Part shown: positions 1-64,000 of the stretch, piece after piece
Numbering within the stretch: position 1 is the first letter of the stretch
How the letters are laid out: every line of letters begins with the position of its first letter
Assembly: GCF_014651595.1 (NCBI RefSeq)
Contig: NZ_BMXE01000004.1
Coordinates: 186,001 to 250,000, forward strand
Reading direction: 5' to 3'
Length of the DNA: 64,000 bases
Source: Pseudovibrio japonicus
GTDB taxonomy: Bacteria > Pseudomonadota > Alphaproteobacteria > Rhizobiales > Stappiaceae
Notes under the pieces: generated by a model
Databases searched by the model: none
Seen by the model: the letters and a program-made list of their open reading frames with translations, nothing else
What the model was told of the DNA's origin: nothing
Made by a program: the position numbers and the translations under genes

Positions 1-2792
1 CGGGCCTGTCCGGCTCGGGCAAATCCTCACTGGCATTTGATACGATTTACGCTGAAGGGCAGCGCCGCTACGTTGAGAGCCTGAGCGCTTACGCCCGCCA
101 GTTCCTTGAAATGATGCAGAAACCGGACGTGGACCAGATCGACGGCCTGTCTCCTGCCATATCCATTGAACAGAAAACCACGTCAAAGAACCCACGCTCT
201 ACAGTTGGCACGGTCACCGAAATCTATGACTACATGCGCCTTTTATTCGCGCGCGTGGGCATTCCTTACTCCCCTGCAACGGGACTTCCCATTGAAAGCC
301 AGACCGTCTCCCAGATGGTCGACCGAATCCTGACACTCGAAGAAGGGACGCGTCTGTACCTGCTGGCCCCAATCGTACGTGGCCGCAAAGGGGAATATCG
401 TAAGGAACTCGCCGAGCTCATGAAAAAGGGCTTCCAACGTGTGAAAGTCGACGGCGAATACTATGAGATCGCAGATGCGCCCACGCTGGACAAAAAGTTC
501 AAACACGACATTGATGTGGTCGTTGACCGCATCGTCGTGCGCGAAGACATGGCGGGACGGTTGGCCGATTCTCTGGAAACCGCACTGGAACTGGCCGAAG
601 GCCTCGCAACTGTCGAGTTTGCGGATGAGAAAGACGAAAAAGGCAAGGCAAAGCAGCTGGTCTTCTCAGAAAAGTTCGCCTGCCCCGTCTCCGGCTTCAC
701 GATCCCGGAAATTGAACCACGCCTGTTCTCGTTCAACAACCCGTTCGGCGCCTGCCCGACCTGTGATGGTCTGGGTACAAAGCTTGCGTTTGAGGCCGAG
801 CTCGTTGTCCCGGATCAAACCCTGTCGCTGCGCGGCGGTGCCATTTTGCCATGGTCGAAGACCGGCTCCACGTCCCCTTATTACACGCAGACACTGGAAG
901 CCTTGGCCAAGCACTACAAGCAGCCGATGACCAAGGTCTGGAAGGACCTGCCGGAAGATTTCCGCAATGCGGTCCTGTTTGGTACAGGTAAAACCAAGGT
1001 GCAGTTCGTGTACGACGATGGCACCCGCTCTTACAAAACTGAAAAGCCATTTGAAGGCGTTGTCGGCAATATCGAGCGTCGTTGGCGTGAAACCGATTCC
1101 CAGATGGTGCGCGACGAGCTCTCCCGTTACCAGTCGGATCACGCCTGTGACGCCTGTAACGGTTACCGCCTGAAGCCGGAAGCGCTGTGCGTGAAGATTG
1201 CGGACCGCCATATCGGCGAGATCACAGCACTTTCCATCAAGACCGCCTATGACTGGTTCTCCAGCATCGATGAAAAGCTCACCGACAAGCAGAACGAAAT
1301 CGCCTACCGCATCCTCAAAGAAATTCGCGAGCGCCTGAAGTTCCTCAACGATGTGGGGCTGGAATACCTTTCCATGTCCCGCTCCTCCGGCACACTGTCC
1401 GGCGGTGAAAGCCAGCGTATTCGTCTGGCCTCCCAGATCGGCTCGGGCCTGACCGGTGTGTTGTATGTACTTGATGAACCCTCCATCGGCCTCCACCAGC
1501 GCGACAACGCCCGCCTGCTGGAAACTCTGAAACACCTGCGTGATCTGGGCAACACCGTCATCGTGGTGGAACACGACGAAGACGCCGTTCTGACCGCAGA
1601 TCATGTGGTGGATGTAGGACCAGGCGCTGGTATCCATGGCGGACAGGTGGTCGCACAGGGAACACCGGATGAAGTGATGGCCAATCCGGCCTCCCTCACT
1701 GGCAAGTACCTCTCTGGCAAAATGAGCATCCCGCAGCCGGAAGAGCCACGCAAGATCGACAAGAACCGCCAGATCAAAGTCTTCGGCGCCCGCGGCAACA
1801 ACCTGAAAGACGTGGATGCGACCATCCCGCTGGGAACATTTACCTGTGTAACGGGCGTATCCGGTGGCGGCAAATCCACATTCCTCATCGATACCGTCTA
1901 CAAGGCAACCGCTCGCCGCCTCAATGGCGCGCGCGATAACCCTGCCCCACATGATCGCATCGAAGGTCTGGAAAGGCTGGACAAAGTCATCGACATCGAC
2001 CAGTCCCCGATCGGCAGAACCCCACGCTCCAACCCCGCCACCTACACCGGTGCCTTCACTCCGATCCGCGAGTGGTTCGCAGGCATGCCCGAAGCAAAAG
2101 CGCGCGGCTACGCACCCGGGCGCTTCTCCTTCAACGTGAAGGGCGGACGCTGTGAAGCTTGTCAGGGCGACGGCGTCATCAAGATCGAGATGCACTTCCT
2201 TCCAGATGTCTATGTCACCTGTGATGTGTGTAAGGGCAAACGCTACAATCGCGAGACGCTGGAAGTTCAGTTCAAAGGCAAATCCATTGCAGACGTTCTG
2301 GACATGACTGTTGAAGAAGCAGCCGGTTTCTTCTCTGCTGTACCATCCATCCGCGATAAGATGGAAACCCTCGCCCGCGTCGGCCTCGGCTATATCAAGG
2401 TCGGCCAGCAGGCGACGACTCTGTCCGGCGGTGAAGCACAGCGCGTCAAGTTGGCCAAGGAGCTCTCCAAACGCTCAACGGGCCGCACCCTTTACATTCT
2501 GGATGAGCCGACAACAGGTCTCCACTTCCACGATGTCGCCAAACTGCTTGATGTGCTTCATCAGCTTGTCGATCAGGGCAACACGGTCCTCGTGATCGAG
2601 CACAATTTGGAAGTGATCAGAACGGCCGACTGGATTCTCGATCTGGGACCGGAAGGCGGTGACGGTGGCGGCACCATCGTAGCAACCGGACGCCCCCATG
2701 ATGTCGCAGAGGTGCCGGAAAGTTACACCGGCCAGTTCCTCAAGGAACTGTTCGTCCGGCGCAGCGCCAGCAATCTGGATGCAGCTGAATAA
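1..2792 (+). CDS. uvrA: Excinuclease ABC subunit UvrA (5' end outside window)
   Basis: DNA damage-recognition ATPase of nucleotide excision repair, which loads UvrB on lesions. The open frame enters at base 3 with the first Walker A (GLSGSGKSS), so only a short N-terminal piece is missing. Visible in order: the zinc-finger Cys pairs CPTCDG and CDACNG, the first ABC signature LSGGESQR with [11 protein letters not shown], a second Walker [10 protein letters not shown], the C-terminal zinc module (CEAC … [10 protein letters not shown]), the second signature LSGGEAQR and [11 protein letters not shown]. Both ATPase halves are intact. The gene is followed at once by a strong terminator, so it appears to end its transcript. 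Confidence 0.97.
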
Positions 2793-2797
2793 GAATC

Positions 2798-2826
2798 AAA
2801 GGCCGGGCCAGTCCCGGCCTTTTTTG
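2798..2826 (+). terminator. Rho-independent terminator of uvrA
   Basis: A 10-bp stem (AAAGGCCGGG / CCCGGCCTTT) with a short loop is followed by a run of T. It begins 6 bases after the uvrA stop codon. Confidence 0.9.
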
Positions 2827-3160
2827 TACAGACCACACTGCCGACCCAGCCAGTTTTTCATGGGCAATGCGGCACTTTTCAGCCCTGAAGGGCCTAATTC
2901 TGCACCTGACTAATTATGTCATTTGATTGAAGTTCGCTTAGGTTTTCACCACTGAACACTCAAAATAACCTCCCAGAGCGCTCAAGCTATGCATATTTGT
3001 GCTCAATATCACACAATTGCTGCATCGCACAATCGAGTATATTGCCATTTATGCCGATTTAAGTGGTGTTTGCGCCATCATTCGCCACAATGCCATGCAT
3101 TTTATGCATAACGGACATGCAAAATGATGTGGTGCACAATGCGACGGACTTATGTATAAA
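2827..3160. other. Non-coding leader region upstream of sRNA array
   Basis: AT-rich, with no plausible gene. It holds a perfect inverted repeat (ATGCAT-TTT-ATGCAT, 3095–3109), several TGCA/CAATGC repeats and one isolated CCTCCCA motif near 2972. A TATGTATAAAT stretch at 3151–3161 could be the -10 region for the downstream hairpin array; the -35 is not convincing. No DUF1127-type small ORF was found here. Confidence 0.4.
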
Positions 3161-3164
3161 TCAA

Positions 3165-3350
3165 CTCAAGGCCGCTGAGGAACTCCTCCCAATCAAGCCT
3201 CGGCAGCCCAACATATAATCCTCGGTAGCACCTCCTCCCAAGCTACCTGATGGATCTAAACAGAGATTTCCTCCCAGTTCTCTGTTTACTAGCTTCGCCC
3301 GTCGCTCCTCCCAACGACGGGCGTTAGCTGTTTCTGGGCCCTTTTTTCCG
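3165..3350 (+). ncRNA. Anti-Shine-Dalgarno sRNA array (four C-rich-loop hairpins)
   Basis: Four successive hairpins each expose a CUCCUCCC-type loop. SL1: 3171–3207, 10-bp stem with one mismatch, motif 3183–3191. SL2: GGTAGC/GCTACC 3224–3247, motif 3231–3240. SL3: perfect AAACAGAGA/TCTCTGTTT stem 3258–3287, motif 3269–3276. SL4: perfect GCCCGTCG/CGACGGGC stem 3297–3322, motif 3305–3313. A T6 run ends the unit at 3342–3347. Stem sequences differ while the loop is conserved, which argues for selection on the loop. Known families with this design are the CcsR 'cuckoo' RNAs of Rhodobacter and alpha-r14-type RNAs of Rhizobiales, whose loops resemble the 16S anti-SD. Strand is inferred from the loop sense and the T run. 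Whether it is one transcript or several processed RNAs cannot be read from the sequence. Confidence 0.72.
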
Positions 3351-3457
3351 ATCAAGCCAATCCTCCAGCATGAAAGCGCGATGCCAGAATGCTCGCAAAA
3401 CACGCGTCGCTCGCTACTATCGGATGTCTCTCATGATTTTGTGCATAACATTCCGAG

Positions 3458-4153
3458 TCACTTGGTGACCGGCTGCTCCAAATCCGCGCTGGTCATTCGC
3501 AGCCATCTGGACAGCGGCAGGATATCCGGGGGCTCCCCATTACTCAGGCGCCAGCTATCCACCACCCAGGGTGTGCCGGTGGTCGTGTCCACCACAACGG
3601 CAGAGGCATGCGGGTATTTCAAGTCCAGAAAGAAGCCGCGCGAGGCTGGATGCGTCACCCGGTGGTATTTGAGCCATCCCTGCGAGCTAAGGTAGGTTAG
3701 CAGGCTCGTGGTATTCGTTGCCTCATCAAGGCAATCCATCTGCCCCCTGACCTTGCTATGAGACATATCGAGCCCGCCAATATCGTTGGAGGACCCGACC
3801 ACGGGCCCAAGCCGCCGCTCTTGCCACTGCACCGCACCGGAAATTGCAGCCCGCTCCGCCTCTGGGCTTTCACTACCCCGCTGCAGAATCTGGTGTAAAT
3901 GGCGCTTATCTTGCTCGCTGAATGTAACTGGCGTTCGATATTCGCAGCCGAACCCGTGGCAGATATAAAGCGTGTTGCCCTTATTCTCCTGCGCGCCCAT
4001 TTTGGCGTACCACGTACTTGGCTGCGCATTAATCTGGCTCATGCAGGCACTTAGGCCGATCACACCAAGCGTAATCGCAAAGCCCCGGCAAAACACCGAG
4101 AAACTCTTTTTCGCAAAACACACGTGTTTATGTGAATCACTTTGCACAACCAT
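3458..4153 (-). CDS. Putative lipoprotein with Cys–His–Asp arrangement, unknown function
   Basis: A 231-residue protein from the ATG at 4153; an upstream in-frame TTG at 4216 would add 21 residues without an obvious RBS. The N-terminus is basic, then hydrophobic, then LSAC (Cys37), a lipobox pointing to a periplasmic lipoprotein. The C-terminal half contains Cys141 (QMDCLDEAT), His182 (YPHASAVVVD) and Asp199 (WVVDSW). This spacing recalls transglutaminase-like or papain-like cysteine enzymes, but I do not recognise the family. It reads toward the sRNA array and is divergent from trmFO. Confidence 0.75.
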   Translation of the reverse strand: MVVQSDSHKHVCFAKKSFSVFCRGFAITLGVIGLSACMSQINAQPSTWYAKMGAQENKGNTLYICHGFGCEYRTPVTFSEQDKRHLHQILQRGSESPEAERAAISGAVQWQERRLGPVVGSSNDIGGLDMSHSKVRGQMDCLDEATNTTSLLTYLSSQGWLKYHRVTHPASRGFFLDLKYPHASAVVVDTTTGTPWVVDSWRLSNGEPPDILPLSRWLRMTSADLEQPVTK

Positions 4154-4277
4154 GGAAGATTGATGGCCTAAATGATTGAACTGAGCAAGTTCTGAGGCTA
4201 AGCAATCCGCAAGCAAGAAAAACTTTGGCTTCTATGGACGTATTAGCGCAACAGAAGCCCAGTCGATTGGATAGGAA

Positions 4278-5675
4278 ATGACGAAGCAACCCATACACGT
4301 GGTTGGTGGCGGCCTGGCAGGTTCCGAAGCAGCCTGGCAGATTGCAGAAAAAGGCCTGAAGGTCGTCCTGCACGAAATGCGCCCGACACGTGAGACCGAT
4401 GCACACAAAACAGACGGCCTTGCAGAATTGGTATGCTCCAACTCATTCCGCTCTGACGATGCTGAAAACAACGCAGTTGGTCTGCTCCACGCCGAGCTAC
4501 GCGCAGCTGGCTCTCTAATCATGAAATCTGCAGATGCCAACAAGGTACCTGCGGGTGGCGCTCTGGCTGTTGACCGCGACGGCTTCTCCGAAGCTGTGCA
4601 GGCAGCACTGGAAGCCCATGAGAATGTCGAGATCATCCGCGAGGAGATCACCCAGATTCCGTCCGCGGAAAACGGTCAGGTCATTCTGGCAACCGGCCCG
4701 CTCACGTCTCCGGCCCTCTCCGAGCAGATCCTCAAGGCAACCGGCGAAGACTCCCTCGCCTTCTTTGATGCAATCGCGCCGATTATTCACACCGAGTCCA
4801 TCAATATGGACAAGGCCTGGTATCAGTCCCGCTACGACAAAGTCGGCCCGGGCGGGACCGGAAAAGACTACATCAACTGCCCGATGGACAAAGAGCAGTA
4901 TGAAGCCTTTATCGACGCATTGATCGGCGGCGAGAAAACCTCCTTCAAAGAATGGGAAGAAAACACACCCTATTTCGACGGCTGCCTTCCTATTGAAGTG
5001 ATGGCAGAACGTGGCCGCGAAACCTTGCGCCATGGCCCAATGAAACCAATGGGCCTGACCAACGCACACCAGCCAGACATCAAAGCCTACGCAGTTGTCC
5101 AGCTGCGTCAGGACAATGCTCTGGGCACGCTGTACAACATGGTTGGATTCCAGACCAAACTGAAGTACGGCGCACAGGCGGAGATCCTCCGTATGATCCC
5201 AGGCCTGGAAGACGCTCAGTTCGCACGTCTTGGCGGCCTGCACCGCAATACCTTCCTCAACTCCCCTCGTCTTCTGGATGAGCAAATGCGTCTCAAGGTC
5301 CTGCCGCACGTACGCTTTGCAGGCCAGATCACTGGCTGTGAAGGCTATGTGGAATCCACCGCCGTTGGTTGTCTGACTGGCCTGTTCGCAGCCCATCAGG
5401 CACTTGGGACAGACATTGCACCTCCGCCAGTAACAACTGCATGCGGCGCAATCGTCAACCACATCACCGGCGGCCACATTGATCGTGAAGATGGCTCAGG
5501 TCCGCGCTCATTCCAACCAATGAACATCAACTTCGGTCTGCTGCCCCCACTGGACGAGATGCCAAAGCATCCGGAAGGCAAACGTCTGCGCGGCAAGGAA
5601 AAGACCCGCCTGAAAAAGCAGGTCATGGCCAAGCGTGGTCTGGATGATTTCAAGGCATGGGTTGCCAACGTATAA
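4278..5675 (+). CDS. trmFO: Folate/FAD-dependent tRNA m5U54 methyltransferase TrmFO
   Basis: Makes 5-methyluridine at position 54 of the tRNA T-loop using methylenetetrahydrofolate and FADH2. The 465-residue protein starts with the FAD dinucleotide motif [12 protein letters not shown] and has the family block [11 protein letters not shown], whose Cys53 matches the catalytic cysteine numbering of the family. The C-terminal glycine-rich region ([12 protein letters not shown]) and the [13 protein letters not shown] block are also typical. It is monocistronic and ends at a strong bidirectional terminator shared with the convergent NDUFAF6-like gene. Confidence 0.96.
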
Positions 5676-5704
5676 AGCGTTCAAAACCAGCCACAAGAAA
5701 CAGG

Positions 5705-5729
5705 AAAGGCCGGAAAGTCCGGCCTTTTT
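5705..5729. terminator. Bidirectional terminator between trmFO and the NDUFAF6-like gene
   Basis: Perfect 10-bp stem AAAGGCCGGA / TCCGGCCTTT with a 3-base loop. T5 follows on the plus strand. On the minus strand the hairpin is followed by TTTCCTG, so it can serve both convergent genes. Confidence 0.88.
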
Positions 5730-6590
5730 CTATGTGCGGGAGAGTTTCGCAAGGCGCCGCGACGTACGCCACATATGCCACATCCGTTGCATATGTGAGG
5801 CACCACCGGTCATATGCAACGGCTCATAACCATCCTTCTCCGCCTCCTTAAAGAACAGCTCTACCTGAAACACAGGCAGGAATGCAGGTAAGACAGTCGG
5901 GTCAATCCCTTTCAGTCCCGTTTCACAGTCGCCGAGATGTTTTTGGCTCACCGCAACCATTGCTTTGAAGATTGCCTTGACGCCATTATCTGAAACCTTT
6001 GCCCTCAAGGAACTGGCGTGCACATCGTGGCGCTTCAATATCTCATCAGGAATGAACTGCTGCTGACGTGAAGCCTGCAGGGCCAGCGTCTGCATAAGTC
6101 CGGAAAGCGCATACGCAACCCCGCCATGCCCACAAGCATCGGAAACCTGCCGGTCTGCTGGCTTTCCGCTCAAAATCATGCAGGCAAGCAGCACCACAAC
6201 CGAACTGGTTTCACCGCAATAGCCTTCCAGATCATTCAAAGTTGGCATCGGGTCGGAATAAAGATCAAACCGGCGTGCCGAAATCAGATTGAGAAACGGC
6301 TCACGCGGCAGTTTATGCCGCTCGATCGTCTCCAAAATCGCTTGCGCAACCGGATTTTGCATCACATCGCCGTGGTTAGTACCGCTTAGCGCATCGTGCC
6401 ACCATTGCAGGCGAATTTCTCCGGGCATCGGTTCATTGACCAGCTCGCGAATACGCGCAATCTCGCAGGCAAACGCATAAAGCGCAAGCAAACTCGCACG
6501 AGCCTCGTCCGGCGCATATAGCGCGCTCAGATACCGGTCATAGGAAAAGCGTTTTACAAAATCATTGCAATAGGAATCGGCCTGGCTCAT
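5730..6590 (-). CDS. Squalene/phytoene synthase family protein, NDUFAF6-like
   Basis: A 286-residue all-alpha trans-isoprenyl synthase-fold protein. The block DEARASLLALYAFACEIA and then LQWWHDAL is the signature of the branch that includes mitochondrial NDUFAF6 (C8orf38), a complex I assembly factor. The Asp-rich motifs of true squalene/phytoene synthases (DxxxD pairs) are weak: only DLYSDPMPT is seen. A biosynthetic role is therefore unlikely, and there is no carotenoid or hopanoid gene nearby. Its neighbour is the NDUFAF3-like gene, which supports a respiratory-assembly role. That role is inference from the mitochondrial homologues. Confidence 0.82.
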   Translation of the reverse strand: MSQADSYCNDFVKRFSYDRYLSALYAPDEARASLLALYAFACEIARIRELVNEPMPGEIRLQWWHDALSGTNHGDVMQNPVAQAILETIERHKLPREPFLNLISARRFDLYSDPMPTLNDLEGYCGETSSVVVLLACMILSGKPADRQVSDACGHGGVAYALSGLMQTLALQASRQQQFIPDEILKRHDVHASSLRAKVSDNGVKAIFKAMVAVSQKHLGDCETGLKGIDPTVLPAFLPVFQVELFFKEAEKDGYEPLHMTGGASHMQRMWHMWRTSRRLAKLSRT

Positions 6591-6610
6591 TGCTGGGTCC
6601 CATGTTTAGA

Positions 6611-7015
6611 TCAGGTGTAATCGACAGCAATAAAGACAGCCGCCACGGCGCGGTCTTCTCCAAGCATCACGTTATAGGTCCGCACAGCAGCACCCGTGGA
6701 CATGCTGTCCACCATGATGCCCTTTTCGCGAAACGGCCCCTTGCGGGCCTCTGGAAACGGCTTCAGCTCATCCCCGCAACCGATCAAAAGCACTTCAATC
6801 CCGTCAGCTTCCTGAAGGATCTGGTCCAGCGCCTCATCGGTAATCTCCTCAAAGCACGTCGGCGACCAGCCATACACACCGGAAGGCACACACATCAAAG
6901 ATCCGCGGTGGGACATGTCGGCAAATCGAAACCCGCCGTTTCCGTAGGCGTCAATCTGTGCCCGTCCAGGAAAATGCGCATCCCGCAGTTCCAACGGCTC
7001 TCCACGTTTTCCCAT
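6611..7015 (-). CDS. Mth938-like domain protein (DUF498, NDUFAF3 homologue)
   Basis: The start at 7015 is fixed by a GGAGG Shine-Dalgarno sequence and gives 134 residues; the longer frame up to 7138 would run back through the secF terminator. The Mth938 domain is small and Rossmann-like, with the hallmark GGFRFADMSHRGSLM followed by VLLIGCG and the late VDSMSTGAAVRTYNVM. The mitochondrial homologue NDUFAF3 is a complex I assembly factor. The gene lies 20 bp upstream of the NDUFAF6-like gene in the same direction, so the two probably form an operon. Confidence 0.87.
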   Translation of the reverse strand: MGKRGEPLELRDAHFPGRAQIDAYGNGGFRFADMSHRGSLMCVPSGVYGWSPTCFEEITDEALDQILQEADGIEVLLIGCGDELKPFPEARKGPFREKGIMVDSMSTGAAVRTYNVMLGEDRAVAAVFIAVDYT

Positions 7016-7102
7016 AATGACCTCCGGTGGGCTGTTCGGCCCAGTATACGTGCAAACTGATAGACCCTGTTTAATTACACTCAAAAGAATGTCCAATAGA
7101 AA

Positions 7103-7134
7103 ATGGGGCTGACCACAACTGTGCTCAGCCCCAT
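7103..7134 (-). terminator. Terminator downstream of secF
   Basis: Perfect 10-bp inverted repeat ATGGGGCTGA / TCAGCCCCAT with a 12-base loop. Read on the minus strand it is followed by TTTTC. It separates yajC–secD–secF from the NDUFAF3/NDUFAF6-like pair. Confidence 0.75.
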
Positions 7135-7159
7135 CCAAAACCCTAGCTGTTTCTGCAAG

Positions 7160-8101
7160 TTACGCAGATTTTGAAGGGGACGTTACGTCCTCTTTCCTGT
7201 CAAAAGCATTGGCGCGAAGCTTCATCAGCATGAGCAACGGCGCCGCCAGGAAGATAGAAGAGTAAGTACCGATCACGATACCGAAGATCATCGCCAGCAC
7301 GAAGGACTGGATCACTTCACCGCCCAAGAAGTACAACGCAAACAGCGCCAGCAACGTGGTCACAGATGTCATTGTTGTACGGGACAGGGTCTCGTTGATG
7401 GACTTATCGAGCAGCTCTTCGAGAGAAAGACGCTTATAACGACGCAGGTTCTCGCGAATACGGTCATAAACAACCACCGTATCGTTGAGCGAGTAACCGA
7501 TGATCGTCAGCACTGCCGCAATACTGGACAACGTAAAGTCCAGTTGCAGAAGCGAGAACAATCCAATCGTCAGCAAGATATCATTGAAGGTGGTTATGAT
7601 CGCGCCAACTGCGAACTGCCATTCAAAGCGGAACCAGATGTAAAACATGATCATGACCAAAGCAGAGCCCACAGCCAGCACACCTGCATAAGCAAGCTCA
7701 CCGGACACGCGCGGCCCAACCACTTCAGTTCTGCGGAATTCATAGTCGTCGGCAAAGGTTGCACGAACGCTTTCTACCACATCCTGCTGCGCACCCTCTT
7801 CATCGCCCTGGGATTCAATACGGATCAGAACTTCAGAGGGATCTCCAAATTCCTGTACCTGTACATCACCCAGATTAAGTGCACCGAGAGACTGGCGAAC
7901 TTGAGCAAGATCGGCAGGGCCGCTCTTGGACCGCAATTCGATCAGTGTACCGCCTTTGAAGTCAATGCCGTAGTTCAGACCAACTGTCAGGAACAGCACG
8001 ACGGCCAGAACCGCAACAATTGCAGACAACGGAAAACTCAAAACCCGCCAATGCATAAAGCGGAAATTGGTTTGCTCCGGAACAAGTCTAAGAAGTTTCA
8101 T
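7160..8101 (-). CDS. secF: Protein translocase subunit SecF
   Basis: Inner-membrane partner of SecD that uses proton motive force to help pull preproteins through SecYEG. The 313-residue protein has a first membrane span (LSAIVAVLAVVLFLTVG), the GIDFKGGT motif, a periplasmic loop, and five C-terminal spans including the Sec_GG family block IIGYSLNDTVVVYDRIREN. It lies 15 bp downstream of secD and is co-transcribed with it. A hairpin terminator follows. Confidence 0.97.
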   Translation of the reverse strand: MKLLRLVPEQTNFRFMHWRVLSFPLSAIVAVLAVVLFLTVGLNYGIDFKGGTLIELRSKSGPADLAQVRQSLGALNLGDVQVQEFGDPSEVLIRIESQGDEEGAQQDVVESVRATFADDYEFRRTEVVGPRVSGELAYAGVLAVGSALVMIMFYIWFRFEWQFAVGAIITTFNDILLTIGLFSLLQLDFTLSSIAAVLTIIGYSLNDTVVVYDRIRENLRRYKRLSLEELLDKSINETLSRTTMTSVTTLLALFALYFLGGEVIQSFVLAMIFGIVIGTYSSIFLAAPLLMLMKLRANAFDRKEDVTSPSKSA

Positions 8102-8116
8102 GAGGCATGCTCCGCA

Positions 8117-9721
8117 TTAAATTGGCAGTTTGGATGGACGCTTGCGCTTCACCCACATTGCAATGAGGAAACGCGACACAGTGAACGCTGAGAACACCGT
8201 GGTGAAAATCCCGACCATCAACGTCACAGCAAAGCCTTTGACAGGGCCAGAGCCGATGGAGAACAGGATCACAGCCACAATCAACGTTGTGATGTTTGCA
8301 TCCAAAATTGTGCCAAGTGCACGGCTGAAACCAGCATCGATCGAGCCGATAGCAGACCGCCCTGCCCGTGCTTCTTCACGAATACGTTCATAAATCAGCA
8401 CGTTGGCATCAACCGCCATACCAATCGTCAAAACGACACCCGCAATACCCGGCAAGGTCAACGTCGCCTGAAGCGTGGTGAGAACACCGAAGATCAGGAA
8501 GATGTTTGCCGCAAGAGCCAGGTTCGCAATCACACCAAACTGCCCATAGGCCGCCAGCATGAAGAGCACCACGGCAGCTGCCGCTACAAGAGACGCGATT
8601 TTACCGCTATCAATGGAATCCTGACCAAGGCCCGGCCCAACGGAACGCTCTTCAACCACATCCAAACGCGCCGGAAGCGCACCTGCACGCAGCAGAACAG
8701 CAAGGTCATTTGCTCCATCAACAGTGAAGTTACCGGAGATCTGTCCAGAACCACCAGTAATTGCCTGACGGATAACTGGAGCTGTAATCACTTCGTCATC
8801 CAGCACGATTGCAAACGGCTGTCCAACATTGGCACGGGTCACATCTGCAAAGATGCGGGCACCAGTCGTGTTGAAGCGGAAGTTCACAACAGGCTCATTG
8901 GTCTGCTGGTCAAACGCGACAGAGGCGTCCTGCAGCTCTTCACCAGTCAGCAGCGGTGCTTCATCCAGCAGGTAAGGCTGTCCATCAGCACCTTCAACAA
9001 CGATCGTACCAGCTGGTGGACGTCCCTGAAGTGCCTGAGACGCGCTCATTTCCTGACTGACAAGATGGAAGGTCAACTGTGCGGTTGCGCCAATAATATC
9101 CTTCAGACGCTGAGGATCGGACTCGCCCGGTGCCTCAACAAGGATACGATCAGTACCCTGACGCTGAATGGAAGGCTCCGTGGTGCCCAGTTCATCAACA
9201 CGGCGACGGATCACCTCAATGGACTGGCTCACAACCGAAGCAAGCCGCATGTCCAGCCCTTCTTCGGAAAAGACCATGCGGAACAGGCCGTCGCCCTGAG
9301 GCTCAAGCACAAATTCATTCACCGTAGCTCCGCCAAAAACGCCGGAGTTAAGCGGATTTACAAGTTCGGAAAGACGTTGTTCAGCTTCGTCAAAGCGTGT
9401 GTTGTCACGAATGCGCACCTGCACGCCGTCACCCTGAATACCCAGTCCGGTATAACCGATCCTCGGGTTTTCGCGCAGGGCCTGGCGGATGCTGCCAACC
9501 AGCTGAATGAACTGCTTTTCCTTGTAATCTTCCTTATCAACCTCGTAGAGCAGATAAGCGCCGCCCTGAAGGTCGAGACCAAGTACAATCTGGCGTTTTG
9601 GCATAAAGTCCGGCCATGACTGTACGGTGCTTGCCGGGAAGAAGTTCGGCAATGTGGTTAAGATACCGCCCAGCACCACAACAATAATCAGGGCGATTTT
9701 CCAACGCGCGAAATGAAGCAT
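8117..9721 (-). CDS. secD: Protein translocase subunit SecD
   Basis: A 534-residue inner-membrane subunit of the SecDF accessory translocon. It begins with a single N-terminal span and the LGLDLQGGAYLLYEVD motif, carries a long periplasmic P1 region (about residues 60–350), and ends with five spans including VLTIGMAVDANVLIYERIREE. It starts at 9721 and is followed by secF after 15 bp. A nested palindrome lies in the 95-bp gap separating it from yajC. Confidence 0.97.
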   Translation of the reverse strand: MLHFARWKIALIIVVVLGGILTTLPNFFPASTVQSWPDFMPKRQIVLGLDLQGGAYLLYEVDKEDYKEKQFIQLVGSIRQALRENPRIGYTGLGIQGDGVQVRIRDNTRFDEAEQRLSELVNPLNSGVFGGATVNEFVLEPQGDGLFRMVFSEEGLDMRLASVVSQSIEVIRRRVDELGTTEPSIQRQGTDRILVEAPGESDPQRLKDIIGATAQLTFHLVSQEMSASQALQGRPPAGTIVVEGADGQPYLLDEAPLLTGEELQDASVAFDQQTNEPVVNFRFNTTGARIFADVTRANVGQPFAIVLDDEVITAPVIRQAITGGSGQISGNFTVDGANDLAVLLRAGALPARLDVVEERSVGPGLGQDSIDSGKIASLVAAAAVVLFMLAAYGQFGVIANLALAANIFLIFGVLTTLQATLTLPGIAGVVLTIGMAVDANVLIYERIREEARAGRSAIGSIDAGFSRALGTILDANITTLIVAVILFSIGSGPVKGFAVTLMVGIFTTVFSAFTVSRFLIAMWVKRKRPSKLPI

Positions 9722-9748
9722 GAGTATATGCCCCGTCCTAGTATGGGC

Positions 9749-9792
9749 AGACCGCTCTTACCGCGGCATATGCCGAAACAGGAGAGCGGTCT
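9749..9792 (-). repeat. Nested palindrome in the yajC–secD gap
   Basis: Outer perfect 10-bp arms AGACCGCTCT (9749–9758) / AGAGCGGTCT (9783–9792) enclose a perfect 12-bp palindrome CGGCATATGCCG (9764–9775). There is no T run on either strand, so it is not a standard terminator. It could be an RNA processing or mRNA-stability element setting the yajC to secDF ratio. Confidence 0.6.
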
Positions 9793-9816
9793 GAAGCTAC
9801 AAGCATCAAGGCGCGA

Positions 9817-10146
9817 TTATTCGCCGTCCTTGACAGGTTCACCTTTGGAGCGAACCTCCTGGATCATGGCGCGAGCAATACGCACACGCGTACCTTCCGC
9901 AATGTCCACCTGCAGTTCAGCTTCATCAACAACCTTGGCAACTTTACCAATCAGGCCACCAGCGGTCACAACTGTATCGCCACGGCGCAGATTGTTCACC
10001 ATCTCCTGATGAGACTTCATCTTCTGACGCTGAGGCCGGATGATCAGGAACCACATAATCACAAAGATCAGAACGAATGGCACGATGGACATAAGAACGT
10101 CCGGTGCACCACCTGCGACCTGTGCGTAGGCAGGGGTAATAAGCAT
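9817..10146 (-). CDS. yajC: Preprotein translocase accessory subunit YajC
   Basis: Small single-span partner of SecDF. The 109-residue product has the membrane span VLMSIVPFVLIFVIMWFLII followed by the diagnostic RPQRQKMKSHQEM and the beta-rich domain LRRGDTVVTAGGLIGKV. It is first in the yajC–secD–secF operon. The promoter should lie in the gap before the divergent DUF815 ATPase gene. Confidence 0.96.
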   Translation of the reverse strand: MLITPAYAQVAGGAPDVLMSIVPFVLIFVIMWFLIIRPQRQKMKSHQEMVNNLRRGDTVVTAGGLIGKVAKVVDEAELQVDIAEGTRVRIARAMIQEVRSKGEPVKDGE

Positions 10147-10460
10147 TAGTTTCTCCTTACCACAGATTCCAAAAGAACCTGATGGCGTTCATTAAACAAT
10201 TGGCGAAGCAGCCCTCACCAAAAATGACCTTGGCCCGAAAGAACAAGGATTTTGCGCTGGACTATACAGTCCACTCCAGTGTTTTCAAGGCATTGACATG
10301 CTAACTGGGACTTTCCCCAAGAGTATTGGTCATGATACAGCTGTAGATAGGGATACTTGACCCCGGATCAAAGAGCTGAACCGCCCCCGAGACAATTTTT
10401 TGCCTCGTTTATTTGCGTATTACGCACGCCAGCGTACCTGAGTTAATCACGTGGATACAC
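10147..10460. promoter_or_regulatory. Divergent intergenic region yajC / DUF815 ATPase
   Basis: 314 bp without a gene between two divergent starts. The sec promoter (minus) and the DUF815 ATPase promoter (plus) should both be here, but I could not choose convincing -35/-10 elements by eye. Confidence 0.35.
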
Positions 10461-11354
10461 ATGACCACTAATGAAAACACTTCTGAAGTCGCCCTTCTTA
10501 CTTCCAAACTGGACGAAATTGTCGCCCTGCTGGCAAGCTCGATTCCAACACCTCCGGCGCCCGTCAATTTCGACGAAGCCGATGCGTTTGTATTTCACCC
10601 GTCCCCGTTTAAGCTCGCTCCCGTCCCCAAAGTCAACCGGGTTGATATTAGTCTGCTAAAGGGTGTCGATCACTCTAAGAAAATGTTGATGGACAACACT
10701 GTCAGGTTCGCCGAAGGCTTTCCCGCCAATAACGTGCTCCTGTGGGGTGCACGAGGCATGGGCAAGTCTTCATTAGTGAAATCCGCTCATGCAGCCATCA
10801 ACGCAACATACGCCCACTCAAAAACCTTCAGAAAGCTCATTCTTATCGAGATCCACCGCGAGGACATCGAAGCTCTCCCCGCACTCATGAACGAGCTACG
10901 CGGCCAGCCCTGCAACTTCATCATCTTCTGTGATGATCTGTCCTTCGACGGTGACGACACTAGCTATAAGAGCCTTAAAGCAGCACTCGATGGCGGAATT
11001 GAGGGCCGTCCGGAAAATGTTTTGTTTTATGCAACATCCAACCGCAGGCACCTGCTGCCGCGCGACATGATGGAGAACGAACGCTCCACGGCCATTCACG
11101 CCAGTGAAGCGGTTGAGGAGAAAGTCTCTCTGTCCGATCGCTTTGGCCTTTGGATCGGCTTCCACAAGTGTTCGCAAGACGAGTATCTGGATATGATCAA
11201 TGGATATACGGAGCACTTCGGCCTGAAGATAGAGCCGGACCTATTGCGCGCACAGGCTCTGGAATGGTCAACCACCCGTGGCGCCCGCTCTGGTCGTGTG
11301 GCATGGCAGTTCATTCAGGATCTTGCAGGCCGCCTCGGCCAGAAACTCTCGTAA
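10461..11354 (+). CDS. DUF815 family AAA-type ATP-binding protein
   Basis: A 297-residue P-loop ATPase from the ATG at 10461; the in-frame TTG at 10413 gives a longer but less likely product. An N-terminal helical region is followed by VLLWGARGMGKSS (Walker A), then LIEIHREDIEALPALM, FIIFCDDLSFD (Walker B), LFYATSNRRHLLPRDMM (sensor-like) and a late SDRFGLWIGFH block. These are hallmarks of DUF815, a conserved family without a settled function, often in this same position between yajC and the M23 lipoprotein in alphaproteobacteria. Confidence 0.88.
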   Translation: MTTNENTSEVALLTSKLDEIVALLASSIPTPPAPVNFDEADAFVFHPSPFKLAPVPKVNRVDISLLKGVDHSKKMLMDNTVRFAEGFPANNVLLWGARGMGKSSLVKSAHAAINATYAHSKTFRKLILIEIHREDIEALPALMNELRGQPCNFIIFCDDLSFDGDDTSYKSLKAALDGGIEGRPENVLFYATSNRRHLLPRDMMENERSTAIHASEAVEEKVSLSDRFGLWIGFHKCSQDEYLDMINGYTEHFGLKIEPDLLRAQALEWSTTRGARSGRVAWQFIQDLAGRLGQKLS

Positions 11355-11380
11355 GAGCTGAGATACTCCCACAAAAAGCA

Positions 11381-11419
11381 AGAGCACGCCGTGCCAGTGT
11401 CAACAACACGGCGTGCTCT
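11381..11419 (-). terminator. Terminator of the LytM lipoprotein gene
   Basis: Perfect 13-bp stem AGAGCACGCCGTG / CACGGCGTGCTCT. On the minus strand it is followed by TGCTTTTTGT, so it best serves the minus-strand gene. It may also help end the convergent ATPase transcript. Confidence 0.75.
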
Positions 11420-11501
11420 GGTACGAAGAGGCCTCCCAGCGCTTTTCCCCGAAAAGATCAGCAGTAAGGAATCCTCCCCCTTATTATTCTTCAAAATCCG
11501 G

Positions 11502-13250
11502 TTAGGACCGCGGCAAATGGTTCATCGGATCGACCGGCTTATTGTCCTTACGAAGCTCAAAGTGCAGCTGAGGCTGTGTTACTGAGCCGGTTGCACCGGC
11601 CATGGCAATGGTCTGTCCACGGCGTACAACATCCCCACGGCGCACCTTTAGCTCCTTGTTGTGGGCATAAGCTGAGACCCAGCCATTATCATGGCGGATC
11701 AAAACCAGATTTCCAAAGCCCTTCAACTCGTTACCAGCGTAAACAATGGTCCCGTCTTCAGCAGCCTTAATGTCTGTGCCCGACGGAACGGCCAGATTGA
11801 TGCCATCATTTTTGGACCCACCCGGTTTTACGCCAAAGTCTGAGATAATCCGCCCACGCACCGGCCAACGGAAGGTTGCCTCTTCAGCAGGTGCCGCGGC
11901 TGGAGCCTTGGCAGATTGAACCGGCTGCACGGGCGCTGGCTCCAGACGAACCATGTCCGATTCCTCCTTGCGCCCTACAGGCAACATCGGAGTCTCAGCC
12001 TTCTGAACGCTGGCCGTATGAACAGGCGCAGGCGCAAGAGAGTTGGCAAGCGTACGTTGGGTAGCCACCGGAGGCACAGCAGGCTGCGGCCTCGCGCTCG
12101 CTACAGAAACCCGCTTAGGCTTCGGTACAACATTTGCGGAAGTGATATTGGTAACCGCCACCGGACGCTGTGCTGCATAAACCTGCGGCTTGCTCTTTGG
12201 TGTGACCGAAACACGCATTGGAACTGGGCTGTTCGCAGGCTGACCTACAACAGGAGCCCCATAAGCAGCTTGCGGAGCAGCTGGTTGCGGGGCGACAATC
12301 GGCGCCAAAGACTGGCTGCGATAAGTCGTCGGCTGTTGCTGCTCACGGTACACCTGAGGAGCAACAGGCTGGCGAATAGGCTCCAGCGACGATCCCGGCA
12401 CAACCGCTGCTGGCGCGCCCTGCTGAATCGGATAGGCAGGCGGTGGAGCATCGCTATAGTACGGCCGTGATCGCTCACCCACGTTACCCGGTGGAATCAA
12501 CGCCGATGCAATTTGGGTGGTAAAGGCATCACGTGACTGTCTGGAAGCGCTGCTTTGCCCGTTCGCATTCAGCGGTGCAACATAGCGGCCCGGAATGGAA
12601 GCGGTGGTCAGATCCTGATCACTACCAGAGGGCAACTGATGCGGCATAACCCGGTCACCGGCTTTCGGAGACCAGTTTGCCTCGCGAACCACCTTCACTG
12701 GGATCACAAGGGAGTCACCCGGCTTAAACGCCGAGCTGGCAGTCACCCGGTTGGCACGAAGAAGTTCATTCTTCGGCACACGGTGCCGCCAGGCAAGGCT
12801 TTCAACGCTTTCGTTGGGCTGTAGCGTAACAACTTGCCCGCCAACGGGCGTCCACCCGAAATGACCTTCATTAGGTGCTTTGGCAAGAGAAGCTGGAACC
12901 CGGGCCCCGGGGCGCTCATCCGCGCTGTCCGAAACACCCTTGTTTGAAAATGTCGGCTGCCAAGTCTGCGACGGATATCCTCCAGATTGCGCCGATCCAG
13001 TTGCAACCGGAGCAAGACTCGAGACTGACGCAGGCAACGCACCACTGCGGCTAATATCAGGTCTCAAGCTGTTGGATTGAAGTCCAGGCGTCACAACAAC
13101 GGCAGTTTGCGCCGGAAATGTCGGGCTATCGACATAATCTGAATACCCAAACCGCTCTATATTACTGTTGCAGCCAGCAAGGCCTGCTGATAGCAAAAAC
13201 AACGCAACACCGCGCCGCAACCTGGCTTTCTCACGGGAATGAAACTGCAT
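11502..13250 (-). CDS. LysM/degenerate M23 (LytM) lipoprotein, NlpD-type amidase activator
   Basis: A 582-residue lipoprotein from the ATG at 13250. The lipobox is LAGC (Cys27), a LysM domain follows at about residues 135–185, then a long Pro/Ala/Gln-rich linker and a C-terminal LytM domain from about 465. Metal-ligand positions of active M23 enzymes are altered: the HxGxD segment reads NDGIN and the HLH segment reads QLHFE. The domain should therefore not hydrolyse peptidoglycan, as in NlpD and EnvC, which activate amidases. The neighbours pcm and surE reproduce the surE–pcm–nlpD order of gammaproteobacteria, without rpoS. Activator function is inference. Confidence 0.87.
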   Translation of the reverse strand: MQFHSREKARLRRGVALFLLSAGLAGCNSNIERFGYSDYVDSPTFPAQTAVVVTPGLQSNSLRPDISRSGALPASVSSLAPVATGSAQSGGYPSQTWQPTFSNKGVSDSADERPGARVPASLAKAPNEGHFGWTPVGGQVVTLQPNESVESLAWRHRVPKNELLRANRVTASSAFKPGDSLVIPVKVVREANWSPKAGDRVMPHQLPSGSDQDLTTASIPGRYVAPLNANGQSSASRQSRDAFTTQIASALIPPGNVGERSRPYYSDAPPPAYPIQQGAPAAVVPGSSLEPIRQPVAPQVYREQQQPTTYRSQSLAPIVAPQPAAPQAAYGAPVVGQPANSPVPMRVSVTPKSKPQVYAAQRPVAVTNITSANVVPKPKRVSVASARPQPAVPPVATQRTLANSLAPAPVHTASVQKAETPMLPVGRKEESDMVRLEPAPVQPVQSAKAPAAAPAEEATFRWPVRGRIISDFGVKPGGSKNDGINLAVPSGTDIKAAEDGTIVYAGNELKGFGNLVLIRHDNGWVSAYAHNKELKVRRGDVVRRGQTIAMAGATGSVTQPQLHFELRKDNKPVDPMNHLPRS

Positions 13251-13339
13251 ATCCGCCCTACCCAATACAAATAAAAGGCTAATCAGCGTAAGCTTACTGA
13301 CAACAGAGTTGATAAATACTTAACTAAAGTCTCAATCCC

Positions 13340-14032
13340 CTACAATTTCGCAGCAATCCCCGGCGTCAATGACAGGTAGCGGAACCTGCCAAGCTCCGTT
13401 TCGTCAAGACCGCGCCCACCTTTGTCGTACTGCATCAATTGGCAAAGCCCGCTTTCATGCTTGATCGGCGCCAAAAGACGACCACCTGGCGCTAGCCGGT
13501 CAAACAGGAAACCGGGCACGCGATCCAGCGCACCATTCAGGAGAATGCGATCAAACGGTCCACCCTCTTCCTCTTCACTTACAGGTGCAACAAGGCCATC
13601 TGCGTGTATCACATCCACATTCGTGATTTTGCAGGACCGCAAACGGTCCCGTGCCAGATCAGCCAGCGTGCGGTATCGCTCCAGCGACACAATGCGATCG
13701 CAGATCTTGGAAAGTACGGCGCACTGGTACCCCGACCCGCTGCCAATTTCCAAAAGCGAATGGTCAGGTTTCATTTGCAGAAAGTCCGCCACCTTCCCGA
13801 TCAGGGAGGGCTGCGTGCTCATCTGCCCGCAATCAATGGGAAACGCACGGTCTTCATAGGCCAGAAATTGTTGGCTCGCTGACAAGAAGATCTTCCGGGG
13901 AATAGCTTCCAGCGCGCCCAAAACCACCTGATTCCGCACGCCCTCGGACCGCAACTTCATCACCCACGCCGCTTGTCTGGCAAGGCTCTCGTCAGCGCGG
14001 CCCGCTTCATCGGCAAATAGACTGTCATCCAT
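13340..14032 (-). CDS. pcm: Protein-L-isoaspartate O-methyltransferase
   Basis: Repairs isoaspartyl damage in proteins using S-adenosylmethionine. The 230-residue product has the PCMT block PIDCGQMSTQPSLI and the SAM-binding loop LLEIGSGSGYQCAVL. The start at the ATG at 14032 has a GGAG 8 bases upstream; an in-frame GTG at 14041 is also possible. The order surE–pcm–LytM lipoprotein on one strand suggests a single unit for envelope and protein maintenance. Confidence 0.93.
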   Translation of the reverse strand: MDDSLFADEAGRADESLARQAAWVMKLRSEGVRNQVVLGALEAIPRKIFLSASQQFLAYEDRAFPIDCGQMSTQPSLIGKVADFLQMKPDHSLLEIGSGSGYQCAVLSKICDRIVSLERYRTLADLARDRLRSCKITNVDVIHADGLVAPVSEEEEGGPFDRILLNGALDRVPGFLFDRLAPGGRLLAPIKHESGLCQLMQYDKGGRGLDETELGRFRYLSLTPGIAAKL

Positions 14033-14098
14033 TTTCAACACTCCGTCTATCTGCAGTATGGTGCCTGCTGGCGCTCCAGCAAGCTCCGCTTAATCCGG

Positions 14099-14863
14099 TC
14101 AGGATTTCTCGATAACTTTTTCCAACTTCCCCATCAGCTCATTGGCTGTCAGGTTCAGATGCAATGGCGTAACCGAGATATAGCCTTCTTTCAAAGCCCC
14201 AATATCCGTACCCTCACGCGCACTTGGTGCCCGATTATTAAAGGCCAGCCAGTGGTAGGGATTTCCGCGACCATCCCGGCGGCTTTCAATGTAAAGCGAG
14301 CCCGCATCGCGTTTGCCCTGACGCACAATCTTAATGCCCTTGACCATGTCAGGCGCATCTTTCGGGAAGTTCACGTTCAGGAGCGTATCAGCGGGCAGCT
14401 CAAACTCCAGCAAGTTGCGGATCACACCAACAGCATGCGCCTCTGCCGTGTCATAGCTCGGGCCAAACTCGGAGCCAAACGCATAGGCCTGCGACAGCGC
14501 GATGGAGCGAACGCCAAGCAGCGCGCCTTCCATAGCCGCAGCAACTGTGCCCGAATACGTCACATCATCTGCAATATTTGCACCACGGTTGATACCAGAC
14601 AGAACCAGATCCGGCGGCGTATCCATAATGGAGCGCAGCGCCATAATCACACAGTCCGTTGGTGTCCCACGCACAGCAAAGCGACGGTCATCGATTTTGC
14701 GAACGCGCAAAGGATCATTCAAAGATAAAGAATGCGCCACACCGCTCTGGTCTGTTTCCGGCGCTACAATCCAAACATCATCTGAAATTTGCCGCGCAAT
14801 GCGCTCCAGAACCTCAAGCCCCTCAGCGTGGATTCCATCATCGTTGGTCAGTAAGATACGCAT
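14099..14863 (-). CDS. surE: 5'/3'-nucleotidase SurE
   Basis: Metal-dependent nucleoside monophosphatase of the survival protein family. From the ATG at 14863 the product has 254 residues and begins [15 protein letters not shown], where the Asp8–Asp9 pair binds metal. The later [11 protein letters not shown] and [14 protein letters not shown] blocks complete the active site. The frame extends upstream to 14881, but that start would precede the conserved first strand. It is upstream of pcm on the same strand. Confidence 0.96.
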
Positions 14864-14949
14864 CTTGCAGCAGTTCCTCATGTAATTCGAACTGATCCGA
14901 CGGAAAGACTACCCCGTCCTCCCGTCAGATAATCGGTTATCCCGAGTGT

Positions 14950-16230
14950 TTAGGCACCAATGACGTCTACGCCATTCATATAAGGGCGCAGCACCTCAGG
15001 AACAGTGATGGTGCCATCAGCGTTCTGATAGTTTTCCATCACCGCAATCAGGCAGCGCCCGACCGCAAGGCCGGAGCCGTTCAGTGTATGAACAAACTTC
15101 AGAGCCTTCTCACCTTCCACACGGTAACGCGTGTTCATGCGGCGACCCTGGAAGTCTCCGCAAACAGAACAGGAAGAGATCTCACGGTAAGCATCCTGAC
15201 CTGGCAGCCACACCTCGATATCGTAGGTTTTACGAGCGCCAAAGCCCATATCACCACCACACAAGGTCACCACACGGTAATGCAGACCCAGCAGCTTCAG
15301 AACCTTCTCAGCAGACTCGCGCATGCGCTCCAGCTCATCAAGAGAGCTGTTCTCATCCGTAATAGACACAAGCTCACACTTCTGGAACTGGTGCTGACGC
15401 AGCATACCAGCCGTATCACGGCCAGCAGAACCAGCTTCAGAACGGAAGCAGTAAGTCAGCGCGGTCACGCGGATCGGCAAATCAGCTTCAGCAAGCGTTT
15501 CACCGGAAACCATGTTGGTCAGCGGAACTTCCGCAGTCGGGATCATCCAGTGACCGGTCGCCTGATCACGGAACTGATCCTCGGCAAACTTTGGCAACTG
15601 GCCAGTGCCATAAAGCGCATTGTCACGCACCAGCAGCGGAGGAGAGACTTCCGTATAGCCATGCTCGCGGGTGTGCAGATCAATCATGAACTGACCCAAA
15701 GCACGCTCCAGGCGCGCAATCTGGCTCTTCAGAATGACAAAGCGGGACCCGGACATCTTGGCAGCGGCAGCAAAGTCCATACCGCCCAGTCTTTCGCCCA
15801 GCTCGTAGTGCTCTTTCGGCTCAAAATCCAGCTCTGGCTTCTCGCCGTGGACGTGAAGCAGAACGTTGTCATCCTCGCTCTCACCCTCTGGCACTTCCTC
15901 CAGCGGAATGTTGGGGATAACAGCCAGAGCATCCTCAAGAGCAGCGTTCAACTTGCGCTGTTCTTCTTCGCCGTTCTGAATAAAGCTTTTAATTTCGGCA
16001 ACTTCAGCCTTCAGGGCCTCGGCTTTTTCCGTATCGCCCTGGCCCATGGCCATACCGATTTCTTTGGATGCGGAGTTACGGCGCTGCTGCGCCTCCTGAA
16101 GCTTGGTGGTGTGGGAACGGCGCGCATCGTCCAGTTCAACGAGCAGCAAAGCGCGTGGCTCTTGGCCGCGTTTAGCGAGAGCCGCATCAAGGCTCTCCTG
16201 ATTTTCACGAATCCACTTGATATCAAGCAT
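14950..16230 (-). CDS. serS: Serine--tRNA ligase
   Basis: Charges tRNA-Ser. The 426-residue class II synthetase starts [20 protein letters not shown], with an N-terminal coiled-coil arm at about residues 30–110. The catalytic core shows motif 2 ([19 protein letters not shown]) and motif 3 ([19 protein letters not shown]). It is located between tatC and surE on the same strand. Confidence 0.98.
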
Positions 16231-16241
16231 AACTTAGTAAC

Positions 16242-16275
16242 CCCGGCAGGTTTGCCTTCTAAACAACCCGCCGGG
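16242..16275 (-). repeat. Hairpin in the tatC–serS gap
   Basis: CCCGGC-A-GGTT pairs with AACC-C-GCCGGG, one mismatch in 11. It sits 11 bp before the serS start. There is no U run after it on the minus strand, so it may be a weak terminator for tatC or a leader structure of serS. Confidence 0.5.
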
Positions 16276-16301
16276 AATAAGCGATAGAGCAGGAAGAGAG
16301 T

Positions 16302-17090
16302 TTATTCCTCTTCTTCCTTTTCTTTCTCTTCGCGTTTCTTCTCGACGAGCCTTACACAATAGATGGAGACTTCGTAGAGAAGCAGAGTAGGAAGTGCAAG
16401 GCCGATCTGTGAAATCGGATCCGGAGGTGTTAAAATTGCCGCAGCAGCAAACGCCCCAACAACTGCGTATTTGCGTTTCCCCTTAAGGGACTCAGAAGTC
16501 ACAAGACCTGCACGCCCCATAAGCGTCAAAACAACCGGAAGCTGAAAAACCAGACCGAACGCAAAGATAAGAACCATTACAAAGCTCAGGTACTCACTTA
16601 CGCGTGGCAACATCTCGATAGAGGCTTGCTCGTCAATCCCCATCTGCTGCATGGCAAGGAAGAAGCTCATGGCCATCGGCATAACCAGGAAGAACACCAG
16701 AGCTGCACCAATGACGAACAGGATCGGAGTTGCAACCAGATAAGGAATAAACGCGCTGCGCTCATGTTTATAAAGGCCCGGTGCCATAAACATGTAGATC
16801 TGGCTGGCAAGCACAGGAAACGCGATAAACAGTGCACCGAACAAGGCGAGCTTCATCTGCGTGAAGAACCATTCCTGCGGCGCTGTATAGATCAACTTCA
16901 CTTCCATGCTTTCGCCGGCAGCCTCAGAATAAGGCCGGATCAGGAAGTTGAAGATGTCGTTGGAGAAGTAAAAGCAAACCACAAAGGCAATAGCGATCGC
17001 GATCACTGACTTCAGGAGGCGTGAGCGCAACTCAATCAGGTGCTCAATCAGCGGCGCACGTGAATCCTCAATCTCGTTATCACTACTCAT
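16302..17090 (-). CDS. tatC: Twin-arginine translocase subunit TatC
   Basis: Signal-peptide receptor of the Tat export machine. The 262-residue product begins with a cytoplasmic segment, then APLIEHLIELRSRLLKS, the conserved N-terminal TatC block, and six membrane spans including the FGLVFQLPVVLTLMGRAGLV region. The C-terminus is a highly charged Lys/Glu tail. The start overlaps closely with tatB (3-bp gap). Confidence 0.97.
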   Translation of the reverse strand: MSSDNEIEDSRAPLIEHLIELRSRLLKSVIAIAIAFVVCFYFSNDIFNFLIRPYSEAAGESMEVKLIYTAPQEWFFTQMKLALFGALFIAFPVLASQIYMFMAPGLYKHERSAFIPYLVATPILFVIGAALVFFLVMPMAMSFFLAMQQMGIDEQASIEMLPRVSEYLSFVMVLIFAFGLVFQLPVVLTLMGRAGLVTSESLKGKRKYAVVGAFAAAAILTPPDPISQIGLALPTLLLYEVSIYCVRLVEKKREEKEKEEEE

Positions 17091-17093
17091 AAA

Positions 17094-17591
17094 TTAGCTG
17101 CCCCGGCTTTCGTCTTTGCTGGAAGGAGTGCTTACCGCATCTTCTTTTGCTTTTTTATTGGAAGCCAGCTCAGCTGAAGAAACCACTTTCTGTTCAGGCA
17201 TTTCTGCTTTCACAGGTGCAGCTTCCGGTTCACTTTCAGGCTTTTTCTCAGGAGTTTTCTCTCCCTTAAGCGAGCTTTTCACGTCGCTTTCCGCCTGTGT
17301 CATGCTGTCCTGAAGCTTCTTCTTTTCGTCCTCAAGGCTCTTTTTCAAGTCGCCAAGTGGATTGAAGTTTTGCGCTGCATCAGCCTGCTTACGCATCTCA
17401 TCAATGCCAGCCTGCTTCTCCGCTTCTTTCACAGCGTCATTCAAAGTGGACTGAAACTCGCCCGCCATCCGCCGCACGCTGCCAATTGTGCGCCCGATTG
17501 TGCGCAACATGCCTGGCAGTTCTTTTGGGCCAACCACTAAAATGGCGACCACAGCGACAAGCAGCAGCTCTGTCCATGCGATATCGAACAT
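17094..17591 (-). CDS. tatB: Twin-arginine translocase subunit TatB
   Basis: A 165-residue product with the TatB-specific N-terminus MFDIAWTELLLVAVVAILVVGPKELP, split by the Glu of the short span, then an amphipathic helix (GMLRTIGRTIGSVRRMAGEF). A long charged, Lys/Glu/Pro-rich tail likely lies in the cytoplasm. It is followed by tatC and preceded by tatA after a 169-bp gap holding a small GTGCCG/CGGCAC hairpin at 17655–17670. Confidence 0.94.
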   Translation of the reverse strand: MFDIAWTELLLVAVVAILVVGPKELPGMLRTIGRTIGSVRRMAGEFQSTLNDAVKEAEKQAGIDEMRKQADAAQNFNPLGDLKKSLEDEKKKLQDSMTQAESDVKSSLKGEKTPEKKPESEPEAAPVKAEMPEQKVVSSAELASNKKAKEDAVSTPSSKDESRGS

Positions 17592-17760
17592 AAAGAAGCC
17601 GTTTCGTTATTGTCACAATGGCGACCCGTTTCCAGGCCTCATCGATGACGTGTCGTGCCGCTAACGGCACATCCACCAGGGAAAGGAGTGGATCACAAAC
17701 CATAAGTCAGAATACACCGACTTTCCCTAAACAATTTGCATAGACTACCCTAAAGAACGC

Positions 17761-18009
17761 TTAGTCCTTTTTTGCGGTGTCTTCAGCTTTTTCCTTGGCG
17801 TTTACGGTTTCGCCTGGCGCATGATCGATTACTTTCGGATCTTCCGCCTTTTCCTTAGCGTCCGCATCTTCCTCATTCAGCCCCTTCTTGAAGCTGTTGA
17901 TGCCCTTTGCAACATCGCCCATCAGCTCGGAAATCTTTCCACGTCCAAACAGTAGAACTACGACAACCGCGATGATGACGATCTGCCAAATACCAATTGA
18001 GCCCATCAA
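17761..18009 (-). CDS. tatA: Twin-arginine translocase subunit TatA
   Basis: An 82-residue pore-forming Tat subunit: [25 protein letters not shown], then the FGRGK hinge and an amphipathic helix. The tail carries a short direct repeat, AKEKAED twice (about residues 52–58 and 71–77), probably a local duplication in an unconstrained tail. The RBS AAGGAG is clear. The order tatA–tatB–tatC is the normal one. Confidence 0.95.
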
Positions 18010-18058
18010 ACAAACTCCTTAAGAACTCTAAACTGTGTTGTGAGAGACACTACATCCC

Positions 18059-18083
18059 CTAGATACTAATAGGTAGTATCTAG
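18059..18083. repeat. Perfect 10-bp inverted repeat between the ABC ATPase gene and tatA
   Basis: CTAGATACTA (18059–18068), a 5-base spacer, TAGTATCTAG (18074–18083). It lies 5 bp after the ABC gene stop and about 50 bp before the tatA start. It lacks a U run, so it may be a weak terminator or an operator for tatABC. Confidence 0.55.
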
Positions 18084-18088
18084 AGAAA

Positions 18089-19171
18089 TTACCCACTGTG
18101 ATTTACTGAGGCCTCTCGCTCAAAAACCAAAACGTTCTCTGCGTTTATACACAAGTCTATCACATCATCTGGGTAAAATTGTAAGACATCCCTCGTACGA
18201 ATACGTAGTGGATGGACTATTCCTTCAACTTTTACGTCCAGAAGGTCTGCTTCACCTGCCATTGCGCGAGAAAGTACTCTGCCCTTGAGATGGCCGCCAC
18301 CATGACATACCTTTAGGTGATGCGGTCTTATACATATGGTCGCACCTGAGCCTTCTCCAAGACCATTGGCCGGAAAATTGCCGATTGGTGTAACCACACG
18401 GTCGCCAACAACTTTTCCGGAAATCTCGTTCAGGTCAGAAAAGAACTTGGCGGCAAACAAACTGTTCGGACGGAAGTAGATATCTTCCGGCGTCGCCAGC
18501 TGAACCACTTCCCCGTTGCGCATCAGCGCAATACGGTCACCCACCCGCAAGGCTTCTTCAGGATCGTGCGTCACCACCACCGCTGTGGCACCCTGCATCT
18601 TGATCATCTCCAGCGTCTGCGCGCGCACATCATCGCGCAAACGGCTGTCTAAGCCTGAAAACGGCTCATCCATCAGCAAAGTATGAGGCCGCGGAGCCAA
18701 GGCCCGCGCCAGCGCCGCGCGCTGCTGCTCACCACCTGACAGGCCGTGCGGGTAGTCATGCACAAACTGCCCAAGACCAACCATCTCCAGCGCCTCACGC
18801 GCCCGGCGCTCGGCAACATCAGCAGCAAGGTCAGACAGACCAAACTTCACATTGTCTAGAATCGTCAAATGCGGAAACAGCGCATAATCCTGGAACATCA
18901 GTCCCACACCGCGCTTTTCCGGCGGCAGAAAGTGGTGTTCATCGGCAACCACAGAACCATTAATCCGCACACTACCCCGTTGCTGACGCACAACCCCTGC
19001 AGCAATGCGCAGCAATGTCGTCTTTCCGCAACCAGAATGCCCCAGCAAACACAGCACTTCTCCGCTTTGTAACGAAATTGAAATACCGCGAACCGCAGGT
19101 AACTCCCCATAATGATGGTAGATATTGTCAAACACCAGACGCTCTGATGTTGCGACCTTCTCTGGTCCCAT
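18089..19171 (-). CDS. ABC transporter ATP-binding protein, FbpC/PotA-like
   Basis: A 360-residue importer-type ATPase with Walker A GHSGCGKTTLL, Q-loop MFQDYALFPHLTI, signature LSGGEQQRAALARAL, Walker B TLLMDEPFSGLD and the switch His in VVTHDPEEAL. A C-terminal TOBE region follows from about residue 285. The pattern (LPPEKRGVGLMFQDYALFPH) is that of ferric-iron or sulfate/polyamine-type ATPases. No permease or binding protein is adjacent, so the substrate is unknown. It sits inside an otherwise conserved tat–scp block, with a GAGGG RBS at its own start. Confidence 0.9.
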   Translation of the reverse strand: MGPEKVATSERLVFDNIYHHYGELPAVRGISISLQSGEVLCLLGHSGCGKTTLLRIAAGVVRQQRGSVRINGSVVADEHHFLPPEKRGVGLMFQDYALFPHLTILDNVKFGLSDLAADVAERRAREALEMVGLGQFVHDYPHGLSGGEQQRAALARALAPRPHTLLMDEPFSGLDSRLRDDVRAQTLEMIKMQGATAVVVTHDPEEALRVGDRIALMRNGEVVQLATPEDIYFRPNSLFAAKFFSDLNEISGKVVGDRVVTPIGNFPANGLGEGSGATICIRPHHLKVCHGGGHLKGRVLSRAMAGEADLLDVKVEGIVHPLRIRTRDVLQFYPDDVIDLCINAENVLVFEREASVNHSG

Positions 19172-19228
19172 TAGTCCCTCATAAAACTCGCAGATGGCCG
19201 CACAAGATTCCCGGCCGCTCTGGATGGT

Positions 19229-19945
19229 TTATTTTTCTCCGGCGTCTTCTTCAAGTGCGCCAGTTGCAAACATTTCACTTTCATCCAGAGGATCTTCATC
19301 CTCCGTCAAATCGATACCGTCGTCCGGCGCAGGCACATGGAAGCTGGCAGGTATGGCGCTGTCCAGCAGCCCGGCCCCTTTCAGTTCTTCCAGACCTGGC
19401 AGATCTTTGATGGTTTCAAGACCAAAATGATCAAGGAAATCAAAGGTGGTTCCGTAGGTCACAGGACGGCCCGGCGTTCTGCGGCGCCCACGCATACGCA
19501 CCCACCCCGTCTCCAGAAGGACATCAAGCGTCCCCTTAGATGTAGAAACCCCGCGAATATCTTCAATCTCTGCCCGGGTCACGGGTTGGTGAAAAGCGAT
19601 AATTGCCAGTGTTTCCAGCGCAGCACGGGACAGTCGCCGCTGCTCAACCGCCTCCCGGTGCAAGATGAACGAAAGATCCGCAGCCGTGCGAAACGACCAG
19701 CGATCCTCACTGGAACGCAGCTGCACACCGCGCTTGCGATAATGCGCCCGCAACCGATTAAGCGCCCCGCGAATATCCCGATCACCCGGAATGCGCTTGC
19801 TCAGTTCCGCAAAGCTCAAAGGCTCAGCACTGGCAAAGATCAGAGCCTCAACCATGCGCTCAGTCTCCAAAATCTCGCCGACCTCAGAAGCCTCATTGAC
19901 CTCATCTGCCGCAGGAGCTTCAAGAAGATCAGGCGGTTTCTTCAT
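19229..19945 (-). CDS. scpB: Segregation and condensation protein B
   Basis: A 238-residue winged-helix subunit of the SMC–ScpAB complex, which compacts and separates chromosomes. It shows the ScpB block VEALIFASAEPLSFAELSK and then ALETLAIIAFHQPVTRAEIE and TYGTTFDFLDHFGL. The start overlaps the end of scpA by 4 bp (ATGA), typical of translational coupling. Acidic tails lie at both ends. Confidence 0.94.
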   Translation of the reverse strand: MKKPPDLLEAPAADEVNEASEVGEILETERMVEALIFASAEPLSFAELSKRIPGDRDIRGALNRLRAHYRKRGVQLRSSEDRWSFRTAADLSFILHREAVEQRRLSRAALETLAIIAFHQPVTRAEIEDIRGVSTSKGTLDVLLETGWVRMRGRRRTPGRPVTYGTTFDFLDHFGLETIKDLPGLEELKGAGLLDSAIPASFHVPAPDDGIDLTEDEDPLDESEMFATGALEEDAGEK

Positions 19946-20814
19946 AACGGCTCAGCCTCCTTTGCCTCAAGCGCCTCAGCTCCTTCATCCGTATCATTCT
20001 CGCCCGGAGTGCGCTGCGAAGCGCGCACATAAATCGTCTCAAACGGCGCCGACTGCTGAATGTCGAGCATCCCCTCACGCACCAGCTCCAAACTGGCTGA
20101 GAACGCCGAGGCCATCGCGCTCGCCCGCTCCTTGGGATCTTCCAGATAAGCCGTCAGAAATTGCTCAATAGGTGTCCAAACCGCAACCTGCCCCACAAGG
20201 CGGATCAAGATCTCCCGCGCATCCTGAAGCGACCACACCTGCCGCTTTTTCACATGCACCGAGGTCACTGAATGACGCTGGCGCTGCGAGGCATACGCCA
20301 TCAGCACATCATAAAGCGTGGCAGTCCAGACGCTGCGCCGGTCCACCGAGACAGTCTCGGGAGCACCACGCGAAAACACCTCGCGGCCCAGACGGGCGCG
20401 GTTCATCAACTTGGCAGAAGCATCCCGCATCGCTTCCAACCGCTGCAAACGAAACGCCAGCGCCGCCGCCAGCTCTTCACCGGTCGGCTCGTCACTGTCT
20501 TTTTGCTGCGGAATCAGCAAGCGCGACTTCAGATAAGCCAGCCACGCCGCCATCACCAGATAGTCCGCTGCCAGCTCCAACCGCAGCCTGCGCGCTTCCT
20601 TGACGAATTCAAGGTATTGCTCGGTGAGCGCTAAGATAGAGATCTTGGTAATATCAACCTTCTGGCTGCGCGCCAGCACCAAGAGTACATCAAGCGGACC
20701 TTCAAACCCGTCCACATCTACAAGCAGGTTCGGCTCACCAGCCGCGGGCTGCTCTACAGCAACCGCGCTTACCAGCGTCTCTGCTACCTGCTCTGTGGCC
20801 TCAATGTCGCTCAA
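19942..20814 (-). CDS. scpA: Segregation and condensation protein A
   Basis: A 290-residue kleisin of the SMC–ScpAB condensin. The N-terminal signature is VDGFEGPLDVLLVLARSQKV, followed by ITKISILALTEQYLEF and a C-terminal winged-helix. The frame has no ATG before the conserved region; the TTG at 20814 with AAGGA seven bases upstream is the best start. It is translationally coupled to scpB and lies about 60 bp downstream of nagZ. Confidence 0.94.
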   Translation of the reverse strand: MSDIEATEQVAETLVSAVAVEQPAAGEPNLLVDVDGFEGPLDVLLVLARSQKVDITKISILALTEQYLEFVKEARRLRLELAADYLVMAAWLAYLKSRLLIPQQKDSDEPTGEELAAALAFRLQRLEAMRDASAKLMNRARLGREVFSRGAPETVSVDRRSVWTATLYDVLMAYASQRQRHSVTSVHVKKRQVWSLQDAREILIRLVGQVAVWTPIEQFLTAYLEDPKERASAMASAFSASLELVREGMLDIQQSAPFETIYVRASQRTPGENDTDEGAEALEAKEAEPL

Positions 20815-20875
20815 GCATCAATCCTTCTGGTGTGGCTGAATCGCAAGTTGCAGCCTCGCGCCAGCATACACAGTC

Positions 20876-21889
20876 TCAAACAACTGCGCATAGCTCATCA
20901 AACTCCGCCCGCAAACCAGTTTCATCCCCATCAAACACTTGGGTATTTCGCTGCATGGCTGCCTCAAGGCGCGCCGCCCGCTTGCCAGAAACCTCCGGCA
21001 CAGCCGAGGCAACTACCTGCATCTCGTCCAGCTCGCCATTGCAATGCAAAACCAGATCACAGCCAGCTGCGACAATCTTCTCCACGCGGCTCTTCAGACC
21101 ACCACCGAGCGCCTTCATGGAAATATCGTCACTGATGAGGACACCGTCAAAACCTATAGTATCTCGGATAACGCGTTGAATAGCATAGGAAGATTGCGTA
21201 ACAGGATGATCTTCATCAATCTGCTTGAAGACAATGTGCGCCGTCATCCCCATCGGGCAGTCCCGCAGGGCTTGAAACGGCAACAGGTCGCGCTGTGCAA
21301 GCTCCTCAAGACTGCATGAGACTTCAGGCAAGGAGAGATGGCTATCAACCAATGCTCGCCCATGCCCCGGCATATGCTTCATCACCGGCATCACGCCCGC
21401 CGCCAGACAGCCATCCATAGCCGCTTGCCCCAGCTCACTCACAAGCGTCGGGTCAGAACCATAGGCCCGCAAACCAATAATATCACTTGCACCCGCAACA
21501 GGCATGTCCAGACAGGGAATACAGTTCGCACTCAGCCCGAGCTTGCGCAGGTCCAGACCAATCAGCAAGGCATGAAGGTAAGCGGCCCGTTTCGCCGCCG
21601 TCTGGTCGCGCTCATAAAGGCGCCCGATGGTGCCCGCAGCAGGATAGACCGGAACATGCGGCGCACCAAAACGCTGGACCCGGCCACCTTCCTGATCAAT
21701 AAAAACAGGTGCATCTGGGCGCCCGACTGCTTCACGAAAATCAGCACATAAACGGCGGATCTGATCCGCGTTTTCCATGTTGCGCGTAAACAGGATCAGG
21801 CCAACCGGTTGCTGGTCCCGAAAAAAGGCCTTGTCCTCAGCACCAAGCTCAGGCCCAAGGCACCCAGAAATGAATGATTTTAAAGACAT
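20876..21889 (-). CDS. nagZ: Beta-N-acetylhexosaminidase NagZ (glycoside hydrolase family 3)
   Basis: Cytosolic enzyme that removes N-acetylglucosamine from anhydromuropeptides during cell-wall recycling. The 337-residue product has the family block KHMPGHGRALVDSHLSLPEV, in which the His in the flexible loop and the nearby Asp form the NagZ catalytic dyad, and later GVLISDDISMKAL with the nucleophile Asp. The neighbouring SPOR protein gene also fits a peptidoglycan theme. The gene starts 13 bp after a strong hairpin. Confidence 0.94.
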   Translation of the reverse strand: MSLKSFISGCLGPELGAEDKAFFRDQQPVGLILFTRNMENADQIRRLCADFREAVGRPDAPVFIDQEGGRVQRFGAPHVPVYPAAGTIGRLYERDQTAAKRAAYLHALLIGLDLRKLGLSANCIPCLDMPVAGASDIIGLRAYGSDPTLVSELGQAAMDGCLAAGVMPVMKHMPGHGRALVDSHLSLPEVSCSLEELAQRDLLPFQALRDCPMGMTAHIVFKQIDEDHPVTQSSYAIQRVIRDTIGFDGVLISDDISMKALGGGLKSRVEKIVAAGCDLVLHCNGELDEMQVVASAVPEVSGKRAARLEAAMQRNTQVFDGDETGLRAEFDELCAVV

Positions 21890-21902
21890 GGATAAAGCTG
21901 GT

Positions 21903-21929
21903 AGCTTGACGCTGTTACCGCGTCAAGCT
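21903..21929 (-). terminator. Hairpin between the SPOR gene and nagZ
   Basis: Perfect 10-bp stem AGCTTGACGC / GCGTCAAGCT with a 7-base loop. Read on the minus strand the following bases are ACCAGCTTTATCC, so it would be a weak terminator or attenuator just ahead of nagZ. Confidence 0.55.
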
Positions 21930-21962
21930 CCAAAGCATCGTCCCGAAATCGGGAAACTTGAT

Positions 21963-24881
21963 TTAGTTGCGGCGAACGTAGCAGTCGCCACCAGCAGTTT
22001 TAAACTCACCGCAGAACGTGTTGGCGCTGGTCGGTCCGTCAAACGGCACCTGAATGCGGTAGAATACACCCTTATCGCCAAGGTCTGCGCGGGTAATCAC
22101 CGGTGTAACCAAAGCCATCAGATTTGGATAACGACGGTTATACGAGCGGATCTGCCCACGTGCGTCCTCAACAGTCCGCACAGAAGCAACCTGCACAATG
22201 TAAGTTCCGGATGGAATTTCCCCAAGAACACCCTGGCCCGGTGTCGGCGTTGACGCAACTGGCTGTGAGCTCACAGCAGCCGTCCGAGCCCCCTGATTCC
22301 CGGTAAGGTTCAGCGGTGCACTGCTCGTACGTGCCGGCGCCTGCGATTGCAGCGGTGCCAGCGTGTTGGAACGAACACTGCTACCCGGGGAGACGGAAGC
22401 CGGAACACTTGGCTTGGACTGCGGCACCACACTCACACCCAGAAGCGCGTTACGCGTGTTTTGGCTTGAAGTGGTCGTCGGCGCAGTAGCAAATGCGTTT
22501 TGCGTCTCGCGCGTCACAGAAGCGGTCGTAACCTGACGTGTTGTATTTAGCGTTTCATCTGGAAGCGGTGACCACTGATTAGACGGCGTAGTCACCACAG
22601 CCGGCGTCGTACTGCCCGTGGTCTGTGGGTTACTGTTACGAACAGTCGCGCTCGTCACCACACGTGGCCGAGAAGAAGAGACCGTGCCGGAGCCAGTGCT
22701 ATTGTTCTGCACAATCGTCCCATCTGGACGTACGATAACAGTACGCACCTTCTTAGTCGGATTGATATCGAACGCGTTGGAGCGCACAGTATCCGTCTCA
22801 TCAGCCGCAGGTGGCAACGGTGTTACAGCCGCATCTTCTCGCTGAACCATCTTCTCACCGCTAACCGGCTGAGCCGCTTCCTGTGGCGAGAAAACCTTCG
22901 CAGTATCAGTCGTTGGCTGCTCAGAAGGAGACGGCGTCTCTTTCATTGGCGAGGTATCAGCGCGAATAATCGGTGGCGGAGTTGCATCACTGGCCGTTCC
23001 GCCAAAGTCGAACATGAAGAAACCCGCACCGCCAACCACGGCAATTGCCACAATAGACGCCGCAGCCATCAGGCCCTTGCGCAGACCACTGCGGCCTGTA
23101 ACCTCTTCCTCAACCGGAGGCTCAGCAGAAACTCGCGGCACAGCTTGTGGAAGAACACCGCCGTCAAGGCTTGGATCTGCCTTGCGCATCGCCTGAGCCA
23201 CAGCATCAAGATCATAACCACCCGGAGGCGGCGTAACATCAGCTCCCTGCTTCTTGGCAGCGTTCAATGCTTCCTGATGCGCAGCTTCTGTCTGCGCCAG
23301 CTTTTCAGCCGCAGCAGGCCATGACATCTCGTCCAGAGACGGATCATTGGCAACGCTTTCATCCAGCTGCCAGGCATCCTCACCGTCATTGACAAACGGA
23401 TCGTTCTCTTCAGCAGCCTGCTCGAAATCGGCACTCATGCGCTCAATTTCATTCAGCTCCGCTGCAAGGTTCGCCTCCAGCTCTGGTCCCGGCGCGGACA
23501 CAGGCTCCTGCGCAATTTCATCTGCGAAGATATCATCAACGCTTGCCTCAAGCTCACTGGCAATATCCCGCTCCACATGCGGTGCAGCAGCCTCAGCAGC
23601 AACAGGCGCGTGCAGATCATCATCCAGACTAAACTCCGCCAGCAACGCATCCTCAAGATGCTTCGCCGGAATCACTGTTTCCTCTGCCGAAACTTCTGGA
23701 GCAGTCGCGCGCTCTGCAGCCAGCTCAGCACCCGTATCCAACGCAAACGCAGCCATGTCCGGCTCAAAAGCCACAGGCTCGATTACCGGAGATGTCACAG
23801 CCGCCGCAGCCACAGCAGGTGCCGCAGCAATCTCTGGCTTAACCGGAGTTGCCGGTTTCACAGGCGCAATATCATCAAGGCTGCCACGCAATTGCGGGGC
23901 AATCGCAGGCTCTTCAATCTTTGGCTCTGGCGCATGCACTGGTGGCACGGGCGGCACAGGCTTGGCACTTGCTGCCGCCGCTGTTGCACGCTCTGCAGCA
24001 CGCTCCGCGCGCCAGCTGTCATAGTCACTTTGGGAAAGCTCGTTCAATGCTTTCGGCTCGTTGGTCGCAGCACTTTGAGCAGGTGCAGGCGCAGGTGCTG
24101 GCTCAGCAGCACGCGACGTTTCAACCGGACGTGGAGCTTCATCACCACGGCGCTCAAGACGCTCCCGCAACGTCTGCTCCGGGCGAACATCACGCACACC
24201 AACCGCATCAAGCGTCGGCGTTGCACGGCTCACAGCCCGCGGACGGGAGTTCGGCTCCCGTTCCACCTGAGACTGGTTGAGAGACGCAACAAGGCTCTCT
24301 TCAAGGTCACGGGAAAGAATATCATCCATTTCCGGCTCTTCAGAAACCTCAGAACCTGAAATCGCCTGCCCCACCGACGTGGAGTCTGGCAAAAGCTTTG
24401 CCTCTGGAACAGCTTTTGCTTTTGGAACAGGAGGCAGATCACTCACGTAATCTACGGAGTCCCCCAGCGCATCAGCTGGCCGCGCAGCAGCACTCAGGTC
24501 CGCAAACGGATCAACAAATTCCGGAGAAGCTGAAGGTTTTGGAGCAGCAAAAACGGCATCTAGCGCCGCAAATGAATCTTGAGTGGATGCAGGCTCTTGT
24601 GCCTCAACTGCACCCACTGAATAGTCATTGGCCACAGGACTTTGATCCTGAGAACCTTGCTCGGCAGACGCCCCACGCTCTTCACTTACTGGGAACAGTG
24701 GACGGTCCGATACCTGGCTTTCAACGCGAGAATCTGGACGGTATTGAGCTGTGCTCTCGCCAACAATCTTTGCAAGTTCTACGAGCGGATCTTGATCGCC
24801 TGCCCACTGTTGCGGTTCATCGCCTGCCGCTTGCCTGGCAGAAACCTCACCCGGTCCCGGATACTTGGAGCGATTAGTCAT
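21963..24881 (-). CDS. Large SPOR-domain membrane protein
   Basis: A 972-residue protein from the ATG at 24881. Residues 1–600 are a long, Ala/Glu/Pro-rich, probably disordered cytoplasmic region. One membrane span (about 600–625, GLMAAASIVAIAVVGGAGFF) follows, then a Thr/Ser/Pro-rich periplasmic linker and a C-terminal SPOR domain (about 890–970, GTYIVQVASVRTVEDARGQI … FYRIQVPF). SPOR domains bind denuded glycan strands at division sites. The layout resembles FtsN-like or cell-pole SPOR proteins, but the size of the cytoplasmic part is unusual. It lies between argS and nagZ, as in other alphaproteobacteria. Confidence 0.9.
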   Translation of the reverse strand: MTNRSKYPGPGEVSARQAAGDEPQQWAGDQDPLVELAKIVGESTAQYRPDSRVESQVSDRPLFPVSEERGASAEQGSQDQSPVANDYSVGAVEAQEPASTQDSFAALDAVFAAPKPSASPEFVDPFADLSAAARPADALGDSVDYVSDLPPVPKAKAVPEAKLLPDSTSVGQAISGSEVSEEPEMDDILSRDLEESLVASLNQSQVEREPNSRPRAVSRATPTLDAVGVRDVRPEQTLRERLERRGDEAPRPVETSRAAEPAPAPAPAQSAATNEPKALNELSQSDYDSWRAERAAERATAAAASAKPVPPVPPVHAPEPKIEEPAIAPQLRGSLDDIAPVKPATPVKPEIAAAPAVAAAAVTSPVIEPVAFEPDMAAFALDTGAELAAERATAPEVSAEETVIPAKHLEDALLAEFSLDDDLHAPVAAEAAAPHVERDIASELEASVDDIFADEIAQEPVSAPGPELEANLAAELNEIERMSADFEQAAEENDPFVNDGEDAWQLDESVANDPSLDEMSWPAAAEKLAQTEAAHQEALNAAKKQGADVTPPPGGYDLDAVAQAMRKADPSLDGGVLPQAVPRVSAEPPVEEEVTGRSGLRKGLMAAASIVAIAVVGGAGFFMFDFGGTASDATPPPIIRADTSPMKETPSPSEQPTTDTAKVFSPQEAAQPVSGEKMVQREDAAVTPLPPAADETDTVRSNAFDINPTKKVRTVIVRPDGTIVQNNSTGSGTVSSSRPRVVTSATVRNSNPQTTGSTTPAVVTTPSNQWSPLPDETLNTTRQVTTASVTRETQNAFATAPTTTSSQNTRNALLGVSVVPQSKPSVPASVSPGSSVRSNTLAPLQSQAPARTSSAPLNLTGNQGARTAAVSSQPVASTPTPGQGVLGEIPSGTYIVQVASVRTVEDARGQIRSYNRRYPNLMALVTPVITRADLGDKGVFYRIQVPFDGPTSANTFCGEFKTAGGDCYVRRN

Positions 24882-24906
24882 TGCAGCGGTGTTTTCCCTT
24901 AAATAA

Positions 24907-24934
24907 GAGGCTCGCAATCCCCACCGCGAACCTC
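24907..24934 (-). terminator. Hairpin between argS and the SPOR gene
   Basis: GAGGCTCGC / GCGAACCTC forms a 9-bp stem with one G-U wobble. On the minus strand it is followed by TTATTT. It could partly terminate the argS transcript before the SPOR gene. Confidence 0.5.
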
Positions 24935-24962
24935 CTGTACTCTACTTAACTGTGCTCAGGCA

Positions 24963-26717
24963 CTAGCGCATTTCATTAGGTGCAGTGACACCCAAAACAT
25001 TGAGGCCAGAAGCAATAACCTGTGAAACTCCATAGACTAACGCGAGTCGAGCTTTGGTTAATTCTGGCGTTTTATCATTAATAAAGCGTAATTGCGGCTT
25101 TTCCTTGCCTCGGGACCAATGTCCATGCAGGGCGCTCGCAAGCTCATACAGATAGAACGCAACGCGGTGCGGCTCGTGATTTTCCGAGGCTCCCTCTACG
25201 ATTCGAGGCCATTGAGCCATCTTGGCGATCAGGGCAAGTTCACCCTCATCTTCAAGCTGTGTAAAATCTGCAGAGCGCAACTCATCAGCGCTGTTGGAGA
25301 ACCAATCCAGTTCCTCAGCAGCCTGACGCAGCACAGAATGACACCGCGCATGGCCGTACTGAACGTAAAACACCGGATTGTCTTTTGACTGCTCTTTCAC
25401 CTTGTCAAAATCGAAGTCCAACTGTGCGTCGTTCTTACGGTAGAGCATCATAAAGCGTACCGCATCCACACCCACTTCATCAACCACATCGCGAAGGGTG
25501 ATGAAATTACCAGAGCGCTTGGACATTTTGAATTCCGCGCCGCCCTTGAACAGCTTCACCATCTGGCAAAGACGCACGATCACATCCACATCACCGCCGG
25601 AGATCGCATTACCGATCGCTTCCAAGCGCTTAACGTAACCGCCATGGTCGGCACCGAGAATAAAGATGATCTCTTTAAAGCCACGCTCGATCTTGTCGCG
25701 CATGTAAGCAACGTCCGCCGCGAAGTAGGTGTAGCTGCCATCAGATTTCACCAGCGCGCGGTCACTGTCATCACCGTAGTTGGAGGAGCGGAACAAGGTC
25801 TGCTCACGGTCTTCCCAGTCTTCAGGTACTTCACCTTTTGGCGGCGGAAGAGTGCCGTTGTAAACCAGATCACGCTTGCGCAGTGCATCCAGTGTCAGGT
25901 CAATCGCCCGACCCTGACCGTGCATGGTCTTCTCAGAAAAGAACACGTCATGTTTAACGTTCAGCGCAGCCAGATCACCACGGATCATGTCCATCATCTT
26001 GTCAACGGCATAGCCCTTCAGCAGCGCAAGACGCTCCCCCGGATTCATCTCCTTCAGCTTGTCACCAAACTCTTCCGCCAGTGCCTTACCGACTGGAATA
26101 AGGTATTCACCCGGATAGTACCCCTCTGGGATCTTGCCAATATCCTCACCCAGCGCTTCGCGGTAGCGCAGGAAGGCAGAGTTCGCCAGCGTATCAATCT
26201 GGGAACCCGCATCGTTGATCACGTATTCACGGGTCACGTCGTAACCGGCAAACTGCAACAGGCTCGCCAACGCGTCACCCACAACAGCACCGCGAGTGTG
26301 CCCCACATGCATAGGGCCGGTCGGGTTAGCGGAAACGTATTCCACATTCACCTTCAGGCCCTCACCACGCGTGGAGGCGCCAAACTTGTCGCCCTTGGCA
26401 ACAATATCGCCCAGCACACGCTCCCAAAGACCCTTGTTCACGCGGATGTTGATGAAGCCAGGTCCGGCAACATCAACAGCTTCAACTTCACTGTCGGCGC
26501 GCAGGCCTTCCGCAATCTTTTCCGCAAGATCACGCGGCTTCATCTTCAGCTGTTTAGCCAGCACCATGGCAGCATTGGTTGCCAGATCGCCATGAGCAGC
26601 ATCCCGAGGTGGCTCAACAGTCACACGTCGGAGATCCAGCTCCGGCGCGTCAGCAGCAAGGTCGAGACCCTGAACTACACTGTTTACCCTTTCGGCGAAG
26701 TCTGCAAAGATGTTCAT
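24963..26717 (-). CDS. argS: Arginine--tRNA ligase
   Basis: Charges tRNA-Arg. From the ATG at 26717 the product is 584 residues and begins [15 protein letters not shown], the typical N-terminal Add-1 domain. The HIGH motif is present as HVGH in [15 protein letters not shown], and the KMSKS motif as [15 protein letters not shown] anticodon-binding domain follows at the C-terminus. It ends in MR, as many ArgRS do. Confidence 0.98.
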
Positions 26718-26807
26718 TTTTAATAGCCTAGTTTGACAGGTCACAGAGCCTCGAAAAGCTGAAGCTTCGCGAAAACCCCATGCATTAATAGTGTTTGAAT
26801 TGGCGCA

Positions 26808-28025
26808 TTACCCCAGTTCAGGGGTATCGTCAAATAATCGTCGGTGTTCCTCAATGGCATAACGATCTGTCATGCCTGCAATGAAGTCGCAGACCCTGCG
26901 GGCCACCACCTCATCACACTCGCCTTTCAGCCCGTCACACCACGGTTCCGGCATTCTTTCCGGCGCTTTAATGTAGCCATGGAACAAGTCCCGAACCACC
27001 TTGGCAACCTTCCTGCGAACCGCCAGAACGCTTTCGTGCCGGTATAGATTAGCGAATAAAAACACCTTCAACTCGCGCTCTTCTCGCGCCATTTCAGTTG
27101 AAAAGGCAATAACAGGTCCATTTGCATCGCGAATATCCCCGCATTTCTTGGGCGAAAGCTGTTTAATTCGCGAAATACTCTCCCCAATCACGTCCTCAAC
27201 CATGCCAGTAATACATCTGCGGCCAATTTCGTGAATCCGCCGTGCATCCTCAAGGCCCGGATATTTCTCGTCTATCTCATCCAAGATCCGCTTCAGATAA
27301 GGCACATCCCTCATCGCTTCAAAACTGAGCAGCCCGGCCCTCATCCCGTCATCAAGATCATGGGCATCATATGCAATATCATCAGCAATCGCGGCCACCT
27401 GCGCCTCAGCGCTCGGCCACGACCACAGCATCAAATCCTGATGCTTGGCATACTCACTCACCGCAAACGGTAAGGGCTTACCCTCAAGCTTCCCGCAAGG
27501 CACGCCAAACTGATCTGTCAGCGGCCCATTATGCTTCACAAGCCCCTCCAGCGTTTCCCACGCCAGATTAAGCCCGTCGAACTCTGCATACCGCCGCTCA
27601 AGGTCCGTCACGATGCGCAAGGACTGCGCGTTATGGTCAAACCCACCATAATGCGCCATGCACTCATGCATCACATCCTCGCCCTCATGCCCGAACGGCG
27701 TATGGCCAAGGTCATGGGCCAGCGCCAGACACTCCGCCAGATCCTCATCCAGCCGCAGTGCACGTGCCAGTGAACGCGCAATCTGCGAAACCTCGATTGT
27801 ATGCGTCAAACGTGTGCGAAAGTGATCACCCTCATGATACACAAAGACCTGCGTCTTATGACTCAGCCGCCGAAACGCCGCTGAATGGATAATGCGGTCG
27901 CGGTCACGCTGGAACGGGGTGCGTGTCGGACTGTCGCTTTCGGGAAAAAGCCGCCCCCGGCTCAACTCCGGATCAACCGCATACTCCGCTCTTGGCTGAG
28001 CGCCGTATCCTAACGTCTTGACCAT
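26808..28025 (-). CDS. dgt: Deoxyguanosinetriphosphate triphosphohydrolase-like HD protein
   Basis: A 405-residue HD-domain dNTPase of the Dgt-like class that releases triphosphate from dNTPs. HD metal ligands are visible as RLTHTIEVSQ, then ALAHDLGHTPFGHEGE, and later a conserved ADDIAYDAHDLDDG. It is upstream of argS on the same strand, separated by about 90 bp, and divergent from erpA. Confidence 0.94.
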   Translation of the reverse strand: MVKTLGYGAQPRAEYAVDPELSRGRLFPESDSPTRTPFQRDRDRIIHSAAFRRLSHKTQVFVYHEGDHFRTRLTHTIEVSQIARSLARALRLDEDLAECLALAHDLGHTPFGHEGEDVMHECMAHYGGFDHNAQSLRIVTDLERRYAEFDGLNLAWETLEGLVKHNGPLTDQFGVPCGKLEGKPLPFAVSEYAKHQDLMLWSWPSAEAQVAAIADDIAYDAHDLDDGMRAGLLSFEAMRDVPYLKRILDEIDEKYPGLEDARRIHEIGRRCITGMVEDVIGESISRIKQLSPKKCGDIRDANGPVIAFSTEMAREERELKVFLFANLYRHESVLAVRRKVAKVVRDLFHGYIKAPERMPEPWCDGLKGECDEVVARRVCDFIAGMTDRYAIEEHRRLFDDTPELG

Positions 28026-28144
28026 ACCTTATCCCCTACCCGCAATCATCTGAAACTGTCCGCACGGCTGGACCCGTTTTTCGTATCACAGCAAAGACAT
28101 AACAGATGTAAAGGCCCTGTAAACAACTGCTTTCCCAAGCCAAA

Positions 28145-28184
28145 TGCAATTTAGCAATAAAACACTATGGAAATTGCAATTTAG
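28145..28184. repeat. Direct repeat TGCAATTTAG upstream of erpA
   Basis: Two identical 10-mers at 28145–28154 and 28175–28184, exactly 30 bp (about three helical turns) apart. The second is followed by AACACTTAAAT, giving an imperfect palindrome around TTTAGAACACTTAAA. This is a candidate regulator site for the Fe–S gene erpA (for example Irr-like), but the match to any consensus is loose. Confidence 0.35.
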
Positions 28185-28237
28185 AACACTTAAATATAAC
28201 AGCAACACCATAAACACGCCGCAACAAGACCGAGCTT

Positions 28238-28579
28238 ATGACACAGACCCCAGAAAACACCGTCGGTTTAACCGATAAGGCCGCAAAACGCGTCGCCCAG
28301 ATTCTAGAAACGGAAGCCGAAGGCAGCATGCTCCGCATTTCCGTCGAAGGCGGCGGCTGCTCCGGTTTTCAATACAAATACGACATCGTCACAGAACAGG
28401 AAGACGACGATCTGGTTCTGGCGAAACTCGGCGCAACTGTTTTGATCGACAGTATATCCCTGCAATACATGGCAGGGTCTGAAATTGACTTCGTGACAGA
28501 TCTCATGGGCCAGTCCTTCCAGATCACCAACCCGCAAGCCGCTGCCGGTTGCGGATGTGGAACAAGCTTCTCCATCTAA
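28238..28579 (+). CDS. erpA: A-type iron–sulfur carrier protein ErpA
   Basis: A 113-residue carrier that delivers Fe–S clusters to apo-proteins. The three conserved cysteines are present: GGGCSGFQY and the C-terminal CGCG in AAGCGCGTSFSI. The length and the AKRVAQILETEAEG start are typical. It is monocistronic and divergent from dgt. Confidence 0.94.
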   Translation: MTQTPENTVGLTDKAAKRVAQILETEAEGSMLRISVEGGGCSGFQYKYDIVTEQEDDDLVLAKLGATVLIDSISLQYMAGSEIDFVTDLMGQSFQITNPQAAAGCGCGTSFSI

Positions 28580-28951
28580 ACTACCTCACTCCGGCTCTAT
28601 AGGGGGATAACTGAAAACGGGCGTGTGAGCATAATTAAGCGGCGGCACACACGCTCTGGCAGGAACCACAGACCCATTTTCCATAAAAAACGCAAAATTC
28701 CCGCCTTGCGCTCAAACCAACGCACATTTCGACGCAAATCATTAGTCCCCTCTTGCCAGCCATCTATTCCCGCATGCCTGCATCCAGCCCGACAAGCCTC
28801 ATCCACAAACAGTTACACTACTCACCTTGCCCTCCGACCGCACCGTGCTAGAACAAATCACAACACACAGCGAACAAGCAGCCACACCATGCGCTGCAGA
28901 TGCGCCAAAGCGCATTGCTCTGATCCCGTCGCTTTTTCAAAGGGAGTTTCG
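28580..28951. other. Intergenic region erpA–xthA, no gene seen
   Basis: 372 bp. An open frame runs in from 28625 in phase with xthA, but its composition (Arg/His/Ser-rich, no known motif) and the strong RBS at 28942 show it is not coding. One inverted repeat, GCGTGTG / CACACGC, lies at about 28622–28655 with a long loop. No promoter could be assigned with confidence. Confidence 0.4.
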
Positions 28952-29734
28952 ATGAAAATCGCAAGCTGGAACATTAATGGCGTCAAAGCGCGATTAGAAA
29001 CGGTTCTCAAATGGCTTCAGGAAGAGCAACCGGATGTCGCCTGTTTTCAGGAAATCAAATCGGTCGATGAGAATTTCCCGCGCGCTCCGTTCGAAGAGCT
29101 CGGCTACAATCTGGAAACCCACGGCCAGAAAGGTTTCAACGGCGTCGCGATCCTCTCCAAGCGCCCGTTTGAAGAAGTCAACCGCCGCCTTCCCGGCGAT
29201 GACGAAGACGAGCAGGCCCGTTACATCGAAGCCGTCATTGCAGGCGATAACGAGCCAATCCGCGTCGGCTGCCTCTACCTGCCAAACGGCAACCCGGTCG
29301 AGACCGAGAAGTTCCCATATAAACTGCGCTGGATGGACCGCCTCCACAAGCACGCTGAAAACCAGCTGGAGAAGGAAGAAGCCTTCCTGCTCGTCGGCGA
29401 TTACAACGTCATTCCCGAGCCGGAAGACGCAAAGAAGCCAGAGGCTTGGGTGGGGGACGCCCTCTTCCGTCCGGAAAGCTGCCAACGCTTCCGCGCCCTG
29501 CTCAATCTGGGCTTCACAGAAGCAGTACGCGCCACCAACAGCACCGCTGGTACCTACACATTTTGGGACTATCAGGCAGGTGCATGGCAGCGCGACAACG
29601 GCATCCGTATTGACCACCTGCTGCTCTCACCAGAAGCAGCCCGCATCATGCAAGGCGTCGGCATCGACAAGCACGTGCGCGGCTGGGAAAAGCCGTCCGA
29701 CCACGTACCCGTCTGGGTAGAACTGTCCGCTTGA
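28952..29734 (+). CDS. xthA: Exodeoxyribonuclease III (AP endonuclease)
   Basis: Cuts DNA at abasic sites in base-excision repair. The start at 28952 follows AGGGAG and gives 260 residues beginning MKIASWNINGVKARLE. The Mg-binding Glu is in CFQEIKSVDENFP, the LVGDYNVIPEPED block holds the Asp/Asn pair, and the C-terminal RIDHLLLSPEA and KPSDHVPVW blocks hold the catalytic Asp/His. All active-site positions look intact. Confidence 0.97.
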   Translation: MKIASWNINGVKARLETVLKWLQEEQPDVACFQEIKSVDENFPRAPFEELGYNLETHGQKGFNGVAILSKRPFEEVNRRLPGDDEDEQARYIEAVIAGDNEPIRVGCLYLPNGNPVETEKFPYKLRWMDRLHKHAENQLEKEEAFLLVGDYNVIPEPEDAKKPEAWVGDALFRPESCQRFRALLNLGFTEAVRATNSTAGTYTFWDYQAGAWQRDNGIRIDHLLLSPEAARIMQGVGIDKHVRGWEKPSDHVPVWVELSA

Positions 29735-29772
29735 CGCCCGCTCCAGATCGGAGCAGCACCCTCAAAAATTGT

Positions 29773-29790
29773 GGTGGCGGCCGCGCCACC
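29773..29790 (+). terminator. Hairpin downstream of xthA
   Basis: GGTGGCG-GCCG-CGCCACC, a 7-bp GC-rich stem, followed by AGCTTTCCTTATTTTC. Probable weak intrinsic terminator. Confidence 0.55.
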
Positions 29791-29900
29791 AGCTTTCCTT
29801 ATTTTCTACTTACATTGCGCAGCCCAAAAATCGCATACCATTGATAGGTGCTGAGCAAAGCACAATATACCAAGAAAAACAAAGTTTTGGAGGAAGTTTG

Positions 29901-30953
29901 ATGTCTTGGCAACCAGCCGAAAATCGCTATGACACCATGAAGTACAACCGCTGCGGGAAGAGCGGTCTCAAGCTACCGGCAATCTCGCTCGGCCTCTGGC
30001 ATAACTTCGGGGAAGACACCCCGCACCAGACCAAGCGCGAAATGTGCCGCACCGCCTTCGATCTGGGCGTCACTCACTTCGATCTGGCAAACAACTACGG
30101 CCCGCCTCCAGGCAGTGCTGAAACCGCCTTTGGCGAGATCCTGCGCACCGACTTTGCTGGTTACCGCGACGAACTCGTCATCTCCACCAAAGCTGGCTAC
30201 GACATGTGGCCCGGTCCCTACGGCGAATGGGGCAGCCGCAAATACCTGATTTCAAGTCTGGACCAGTCCCTGCAGCGCATGGGTCTGGACTACGTAGACA
30301 TTTTCTATTCCCACCGCTTTGATCCGGAAACACCGCTTGAAGAAACCATGATGGCGCTCGACCACATCGTACGTCAGGGCAAAGCGCTTTATGTTGGCAT
30401 CTCCTCTTATAATTCCAAACGCACCAAGGAAGCGGCGAAAATCCTGAAGGAACTGGGCACCCCGTGCCTGATCCACCAGCCAAGCTATTCCATGCTCAAC
30501 CGCTGGGTTGAGGAAGATGGCCTGCTCGACACGCTGGAAGAAGAAGGCATCGGTTCCATCGTCTTCTCCCCACTGGCACAGGGCATGTTGACCAACAAGT
30601 ACCTTAAGGGCGTGCCGGAAGACAGCCGCGCTGGCAGACACGTTGGTTCATTCCAGGAAGGCTTCCTGACTGAGACAAACCTGAGCCACATTCGCTCCCT
30701 GAACGATATCGCTCAAAGCCGCGGCCAAACACTGGCACAAATGGCTCTGGCATGGGTTCTGCGCAAAGGCCGCGTCACCTCCGCCCTGATCGGTGCGAGC
30801 CGTAAGGAACAGGTAATCGACTGTGTAGCAGCGATCAACAACCTGGAGTTCACAGAGGAAGAACTAGCCAACATCGATAAGTACGCCACAGAGGCCGACA
30901 TCAACATTTGGGCACAATCCGCAGAACTGGAAGATCCAGCGCGCGACAAGTAA
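29901..30953 (+). CDS. gpr: Aldo/keto reductase, YghZ/L-glyceraldehyde 3-phosphate reductase type
   Basis: A 350-residue NADPH-dependent reductase with near-complete agreement to the YghZ family: CGKSGLKLPAISLGLWHNFG, THFDLANNYGPPPGSAE (catalytic Asp and Tyr), STKAGYDMWPGPYGEWGSRK (catalytic Lys), YSHRFD (catalytic His) and IGASRKEQ. The start at 29901 has GGAGGAAG upstream. E. coli YghZ detoxifies methylglyoxal and reduces L-glyceraldehyde 3-phosphate. The gene is the intact copy of the module repeated further downstream, where a 3' fragment of a second copy persists. Confidence 0.93.
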   Translation: MSWQPAENRYDTMKYNRCGKSGLKLPAISLGLWHNFGEDTPHQTKREMCRTAFDLGVTHFDLANNYGPPPGSAETAFGEILRTDFAGYRDELVISTKAGYDMWPGPYGEWGSRKYLISSLDQSLQRMGLDYVDIFYSHRFDPETPLEETMMALDHIVRQGKALYVGISSYNSKRTKEAAKILKELGTPCLIHQPSYSMLNRWVEEDGLLDTLEEEGIGSIVFSPLAQGMLTNKYLKGVPEDSRAGRHVGSFQEGFLTETNLSHIRSLNDIAQSRGQTLAQMALAWVLRKGRVTSALIGASRKEQVIDCVAAINNLEFTEEELANIDKYATEADINIWAQSAELEDPARDK

Positions 30954-30975
30954 GGCGCAACGAACAATGAAGGAC

Positions 30976-30996
30976 GTGCGGGCTCGTGGCCCGCAC
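30976..30996. terminator. Hairpin between gpr and CMD copy 1
   Basis: GTGCGGGC-TCGTG-GCCCGCAC, a perfect 8-bp stem between convergent genes. A related hairpin follows the gpr pseudogene at 32769–32801. Confidence 0.65.
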
Positions 30997-31025
30997 TCTA
31001 TCCTGAACTAATCAAAAATCTCAGG

Positions 31026-31400
31026 TCAGGACCGGGGATCAATCCCCTTTTCCTCAAACAGCTCAATCGCGGTTTCTAGCCCATTGAGACAGGCGGGCAC
31101 ACCGGCATAAACCGCCATCTGCCAAATAATCTCGACAATCTCTACAGGCCGAGCACCCGCATTCAATGTATTCTCGATGTTGACCCGTAGCTGAGGCGCC
31201 GTATGCCCCCCCATGGCCGTCAGGGCGGCGATGGAACATAACTGGCGCGTCTTCAGGTCCACTTCTTCCCGGCCATAGTGCTTGCCATAGGCCCAGTCCA
31301 CTACACAATCAGCCATGCCAGGCACCGCTGCATCATACCTATCCGCCAGCATCTTCCGCATTTCAGGGTTTAATACACTCAGGACTTGCTCCTCATTCAT
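31026..31400 (-). CDS. Carboxymuconolactone decarboxylase family protein, copy 1
   Basis: A 124-residue AhpD/CMD-fold protein with the family block LKTRQLCSIAALTAMGG … NTLNAGARPVEIVEIIWQMAVYAGVPACLNGLE. The position that is usually His after the QL pair is Asn here (QLRVNIENTL), as in the other two copies, so classical decarboxylase or peroxidase activity is doubtful. The RBS is AAGGAGA. It is convergent with gpr and has no intact merR directly upstream; a decayed acetyltransferase remnant lies there instead. Confidence 0.87.
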   Translation of the reverse strand: MNEEQVLSVLNPEMRKMLADRYDAAVPGMADCVVDWAYGKHYGREEVDLKTRQLCSIAALTAMGGHTAPQLRVNIENTLNAGARPVEIVEIIWQMAVYAGVPACLNGLETAIELFEEKGIDPRS

Positions 31401-31492
31401 AAGCCTGTCTCCTTCATGACATATCCCGATGACTACCTAGCGGCATTCAAAGAAAATTGCGTGAAGCAAATGCTTAAAGCAGTTGGCTTATG

Positions 31493-31665
31493 TCCTCTGG
31501 CCTCTATCTAAAGGAGCTGTACGTTACCGATCGGGTGCACTCAAAAGGCGTCGGCAAGCAACTGATGAAAACCCTGACGTAAATCGCAGTCAGCAGAGGT
31601 TATGAAGGTATCGATTGGAAGGCCAAGCCCTTTTAGACTTGGGAAAGTGAGGACATATCGTCCAA
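31493..31665 (+). pseudogene. GNAT N-acetyltransferase remnant
   Basis: Reading plus-strand codons from 31493 gives GLYLKELYVTDRVHSKGVGK, then QLMKTLT-stop-IAVSRGYEGIDWKAKPF-stop. This matches the acetyl-CoA-binding core of GNAT acetyltransferases (Q/RxxGxG/A loop as SKGVGK). Two in-frame stops interrupt it and there is no N-terminal half. It sits where a merR copy would be expected upstream of CMD copy 1. Confidence 0.65.
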
Positions 31666-31697
31666 ACTCCAGCAAGAACTGAGCGAAAAATCTCAGA

Positions 31698-32072
31698 TCA
31701 CGAGCGAGGATCAAGCCCCTCTTCCTCAAAATATGCAATCGCTACATTCAGGCCATTGATGGCGGCTGGCAAGCCGGCATAAACACCCATTTGCCAGATA
31801 ATTTCAAGAATTTCAGAAGGCCGTGCCCCAGCATTCAATGTATGTTCGACGTTGACCGCAAGCTGAGGCGCCGTGTCCCCACCCATCGCAGTCAATGCAG
31901 CAATGGTGCACAGCTGCCGCGTTTTGAGGTCTACACCATCACGTGCATAATGCTTTTCGTAGACCCAGTCGACCACACCTTCAGACAAGCCCGGCAGTAT
32001 TTCATCGTATTTATTTGCGAGAGCTTTCTTCAGCCTAGGGTTCAAAACTTTCAGGACTTTTTCAGCTGTCAT
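31698..32072 (-). CDS. Carboxymuconolactone decarboxylase family protein, copy 2
   Basis: A 124-residue paralogue with the same architecture: LKTRQLCTIAALTAMGGDTA, QLAVNVEHTLNAGARPSEI, IIWQMGVYAGLPAAINGLN. Its RBS and leader (ATAAGGAGATTGCCCT) match those of copy 3, and directly upstream on the same strand is the broken merR copy. Family members are small trimeric or hexameric enzymes of diverse chemistry. The substrate is unknown. Confidence 0.86.
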   Translation of the reverse strand: MTAEKVLKVLNPRLKKALANKYDEILPGLSEGVVDWVYEKHYARDGVDLKTRQLCTIAALTAMGGDTAPQLAVNVEHTLNAGARPSEILEIIWQMGVYAGLPAAINGLNVAIAYFEEEGLDPRS

Positions 32073-32089
32073 AGGGCAATCTCCTTATA

Positions 32090-32461
32090 TCAATAGCATC
32101 CCACCGGCCAGGACTGCCTAGCCCTCTGCACTTGATAATAAGTGACTTTATCATCGAGAAATTGAAGCGTTTGCTGCAGGCTCTTAAAACGTGGCGCGAC
32201 AACCTCACCGTATTCCTCCAGCATTTCTTAGCGCTCCGCCCTAATGACGTCACCGCGCGCGCACAATTCTGCAAACCGCAAAGCCTCGTGAATACCCATA
32301 CCGGTCTCTTTCAGTCGGCAGAGACGCATCAACCACCTCAGGTCCGCATCCTCAAACAAACGCTGGCCTCCACTGTCCCGATACGCACGACACAGCAGCA
32401 CGATTTTCTCATAGTACTTCAAGGTATCGACAGCTCTCAATGCGTCGGAGCAGGAGTGCAC
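32090..32461 (-). pseudogene. Broken MerR-family regulator (in-frame stop, N-terminus lost)
   Basis: The minus-strand frame from about 32440 reads AVDTLKYYEK … LCRAYRDSGGQRLFEDADL … LKETGMGIHEALRFAEL … RAER, then TAA at 32228–32230, then in the same frame EMLEEYGEVVAP … LQQTLQFLDDKVTYYQ to a TGA at 32090. It parallels the intact MerR at 33235–33597 over almost its full length. The intact gene has AAA (Lys) where this copy has TAA, a one-base nonsense change. The first ten or so residues of the HTH and its promoter are missing, replaced by the gpr fragment. Confidence 0.85.
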
Positions 32462-32484
32462 TCCAGACCAAGCCCCAAAATGCG

Positions 32485-32770
32485 CAGCAGGGGAAGATGG
32501 GCCACATTTCGCCCGCTCAACACGCTGAAAGAAGGACGCGTCGGCTCCGTTGTCTCCCCCCGCCCCCGCTGGTGCAAGGCCTGCTGACCACCAAGCACCT
32601 GAAGGACTTGCCGAAAGACAGCCCTCTTGGCAGACAGGTTCGTTCCTTCAAGGAAAGCTTCCCGACCGAAGAAAATCTCAACCACATGCGCGCACTGAAC
32701 CATATCACCCAAAGCCGTATTCAAACGCTGGAGCAGATGGCGCTTGCATGGGATGTGCACAAAAGCCGAA
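32485..32770 (+). pseudogene. 3' fragment of a second gpr-type aldo/keto reductase
   Basis: Plus-strand reading gives LNTLKEGRVGSVVSP and, after a frameshift near 32565, VQGLLTTKHLKDLPKDSPLG, then RQVRSFKESFPTEENLNHMR and QTLEQMALAWDVHKSR. This aligns to residues of about 195–290 of the intact gpr (LLDTLEEEGIGSIVFSPLAQ and so on). The first 55–60% of the gene and about 55 C-terminal residues are gone. The downstream hairpin (32769–32801) is kept, as after the intact gene. Confidence 0.8.
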
Positions 32771-32801
32771 GGAGGTACGGGCCGAGGGCCCGCACCTCCT
32801 T
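32769..32801. terminator. Hairpin after the gpr fragment
   Basis: AAGGAGGTACGGGC / GCCCGCACCTCCTT, a 14-bp stem with one mismatch and a 5-base loop. It resembles the hairpin after the intact gpr and lies before the convergent CMD copy 3. Confidence 0.65.
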
Positions 32802-32824
32802 GTAAAATGAGTAAAGAACTCAAA

Positions 32825-33199
32825 TCACGACCGGGGATCAAGCCCCTTTTCGTCAAACAACTTAATCGCCACATTCAGACCATTGATAGAGGCTGGCATC
32901 CCGCCATAAACTGCCATCTGCCAGATAATCTCCAGGATTTCAGAAGGTCGCGCGCCAGCATTCAATGTATGCTCAATATTGGCGGCCAGTTGTGGCGCCG
33001 TGTGTCCACCCATGGCCGTCAGGGCTGCAATGGTACACAGCTGCCGCGTTTTAAGGTCCACTCCATCGCGGCCATAGTGCTTCTCATAGGCCCAGTCCAC
33101 CAAACCAGCAGACATACCTGGCAGTGCTGCATCATATCTATCAGCAAGTGCATTCTTCAGTTCAGGGTTCAAAACATTCAGGACTTGCTCGGCATTCAT
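32825..33199 (-). CDS. Carboxymuconolactone decarboxylase family protein, copy 3
   Basis: A 124-residue protein closely related to copies 1 and 2 (LKTRQLCTIAALTAMGGHTA, QLAANIEHTLNAGARPSEI, QMAVYGGMPASINGLNV). It follows the intact merR by 35 bp and should be co-transcribed with it from the MerR-type promoter. The His-to-Asn change common to all three copies is present. Confidence 0.88.
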   Translation of the reverse strand: MNAEQVLNVLNPELKNALADRYDAALPGMSAGLVDWAYEKHYGRDGVDLKTRQLCTIAALTAMGGHTAPQLAANIEHTLNAGARPSEILEIIWQMAVYGGMPASINGLNVAIKLFDEKGLDPRS

Positions 33200-33234
33200 A
33201 GGCCAGTCTCCATATATCGATAAGATGCCGCCAA

Positions 33235-33597
33235 TCAGGATTGCCTATCCACCTCTTTCTGATAATAGATGATTTTATCATCAAGCAATTGAAGCGTTTG
33301 CTGAAGGCTCTCGATCCGCTGTGAAACCACCTCCCGGTGTTCCTCCAACATTTCTTTACGCTCTGCCATGGTGCCATCGCCACGCTCCCGTAGCCCCGCA
33401 AACCGCAAGCGCTCCTGGATACCCATGCCGGTCTCTTTCAGTCGGCGAAGAAACGTCAACCAGCTCAGGTCAGCATTCTCAAACAAACGCCGACCTCCAC
33501 TATCCCGATACGCACGCGGCATCAGCCCAATTTTCTCGTAGTACCTTAATGTGTCTACAGAAAATCCGCTCTTTCTCGACAATTCACCTATTCGCAT
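33235..33597 (-). CDS. MerR-family transcriptional regulator
   Basis: A 120-residue regulator with the MerR winged HTH MRIGELSRKSGFSVDTLRYY, EKIGLMPRAYRDSGGRRLF, and FLRRLKETGMGI, then the dimer coiled coil (LEEHREVVSQRIESLQQTLQ). There are no metal-binding cysteines, so it belongs with the non-metal MerR regulators that often control aldo/keto reductase and CMD genes. It lies just downstream of a 19-bp-spacer promoter, probably autoregulated, and upstream of CMD copy 3. Confidence 0.9.
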   Translation of the reverse strand: MRIGELSRKSGFSVDTLRYYEKIGLMPRAYRDSGGRRLFENADLSWLTFLRRLKETGMGIQERLRFAGLRERGDGTMAERKEMLEEHREVVSQRIESLQQTLQLLDDKIIYYQKEVDRQS

Positions 33598-33637
33598 TTA
33601 AAAGGATTCCAGCTCAATCAATCTTGGCAGTTTTCGC

Positions 33638-33668
33638 AATGTAGGAGCTGGAGTGCGCTCTAGGTCAA
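33638..33668 (-). promoter_or_regulatory. MerR-type promoter with 19-bp spacer
   Basis: On the minus strand: -35 TTGACC (33668–33663), a spacer of exactly 19 bp (33662–33644) carrying the dyad AGAGCGCACTCC, and -10 TACATT (33643–33638). Overlong spacers with a central dyad are the signature of MerR-activated promoters, where bound regulator twists the DNA. The merR start codon lies about 40 bp downstream. Confidence 0.82.
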
Positions 33669-33892
33669 GAGCAAAAGAAGCAATGCGGTGAGAAAACTAT
33701 CTATAAGACTACATTTGAAGAACATCAGCACGCATAGGCTCCGGCAACTCATCGCATCTGCAGTAATTACACCTAATACGCTGAAATAGCTTCAAAACAG
33801 GCCGCACCCGTTATCCCCACAATACCTACTGTTGAATCCACCATAGATCTGCTAGGCATTTTCCGAGGAACACCCGAACCCGGAGCCATTAC

Positions 33893-35020
33893 ATGCTTGA
33901 AGACCTTCAAACCCCATGCCTCTTGCTGGATGAGAGTGCCGTGCGCCAGAACATCAAGGGCATGGCAGACAGGTTCAAGCAGATCGGCGTCCCGCTCCGC
34001 CCGCACCTTAAGACAGCTAAATCCATTGATGTCGCACGCATCCTCGAAGAGCACGGCGCGGACCGCTGGACAGTCTCCACCCTGAAGGAAGCCGAGTACT
34101 TTTCCTCCCACGGCCTGAAAGATATCCTCTATGCCGTCTCCGTCTCCCCGCAAAAGATGGAACGCGTCATGAAGCTCAACCGGTCCGGCGCTCAAATGTC
34201 CATCTGCCTCGACAGTACCGAGATGGCAAACGATCTCTCTACAATGACACTGGATGGCCCACCCCCGCGCGTTTATCTGGAAGTCGATGTGGACGGTCAC
34301 CGCACCGGCGTGAAGGCTGGTCAGCAGCGCGCAATTGATGTAGCCAGAATACTTGCAAATGCATCCAATCTGGAATTTGCGGGTGTCATGGCCCACGGCG
34401 GCGGCGTAAGCTATTCCGCAGACAGCAAGCAGGAACTGGAAGCAGCCGCAGAACAGGAACGCACCCACACCCTCGCTGTCAAAGGTGCTATCCTCGAAGC
34501 AGGCCTCCCCTGCCCACATGTCAGCATCGGCTCCACACCAACAGCGCTCTTCGGCACATCCTTCGACGGCGTCTCTGATGTACGAGCAGGCGTCTACGTT
34601 TTTCAGGATGTCTTTCAGTCAAACCTTGGCATGTGCGCCATGGAAGATGTGGCTGCAACCGTGCTCACCACCGTCATCAGCCATGCCCCACACCTCAACC
34701 GCATTGTGGTCGACGCTGGCGGACTGGCGCTCTCCAAGGACCGCTCTTGCGCAACGCAAAGTAATGACTGTGGTTTTGGCTTCGTAAGCGACGCAGACGG
34801 CCACATGGACCCGCTGATATACGTAGGAGGCGTCAGTCAGGAACATGGCTACATCACCACCAGAGACGGCAGCCCACTTCCCTTCGAGCTTTATCCCCTC
34901 GGAACACAGCTCCGCATCCTGCCCAATCATACCTGCATGACCTGCGCAGCCTATGACGGGTACCACGTGATCAACGGAGAGCATGAAGGCGCGTGGTGGC
35001 CAAGATGTAACGGATGGTAG
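33893..35020 (+). CDS. DSD1-family PLP enzyme (D-threonine aldolase / D-serine dehydratase-like)
   Basis: A 375-residue fold-type III PLP enzyme. The PLP lysine is in LRPHLKTAKS (about residue 41). The C-terminal NHTCMTCAAYDGYHVI provides the His and Cys ligands that bind the metal in D-serine dehydratase and D-threonine aldolase. The HGGGVSYSA and GSTPTALFG blocks are phosphate-binding. Whether the product acts on D-threonine, D-serine or 3-hydroxyaspartate cannot be told from sequence. It stands alone and plus-strand, with a hairpin at 35188–35210 downstream. Confidence 0.87.
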   Translation: MLEDLQTPCLLLDESAVRQNIKGMADRFKQIGVPLRPHLKTAKSIDVARILEEHGADRWTVSTLKEAEYFSSHGLKDILYAVSVSPQKMERVMKLNRSGAQMSICLDSTEMANDLSTMTLDGPPPRVYLEVDVDGHRTGVKAGQQRAIDVARILANASNLEFAGVMAHGGGVSYSADSKQELEAAAEQERTHTLAVKGAILEAGLPCPHVSIGSTPTALFGTSFDGVSDVRAGVYVFQDVFQSNLGMCAMEDVAATVLTTVISHAPHLNRIVVDAGGLALSKDRSCATQSNDCGFGFVSDADGHMDPLIYVGGVSQEHGYITTRDGSPLPFELYPLGTQLRILPNHTCMTCAAYDGYHVINGEHEGAWWPRCNGW

Positions 35021-35187
35021 GTCAACCCTATCCGTGAAAAATACTCATCATATCTGGGTGGGGTGTACAGATTGTCGCACTAGGGAGTTGATTAAAAACC
35101 GTTTTTCTCGGTTTACTCCGTCTGAATCTCCCGTGGATATCACCGAAACGCGATCAGAGTATGTGGCAAAATTGAGTCTCTCATAGC

Positions 35188-35210
35188 GACTCTGGACCCC
35201 TTCCAGAGTC
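35188..35210 (+). terminator. Hairpin downstream of the DSD1-family gene
   Basis: GACTCTGGA-CCCCT-TCCAGAGTC, a perfect 9-bp stem. It is followed by CGAAAAACTATTTTTCC, a delayed T run, so termination strength is uncertain. Confidence 0.5.
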
Positions 35211-35554
35211 CGAAAAACTATTTTTCCACCTCCCGCACTAATATTTCAAACTCGGCATATCAGCTATGCAAAATCCACGCATCTACCTTCTACTTAGTAC
35301 AATACCCCTATGCAATATCTAAGGATATTTACCTATGAGCTTTTGGAAAGCTCACGAATTCTGAGATACATTACTGGTACAGACGTCTTTTTGTTTTTAG
35401 TTTCAGATCTTTAGATCAATTCCAGCCTTATTCGCGTTGCATACAACTCTTGCGTGTTTTGGGGCCATCCGCAATGGTTCAAGCACAATCCAAAGTGTAT
35501 GCATTTGTATAATTCTGCCCTGCGTTTTTTGCAGGCCTGCTGGCCAGTTACCAT
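35211..35554. other. AT-rich non-coding region upstream of pflB
   Basis: No plausible gene. It contains a GAGCTTT-TGG-AAAGCTC inverted repeat at about 35336–35352 and several T runs. It probably belongs to the control region of pflB. Confidence 0.35.
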
Positions 35555-35595
35555 TTGACATAAGTCAAGATGCAGTCACAGCCGGGGAGTACAGT
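35555..35595 (+). promoter_or_regulatory. FNR/Anr-type operator and -10 of the pflB promoter
   Basis: A perfect palindrome TTGAC-ATAA-GTCAA at 35555–35568 fits the FNR/CRP-family consensus (TTGAT-N4-ATCAA) with C/G at the inner position. A TACAGT -10 candidate lies at 35590–35595. If transcription starts near 35602, the palindrome centre is at about -41, the class II activator position. The leader to the pflB ATG would be about 100 nt. Confidence 0.72.
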
Positions 35596-35700
35596 CAATG
35601 TCAACAAGCACTGGACGCAAGGAAGCGTAACTCTCTGCAAGCCGATTGGCACAACTTGTAGCAACCGCGCTGATTTGCTCAAATGATGAAGGACCTAAAA

Positions 35701-37992
35701 ATGGGCGTTCACCAAAATATCGAAAAGGCCGCTGCCGCTACTCTCCCATTCCTGGCAGAAGACGGACCCAAGGCTTATGCAGGCTTCAAAAAGGGTGACT
35801 GGAACAAAGAAATTGACGTGCGCAATTTCATCCAGCTTAACTACACTCCTTACGAAGGTGCGGACGACTTCCTTGCAGGCCCAACAGCTGCAACCACCAA
35901 ACTCTGGGACGCCGTTCTTGAGTTGATGAAAGAAGAAAACAAAAAAGGTGTTCTGGATGCAGACACTGAAGTTGTTTCTTCAATTGTTTCTCACGCTCCA
36001 GGCTACATCAACAAAGACCTCGAAAAGATCGTTGGTCTGCAAACCGATGCTCCTTTGAAGCGCGCATTGATGCCTTATGGCGGCCTGAAAATGGCAGTCG
36101 CAGCTTTGGAAAGCAACGGTTACAAGATCTCTGAAAAAACCGCTGAGATCTTCCAGAAGCACCGCAAGACCCACAACGATGGCGTCTTCGACATTTACAC
36201 CCCGGAAATCCGCCGCGCTCGTTCTGCTGGCATCGTAACCGGCCTTCCTGATGCATACGGCCGTGGCCGCATCATCGGCGACTACCGCCGCGTTGCGCTG
36301 TACGGCATCGACAAGCTGATGGAAGACAAGAAGGCACAACACGCCTCTCTCGACGGCAATGTCCTGAGTGAAGAAACACTGCGCCTTCGTGAAGAGATCT
36401 CCGAACAGTACCGTTCCCTTGCTGAGCTGAAGGAAATGGGCGCTGCACACGGCTTCGACATTGGTCGCCCTGCAGAAAACGCTCAGGAAGCAATCCAGTG
36501 GCTCTACCTTGGCTACCTTGCAGCGATCAAGGAACAAAACGGTGCAGCCATGTCTCTGGGCCGCACAACCACCTTCCTCGACATCTACATCCAGCGTGAT
36601 CTGGACAACGGTATCATCACGGAAGCTGAAGCTCAGGAACTAATGGACCACTTCGTCATGAAGCTCCGCATGGTCCGCTTCATGCGCACGCCAGACTACA
36701 ATGCGCTGTTCTCTGGCGATCCGGTATGGGTCACAGAATCCATCGGCGGCATGGGCATTGATGGCCGTACACTGGTCACCAAAAGCTCCTTCCGCGTTCT
36801 CCAGACCCTGATCAACCTCGGCCCTGCACCAGAGCCAAACCTGACCGTTCTGTGGTCTGAGCACATGCCTAAGGGCTTCAAGGACTACTGCTCTAAGGTT
36901 TCCATCGAAACCTCTTCCGTGCAGTACGAAAACGATGACCTGATGCGTCGTTACTGGGGTGATGACTACGGTATCGCCTGCTGCGTATCCGCAATGCGCA
37001 TTGGTAAGCAAATGCAGTTCTTCGGCGCCCGTGCCAACCTTGCAAAAGCTATGCTTTATGCAATCAACGGCGGCATCGATGAAAAGACCGGCAAACAGGT
37101 CGGCCCTCAAGCCCGTCCAATCACAGGCGACGTGCTGGAATGGGATGAGCTGGAACCACTTTACGACCAGATGCTCGACTGGATTGCAAAGGTCTACGTT
37201 CAGGCGCTGAACTGCATCCACTTCAGCCACGACAAGTACAACTACGAGCGCGTCGAAATGGCGTTGCATGACCGTGACATCCTGCGCACCATGGCTTGTG
37301 GTATTGCTGGTCTGTCCGTTGTTGCCGACAGTATCTCCGCGATCAAAAACACGAAGGTCAAGATCGTCCGCAACGACGAAGGTCTTGCCGTTGATTACGA
37401 AGTAGAAGGCGACTTCCCATGCTTCGGTAACAACGACGACAGCGTTGACGTGATTGCAGAAGACATCATGAAGAAATTCATGGACAAGATCCGCAATCAG
37501 CCAATGTACCGCAATGCGACACCAACACAGTCCGTTCTGACCATCACATCCAACGTTGTGTACGGCAAGAAGACTGGCTCTACTCCTGACGGACGTAAAG
37601 CAGGTGAACCATTCGCACCCGGTGCAAACCCAATGCATGGCCGTGACAAGAAGGGCGCATTGGCTTCCATGAAGTCTCTTTGCAAACTTCCTTACGAAGA
37701 CAGCCAGGATGGTATCTCCTACACCTTCTCCATCATCCCGGGCGCACTGGGTAAGGACGAAGCGGAACGGATTAACAACCTGTCCAACCTGCTCGATGGT
37801 TACATGCATGACATGGGTCACCACATCAACGTGAACGTGTTCGACCGCAAGACCCTGGAAGACGCAATGGAACACCCTGAACTGTACCCACAGCTCACCG
37901 TTCGTGTCTCCGGCTACGCAGTGAACTTCGTCAAGCTGACCCGTGAACAGCAGATGGATGTCATCAACCGAACATTCCACGGTCAGCGGTAA
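35701..37992 (+). CDS. pflB: Formate C-acetyltransferase (pyruvate formate-lyase)
   Basis: Glycyl-radical enzyme that cleaves pyruvate to formate and acetyl-CoA in fermentation. The ATG at 35701 has AAGGA at good spacing and gives 763 residues, the usual length; two upstream ATGs at 35683 and 35686 would add only six. The adjacent active-site cysteines are in [15 protein letters not shown] and the C-terminal glycyl-radical loop is [14 protein letters not shown] run of the same strong codons suggests high expression. Its activase pflA follows after 265 bp. The upstream FNR-type box indicates anaerobic induction. Confidence 0.97.
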
Positions 37993-38041
37993 CACGCTTT
38001 GGCTAACGGTCAACGCTACATGCGGTGACCAACCAGACCTC

Positions 38042-38078
38042 CAGACAAGGCGCAGGGTTCTCTCCTGCGCCTTGTCTG
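38042..38078 (+). terminator. 15-bp hairpin between pflB and pflA
   Basis: CAGACAAGGCGCAGG-GTTCTCT-CCTGCGCCTTGTCTG, perfectly paired over 15 bp. The following sequence TTGCGAC is T-poor. It may lower read-through to pflA or protect the pflB 3' end, giving unequal amounts of enzyme and activase. Confidence 0.7.
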
Positions 38079-38257
38079 TTGCGACATATGTGTCATTGAC
38101 GTGCGACAGGACCGCACATCCCTCAAAAATGAATGGCTGAGTTGCAATGTTTTCTCTTTAAAAACAACACCAAATACCTTAGTTTTAAAGTAATTTAGAA
38201 AAGCGAAAACTTCCCAAAGGAAGAGCCGCTCAAAAGCGACAACAAAGGACCCCAGCC

Positions 38258-38992
38258 ATGCAAGACACCATGGGCTATGTTCACTCAGTAGAAACAGGCG
38301 GAACCGTTGATGGTCCGGGTCTGCGCTACATTGTGTTCACCTCTGGCTGTCCGCTGCGCTGCCTGTATTGCCATAACCCGGACACTCTAAAGCTGAAAGC
38401 TGGTAACCAGTCTTCTGCCTACGAGCTCCTGAAGGATATCTCCACCTACCGCACCTACTTCGAGACCGGCGGCGGCGGCCTGACCGTCAGCGGCGGTGAA
38501 CCAATGGCGCAAAAAGAGTTCCTCAAGACGTTGCTATGGGGCTGCAACCAGATGGGCGTTCACACCACCGTAGACACCTCTGGCTATCTCCATGCCAACC
38601 TGGATGACGAAACCATCGATATGGCAGACCTATATCTGCTCGACATCAAGTCCTGGGTGCCGGAAACTTACAAGAAGGTCACTGGCGTCGAAATCGGCCC
38701 GACCCTTGAGTTTGCAAAGCGTCTGGAGAAAATGGAAAAAGACGTCTGGATCCGCTTCGTCCTCGTCCCGGGTCTCACAGACGCCCCGGAAAACGTCGAA
38801 GGCGTTGCGAAGTTCGTTTCCCAGCTCGGCAACGTAAAACGCGTTGATGTACTGCCCTTCCACAAAATGGGCGAACACAAATGGCAGTCCATGGGCAAAT
38901 CCTATCAGCTCAAAGACACCCGCGAACCAACAGCAGAAGAAACCGAAGCTGCTAAAGACACCTTCCGCAAGTACGGTCTCGACGTTCACTAA
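38258..38992 (+). CDS. pflA: Pyruvate formate-lyase-activating enzyme (radical SAM)
   Basis: A 244-residue radical SAM activase that installs the glycyl radical on PflB. The cluster motif CxxxCxxC is in TSGCPLRCLYCHNPDT, with the SAM-binding GGGLTVSGGEPMAQ block and later HTTVDTSGYLH. It begins with MGYVHSVETGGTVDGPGLRY as in known PflA proteins. It may have its own promoter in the 180 bp after the hairpin. It ends 9 bp from a convergent orphan gene. Confidence 0.96.
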   Translation: MQDTMGYVHSVETGGTVDGPGLRYIVFTSGCPLRCLYCHNPDTLKLKAGNQSSAYELLKDISTYRTYFETGGGGLTVSGGEPMAQKEFLKTLLWGCNQMGVHTTVDTSGYLHANLDDETIDMADLYLLDIKSWVPETYKKVTGVEIGPTLEFAKRLEKMEKDVWIRFVLVPGLTDAPENVEGVAKFVSQLGNVKRVDVLPFHKMGEHKWQSMGKSYQLKDTREPTAEETEAAKDTFRKYGLDVH

Positions 38993-39001
38993 GAATGGTG
39001 T

Positions 39002-39334
39002 TCAGGCAAGCTCCTGATCTCGACACAGGCGATCAAAAAGCGCGATAACCATATCAATTGCTTGAGTTAGGTCCTCTTCCCGCAGCCCTCCAACGTCATA
39101 TGCAAAGCTCCTGAACTCCCAAAAGTCTGCCCGGATATCCTCCGGTAAATCACACTCAGGGCGGATGTTTTGAATATGAAAAGCTATTGCATCACGAAGA
39201 CGCTGATCACGCGCGCCATCGCCACAAAGCACGCGGATTGCTTGATACAGACACTCACTTGCATAGCTGTAATCCACCCCAAGCTCCCCCTGATACGAAA
39301 CTTGCCTTCCAAGAAGATAGCATACAAGCCCCAT
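39002..39334 (-). CDS. Hypothetical protein
   Basis: A 110-residue protein from the ATG at 39334; a GTG at 39346 would add four residues. It is acidic, helical-looking (ASECLYQAIRVLCGDGARDQ … TQAIDMVIALFDRLC), with no signal peptide or known motif. It is convergent with pflA. No function can be assigned. Confidence 0.6.
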   Translation of the reverse strand: MGLVCYLLGRQVSYQGELGVDYSYASECLYQAIRVLCGDGARDQRLRDAIAFHIQNIRPECDLPEDIRADFWEFRSFAYDVGGLREEDLTQAIDMVIALFDRLCRDQELA

Positions 39335-39460
39335 TGATATATCCACACGAAATATAGATGCCTTAAATAAGTCTGTCGATTACATGAGTTCTCCTGAATT
39401 TTAATAAAAAGCTGCCACAATACTTTTCCAGACTAATCCTCGAAAACACGGGGGTTTTTC

Positions 39461-39790
39461 ATGATACTACAAACAGTAGCTGGCGGTTTGATCTTATTCG
39501 CAGCCAGCATATCAACTGCGGATGCGGGCTATAATCAAAGCAGAGCGGAGAAATTCGCGTATAAGCAACAAGACCGTATCACCTGCTATTATCTCTACGG
39601 TCTATCCAATCAGAGCGGTAAACAAGATGTGCTCAGAGGACTGATCACAGCCTCAGCCTACGCCAAAGGCATGAACAAGCAGGAAGCAATCTACGCAATC
39701 GCCTATGGTTCCGGCAGGATCGCAGCAACTCTGGCTGAAGACCCGGACCGCCGTGACGAACTTATATCAGAATACAGCAAAGACTGCTGA
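39461..39790 (+). CDS. Small secreted hypothetical protein
   Basis: A 109-residue protein whose N-terminus MILQTVAGGLILFAASISTADA is a clear signal peptide. The mature part is about 87 residues with two cysteines (C45 in ITCYYLYG and a C-terminal DC), possibly a disulphide. It has a GGGGG stretch as RBS and its own terminator. The family is unrecognised. Confidence 0.7.
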   Translation: MILQTVAGGLILFAASISTADAGYNQSRAEKFAYKQQDRITCYYLYGLSNQSGKQDVLRGLITASAYAKGMNKQEAIYAIAYGSGRIAATLAEDPDRRDELISEYSKDC

Positions 39791-39795
39791 AGCGA

Positions 39796-39826
39796 AAAGG
39801 CTGCTATCCCGTCGATAGCAGCCTTT
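39796..39826 (+). terminator. Terminator of the secreted protein gene
   Basis: Perfect 13-bp stem AAAGGCTGCTATC / GATAGCAGCCTTT with a 5-base loop. It also lies downstream of the convergent BKACE operon. Confidence 0.75.
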
Positions 39827-39853
39827 CCTCATTCTCCTTGAAGAATGACCGGC

Positions 39854-40690
39854 CTATTGCGGCTTTCCAAGTACTTTCAGCACCTCATCTCTGGAAACAG
39901 CGCCCTCATATCCCATTTCGCTGCGAATATGAGCGACCACCTCAATGCGCTCCGCATTGTCTCGTGCAAGCTTGCCAGAGCCATGCCACAGGCTGTTCTC
40001 AAACCCAATCCGGGCATGCCCGCCATGGCCGAAGGCCAGTGCACCACACGCCGTCTCAGCACGCCCGAAAGCGCAGAGCATGAACGGATTGTCCTGAGCA
40101 ATATGTGAAGCTTCATCGCGGGCGGCAAGGAAACCGAGAAGATCACGCGGATCACTCTCCTGATCCTTGGCATAACGGCCGAGCACATAAAGCTGGCTAC
40201 CATAGCCGGCAGGCACAACGCCCTCATCCATCAGCAGATCAAGCCTGGCCACATCTTCCGGCGCATACAAGATATGCTGAACCGCACGGCCCGCTTCCTT
40301 AGCTTCATGATAGAACCGGCGTGCCAGATCTATATCACCGCCATCAGGCGCCATCTCGCGCAGGGCAACCGAAACTGCCTCTGGTTCAACCGCAGCGACA
40401 ACATCATACTGTTCCCGCGCGCTGTAAACGCCAACAGCTTCTGTGGTGATTTGAACCGCCAGATCAGGACACATGGCGCTCACTTCAAGAATGAGTTCCT
40501 TGTAAAGCACTGCGTCCAGAACATGTTTCCCCTCAGCGTCGCGAACGTGTGCATGGAGAGCATCCGCGCCCTCCGCTTCCACGCTCACCGCACAGGACAC
40601 CACCTCCTCAATCGTCACAGGCAACTGAGAGTGGTCCGCTTTGCCACGCCGTGCACCATTGGGCGCACTCATGATGAGCCGTTTGGTCAT
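39854..40690 (-). CDS. BKACE family protein (3-keto-5-aminohexanoate cleavage enzyme-like)
   Basis: A 278-residue beta-keto acid cleavage enzyme (formerly DUF849). Family blocks: APNGARRGKADHSQLPVTIE, the zinc-binding HAHVRDAEGKH, and C-terminal HARIGFENSLWHGSG. BKACEs condense a beta-keto acid with acetyl-CoA to give acetoacetate and a CoA ester; the beta-keto substrate cannot be read from sequence. The start overlaps the stop of the upstream class III aminotransferase by 4 bp, so the transaminase probably makes the keto-acid substrate. Confidence 0.9.
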   Translation of the reverse strand: MTKRLIMSAPNGARRGKADHSQLPVTIEEVVSCAVSVEAEGADALHAHVRDAEGKHVLDAVLYKELILEVSAMCPDLAVQITTEAVGVYSAREQYDVVAAVEPEAVSVALREMAPDGGDIDLARRFYHEAKEAGRAVQHILYAPEDVARLDLLMDEGVVPAGYGSQLYVLGRYAKDQESDPRDLLGFLAARDEASHIAQDNPFMLCAFGRAETACGALAFGHGGHARIGFENSLWHGSGKLARDNAERIEVVAHIRSEMGYEGAVSRDEVLKVLGKPQ

Positions 40691-42030
40691 GACGTCAAAA
40701 CCCCTGCCTGCCTAAGGCTTTCGTTGATCGCATAGCTGAGCTTTTCAACAATCTCCGCAACATGGCTGTCATCAATGATGAAGGGAGGTGCAAGCAAAAC
40801 ATGGTCACCGCGCTTGCCATCAATGGTACCGCCCATCGGATAGCAGATCAGACCTGCCTCTTTAGCAAGAGACTTGATCTTCGCATTAATCTTTAAAGCC
40901 GGATCCAAAGGTTCCTTGGTCTCCCGATCCTGCACCAACTCCAGACCGCGAAACAGACCGCGCCCACGAATATCACCCACATTCGGATGCTGACCAAGCG
41001 CCTGCTCCAAAGCCGCCTGAAGCTTCTCGCCCATAGCACGCACATGTTCCATACGGCCCGGCTCGGTAATCTGGTCCACAACCGCACTACCAGCAGCTGC
41101 AGCCGCCGGGTGCCCCATATAAGTGTGGCCGTGCTGGAAGAAACCTGAGCCCTGTGCAATCACGCTATAGATAGCCTCAGAACACAGCATCGCACCGAGC
41201 GGCTGATAACCAGCGCCAAGACCTTTTGCGATGGTAATGATGTCAGGAGCCACACCATCCTCATGGCACGCAAAAACGTGACCGGTCCGGCCCATACCGC
41301 ACATCACTTCATCAAACACCAGCAGCACACCGTACTTGTCACAGATCTCACGGATCCGTTTCAAATACCCCGGCACCGCCGGAACCACACCCATGGTCGC
41401 CCCCACAACAGGCTCGGCGAAGAATGCTGCCACCTTCTCCGGACCCACGCGAAGGATTTCATCTTCCAGTAGGTTAGCAGCACGAAGCCCATACTCTTCC
41501 AGCGTTTCATCATCACGCTGATGACGATAGGCATAACACGGATCAATGTGAGACATTTCGATCAGCAGCGGGCCAAACATCTCGCGGCGCCATTTGTTGC
41601 CGCCAGCAGAAAGCGCTCCCAGAGTGTTGCCGTGATAACTCTGCCAGCGCGCAATCACGTGCGTACGCTCACTCTCACCTTTTTCGACATAGTACTGACG
41701 CGCCAGTTTGATGGCAGACTCAACAGCCTCAGAACCACCGGAAACCAGATAAACGCGATTAATACCTTCAGGGGCCTGTGCAATCAGTTTGTCTGCAAGC
41801 ACTTCAGCCGCATCACTGGTGAAGAAGCCAGTGTGGGCAAAGGCAACTTTATCCAGCTGGTCTTTAATGGCTTGGATCACTTTCTCATTGGAATGCCCAA
41901 GACAGGAGACAGCTGCGCCTCCACTGGCATCAAGGTATCGCTTACCTGTTTCATCAATGAGGTAACACCCATCGCCCTTGACCGCTTTTGGAAGGGAGAT
42001 ACGAGTATTTCTAGGAAAGATGTGGCTCAT
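40687..42030 (-). CDS. Class III aminotransferase coupled to BKACE
   Basis: A 447-residue PLP enzyme from the ATG at 42030, which has GGAGG upstream. It shows VSGGSEAVESAIKLARQY, RWQSYHGNTLGALSAGG, FDEVMCGMGRTGHVFA and the PLP lysine in IITIAKGLGAGYQPLGAML. It belongs to the same superfamily as GABA, beta-alanine and omega transaminases. The 4-bp overlap with the BKACE gene argues for a two-step pathway on one amino acid, perhaps a beta- or omega-amino acid. Confidence 0.9.
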   Translation of the reverse strand: MSHIFPRNTRISLPKAVKGDGCYLIDETGKRYLDASGGAAVSCLGHSNEKVIQAIKDQLDKVAFAHTGFFTSDAAEVLADKLIAQAPEGINRVYLVSGGSEAVESAIKLARQYYVEKGESERTHVIARWQSYHGNTLGALSAGGNKWRREMFGPLLIEMSHIDPCYAYRHQRDDETLEEYGLRAANLLEDEILRVGPEKVAAFFAEPVVGATMGVVPAVPGYLKRIREICDKYGVLLVFDEVMCGMGRTGHVFACHEDGVAPDIITIAKGLGAGYQPLGAMLCSEAIYSVIAQGSGFFQHGHTYMGHPAAAAAGSAVVDQITEPGRMEHVRAMGEKLQAALEQALGQHPNVGDIRGRGLFRGLELVQDRETKEPLDPALKINAKIKSLAKEAGLICYPMGGTIDGKRGDHVLLAPPFIIDDSHVAEIVEKLSYAINESLRQAGVLTS

Positions 42031-42327
42031 TTTACAGCCTCCGGGCTGTAGCTTTTTGATTGATTGACCATGTGCGCACACGGAAAACTACCTGTGACAA
42101 TTTGCACAAGCACCACTTTGCCTGAGCCAACCAAGTTGTCCATAAAAATCTATGAAATATCTCCAGATTGTAAGCGAATGCTCTGGCTCGAAACTGAGTT
42201 ACGACACGATCCGATAATATCCGGTAATAAAATTAGGCAGGGTCTTACCGACGCCCGTAAATCCGCGCCACCTGACGCAATCGTCAGACAGCAAACAAGA
42301 AACACCACCGGCAAACTACATCGAAGT
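42031..42327. other. Intergenic region between MATE gene end and aminotransferase start
   Basis: 297 bp without a gene. It should hold the promoter of the aminotransferase–BKACE operon. A short imperfect repeat (GATCCGATAATATCCGG) is at about 42209–42225. No firm motif was seen. Confidence 0.3.
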
Positions 42328-43704
42328 CTAGGCCGCCTCGGAGGGGGAGCGTTGGCTCTGCTGCACTATCCAGTGCGGCCTTTTCTGCATGAACATCCAA
42401 AGTGTCATCACCAGCGTCAGTGCCTCAGCCACTGGCAGCGCATAAAACACGCTCATCGGGCCAATCACAAACCACAAGCTCACAATCAGCACCAGCGGCA
42501 TTACCAGCGAGCGGGACACTGCAATCAACGCAGACTGGGCCGCGCAGTGCATACCGGTAAAATATCCAGAAAAGGCTATGTTCACGCCATTAAACAGGAA
42601 GACAGGCCAGATCACACCGATAATCGCAACGGTCAGATCAATCGTCGTCTGATCAGCATCGCCAACAAAGGCACTGGCCAGCATCAGAGGCTGGAAGATC
42701 AAGAGAGACGCCAGCAGCAAACCCACTACAAAGTTCGTGCCAACCCCGAGCAATAGGAACTGGTAGATCCGCGTTGGTTTGCGGGCACCGAAGTTCACAC
42801 TCACCAACGGACCAAGCGCTTCGCCCACACCGTAAAACACCATGATCCCGGTAAAGAATAGGTAGTTCACAATAGTGAAGGCCGCCACGCCCTGTGCACC
42901 CATCTCGGTAATCAGGATCCAGTTGAACAGGAAGACCACAATACCGCCGGAACTCTCGTTGATGAACTCTGAAAGCCCGTTGTAAGCCGCTGTAAACATC
43001 ACTCGCCACGACCCGAAGGGCCGCAGGAACCGCAACTTGGCATCCTTGTTGGCAAAATGCAGAAGAAGAAACAGCATGCCAGCCTGACTGGCGAGTCCGG
43101 TCGCCAGTGCAGCACCCCAGACGCCCCAACCCAGATAGCCAATCATCAAGGCATCAAGCACAATGTTGACCACGGTGATCAGCATCATGCCCACAAGAGA
43201 AAAGTTAGGCCGCCCATCAACGCGCACGAAATGATTCAAGGCCGCAGCAATGCTCAACCCCGGAAAGAACCAGGCAACGACGAAGATGTAGGTCTCCACC
43301 AGCTCGGCAGTTTCGGCATTGGCGCCAAGCAAGCGGGCGGCAGTTGGCGTAAAAACCAGCAGTAAGAACGAAAAGACCAGGGAAAAAAACACAACGCTGA
43401 CCAGCGCCTTCATGAAGATGTTGGAGGCATCCCTCTCCCGCTGCTCGCCAATGAACTTGCCTGCCATCACAGCAGCGCCAACAGTCAGCATCACCACTAC
43501 GCCAAAATACAGCGCAAACATTGGCGCAACCAGACTGATCGCCGCCAATGCAGTGGAACCAACAAAATTTCCAACGAAGATACCGTCAACAATGCTGGCA
43601 GAGGCAATGGAGAACATGCCAACCACAGCCGGAACGGCAAACCGGAAAAACTCCTTCCCCGGATGCCCCGTTGTCATCTTTTCTTCTGCCAATGCCACGG
43701 ACAT
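42328..43704 (-). CDS. MATE family efflux transporter
   Basis: A 458-residue Na+/H+-coupled multidrug antiporter-like protein with twelve predicted membrane segments in two matching halves. The N-half has FFRFAVPAVVGMFSIASASIVDGIF and the C-half GVIWPVFLFNGVNIAFSGYF. The ATG at 43704 with AAGGTG as RBS is preferred to the earlier codons at 43746–43731. Divergent from a TetR-type gene, the usual arrangement of a regulated efflux pump. Confidence 0.9.
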   Translation of the reverse strand: MSVALAEEKMTTGHPGKEFFRFAVPAVVGMFSIASASIVDGIFVGNFVGSTALAAISLVAPMFALYFGVVVMLTVGAAVMAGKFIGEQRERDASNIFMKALVSVVFFSLVFSFLLLVFTPTAARLLGANAETAELVETYIFVVAWFFPGLSIAAALNHFVRVDGRPNFSLVGMMLITVVNIVLDALMIGYLGWGVWGAALATGLASQAGMLFLLLHFANKDAKLRFLRPFGSWRVMFTAAYNGLSEFINESSGGIVVFLFNWILITEMGAQGVAAFTIVNYLFFTGIMVFYGVGEALGPLVSVNFGARKPTRIYQFLLLGVGTNFVVGLLLASLLIFQPLMLASAFVGDADQTTIDLTVAIIGVIWPVFLFNGVNIAFSGYFTGMHCAAQSALIAVSRSLVMPLVLIVSLWFVIGPMSVFYALPVAEALTLVMTLWMFMQKRPHWIVQQSQRSPSEAA

Positions 43705-43769
43705 GAAATCACCTTCGTGCTCACGAGGCATCATCCTCGCATTCAATCAACACTAAAACAGAAAGCAAA

Positions 43770-43800
43770 TTGAACATTTGATCAACTTGGACATACGCTC
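43770..43800. promoter_or_regulatory. Candidate TetR-type operator between MATE and TetR genes
   Basis: The 150-bp divergent gap contains the perfect 8-mer palindrome TTGATCAA (43778–43785) within TTGAACATTTGATCAACTTG, plus CTCAATTTC nearby. An assignment as operator is by position only. Confidence 0.35.
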
Positions 43801-43854
43801 AATTTCATGCTATGTCAAGAATGACCAATTCCAAGAAAGAGTGTGGAAACATAA

Positions 43855-44478
43855 ATGGCCTATCTGGCTAAGGAAGAACGCCGCAAAGCAATCATTCTGG
43901 CAACACTGGAAGTTGCAAAGGAAAAAGGGTTCGCTGGCATCACCACCCGCGCGGTTGCCAAACAACTGGATGCTGCAACAGGCATTATCCATCATCACTT
44001 CAAGTCTCTCTCCGAGCTGAAGTGTGAGGCCTTGCGCTACCTATCCCAAAAAAATGGCGCCAACTGCATCACAATCTCAAATGACCTGCCTCCCACACAG
44101 GCTCTCCTGCGCCTCCTCAGCTTTAACGTCACGCCAGAAGAAAGATCCGAAACCAGCGTCTGGGTCAGCGCGGCAGACGAAGCCAACCGAGACCCCGAGT
44201 TTGCCCGTGTCTACGGCGAAGAGACCAACAAAAGCCACGAATGGCTGTGCAGCAACCTCAAGGAAGGCGCCAGAACCGGCGAGTATACCCTTACCCTGCC
44301 CGTTGAGTTTGCCGCGTGGAAACTTATGTCGCTGGCCTTCAATCTTTATGATGTTTCCAACCTGCCCGACACCGCCCTGACACCTGACATGGCAGTGCAA
44401 ATCCTTAAGGACGAACTGAAATCAACCCTTGGCCTTGAAAGCAAAGACCTTGCGTCGCAGCTACTTTCAAGTCATTAA
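43855..44478 (+). CDS. TetR family transcriptional regulator (BetI-like)
   Basis: A 207-residue regulator with a TetR HTH at about residues 10–55 (RKAIILATLEVAKEKGFAGI, TTRAVAKQLDAATGIIHHHF). The C-terminal ligand domain has the WVSAADEANRDPEFARVY stretch seen in BetI-like members. It is divergent from the MATE pump and likely represses it. The ligand is unknown. Confidence 0.87.
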   Translation: MAYLAKEERRKAIILATLEVAKEKGFAGITTRAVAKQLDAATGIIHHHFKSLSELKCEALRYLSQKNGANCITISNDLPPTQALLRLLSFNVTPEERSETSVWVSAADEANRDPEFARVYGEETNKSHEWLCSNLKEGARTGEYTLTLPVEFAAWKLMSLAFNLYDVSNLPDTALTPDMAVQILKDELKSTLGLESKDLASQLLSSH

Positions 44479-44516
44479 GGTGAGACCCGATCGACACGCA
44501 ACTTCAGAGAGCTTTC

Positions 44517-44960
44517 ATGAAGAAGATCCTCATCCTCAACGGACCGAACCTGAACCTGCTTGGAATGCGCCAGCCGGAAGTTTACGGCGCCACCACATTG
44601 GCGGAGATCGAGGATCAGTGCCGCGCCCACGCAAAACAGCTGGGCGTAGACATTGAGTGCAAGCAGTCCAATCACGAAGGCGAGCTGATCGACTGGATCC
44701 ACGATACCCGCCAGTCCCACACTGCAATCGTGCTCAACGCAGGCGCCTTCACCCACACCTCCGTCGCTATTATGGACGCAATCGCCAGCGTTGAGCGCCC
44801 GGTGATTGAACTCCACCTCTCCAACATTCACCAGCGCGAAGAATTCCGGCACACCTCCTACATCTCCAAGGTGGCAAGAGGCATGATCTGCGGCTTAGGA
44901 GCCCACGGCTACATTCTGGCCATGGACGCAGCCCTGCGCATTCTGGAAGAAGACGACTAA
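44517..44960 (+). CDS. aroQ: 3-dehydroquinate dehydratase, type II
   Basis: A 147-residue dodecameric enzyme of the shikimate pathway. It shows NGPNLNLLGMRQPEVYG with the catalytic Tyr, the NAGAFTHTSVA block, the IELHLSNIHQREEFR block with the catalytic His, and ICGLGAHGYILAMDAAL. It is 38 bp downstream of the TetR gene, plus-strand, and convergent with arfB. Confidence 0.97.
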   Translation: MKKILILNGPNLNLLGMRQPEVYGATTLAEIEDQCRAHAKQLGVDIECKQSNHEGELIDWIHDTRQSHTAIVLNAGAFTHTSVAIMDAIASVERPVIELHLSNIHQREEFRHTSYISKVARGMICGLGAHGYILAMDAALRILEEDD

Positions 44961-44990
44961 GACCCGCAACAACGCGCGGTCCTACCTCAC

Positions 44991-45425
44991 CTAATCGTAG
45001 TTCTTGGAGCTGCGCAGCTTCTTGATGTTGCCGCGCTGCTTTTTGCCTTCCACCCGTCGGCGCTTGGAGGCGAGCGTTGGCCGTGTTGCCTTGCGGGTCT
45101 TGGGCACATAGGCAGCCTTGCGAATAAGCTCTAACAGCCGCTCCAGCGCGTCTTCTCTGTTGCGCTCCTGCATGCGGAACCGATCCGCCGTCAGCACAAT
45201 CTCGCCCTTCAGTGTCAAACGCGATCCGGCAATCTTGCGCAAACGCGCCTTCAGATCCTCCGGCAACGTCGTATTTCCATCCAGATTGAATCGCAGCTGC
45301 ACCGCAGTGGAAACTTTATTCACGTTCTGGCCACCAGGCCCCGACGCTCGGATAAAGTCTTCCCTGATGTCCCGCTCTTCAATCGAAAAGCGCTCGTTCA
45401 CCCTAATTTTTTTGCGCTCACTCAT
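44991..45425 (-). CDS. arfB: Alternative ribosome-rescue factor ArfB (peptidyl-tRNA hydrolase)
   Basis: A 144-residue codon-independent release factor that frees ribosomes stalled on non-stop mRNA. The catalytic GGQ is at residues 31–33 (ASGPGGQNVNKVST). The basic C-terminal tail (KTRKATRPTLASKRRRVEGK) enters the empty mRNA channel in E. coli ArfB (YaeJ). Two alternative starts within the first codons are possible, but all key parts are included. Confidence 0.94.
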   Translation of the reverse strand: MSERKKIRVNERFSIEERDIREDFIRASGPGGQNVNKVSTAVQLRFNLDGNTTLPEDLKARLRKIAGSRLTLKGEIVLTADRFRMQERNREDALERLLELIRKAAYVPKTRKATRPTLASKRRRVEGKKQRGNIKKLRSSKNYD

Positions 45426-45733
45426 CTAGCTCGCCCTAGCACCGCAAATGCATAGCATTGATTGTAATAAGAAATTTTACTCTTTGGTCAAAAACAGCAA
45501 TTATGGGCCCCATGTCCGCTATAAAGCCACGCCGGAAGATTTGCAAAGCTTAACCCGACAAAACTGATTGTCACCAAGGGTATAGGCCTACGTATAATAC
45601 GCGCATAGGTTTGAAATACCTTGATTTACCTAGGTCTTCTACCTAGTCTCAAACGCATATCCTACCAGAGGGTAATAAAAAACGACGCTCAACCGAACGA
45701 ACAGAATTCATCTCAAGCGTTCTTGGAGGGGAA
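45426..45733. promoter_or_regulatory. Intergenic region upstream of the omega-transaminase
   Basis: 308 bp without a gene. It contains a perfect inverted repeat CTAGGT-CTTCT-ACCTAG at 45630–45646 overlapping the 8-mer palindrome ACCTAGGT, inside a wider dyad GCATAGGTTTGA … TCTCAAACGCAT. This is a reasonable operator for substrate control of the transaminase, but no -10/-35 pair could be assigned firmly. Confidence 0.4.
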
Positions 45734-47095
45734 ATGACAGAGGCAAACATATTGGCGCGGGACGAGACCGAACAGATCGCCGGCCTGACCACAAATAATC
45801 TTGATGCCTACTGGATGCCTTTCACGGCAAACCGGCAGTTCAAGAAAGACCCACGTCTTCTGGTGAAAGCCAAAGACATGCACTACACCTCCGCCGATGG
45901 CCGCCAGATTCTGGACGGTACTGCGGGCTTGTGGTGCTGTAACGCCGGTCATGGCCGCCAGAAGATCGTTGAGGCCGTGCAAAAGCAGGTCGCTGAGCTG
46001 GACTACGCGCCGCCCTTCCAAATGGCCCATCCAATGTCATTTGAACTCGCCGCCCGCCTGGCCGCGCTCCTGCCAGACCCGCTCAATCACGTGTTCTTCA
46101 CCAACTCCGGTTCCGAGAGTGTTGAGACCGCGCTCAAGATGGCGCTGGCCTATCACAAAGCAAGAGGTGAAGGCGGTCGCACCCGCCTGATTGGCCGCGA
46201 GCGTGGCTACCACGGTGTGAACTTCGGCGGCACCTCCGTTGGCGGCATGGTTGCCAACCGCAAGCAGTTCGGAACGCTGCTCGCAGGCGTTGACCACCTG
46301 CGCCACACCCACGGCATTGCTGGCAATGAGTTCAGCAAAGGCGTGCCGAAGAACGGCGTTGAGTACGCTGAAGACCTCATGCGCCTCGTCCAGCTTCACG
46401 ATCCTTCCACCATCGCAGCGGTCATCGTAGAGCCAGTTGCTGGGTCTGCAGGCGTGATCCTGCCGCCAGAAGGCTACCTGAAGCGTCTGCGCGAGATCTG
46501 CGACGAGCACGGGATCTTGCTGATCTTCGACGAAGTCATCACCGGCTTTGGCCGTCTGGGCACTCCGTTTGGTGTTGACTATTTCGGTGTTACGCCGGAC
46601 CTGATCACCACTGCCAAGGGCCTCACCAGCGGCGTCGTCCCTATGGGCGCTGTCTTCGCAAGCTCCAAAATTTACGATGCCTTCATGAACGGACCCGATC
46701 ACCTGATCGAGCTGTTCCACGGCTATACCTATTCCGCCCACCCGCTGGCCTGTGCCGCTGCACTGGCAACGCTGGATGTTTATGCGGAGGAAGAGCTACT
46801 CACCCGCGGCGCATCCATGGCCGAGTACTGGCAGGATGCCCTTCACTCCCTGCGCGACTGCCCGCACGTGATCGACATTCGCAACATCGGACTGGTTGGA
46901 GCCGTTGAGTTGGAGCCAATGGCCGGTGAGCCTGCCAAGCGCGCGTTCAATGCTTTCCTCAAGGCTTATGAGAAGAACATCCTCATCCGCACCACCGGCG
47001 ACACAATCGCCATGTCACCTCCGCTCATTATCTCAAAGGGCGAGATTGATGTGCTGATTGGCACCTTGCGCGAAACCCTCCAGGCTCTGGATTAA
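45734..47095 (+). CDS. Omega-amino acid:pyruvate transaminase (class III)
   Basis: A 453-residue PLP enzyme of the beta-alanine/omega-amino acid–pyruvate type: LDAYWMPFTANRQFKKDPRL, LDGTAGLWCCNAGHGR, FFTNSGSESVETALKMA, ERGYHGVNFGGTSVGGM, LLIFDEVITGFGRLG and the PLP lysine in ITTAKGLTSGVVPMGA. The FELFHGYTYSAHP region is also typical. It differs from the BKACE-linked paralogue at 40687. It is monocistronic with a strong terminator. Confidence 0.93.
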   Translation: MTEANILARDETEQIAGLTTNNLDAYWMPFTANRQFKKDPRLLVKAKDMHYTSADGRQILDGTAGLWCCNAGHGRQKIVEAVQKQVAELDYAPPFQMAHPMSFELAARLAALLPDPLNHVFFTNSGSESVETALKMALAYHKARGEGGRTRLIGRERGYHGVNFGGTSVGGMVANRKQFGTLLAGVDHLRHTHGIAGNEFSKGVPKNGVEYAEDLMRLVQLHDPSTIAAVIVEPVAGSAGVILPPEGYLKRLREICDEHGILLIFDEVITGFGRLGTPFGVDYFGVTPDLITTAKGLTSGVVPMGAVFASSKIYDAFMNGPDHLIELFHGYTYSAHPLACAAALATLDVYAEEELLTRGASMAEYWQDALHSLRDCPHVIDIRNIGLVGAVELEPMAGEPAKRAFNAFLKAYEKNILIRTTGDTIAMSPPLIISKGEIDVLIGTLRETLQALD

Positions 47096-47121
47096 GCCAC
47101 TGTCTCATCACGAACCCTTAG

Positions 47122-47144
47122 AGAGGCGCTCCGGCGCCTCTTTT
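47122..47144 (+). terminator. Terminator of the omega-transaminase gene
   Basis: AGAGGCGC-TCCG-GCGCCTCT followed by TTTT. An 8-bp perfect stem. Confidence 0.8.
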
Positions 47145-47330
47145 GCATTCTGCTGCAAATTCAGCGACTTAAATAAATCTCCTAAAGTTAAACCTCATTA
47201 ACTTTAACCAGATCCTGAATAGCAACTCACCACATATCAAAAACAGTCGGACAAAGCCTCTCGCCATAAAACAGCGAGCCTGATAGTGTCCGCCCGACTT
47301 GCAATAACGAACTTACGCATCAGGATATCC

Positions 47331-48164
47331 ATGCTACCTTCCCGCGACATTTCCCGCCTTATCGAAATCATGAAGGCTCTAAGAACCCCAGTGACCGGCT
47401 GCCCATGGGATCTGGAGCAGAACTTCAAAACCATTTCGCCCTACACGATCGAAGAGGCCTATGAAGTTGCAGATGCCATTGAGCGCGAAGACCTACACGA
47501 CCTGAAAGAGGAACTGGGAGACCTGCTCTTGCAAGTCGTCTACCACTCCCGCATGGCCGAGGAAGAAGACGCATTCAGCTTCGGCGATGTAGTCGAAGCC
47601 ATCACTAAAAAGATGATCCGCCGCCACCCGCACGTCTTTGGAGATGAGGAGCAAAAGGCCGCTGGCTTCCCAAAAGGCACATGGGACCGCATCAAGGAAG
47701 AGGAAAAGCGTGAACGCAAAGCCCTGCGCTCCCAGATGGGCCTCACCGAAAAGCCGCAGGGCTTTCTCGATGAGGTTCCTTCCACATTCCCGGCGCTCAC
47801 TGAAGCAGAAAAACTCCAGCACCGCGCCTCAAAAGTCGGCTTTGACTGGGGCGCAGCCGAGCCGGTCCTCGACAAGATCAAAGAGGAAGTGGAAGAGCTC
47901 ACCGTTGAGGTCAAAGCAGGCACACCGGACCGCGCCAAGATCGAAGATGAACTGGGCGATGTCCTGTTCGCAATCGCGAACCTCGCTCGTCATTTGGAAA
48001 TTCAGCCGGAAGCCGCCCTCAAACGCACCAACGCCAAATTCCGCCGCCGCTTCGCCCATATCGAACACGCCGCTAACGCCGAAGACCGCCCGCTTACAGA
48101 CCTCTCCCTTGACGAGATGGAAGCCCACTGGCAGGCAGCCAAGAAGTTTGATCCGGCAGGATAG
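47331..48164 (+). CDS. mazG: Nucleoside triphosphate pyrophosphohydrolase MazG
   Basis: A 277-residue all-alpha NTP pyrophosphatase that lowers aberrant NTPs. The ATG at 47331 with AGGA upstream starts in front of the conserved block LRTPVTGCPWDLEQNFKTI; the frame upstream to 47286 is not conserved. Two MazG EExxE…ExxD helices are seen: EEAYEVADAIE…EELGDLLLQ and EEVEELTVEVK…DELGDVLFA. It converges with the YdcF-like gene. Confidence 0.96.
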   Translation: MLPSRDISRLIEIMKALRTPVTGCPWDLEQNFKTISPYTIEEAYEVADAIEREDLHDLKEELGDLLLQVVYHSRMAEEEDAFSFGDVVEAITKKMIRRHPHVFGDEEQKAAGFPKGTWDRIKEEEKRERKALRSQMGLTEKPQGFLDEVPSTFPALTEAEKLQHRASKVGFDWGAAEPVLDKIKEEVEELTVEVKAGTPDRAKIEDELGDVLFAIANLARHLEIQPEAALKRTNAKFRRRFAHIEHAANAEDRPLTDLSLDEMEAHWQAAKKFDPAG

Positions 48165-48173
48165 CAAGAAAAT

Positions 48174-48200
48174 CAGGCGAACAGACCTCTGGTTCGCCTG
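48174..48200 (-). terminator. Terminator between mazG and the YdcF-like gene
   Basis: CAGGCGAAC-AGACCTCTG-GTTCGCCTG, a perfect 9-bp stem. On the minus strand it is followed by ATTTTCTTG, so it serves the YdcF-like gene. Confidence 0.7.
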
Positions 48201-48207
48201 CCCCCAT

Positions 48208-48828
48208 TCACTCAATCAGCGGACAAGTTTCCCGATTGAGCTCACGCAGATAGCCAGCTTCAAGATATGGCTGGATCTTGCCCCACTCATCCAAAACCTC
48301 TTGTGCAAACTCAGGGTGCGTTGGCCAGCCCCCCACATCCACCGGATACTTATTCGCTGGCGCAATCATCTTGATAACCTCCGGCCAAAACCGCTCCAGC
48401 GTCATCAGATAGCGGCGCGATGCACTCACGCTGCCCACCGCAATCACTGACCCAACGCACTCAAAAAGCCCAAGCTCCTTCAAACGCGCAATCGAGAACT
48501 CCACATTTTCGCCCGTATTGGTCGCTCGTGTCTCCAGCATTATGCAGCGTTCAGGTACACCACCTGCAACCAGAGCCGCACACATATCACGCGCCTCAGG
48601 CACACCAAGCGCAGTGCGCTCTCCACCAGAAATCAGAATGCGTCGCACAAGCCCGTCACGCCACAGCTTCAACGCCACCTGCACCCGCGCTTCTGCACTT
48701 CTGTGCGATCCAAACACCAAACAAAGATCAGCCCTTCGAACCTGTGTCCTGACAAGCAGGTACTGATCGATCTCGGCAATCAACTCAGAGGTAAGCTTCA
48801 AAGGCGGATTGGCTGGGCGGGTCGTCAT
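48208..48828 (-). CDS. YdcF/ElyC-like (DUF218) protein
   Basis: A 206-residue protein with the DUF218 core: ADLCLVFGSHRSAEARVQ, LISGGERTALGVPEARDM and the conserved ETRATNTGENVEFS. There is no membrane span, unlike ElyC, so it resembles cytosolic YdcF. The function of the family is unsettled (it can bind SAM, and ElyC affects envelope biogenesis). The start at 48828 is chosen over the TTG-type codons at 48864. Confidence 0.83.
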   Translation of the reverse strand: MTTRPANPPLKLTSELIAEIDQYLLVRTQVRRADLCLVFGSHRSAEARVQVALKLWRDGLVRRILISGGERTALGVPEARDMCAALVAGGVPERCIMLETRATNTGENVEFSIARLKELGLFECVGSVIAVGSVSASRRYLMTLERFWPEVIKMIAPANKYPVDVGGWPTHPEFAQEVLDEWGKIQPYLEAGYLRELNRETCPLIE

Positions 48829-48900
48829 AAAAGATATTCTAGCGCTCCTAGCTATTCTTGTCATGATACGTCATGGACAGGCCTCCCCACCCCGCAACAA

Positions 48901-48928
48901 AAAGCCCCACTCTTTCAAGCGGGGCTTT
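48901..48928 (-). terminator. Terminator of hfq–hflX
   Basis: AAAGCCCC … GGGGCTTT, an 8-bp stem with a 12-base loop. On the minus strand a TTGTTG tail follows. It lies 29 bp beyond the hflX stop. Confidence 0.8.
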
Positions 48929-48956
48929 CATGTCTTTGTCAGCTCATCAGAGGCAA

Positions 48957-50426
48957 TCAGATTGGCGAGTAACCACCATCATCCTTGTCTTCTTCTGAGG
49001 CAGGCTCTTCTGCCAATTCCCGGCCCGCCACGAAGTACTTAGCAAAGCGCGAACGTACGCGGGAGCGGTGAGCATCTGGAACACGTACAGAAAGGCGAAT
49101 GCCCTCCTCCTCGTCTTCGCGGGAGAGGATTTCGCAGTGCTGGTAAAGCCATGCATGACCTTCCCCATCACTGTGCGGCAGCACCATCACCACTGTATCC
49201 AACTGCTCAGCCAAACGGGCTTCGATACGCGCCAACAGATCCGAAATGCCATCACCAGTAAGAGCGGAAACCGCAATCGGCCCCTCATCAACCGCGTTGC
49301 CCTCCAGCAACTTGGCCCGGTGTGCCTCATCCAGCATGTCAATCTTGTTGTAGACCTCAAGAACGCGGTCACTCTCAGAGACTTTAAGACCAAGCATCTC
49401 CAGCGTTTCATTCACGTCCTGAGACTGCGCTTTGGTGTCTTCATGAGCAATATCGCGCACATGAAGCACAATATCGGCCTGAATAACCTCTTCCAGCGTT
49501 GCCCGGAAAGCAGCCACTAGATTATGCGGCAACTCGGAAATGAAACCCACCGTATCAGACAGAATGACCTCGCGGCCATGAGGCAGCTTCAAACGGCGAA
49601 GTGTCGGATCGAGCGTTGCAAACAGCAAGTCCTTGGCAAACACCTCCGCATTGGTCATGCGGTTAAACAGCGTAGACTTGCCCGCGTTGGTATAGCCCAC
49701 AAAGGCAATAACCGGATGCGGCACCTTCTTACGCTGTTTACGGTGAAGCTTACGAGTCCGTTGAACCTGCTCCAACTGCCCCTTCAGCAAGGTGATGCGA
49801 TCCTGAATGATGCGCCGGTCGGCCTCGATCTGCGTTTCACCCGGACCACCAACAAACCCAAGACCACCACGCTGACGTTCCAGGTGGGTCCATGACCGCA
49901 CCAGACGGGATTTCTGCCAGGTCAGGTGAGCAAGTTCAACCTGCAGGCGACCTTCCTTGGTCTGTGCCCGATCACCAAAGATTTCCAGAATAAGGCCCGT
50001 CCGGTCAATGACCTTGACCTGCCAGTCCCGTTCCAGATTTCTCTGCTGGATTGGAGTAAGCGGATGATCCACGACAACCAGTTCAATATGTTCCAGTTCA
50101 ATCTGCTGGCGGATTTCCTCCACCTTGCCAGAACCGAACAAACTTCCCGGTTTCACATTTGAAAGTCGCACCAGACCCGAGGAGACAATCTCCAGTTCGA
50201 TTGCAGCTGCCAGTCCAACAGCTTCTTCCAGCCTGGCTTGTGGGCTACGCTCAGCACCAAAGGGGCGCTCGGGAGCACCTTTCCCTCTCGCCAGAGCTCT
50301 GCTTTGAATAATGGGTACGATGACGAGTGACCGGGTTCCCCGGGTCACTCCGTCTTCGCCGGCCTCAACATTCGCGTCGCGTTGCTTAGCGTTCAGACCG
50401 GCTTCTTTTTTAGATTGGGGCTTCAT
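48957..50426 (-). CDS. hflX: GTPase HflX
   Basis: A 489-residue ribosome-splitting GTPase of the Obg–HflX class. The N-terminal HflX domain holds VDHPLTPIQQRNLERDWQVK; the G domain has G1 FVGYTNAGKSTLFN, G3 DTVGFISELPHNL and G4 YNKID. The start ATG at 50426 overlaps the hfq stop as TGATG and is preceded by AGGAGG, so translation is coupled. The hfq–hflX order is conserved in proteobacteria. Confidence 0.96.
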   Translation of the reverse strand: MKPQSKKEAGLNAKQRDANVEAGEDGVTRGTRSLVIVPIIQSRALARGKGAPERPFGAERSPQARLEEAVGLAAAIELEIVSSGLVRLSNVKPGSLFGSGKVEEIRQQIELEHIELVVVDHPLTPIQQRNLERDWQVKVIDRTGLILEIFGDRAQTKEGRLQVELAHLTWQKSRLVRSWTHLERQRGGLGFVGGPGETQIEADRRIIQDRITLLKGQLEQVQRTRKLHRKQRKKVPHPVIAFVGYTNAGKSTLFNRMTNAEVFAKDLLFATLDPTLRRLKLPHGREVILSDTVGFISELPHNLVAAFRATLEEVIQADIVLHVRDIAHEDTKAQSQDVNETLEMLGLKVSESDRVLEVYNKIDMLDEAHRAKLLEGNAVDEGPIAVSALTGDGISDLLARIEARLAEQLDTVVMVLPHSDGEGHAWLYQHCEILSREDEEEGIRLSVRVPDAHRSRVRSRFAKYFVAGRELAEEPASEEDKDDGGYSPI

Positions 50427-50683
50427 CAGCCTCCTGCTTTTTCGCCTTCTTCTTCAGCTGGTTCGAACAGCTGTATAGGGCTATTTGGCATTATTGTTGA
50501 AATTGCGTGCTTGTAAACGAGCTGGGAGTGCCCGTCACGCCGCAATAAGACGCAGAAATTATCAAACCAAGTTACTACACCTTGCAGTTTTACACCATTG
50601 ATCAAAAAGATTGTCAGAGGCGTTTTCTGCTTCCTGACATGATTTAAAAATGTATCTTGAAGATTTTGAGCGCGGTCAGCCAT
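50426..50683 (-). CDS. hfq: RNA chaperone Hfq
   Basis: An 85-residue hexameric RNA chaperone that matches sRNAs with mRNAs. The start at 50683 ([20 protein letters not shown]) is the one conserved in alphaproteobacteria; the longer frame to 50731 is not. The Sm1 motif [20 protein letters not shown] and Sm2 [10 protein letters not shown] are intact. Only a short C-terminal tail follows. It is a likely partner of the sRNA array at 3.2 kb, though anti-SD RNAs do not always need Hfq. Confidence 0.96.
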
Positions 50684-50826
50684 ATCTATTTTTTTCCTGT
50701 TCTCAGTGGACGCGGCCGCGGCATCCACCATTTACTGTTCCCATCCTCGAGACGGCCATGTGACACTCACCAACAAAAGAGAGATGCCCCAACACATTTA
50801 AGGTGCGCCGCCTTCGTAAGTTCCCT

Positions 50827-51723
50827 TCAGCAAACACCGGGGGCATTACCCCCGGCAACCGTCAGTTTAATCAACTCTGACGCGTCATGGAATGATTTTC
50901 TTAAGTCTTGGACGATTGGACCGGGCTGGCCATCACCCAATATTGTTTCGTTAATTTTCACGACTGGCATCACAAGCCCCGAAGCACTAGTTAAAAATGC
51001 CTCTCTCGCATTTTTTGCTTCATCCATAGAGAAACCGCGTTCTTCTACGGAAAAACCTTTCTTTTCCGCCAATTTCAAAACGCCCTCTCGTGTAATTCCC
51101 CTTAAGATTCCGTGGGTAGCCGGACGTGTTACCAAAGTGCCGTCCTTTAGAATTATCCACGCATTCGTTGAACCACCTTCAGTTATCAGGCCATTTTTAT
51201 CCACAAACCATGCTTCATGAGCACCGGCTTCCTTAGCCTTTTGTTTAGCAAGGACATTAGGCAAAAGGCCAACAGTCTTGATATCGACCCGATCCCAACG
51301 ATTCTCTTCTACCGTAACAACACCAACACCTTTAGCCGCAACTTGGTCCATTTTATGTGGAGACACCGATTTAGCTGTCATCACAACAGACGGCGGCGTA
51401 CCTGCTGGCGGAAAATTGTGCTCACGCGGCGCCACACCGCGCGTGATCTGCATGTAGATGATGCCGTTATTCACCCTATTGAGAGAAATCACCTCTTTCA
51501 TCACCCGCACCAGAGCCCGCCGCGACATAGGAGCAGGAATCTGCAATTCCTTGAGAGACCGATCCAAACGGTCCAGATGTGGGGTCATGTCTACGATCTG
51601 GCCTTTCCAGATCTCACAGACCTCATAAACACCGTCGGAGAACTGGTACCCCCGGTCCTCAACATGCACACTGGCATGAGAATGTGGCACATATTGTCCA
51701 TTTACGTAGGCAACACGGCTCAT
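50827..51723 (-). CDS. dat: D-amino-acid transaminase (class IV)
   Basis: A 298-residue branched-chain/D-alanine aminotransferase-fold enzyme. The ATG at 51723 has GGAG upstream. Motifs: VHVEDRGYQFSDGVYEV, WDRVDIKTVGLLPNVLAKQ with the PLP lysine, and LITEGGSTNAWI. The D-amino-acid type is suggested by similarity to Dat proteins and by the ntr–hfq neighbourhood, but a branched-chain specificity cannot be fully excluded. Confidence 0.85.
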   Translation of the reverse strand: MSRVAYVNGQYVPHSHASVHVEDRGYQFSDGVYEVCEIWKGQIVDMTPHLDRLDRSLKELQIPAPMSRRALVRVMKEVISLNRVNNGIIYMQITRGVAPREHNFPPAGTPPSVVMTAKSVSPHKMDQVAAKGVGVVTVEENRWDRVDIKTVGLLPNVLAKQKAKEAGAHEAWFVDKNGLITEGGSTNAWIILKDGTLVTRPATHGILRGITREGVLKLAEKKGFSVEERGFSMDEAKNAREAFLTSASGLVMPVVKINETILGDGQPGPIVQDLRKSFHDASELIKLTVAGGNAPGVC

Positions 51724-51946
51724 CAACCACTCCAATTCAAGCAACAAACAGCAAGTCACACCTAATGGTGTTTATTTCGTATTATCAAGTCGTGATGACT
51801 ACCCAAAACCGTACATTTCCGCGTCCAAACACTGAGAAACCCTGCATTCGCGCCGCAAAAACGCCGTTTTGTCCACTCCAAAACGGAAAAACCCCAACTT
51901 CGAGATGCCTCCCCGCCCTTGAGAGGACCGCAGCAAAGGCCGGGCC

Positions 51947-53323
51947 CTAGAAGAACTCCAGCGAAACGCGGAACATCTGCTCCACCTGACGAACCTTGTC
52001 GGCAACAGCGAAGATCACTACCCGGTCATGGGCCAGAATGCGCTCATCACCTGATGGCGTGATCACATTGCCATCGCGTAAAATACCGCCGATGCGGATG
52101 CCCTCTGCCAGCTCAACTTCACGTAAAGGACGGCCAACCAGCGGCGAAGTATCCAGTGCTTCCGCCTCAATAACTTCCGCAGCCCCATTTTGCAGCGCAT
52201 GAACCGCACGGATACGGCCACGACGCACATGCTGCAGGATCTTGGAGATCGTCACCTGACGCGGGTTCACAAACGCATCAATGCCCAAAGCATTGGCAAA
52301 CGCTGGATAACTGGTGTTGTTCAGCAGCGAAAGATTGCGCTTACAGCCCATTTTCTTTGCCATCACGCAAGAAAGGATGTTCACCTCGTCCTCGTTGGTG
52401 AGCGCCACCATCATGTCCGAGTCTTCCACATCCGCTTCCTGCAGCATCACCTGATCAAGCGCACTGCCATGCAAAACCACAGTTCTGCGCAGTTCATCAG
52501 CAATACGAATAGCACGATCACGGGAGTGCTCGATAATTTTTACTTTGGTTCTGCTTTGCTTGTCCTCAAGACGGCGAGCAACATAGGCACCAATATTACC
52601 ACCACCTGCAATAAGAACACGCTTGGCCTCTGGCTCTTCATGACCAAAAATGCTTAAGGTCCGGCGCACCTGACCGCGCTCGCAGCACACATAAACCAGA
52701 TCTCCTTCCCGCATCATATCCGAGCTGTGCGGAACAAAGACCTTGCCATCACGGGCAATACCAACCACCACGGCAGAAAGATCCGGAAACAGCTCCGTCA
52801 GCTGGCGCAGCGGAGTATCCAGCACCGGACAATCAGCACCGCAATCGATCCCAACGATGATCACTTTGTCATCGCCAAACCGCACTGTTTCCATCGCACC
52901 GGGCAGCGACAAGCGCCGGAGGATCATCTCGCCCACTTCGATTTCTGGAGAAATGATCACGTCAATCGGCATGTTATCGCGCGAGAACAAGTTGCGATAA
53001 TGGGATTGCAGATAGCTTTGCGCACGAACGCGCGAAACCTTGATAGGCACGTTAAACAGCGAGTGCGCCACCTGACAGGCAACCATGTTGATCTCGTCAT
53101 ACAAGGTCACCGCAATAATCATGTCAGCCTGGTCTGCACCGGCTTGCGCCAGTATGTCCGGATGTGCCCCATGGCCGATGAAGCCGCGCACATCCAGCGT
53201 ATCGCGGATGGCATGAACCAGCTGCGGGCTGGTATCAATCACTGAAACGTCGTTCTGTTCCGCGGCAAGTTTTTCGGCAATACCGTAGCCAACCTGTCCG
53301 GCACCACAAATCACAACCTTCAT
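51947..53323 (-). CDS. trkA: Potassium uptake regulatory subunit TrkA
   Basis: A 458-residue NAD-binding regulator of Trk/Ktr K+ channels with two RCK modules: VICGAGQVGYGIAEKLAAEQ at the N-terminus and VLIAGGGNIGAYVARRLE at about residue 230, each followed by a TrkA-C region. It lies 35 bp after ntrX on the same strand. The ntrX–trkA link is common in alphaproteobacteria. Confidence 0.95.
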   Translation of the reverse strand: MKVVICGAGQVGYGIAEKLAAEQNDVSVIDTSPQLVHAIRDTLDVRGFIGHGAHPDILAQAGADQADMIIAVTLYDEINMVACQVAHSLFNVPIKVSRVRAQSYLQSHYRNLFSRDNMPIDVIISPEIEVGEMILRRLSLPGAMETVRFGDDKVIIVGIDCGADCPVLDTPLRQLTELFPDLSAVVVGIARDGKVFVPHSSDMMREGDLVYVCCERGQVRRTLSIFGHEEPEAKRVLIAGGGNIGAYVARRLEDKQSRTKVKIIEHSRDRAIRIADELRRTVVLHGSALDQVMLQEADVEDSDMMVALTNEDEVNILSCVMAKKMGCKRNLSLLNNTSYPAFANALGIDAFVNPRQVTISKILQHVRRGRIRAVHALQNGAAEVIEAEALDTSPLVGRPLREVELAEGIRIGGILRDGNVITPSGDERILAHDRVVIFAVADKVRQVEQMFRVSLEFF

Positions 53324-53358
53324 AATTCAGTCCTTTGCTCTGTCTCTAACGTCACCGA

Positions 53359-54726
53359 TCAGGTGAGTCCAAGAGACTTGAGCTTTCGGTGCAATGCTGA
53401 CCGTTCCATACCAATATATTCAGAGGTACGCGAGATATTACCACCAAAACGCTTAACCTGTGCTTGCAGATACTCACGCTCAAACTGTTCACGTGCTTCA
53501 CGAAGTGGCAAGGACATCAGCTCCTCACCACCAGAAGCGCCCGGCATACTGGGCACGGTAGACGCCACCTCGGCAGGCAGAAGATCCGCTGTAATCACCG
53601 CATCTGCATCTGCCCGCGTCAGGATCATCAACCGCTCAACATTGTTGCGCAGCTGGCGCAGATTGCCTGGCCAGTCGTGTGTCTGCAGCACCGCCATGGC
53701 ATCCTCACCAATCCGGCGCATAGGCAGACCTGTGGAGTTGGAAATCTGCTTCATGAAAAAGTGGATCAGCTGCGGAATATCCTCGCGGCGTTCTTCAAGC
53801 GCAGGCACCCGAAGCGGCACAACAGCCAGACGGTGGTACAAGTCCTCACGGAACAGGCCATCCGCGATCCGGTTCTCCAGATTGTAGCCACTGGAAGACA
53901 GGATGCGCACATCCACCTTCACCTTGTTATGCCCGCCCAGACGGGTAAATGTCTGGTCCACCAGTACACGCAGGATCTTGTTCTGCGTCTCCAGCGGCAT
54001 ATCCGCAATTTCATCCAGATAGATGGTCCCGCCATGGGCCTCTTCAAACGCCCCTACCTTACGCGGAGAACTCTCGGTCTCTTCAATCCCGAAGAGCTCC
54101 TCTTCCATGCGCTCGGGTGTAATATTGGCCGCCGAAAGCACCACAAACGGAGACTTGGCACGCGGAGACGCCTCATGGATCGTCCGCGCCACGGTCTCTT
54201 TGCCAGACCCGGACGGCCCCGTGATCATCACACGGCTGTTGGTCAGGCAGATACGCTCAATGGTCAGGCGCAGGTTGTTCATAGAGGAAGAGCTGCCCAC
54301 AAGATTGGAAACATCCCCGGCCCGCTGCTTCAGTTCTTTGATCTCGCGCTTCATGGAAGAGGCTTCCAGTGCACGCTCCGTGATCAGAACCAGCTTATCT
54401 GCCTTGAACGGCTTTTCGATGTAATCGTAAGCACCCTTTTTGATTGCAGAGACTGCTGTCTCCACGTTGCCGTGACCGGAAATGATCACAACAGGCAGAT
54501 CCGGGTTTTCTTTCTTGATCACCTCAAGAACCTCAAGCCCGTCCAGCTTGCTGCCCATAAGCCAGATATCGAGAATAATCAGAGATGGACGACGATCTGC
54601 AATCGCTGCCAACGCTGCATCACTGTTGCCAGCGGTGCGGGTGTTGTAGCCGTCGTCCTCTAAGATCCCGGCGATCAGCTCACGAATATCTGCTTCATCA
54701 TCAACAATCAGAATGTCACTTGCCAC
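53359..54726 (-). CDS. ntrX: Response regulator NtrX
   Basis: A 455-residue regulator of the NtrYX system, linked to nitrogen and redox control. The receiver has phospho-Asp53 (LIILDIWLMG). The AAA+ domain has Walker A GPSGSGKET, but the GAFTGA loop that contacts sigma-54 is replaced (FGIEETESSPRKVGAFEEA). The C-terminal Fis HTH is ISRTSEYIGMERSALHRKLK. The start codon is GTG at 54726. The missing GAFTGA means it probably does not open sigma-54 promoters. Confidence 0.94.
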   Translation of the reverse strand: MASDILIVDDEADIRELIAGILEDDGYNTRTAGNSDAALAAIADRRPSLIILDIWLMGSKLDGLEVLEVIKKENPDLPVVIISGHGNVETAVSAIKKGAYDYIEKPFKADKLVLITERALEASSMKREIKELKQRAGDVSNLVGSSSSMNNLRLTIERICLTNSRVMITGPSGSGKETVARTIHEASPRAKSPFVVLSAANITPERMEEELFGIEETESSPRKVGAFEEAHGGTIYLDEIADMPLETQNKILRVLVDQTFTRLGGHNKVKVDVRILSSSGYNLENRIADGLFREDLYHRLAVVPLRVPALEERREDIPQLIHFFMKQISNSTGLPMRRIGEDAMAVLQTHDWPGNLRQLRNNVERLMILTRADADAVITADLLPAEVASTVPSMPGASGGEELMSLPLREAREQFEREYLQAQVKRFGGNISRTSEYIGMERSALHRKLKSLGLT

Positions 54727-54744
54727 GGCTTATCACCACCATTC

Positions 54745-56982
54745 TTAAGTTTCATCATCAGCGGGGGAAGGAACATCAAAACTGCGCAACGTCAGCCGAA
54801 CCATGGCACCATGGCCTCCCTCGGCAACAGATGGCGCATCCAACAGTTCAATTCCACCCCCATGATCTTCCATTATCTTCCGCACGATCGCGAGCCCAAG
54901 GCCTGTGCCTTTCTCGCGGGTCGTCATATACGGCTCAAGCAGTCGTGCGCGCTGCTCGCTCGGCAGGCCAATGCCGTTGTCGATCACATCGATCGTATAA
55001 ACCGACCCATCCACAGTAAGCCTGACCAGAACACGGCCCTGTTCCGGCGCTTCTTCCCGTGCCAGATAAGCCTCAACAGCCTCCGACGCGTTCTTGATTA
55101 CATTGCCAACAGCTTGGCCGACCAGACGACTGTCAAACGTCGCCCGCACTGCATCTTCAGGCAGTTCGGTCTCAAAATGAACCTGCGAATTAGCCACCGA
55201 GACCATGAACGCAGCTTCCCGGATCACAGACCGCAGATCAGCAACTTCCATCTTCGGTTTTGGCATCCGCGCAAATGAGGAGAACTCATCCACCATGCGC
55301 CCGATGTCTCCCACCTGACGAATAATCGTATCAACGCACTGATCGAATACCTTGCGGTCGTCATCTTCAATGCGCTTGCCATACCGGCGCCGGATACGTT
55401 CTGCTGAAAGCTGGATCGGTGTCAGCGGATTCTTGATCTCATGCGCAATGCGCCGCGCCACATCCGCCCAGGCAGAGTTACGCTGTGCCGCTACAAGATC
55501 CGTAATATCGTCCAGCGTCACCACAAAACCGTGCTCAGAACGTGTCGCCTCTTCCGTCGTCACACGCACATTGAGCGTGCGCTCACGCCCTTTGCGCATA
55601 AGGGAAACCTGCGCCACCTGTGAGCCGCCACTACGCTCTTCAAGTGCTTTGGAAACAACAGCCTCCACCTCTGGAACAGCCTCGTAGATCGGCTTTTCCA
55701 ACAGCTTCTCTTCACCCTGACTAAGCAGATGCTTGGCAGACCGGTTGACCATGGTCACATGGCCCTCATCATCAATGCCGATGACGCCGGAAGAAACGCC
55801 CGCCAGCACAGCTTCACTAAAGCGGCGACGCCGGTCAATCTGGTCATTCGCTGCCAGCAACGCATCACGCTGACCGCGCAACTGGCCGGTCATATTGTTA
55901 AAGGTGCGCCCAAGATTCTCAAGGTCGCCGCTCGCCTTCGCTGCCTCAACCTCAACATAGTAGTTGCCTTTGGAAACCTGATCCGCCGCACCAATCAGAT
56001 TTCGGATCGGCAGCACCAGCTGGTTTGCAAACCCGAAGCCAACCCAGATGGAGGAGAGCAGCAAGACAAGCGCAACGCCCACATAAACCAGCGCGAATGC
56101 CAGCTGAACCCCGAACCGGCGTTCTTCCAGCTCTGCATATTCATCCACGCCAGCTTCCGCCAGTCGTTGGTATTCAACCACTCGTGGGTCCAGAGCACGC
56201 GTCACATAAAGGTAAAGGTCGTCAAAGGCGGAAAGCTTCATGACCCCGCCCACTAGGTTGGAAACCCCTGGCGCAATCAGAACCGGAGCCCCGTCAGCCG
56301 CCTGGTTCATCGCCACAGGCGGCGGCAACAAGGGCTCCACCTGCGGATCCCGCAGCACCCGCATTACAACAGTCCCGTCCTCTTTCAGAACATAGGCCCC
56401 CAGCAATCCGCGTACCCATGTCTGGGTTTCAAAGAAGCGGTCGAACCGGGATGGATCGTCATAGTAGGAGTTCCGGTTCTGATCCACATCACTGATCATA
56501 CCAATCAAGGTAGAGCGCAGTGAGTTCCCATGCTCCTGAACATAGGCCGCCGCAACCGACTGCGCATTGGTAATGATGCTGCGCGTGCGCGTCTCAAACC
56601 AGCGGTCCAGCCCCTGATCCAGCGTAATTGTCGCCACCACGGCAACAATGAACGCTGGCAAAGCCGCCACCAGCGAGAACATGGTCACAATACGCACATG
56701 AAGCCGGGCAGCCGCACGCCCACGGCGGCGCGCCTGTAACAACTTCACCAGCTCATAGATGATCAGCCCGATGAGCAAAAACACAAGTGCGCCGTTAAAA
56801 GCCAGCGCGAGATAAACGACCCTTTCAGATGGAACGATGGGCGTAACGCCCATCAGCACAAGAAAGGAAACCCCGATAGAACACAGGGCCAGCAAAACCA
56901 CAGAAAGGCCGAACATGCGGGACTTGCGACCCTTCCCATCAAGTTCTCGGGTATGTTCTTCTGCTTTTGATCTGACAATCAT
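54745..56982 (-). CDS. ntrY: Sensor histidine kinase NtrY
   Basis: A 745-residue membrane kinase partner of NtrX. Four N-terminal hydrophobic segments are followed by a periplasmic domain, a HAMP region (about 330–385), a PAS domain and the phospho-His in [19 protein letters not shown]; the ATPase shows N, G1 and G2 boxes (NVIKNASEAVEA, DNGIGLP, GTGLGLAIV). NtrX follows after 18 bp. There is no autonomous promoter evidence beyond the 237-bp gap to ntrC. Confidence 0.95.
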   Translation of the reverse strand: MIVRSKAEEHTRELDGKGRKSRMFGLSVVLLALCSIGVSFLVLMGVTPIVPSERVVYLALAFNGALVFLLIGLIIYELVKLLQARRRGRAAARLHVRIVTMFSLVAALPAFIVAVVATITLDQGLDRWFETRTRSIITNAQSVAAAYVQEHGNSLRSTLIGMISDVDQNRNSYYDDPSRFDRFFETQTWVRGLLGAYVLKEDGTVVMRVLRDPQVEPLLPPPVAMNQAADGAPVLIAPGVSNLVGGVMKLSAFDDLYLYVTRALDPRVVEYQRLAEAGVDEYAELEERRFGVQLAFALVYVGVALVLLLSSIWVGFGFANQLVLPIRNLIGAADQVSKGNYYVEVEAAKASGDLENLGRTFNNMTGQLRGQRDALLAANDQIDRRRRFSEAVLAGVSSGVIGIDDEGHVTMVNRSAKHLLSQGEEKLLEKPIYEAVPEVEAVVSKALEERSGGSQVAQVSLMRKGRERTLNVRVTTEEATRSEHGFVVTLDDITDLVAAQRNSAWADVARRIAHEIKNPLTPIQLSAERIRRRYGKRIEDDDRKVFDQCVDTIIRQVGDIGRMVDEFSSFARMPKPKMEVADLRSVIREAAFMVSVANSQVHFETELPEDAVRATFDSRLVGQAVGNVIKNASEAVEAYLAREEAPEQGRVLVRLTVDGSVYTIDVIDNGIGLPSEQRARLLEPYMTTREKGTGLGLAIVRKIMEDHGGGIELLDAPSVAEGGHGAMVRLTLRSFDVPSPADDET

Positions 56983-57171
56983 GAAACGAGAACCTGCGCA
57001 GCTGCTCTAACTTTATTAATTTTGAAAGAGACTATTAGCACGAATTGTTGCCAAAATGCGACAATGGGTTTTATTAGTCACACTCCGGATGGGGAAAACC
57101 TTCGGTCAAACACACCCAAATAAGCCGTCTGCGCGCAACAATTAAGGCAAAACGCCACACCAAAACCAAAA

Positions 57172-57191
57172 TGGCGCCCGGAAAAGCGCCA
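57172..57191 (-). terminator. Terminator between ntrC and ntrY
   Basis: TGGCGC / GCGCCA stem with an 8-base loop. On the minus strand it is followed by TTTTGGTTTTGG. It separates dusB–ntrBC from ntrYX. Confidence 0.65.
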
Positions 57192-57219
57192 CTTTGAGAA
57201 ATCAACCGACAAAAATCGA

Positions 57220-58659
57220 TTATCTTGAACTGCGGATCACCTGCACATCCAGATCCCGTATCTTCTTGCGCAGTGTGTTGCGGTTCACACCCAGAAGCTC
57301 CGCCGCCTTGATCTGGTTGCCGCGCGTTGCAGCAAGCACCGCACTGATCAGCGGATACTCCACCTCCCGCAAAACCCGGTGGTAAAGGCCAGGAGGCGGC
57401 AACTCCTCACCAAAGCCGCTGAAATAATCCCCCAGATACCGCTCCACAGAGCCACCCAGATCCTGAGAAGACGGCACCTCCGCTTCACTCGCCCCGTTGG
57501 ACGGCTGCGACAGCTCCAGATCAATCAGGCTCGCCGAGATATCATCCTGCGGATAAAGCGCAGCCAAACGGCGCACAAGGTTTTCCAGCTCTCGCACATT
57601 GCCCGGCCAGCGATAACGGCGCAGCTTATCAAGCGCAGCCACTTCAATCTGCTTGGCAGGCAAACCTTCACTCTCAGCCATGGAGAAGAAGTGCCGCACC
57701 AGATCAGGAATATCCTCGGTCCGCTCCCGCAAAGGCGGAAGCCGGATCGGAACAACATTGAGCCGGAAATACAAATCCTCACGGAACAGCCCCTGATTAA
57801 TCAGCTGACGCAAATCCTTGTTGGTCGCCGCAATAATCCGCACATCCGTCTGGATAGGCGTGCGCCCGCCAACGGAGGTATATTCCCCCTGCTGCAGAAC
57901 GCGCAGCAACCGGGTCTGTGCCTCCATCGGCATATCGCCAATCTCATCCAGCAAGAGCGTTCCGCCATCAGCCTGCTCGAACCGGCCCGAGGAACGCGCC
58001 TGTGCACCTGTAAATGAGCCCTTCTCATGACCAAACAACTCAGATTCAATCAGATCTTTCGGGATCGCCGCCATATTAACCGCAACAAACGGACCATTCC
58101 GGCGTTTCCCATAATCATGCAGTGCCCGCGCGACCACCTCTTTACCGGTGCCGCTCTCACCATTGATCATCACGGTCAGGTCGGTCTGCATTAAGCGCGC
58201 CAGCACGCGGTAGATTTCCTGCATGGCAGGCGAACGGCCAACCAGCGGAATGTTGTCATTCCCCTCACCGCCCATATCAAAGTGACGCCCCTTAGGCTCC
58301 GCCAGTGCGCGTCCTACAATTCCGGTCAGCTCTTTCAAATCGAAGGGCTTGGGAAGATACTCATAGGCACCATGCTCGGAGGCCTTAATGGCAGTCATGA
58401 AGGTGTTCTGCGCACTCATGATGATCACTGGCAGCTCAGGACGCAGCTTGCGGATGCGCGGCAGCACATCAAACGCGTTCTCATCCGGCATCACCACATC
58501 GGAAATCACCAGATCCCCTTCACCCGAACTCACCCAGCGCCACAACGTCGTCGCGTTGGATGTCAGTCGGACGGTATAGCCCGCACGAGACAGAGCCTGA
58601 TTGAGAACGGTACGGATCGCAGAATCGTCGTCAGCAACTAAAATGGTTCCACTCGGCAT
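57220..58659 (-). CDS. ntrC: Nitrogen regulation protein NR(I) NtrC
   Basis: A 479-residue sigma-54 activator of nitrogen assimilation genes. The receiver has phospho-Asp54 ([11 protein letters not shown]). The AAA+ domain has [18 protein letters not shown] and an intact GSFTGA loop ([17 protein letters not shown]), unlike NtrX. The C-terminal Fis HTH is [20 protein letters not shown]. The ATG at 58659 has GAGG upstream and follows the ntrB stop by 4 bp, so the two are coupled. Confidence 0.96.
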
Positions 58660-58663
58660 ACTC

Positions 58664-59812
58664 TTAGTCCTCAATTCCATTAGTCACGTCTGGCCCGGTA
58701 AAGGCAGGCATCAAAATGCGGAAGGTCGTCCCCCGACTACCACTCTCACATTCCACCACGCCGCCATGATCCCCCACGATCTTGGCAACCAATGCCAGCC
58801 CAAGGCCGGAGCCATTCGTCTTTGTTGTAATAAACGGATCAAACAGATGCGGCCGCAGATCTTCCGGCACCCCGCTGCCGTTGTCGCGCACGCAAAACTC
58901 CAGCGGCAAGCTCACACGCTCCTGCACGCCCGGCACAGACAATCGCACGCCCGGGCGGAAGGCCGTTGAGATTACAATCTCAGGCTCATGCACGCCATTC
59001 AGCGCTTCACTCGCGTTCTTGATCAGATTGATGAACACCTGCACCAGCTGGTCCCGGTTGGCATAAACCGGCGGTAGGGACGGATCATAATCCTCTACAA
59101 TCCGCACTTTGGAAGCAAAACCGTTTTCCGCAACACGTTTCACATGGTCCAGCACCACGTGAATATTCACCGGCTCACGGTCAATCGGACGTTCATCGGA
59201 AAACACTTCCATCCGGTCAACCAGCTTCACGATCCGGTCCGTCTCCTCCATGATCAGGCGTGTCAGTGAACGATCTTCCTCACTGGCAGATTGCTCCAGA
59301 AGCTGAGCGGCCCCGCGAATGCCCGAGAGTGGATTCTTGATCTCATGGGCCAGCATCGCCGCAAGGCCCGTCACCGTGCGCGCTGCCCCCCGGCTGGTCA
59401 GCTGCTTATCCAGCTTTTCGGCCATGGTGCGCTCCTGAAAAAGCAGCACAACATTTCCCGGAGCCTCGCTTAGCGGTGAGGCATGAATATCAACCAGCTT
59501 TTCCTGTCCAATACGCGGCGTACCAATATCCACCTTGTATTCGTTGACCGCCCCGCCGCGTTCACGCACTTGTGCAATCAAGCCCAGCAATGGACTGCCA
59601 AACGGCACAAACCAAGACACCTCCCGGCGCTTCATCACAGAAAGGCTGGCATGGAAGAAGTCTTCCGCCGCGCTGTTTGCGCCAACAATCTTGTCGTCGC
59701 CGCCAACCACCACAACAGGATGCGGCAGGGAATCCAGAACCGCCTGCCCGGTCATGCCCTTAGTCAAGGCATCAGCAGCCTTCGTCAGAGTATCTCCCCC
59801 AGTCTCCCTCAT
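58664..59812 (-). CDS. ntrB: Nitrogen regulation sensor kinase NtrB
   Basis: A 382-residue cytosolic kinase/phosphatase controlled by PII. An N-terminal PAS region (about 25–130) precedes the phospho-His block [20 protein letters not shown] and ATPase boxes [30 protein letters not shown]. The start overlaps the dusB stop as TGATG. NtrC follows. Confidence 0.95.
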
Positions 59813-60807
59813 CAGGCAGCACTCCTCATTGGCACTTGAACAAACCAGTCATAAAGGGTGCCACGCACCTGATCCGCATCCAGGCTGGTCATCAGCCCGC
59901 GCATAAAGCCTTGCGGAGCATCATCCAGCCGGCCTGTAGCCTCCAGATACCAACCCATATGTTTGCGGAAGGCCCGCACCCCAATCTCAAAGCCGTAATG
60001 CTCCAGCATGGCGTCGTAGTGCCCCACAACCAGCTCGGCCAGTTCTTCCCCATGCGGGTCAGCAAGCCGCTCGCGGGTCTCCAGATACCGCGCAATATGT
60101 CCCGGCACCCACGGGCGACCGTAGGCCCCGCGGCCAACCATCACCAGATCAGCTCCGGACTGCGCCAGCATCTCATCCGCATCCTCAAAGGAACAGCAAT
60201 CACCATTTGCCACCAAAGGCACATCCGGAATCACATCACGCACCTGACGGATCGCCCGCCAGTCTGCCGTCCCCTTATAAAACTGAGAGCGGGTACGGCC
60301 ATGCACGGTGATCATCTTCACCCCCGCATCCACCGCCCGCCTGGCAAGTTCCGGCGCATTGATGGAAGTCTCGTCCCAACCAAGACGCATTTTGAGCGTT
60401 ACCGGAACAGCCACCGCATCGAGCGTTGCCTCGACCAGCGTCATGGCGTGGTCCAGGTCTTTCATGAGAGCGGAGCCGGAATAGCCGGAGGTCACTTTTT
60501 TGGCAGGACAACCCATGTTGATGTCAATCACATCCGCACCGGCCTTTTCAGCCATGCGTGCGCCTTCCCCCATCCAGTGCGGGTCTTTGCCCGCCAGCTG
60601 AACGATGTGAGGATCGATGCCCTCACCTTCTGCACGCATCAGCGATTCAGGATGGCCAGTGCACAGCGCCTCGCTGGCAACCATTTCACTCACCACCAGC
60701 CCAACACCGTAACGCAGAGCGATACGGCGGAACGGCAAATCCGAAACACCGGACATTGGCGCAAGAATAACTTTATTTTTGAGAGGGATATTACCGATCG
60801 TCAGCAT
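59812..60807 (-). CDS. dusB: tRNA-dihydrouridine synthase (NifR3/DusB type)
   Basis: A 331-residue FMN enzyme that reduces uridine in the tRNA D-loop. Motifs: [54 protein letters not shown] with the catalytic Cys, [13 protein letters not shown] and [13 protein letters not shown]. The start at 60807 is preferred to the frame that extends to 60897. As nifR3 it heads the ntrBC operon in many alphaproteobacteria. Confidence 0.95.
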
Positions 60808-61037
60808 TACGCATATTTCTTGAAAAGTACGGACTGCACATCTTATGAGCAGCATATTAAGTTGCACATATTCTAACCAATCTAAAAATTTAGGCAAGGG
60901 AATATTAACGAGAAGCTATTGAACTGTTGAGCTTCGCCTCCAAATCGAGCAAAACCGTCACCAACACAGTTTCCACTCAGCAACCCCGCACCATCGTGTG
61001 CCGCAGGGTTGCCAGAACCCAATCAGGTGACCCAGCT

Positions 61038-62252
61038 TTGCAGTCCACTGAAAAAATTGCATGTATCATTGTTGCTGCCGGGCGCGGCTCCCGCATGTCC
61101 ACGCAAAATGACAGCAGCCCCAAGCAATACCGGGACCTTGGCGGAAAGACTGTTCTGCAAAGAACACTGGAGGCAATTCTGGCCTCCGAGCAGGTCAATC
61201 TGGTCCTGCCCGTCATCCATCCCGAAGATGGCGACGCCTACAAGGATGCAGCCAGCGCACTGTCCGACCCGCGCCTGATGGCACCCGTCATGGGCGGCGC
61301 CACTCGTCAGGCCTCTGTCGCTTGCGGCCTGAAAGCGCTGGAAGACGATGTACCCGATTATGTCCTGATCCACGACGCCGCCCGCCCGTTCATCACACCC
61401 GAAGTGATTAAAGACGCCATCACTGCCCTGCAAAACGGTGCACAGGCGGCCCTACCCGCTGTACCGGTGGCCGACACCCTAAAGCGTGCAAATGCCAACC
61501 AGCAGGTGGTGGAAACCGTTGATCGCAGCAACCTGTGGACCGCTCAAACTCCGCAAGGCTTTCCGTACGCTCTCATCTGGCAGGCACATCAATGCGCCAT
61601 CCGGCAGAACATCGACAGCTTCACCGATGATACAGCCCTGATTGAATGGCAAGGCAAGGCCGTCACCATCACCACAGGCGACCCTCAAAACATCAAACTC
61701 ACAACACTCAAAGATATGACAAACGCACAGGAACAGCTCGCCATGAAACACCTCGCAGACCTTGGCGATATTCGCGTTGGAACCGGCTACGACGTTCACG
61801 CATTTGAAGAGGGCGACGCCGTCATCCTCGGCGGCATCACCATCCCGCACACCCAAAAGCTCAAGGGCCACTCCGACGCTGATGTAGGCCTGCATGCCCT
61901 GACCGACGCCATTTTTGGCGCGCTTGCCGATGGCGATATCGGCTCCCACTTCCCCCCTTCCGATATGCAGTGGAAAGGTGCGGCGTCTGACCAGTTTCTG
62001 AAATACGCAATAGAACGGGTTCACAAGCGCGGTGGCATGGTCGCACACTTGGATTTAACGCTGATCTGCGAATCTCCCAAAATTGGTCCCCATCGGGAGG
62101 AAATGCGCAAGCAGATCGCGCAGATCTGTGATCTGCCCATTGGCCGCGTAGCTGTCAAAGCAACCACCTCTGAGAAGCTGGGGTTCACGGGCCGTAAAGA
62201 AGGCATCGCAGCACAGGCATGCGCCACCATTCGGCTTCCGTTCGAAGACTGA
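61038..62252 (+). CDS. ispDF: Bifunctional IspD/IspF of the MEP isoprenoid pathway
   Basis: A fusion of 2-C-methyl-D-erythritol 4-phosphate cytidylyltransferase (IACIIVAAGRGSRM, then residues to about 230) and 2C-methyl-D-erythritol 2,4-cyclodiphosphate synthase (RVGTGYDVHAFEEGD, GHSDADVGLHALTDAIFGAL, KATTSEKLGFTGRKEGI). This fusion is typical of alphaproteobacteria. There is no ATG before the first domain: the best start is TTG at 61038 with AGGTGA upstream (404 residues). The open frame reaches to TTG 60927 if translated longer. Confidence 0.94.
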   Translation: MQSTEKIACIIVAAGRGSRMSTQNDSSPKQYRDLGGKTVLQRTLEAILASEQVNLVLPVIHPEDGDAYKDAASALSDPRLMAPVMGGATRQASVACGLKALEDDVPDYVLIHDAARPFITPEVIKDAITALQNGAQAALPAVPVADTLKRANANQQVVETVDRSNLWTAQTPQGFPYALIWQAHQCAIRQNIDSFTDDTALIEWQGKAVTITTGDPQNIKLTTLKDMTNAQEQLAMKHLADLGDIRVGTGYDVHAFEEGDAVILGGITIPHTQKLKGHSDADVGLHALTDAIFGALADGDIGSHFPPSDMQWKGAASDQFLKYAIERVHKRGGMVAHLDLTLICESPKIGPHREEMRKQIAQICDLPIGRVAVKATTSEKLGFTGRKEGIAAQACATIRLPFED

Positions 62253-62284
62253 ACAAGAGCCAGCAAACTAAGGGAGACAGAACC

Positions 62285-62785
62285 ATGACCGATATCCTGA
62301 GCCTGAAGGAAAGAGCCCGCGTTCTTGTCTCACGCTACGCAGAAAAAGAGGTCAAGATCACGACAGCAGAAAGCTGCACCGGCGGTTTGCTGTCTGGCCT
62401 ACTGACAGAAGTTCCCGGCTCCTCAGCAGTGCTTGACCGTGGTTTTGTCACCTACTCCAACGAAGCCAAGCACGAGATGATTGGCGTACCGGTGGATTTG
62501 CTAATGAGCCACGGTGCCGTCAGCTGTGAAGTCGCCAAGGCCATGGCCAGCGGCGCCCTCTTCTGCTCCAATGCGAACGTGGCTGTCTCCATCACCGGCA
62601 TCGCCGGACCTGACGGCGGCACTAAGGACAAACCAGTCGGACTTGTCCACTTTGGCCTTGCAGCCGACAACAAGGAAGCCCAGCACACCCAATGCCTCTT
62701 CGAGAACACAGGACGCGACGGCATCCGCTTTCAGGCACTGGTACAAGCGTTAGAATTATTAGAAAATTTTATTGAAAACAGTTAA
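62285..62785 (+). CDS. CinA-type nicotinamide-nucleotide amidase (PncC)
   Basis: A 166-residue CinA C-terminal domain with the active-site block TAESCTGGLLSGLLTEVPGS and SITGIAGPDGGTKDKPVGLV. It deamidates NMN to NaMN in pyridine-nucleotide recycling. The AAGGGAG RBS fixes the start. It follows ispDF by 32 bp and is likely in the same transcript. Confidence 0.94.
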   Translation: MTDILSLKERARVLVSRYAEKEVKITTAESCTGGLLSGLLTEVPGSSAVLDRGFVTYSNEAKHEMIGVPVDLLMSHGAVSCEVAKAMASGALFCSNANVAVSITGIAGPDGGTKDKPVGLVHFGLAADNKEAQHTQCLFENTGRDGIRFQALVQALELLENFIENS

Positions 62786-62892
62786 GCGAAATTAACTTTC
62801 ACTCGAAAGGTCTATGGTCAAACCGAGAGTTACTGAGACATTCTATGAAAACATAGCTAAAATCTGTTTCAAATTTAGAACGGAATGTCGGT

Positions 62893-63411
62893 ATGCGCAT
62901 GAGATATTTTGCAAGCTTGTTATTTGGCATTTGCTTGAGCACCTCTGCGTTCGCGTCATCTGACGTATTCCTGATCTCGCGCGGGCTTGATGATGAGTTT
63001 TTGGGCTCACACAAGGTCCAGCAGTTACCGCGCACCGGCTACAAGGAGCTGCGTTTATGCAACCGCTCCTACTGGGTACGCCCCTACTCCGTCGCATGGA
63101 CCAAATGGGAAGAGCAGCTGGGCCACGAAGTACGCCTGGAGGCAAACCAGGGCTATGGCTGGGTCGTGCTGTGCAACAAACCCACCACCAAACTGCGCCT
63201 GACAGACGTTGGCATCTACGCCACTCTTGAAAAAACTATGGAGCAAGGTGATCCGGACAGAGAGTTCACCAACCGCTTTCAGGCCATCCGCCGCACCTTC
63301 ATCATGCGCAACGGCCTGACACCCGAAGAAGCAGAAGCCCTGATCGCGAAGAACTACGAACGAACCAGCTCACGCTTAAGCCAGTTCCTCAACCAACGCG
63401 ACGGCGAGTAA
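62893..63411 (+). CDS. Secreted hypothetical protein
   Basis: A 172-residue protein whose N-terminus MRMRYFASLLFGICLSTSAFA is a signal peptide with a typical AFA cleavage site. The mature domain (about 150 residues) is basic/aromatic with two cysteines (RLCNRSYWV, VVLCNKP) that may pair. No family is recognised. It lies 190 bp ahead of another secreted gene. Confidence 0.75.
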   Translation: MRMRYFASLLFGICLSTSAFASSDVFLISRGLDDEFLGSHKVQQLPRTGYKELRLCNRSYWVRPYSVAWTKWEEQLGHEVRLEANQGYGWVVLCNKPTTKLRLTDVGIYATLEKTMEQGDPDREFTNRFQAIRRTFIMRNGLTPEEAEALIAKNYERTSSRLSQFLNQRDGE

Positions 63412-63599
63412 GCCGTCAAGGTAACGATACAGGTCTAGACGCAGCGGCACTTTCTTGCGAGAGATCGCCTTCGCACGAGACCGCAACTGGGCAACATTAG
63501 CGCTTTGTTCAGGAACAAACGCATCACGCGAACCACTTTCTCACGTCTCAACGCTGTCCGCGTCCTTTTCATGTTCAACAACAAGAAAAAGACAGATCC

Positions 63600-64000
63600 A
63601 TGTTCGCGAATGGAACCTGCAAAAAACTCCTAAGCGCTGCCTCTCTCGCCGCAGCGCTATCAATCGCCGCAACAGCACATGCCAAAAACGGGGTTCTGCT
63701 GACCCTGTCCATGTGCTCAGACAGCAACGGTTTCCGCGATGCCTACTGGGCTCAAAAGAATACCGGCGCAAAACAGTACCCCAATGTCTTCTACATGCGC
63801 GAAGGCGGCAGCATCGTGAAAGTCATTGGAACGGATGACCTTGCCGACATCACCGATCTGATGATCACCGCCCACGGCAACTGCTCGCAAATAAGCACCT
63901 GGACTAACTCTCAGTTTGCCCGCTTGTTAAAGGCAAACCTGCCCGTTTCAAAGGAAATCAAAACTCTGACAACCGTCTCCTGTCATGGTGCAGACACGAT
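63600..64000 (+). CDS. Secreted protein with clan CD-like HG…SCHG motif (3' end outside window)
   Basis: The frame begins at the ATG at 63600 and runs off the window after 133 codons. Residues 1–28 form a signal peptide (… SIAATAHA). The mature part has DLMITAHGNC (His92–Gly93) and LTTVSCHGAD (Cys128–His129–Gly130). A His-Gly pair after a hydrophobic strand and an Ala/Ser-Cys-x-Gly after a second one is the layout of caspase-like clan CD peptidases. The assignment is inference; the rest of the gene is needed. Confidence 0.65.
   Translation, partial: MFANGTCKKLLSAASLAAALSIAATAHAKNGVLLTLSMCSDSNGFRDAYWAQKNTGAKQYPNVFYMREGGSIVKVIGTDDLADITDLMITAHGNCSQISTWTNSQFARLLKANLPVSKEIKTLTTVSCHGADT

Follow-up and report, generated by a model that had tools for sequence, protein, structure and literature searches.

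An anti-Shine-Dalgarno hairpin array without a DUF1127 neighbor between uvrA and trmFO in Pseudovibrio

RNAs built of hairpins with anti-Shine-Dalgarno (aSD) loops are recurrently linked to DUF1127, and whether such RNAs need the DUF1127 protein is the question at stake. The DUF1127-CcsR association constitutes the CIN1 locus, its DUF1127 protein CcaF1 is reported to participate in the processing of its RNAs, and CIN1 of Rhodobacter combines an RpoHI/RpoHII promoter with RNase E processing (available part of PMC10253847). Here we analyzed a locus of Pseudovibrio japonicus at which aSD hairpins stand between uvrA and trmFO without DUF1127. It lies in a 64,000-nt stretch of DNA, hereafter called the window.

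Sequence reading and folding revealed four hairpins in a row on the plus strand of the window (3170-3330), with UCCUCCC within every loop. This agrees with the original prediction, made from the letters of the window, of four consecutive hairpins at 3165-3350. From hairpin 1 to hairpin 4, the loops are AACUCCUCCCAAUCAAG, ACCUCCUCCCAA, UUUCCUCCCAGU and CUCCUCCCAA. A CCUCCUCCC-type loop had been proposed for each hairpin; UCCUCCC is indeed present in four of four, while the full 9-mer CCUCCUCCC is found in one of four. The array folds at -68.5 kcal/mol (z -6.46), and none of 200 shuffled sequences was as good. Furthermore, four hairpins with a CCTCCC loop fall within 180 nt in the real window, while 100 first-order Markov simulations yielded one such hairpin in 86 cases and none in 14. 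The 8-mer CTCCTCCC was not enriched genome-wide (137 occurrences versus 151 for the reversed control), and neither was CTCCTCCCAA at up to one mismatch within the window (4 found, 5.0 expected). Since the bare loop motif is enriched neither in the genome nor in the window, the signal of the array lies in its clustering and its stems.

The 3' end of the 16S rRNA, the aSD end, contains CCUCC. The suggested mimicry of this end by the loops holds insofar as CCUCC is common to both; nothing was found that shows mimicry of the ribosome. Hairpin 4 has an additional outer stem (3290-3294 with 3326-3330) and is missing from the terminator scan, whose loop limit of 8 is below the loop size of this hairpin. 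The T6 run that had been described after the array is present, but it is not conserved in the genus. What recurs as a terminator-like element when the 14 genus intervals are aligned is hairpin 4 together with a short U-rich stretch behind it. The features of the locus are listed in Table 1.

Table 1. Features of the uvrA-trmFO locus in the window
Feature	Position	Strand	Remarks
uvrA	111..2792	+	Upstream neighbor; NCBIfam UvrA 1460 bits (cut-off 1147)
Terminator-like dyad after uvrA	2798-2822	+	Hairpin and T run; terminator-like site scan
LysR-type (LsrB/VtlR-like) box TGCA-N6-GCAT-N6-CATGC	3096-3120	+	Predicted site, spanning about -70 to -46 relative to the inferred start
-10-like hexamer GTATAA	3154..3159	+	Putative; CTATAT in some relatives; from the 14-interval alignment, by eye
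Hairpin 1	3170-3208	+	Loop 3181-3197 with CUCCUCCC; sequence, fold, genus alignment, pair table
Hairpin 2	3218-3255	+	Loop 3230-3241 with CCUCCUCCC; 4/6 inner pairs changed on both sides
Hairpin 3	3257-3288	+	Loop with UUCCUCCC; the two parts of its stem, the weakest of the four, have 71% and 86% paired cells
Hairpin 4	3296-3323	+	Loop 3305-3314 CUCCUCCCAA; 99% of cells paired; possible intrinsic terminator
T6 run	3342-3347	+	Possible site of termination farther downstream; alignment shows no conservation in the genus
Lipoprotein-like ORF	3458..4216	-	Lipoprotein by the original prediction and by look
trmFO	4278..5675	+	Anchors the downstream side of the conserved interval; NCBIfam TrmFO 674 bits (cut-off 262)

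An Rfam search of the window at gathering level gave no match. Below that level, the alpha-r14 model (RF02344) matched the plus strand over the array at 51.7 bits (E 2.2e-8; gathering cut-off 58.8), a covariance-model result that supports the proposed kinship with alpha-r14. The RF02344 cut-off was exceeded in 61 of 87 family genomes and reached by no Pseudovibrio genome, the best score in the genus being 57.2 (G014). Nine of 14 control genomes also gave an alpha-r14 match at E ≤ 10, all of them below the cut-off; at E ≤ 0.001, no control did. The array resembles NfeR1/alpha-r14 (Smr14C2, SmelC397) as described in the available part of PMC10746234 by its consecutive hairpins, CCUCCUCCC-type loops (the full 9-mer in one of four) and diverged stems, which drift while the loops hardly change. 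It differs by having four hairpins instead of three, by scoring below the Rfam gathering level and by its location between uvrA and trmFO.

The array is also a tandem of at least two hairpins, each with a CCUCC-containing aSD loop, which is how the variable-module aSD hairpin RNAs ('cuckoo') are delimited in the accessible part of PMC3927594. There, three- and four-hairpin aSD RNAs from Sinorhizobium-based families were reported in 2011 and one variable-module family was proposed. Thus, the array alone is not new. RFMSmelA099, a 'cuckoo' RNA, likewise has four hairpins each with an aSD loop, but differs in genus and locus. CcsR1-4 of the Rhodobacter sphaeroides CIN1 locus consist of the same kind of hairpin. 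The sX13 RNA (RF02232), a Xanthomonadaceae family by its Rfam name, likewise has several C-rich loops and matched weakly (26.8 bits, cut-off 50, E 0.0067).

A blastn search with the region matched 13 of 61 genomes. All 13 belong to the genus, of which 16 genomes were searched, and one is the source genome of the window; the 45 genomes from elsewhere gave no match. An aSD array was present in the uvrA-trmFO interval of all 14 genus genomes with uvrA near trmFO in the fetched stretch. Genome G001 has an array beside uvrA; G011 has none there and, in a search with stricter filters, no alpha-r14 match at E ≤ 0.001. Thirteen of the 14 intervals contain four loop motifs and one (G013) contains five; the hairpin scan scored just three of the four hairpins in G008 and G012. 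In alignment A1 (14 rows, with G001, without G008, and with the poorly aligned rows G013 and G001 kept), 22 of 28 loop columns but only 15 of 64 stem columns are invariant. Taken as 32 pairs of a structure that was drawn from one of the aligned sequences, the four stems have 89.3% of their cells paired. Eleven pairs have changes on both sides (19 cells, versus 4-11 cells for slid partners), although partners slid by +2 still give 10 double-change pairs (11 cells). The covariation score was 0.238, compared to 0.055-0.103 for slid partners, and was reached in none of 500 shuffles. Among the covariation measures, two are weak: 11 double-change pairs versus a shuffled mean of 6.0 (11 reached in 6 of 500 shuffles), and 31 further pair types versus 28.4 (31 reached in 68 of 500). 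This comparison of the intergenic region in relatives supports the earlier view that the loops are selected while the stems drift: across Pseudovibrio, the loops are near-invariant, and the stems change partly by paired substitutions.

A transcript start near 3165 is predicted from the sequence, with a -10-like hexamer before it; a generic sigma-70 scan found no promoter site for the array. The box farther upstream appears similar to the LsrB/VtlR sites of the NfeR1 and abcR promoters. Its TGCA-N6-GCAT part (3096-3109) occurs on the plus strand of the window just there and at 40550. According to the available part of PMC10746234, the LsrB site on NfeR1 is TGCA-N6-GCAT at -72 to about -57/-60, which is approximately the distance between the box and the inferred start in the window. 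The LsrB/VtlR consensus is GCAT-N3-TG-N3-T in the portion of PMC8844928 at hand, and the core site of the window differs from it by one mismatch (GCATAACGGACAT). At the core site of the 14 genus arrays, this consensus is exact in four, has GG for TG in nine and is absent in G014. For Brucella, the accessible text of PMC12595884 gives the VtlR site as CAATGCAGCCATGCA and describes activation of three DUF1127 genes and AbcR2 by VtlR. The pattern TGC[ACG]-N6-GCAT[AG]NC-N5-TGC was devised with the sequences in view, and the genomes are related. It precedes the array in 12 of 14 Pseudovibrio intervals and DUF1127 in 51 of the 55 sister intervals, giving 63 of 69 in total, and is absent from all 50 dinucleotide-shuffled sets. 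The pattern-scan matches listed include 44 arrays of at least three hairpins; in 20 of these, all from outside Pseudovibrio, a similar GCAT core precedes the first stem by 53-68 nt.

The surroundings of the array differ between Pseudovibrio and its relatives. Of the 87 family genomes analyzed, 86 have trmFO (G089 has no trmFO match), and in 69 the uvrA end lies within the stretch analyzed upstream of trmFO, which for the source genome was taken from the window and for the other 85 from their own sequences; the 17 genomes outside the interval counts are 14 of genus g5, G011, G001 and G071 (contig end). In the sister genera g2, g3, g4, g6 and g7, each of the 55 uvrA-trmFO intervals contains DUF1127, detected by profile search, together with two or more aSD hairpins. 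This count is partly by construction, since the profile was built from motif-found sister-genus ORFs, and it is not one of independent cases, because the genomes are related. Pfam confirmed DUF1127 in six of six sister ORFs tested. By contrast, the profile search found DUF1127 in none of the 16 Pseudovibrio genomes (14 uvrA-trmFO intervals, and beside uvrA in G001 and G011), in agreement with the original prediction that no DUF1127 gene adjoins the array. The position of the hairpins is similar: they lie at +396 to +518 after uvrA in the window and at about +400 to +510 in many sister genomes, with DUF1127 just before them. Thus, the array of the window stands at a locus that carries DUF1127 in relatives, and DUF1127 directly upstream of the hairpins, as in CIN1/CcsR, is found in the sister genera but not here. 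The two DUF1127 matches over the cut-off in the source genome are on contigs C1 and C7, while the array is on C4. ORFs similar to the lipoprotein-like ORF, for which no Pfam match was found, precede trmFO in many family genomes (tblastn).

Among the Brucellaceae-type DUF1127-linked loci examined, which include the one from a MAG labeled Xylophilus, seven of eight have the order DUF1127-array-trmFO, with trmFO ~85-210 nt after the array; for the eighth (L099), no trmFO was found in the available stretch. The searched form of the box was not found before DUF1127 in any of these eight loci, which argues against one promoter shared across all lineages. Among the matches listed, ten Rhizobiaceae arrays follow a DUF1127 motif at a distance of 236-400 nt, and a GCAT core or box lies between the two; other Rhizobiales arrays lack DUF1127 within 500 nt. 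Thus, Pseudovibrio is not the only group with arrays that lack DUF1127. Its specific trait is that DUF1127 is missing between uvrA and trmFO, where the gene is present in every sister genome examined that has this gene order. This absence is a real, derived-looking trait. Its simplest reading is loss of DUF1127 in Pseudovibrio, and the order DUF1127-array-trmFO in Brucellaceae-type genomes points to this. Within the limits of the literature collection searched, we found no publication on the Pseudovibrio or Roseibium locus. What is new is the history of the locus, with box and hairpins kept and DUF1127 absent, compared to sister genera with all three.

A pattern scan of genome contigs found at least 118 stretches; 36 of the matches listed have at least three hairpins scoring at least 15. 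Of these 36, 33 are from records labeled alphaproteobacterial, one (L143) is labeled Xylophilus, and two (L131 and L136) are short tandem repeats in other phyla. The other 82 of the matches listed have fewer hairpins and include alphaproteobacterial stretches (L073, L109, L155 and L163). At the looser score of 13, at least three hairpins were also found in five non-alphaproteobacterial stretches among the matches listed (L065, L081, L090, L140 and L165). L143 is from a MAG and has a Brucellaceae-like DUF1127-array-trmFO region, and may be a mis-binned contig. In Amylibacter cionae (L087:193-740, reverse orientation), the scan detected twelve aSD hairpins, arranged as a tandem repeat (~94 nt) with two hairpins per unit. 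Expansion of modules was also seen in L267 (G020), with four three-hairpin units after one DUF1127, and in L225 (G100), with five DUF1127-like ORFs.

Two more loci of the source genome, L011 and L010, are alpha-r14-like with E below 1e-5. L011 (L269:2113-2420; C3:341.6-341.9 kb, minus strand) is a second array, in which the scan detected four hairpins and inspection by eye a fifth loop, of GGGAGG type. It is flanked by prmA (NCBIfam 301.6 bits, cut-off 244) and a Xaa-Pro peptidase-like gene that reached no NCBIfam cut-off, and has a similar LysR-type box upstream and relatives in 10 of 16 genus genomes. L010 (L270:2042-2134; C9:46.0 kb) has two aSD hairpins with a T run after the second; its RF02344 score of 43.7 bits is below the cut-off, and it also matches ncS54 weakly. 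A third, weaker alpha-r14 match, L012, is better read as an alpha-r15/AbcR-like sRNA (RF02345, 34.4 bits, cut-off 40). It shares a stretch (L271:2015-4367; C3:210-212.4 kb) with trxB (TIGR01292 412.5 bits, cut-off 343.45) and a gene for a LysR-family regulator (Pfam). Upstream of this sRNA is an exact GCAT-N3-TG-N3-T site. The order trxB-LysR-sRNA is described for VtlR/LsrB in Rhizobiales in the available part of PMC7486931, and by position, the regulator beside L012 is a putative LsrB/VtlR ortholog.

Could the array have arrived at this site as a ready-made unit? Recombination or duplication, with the prmA locus as one conceivable source, might have put a stand-alone array of the NfeR1 type, complete with promoter, in place of the old module. 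Such units exist: among the matches listed, arrays of other Rhizobiales (L083, L108, L110, L116, L122, L121 and L127) stand alone, having a GCAT core but DUF1127 nowhere within 500 nt. In addition, 10 of 16 Pseudovibrio genomes have the prmA array with its similar box. Replacement is nevertheless improbable in our view. The same box is upstream of DUF1127 at the uvrA-trmFO site in the great majority of sister intervals (see above), so no new promoter is needed for the Pseudovibrio array; by eye, the last stem (CGCCCGYCG) is nearer to ACGCCCGCC of the sister genera than to GCCTGCCGC of many Rhizobiaceae arrays; and the prmA array was found in just part of the genus.

Independence and orientation of the RNA can also be questioned. 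The hairpins are on the uvrA strand, ~380 nt downstream of this gene, and the generic scan detected no sigma-70 site, both of which would fit a part of the uvrA 3' UTR or of another gene's leader. This reading is quite unlikely, since uvrA has its own terminator-like hairpin and T run, the uvrA-to-array spacer is poorly conserved in the 14 genus intervals while box and array are conserved, and the next, lipoprotein-like ORF is on the opposite strand. Read on the minus strand, the hairpin loops contain GGGAGGA and could act as CsrA/RsmA sponges; GGA in hairpin loops is a feature of the CsrB/RsmZ RNAs. We rejected this extremely unlikely reading mainly on G.U polarity: in the structure drawn from the plus strand, 37 cells are G.U and 15 are A.C, which favors the plus strand. 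The box (12 of 14 intervals), the U-rich stretch after hairpin 4 and the plus-strand Rfam matches over the array also fit the plus orientation.

We therefore prefer, and hold to be quite probable, the reading that ~3165 to ~3330-3347 corresponds to a ~165-nt stand-alone, trans-acting aSD sRNA, switched by a LysR-type regulator and descended from an old DUF1127 operon. In the ancestors of the family, an operon of promoter, DUF1127 and hairpins would have been located before trmFO, and loss of DUF1127 in Pseudovibrio would have placed the old promoter directly before the hairpins. The sRNA would probably be switched on by an LsrB/VtlR-type LysR regulator via the box, under oxidative or nutrient stress. 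The UCCUCCC loop of each hairpin would then pair with ribosome-binding sites and thereby stop the translation of many mRNAs; the four loops would be interchangeable copies of one tool. In the available part of PMC10746234, the three aSD loops of NfeR1 are redundant in their action on translation initiation regions, among them that of ntrB. By this precedent, the putative sRNA should silence many mRNAs by pairing with their Shine-Dalgarno sequences.

The NfeR1 target ntrB of Sinorhizobium (PMC10746234, available part) has a probable counterpart in the same window as the array. It is located at 58664-59812 (minus strand) and is assigned by position; its NR(II) score (177.9) falls short of the cut-off (240), while ntrC at 57220-58680 (minus strand) is over the NCBIfam cut-off. 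The start region of the probable ntrB contains GAGGAG and GGGGGAG, with GAGGAG upstream of the listed start. By energy of the duplex with the array, the probable ntrB ranks ninth among 52 window genes; this singles out no target and is compatible with pairing but not specific. Such a ranking in the window is uninformative, because any Shine-Dalgarno sequence pairs with an aSD loop.

Somewhat speculatively, and with little confidence, we also consider what the aSD hairpins might do once freed from their DUF1127 partner. They could form a multivalent RNA that remains unprocessed and, working without the RNA-binding/processing protein, occupies several ribosome-binding sites at once with its four (or five) loops, serving as a stress-induced brake on translation; the two arrays and the alpha-r15-like sRNA would then be under one LysR regulator. 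Independently of this idea, Pseudovibrio, with box and hairpins and without DUF1127, and the five sister genera with all three provide a ready-made comparison for the need of aSD hairpin RNAs for the protein. In addition, this contrast suggests that one LysR-type switch drives a DUF1127 operon in some lineages and a stand-alone RNA in others.
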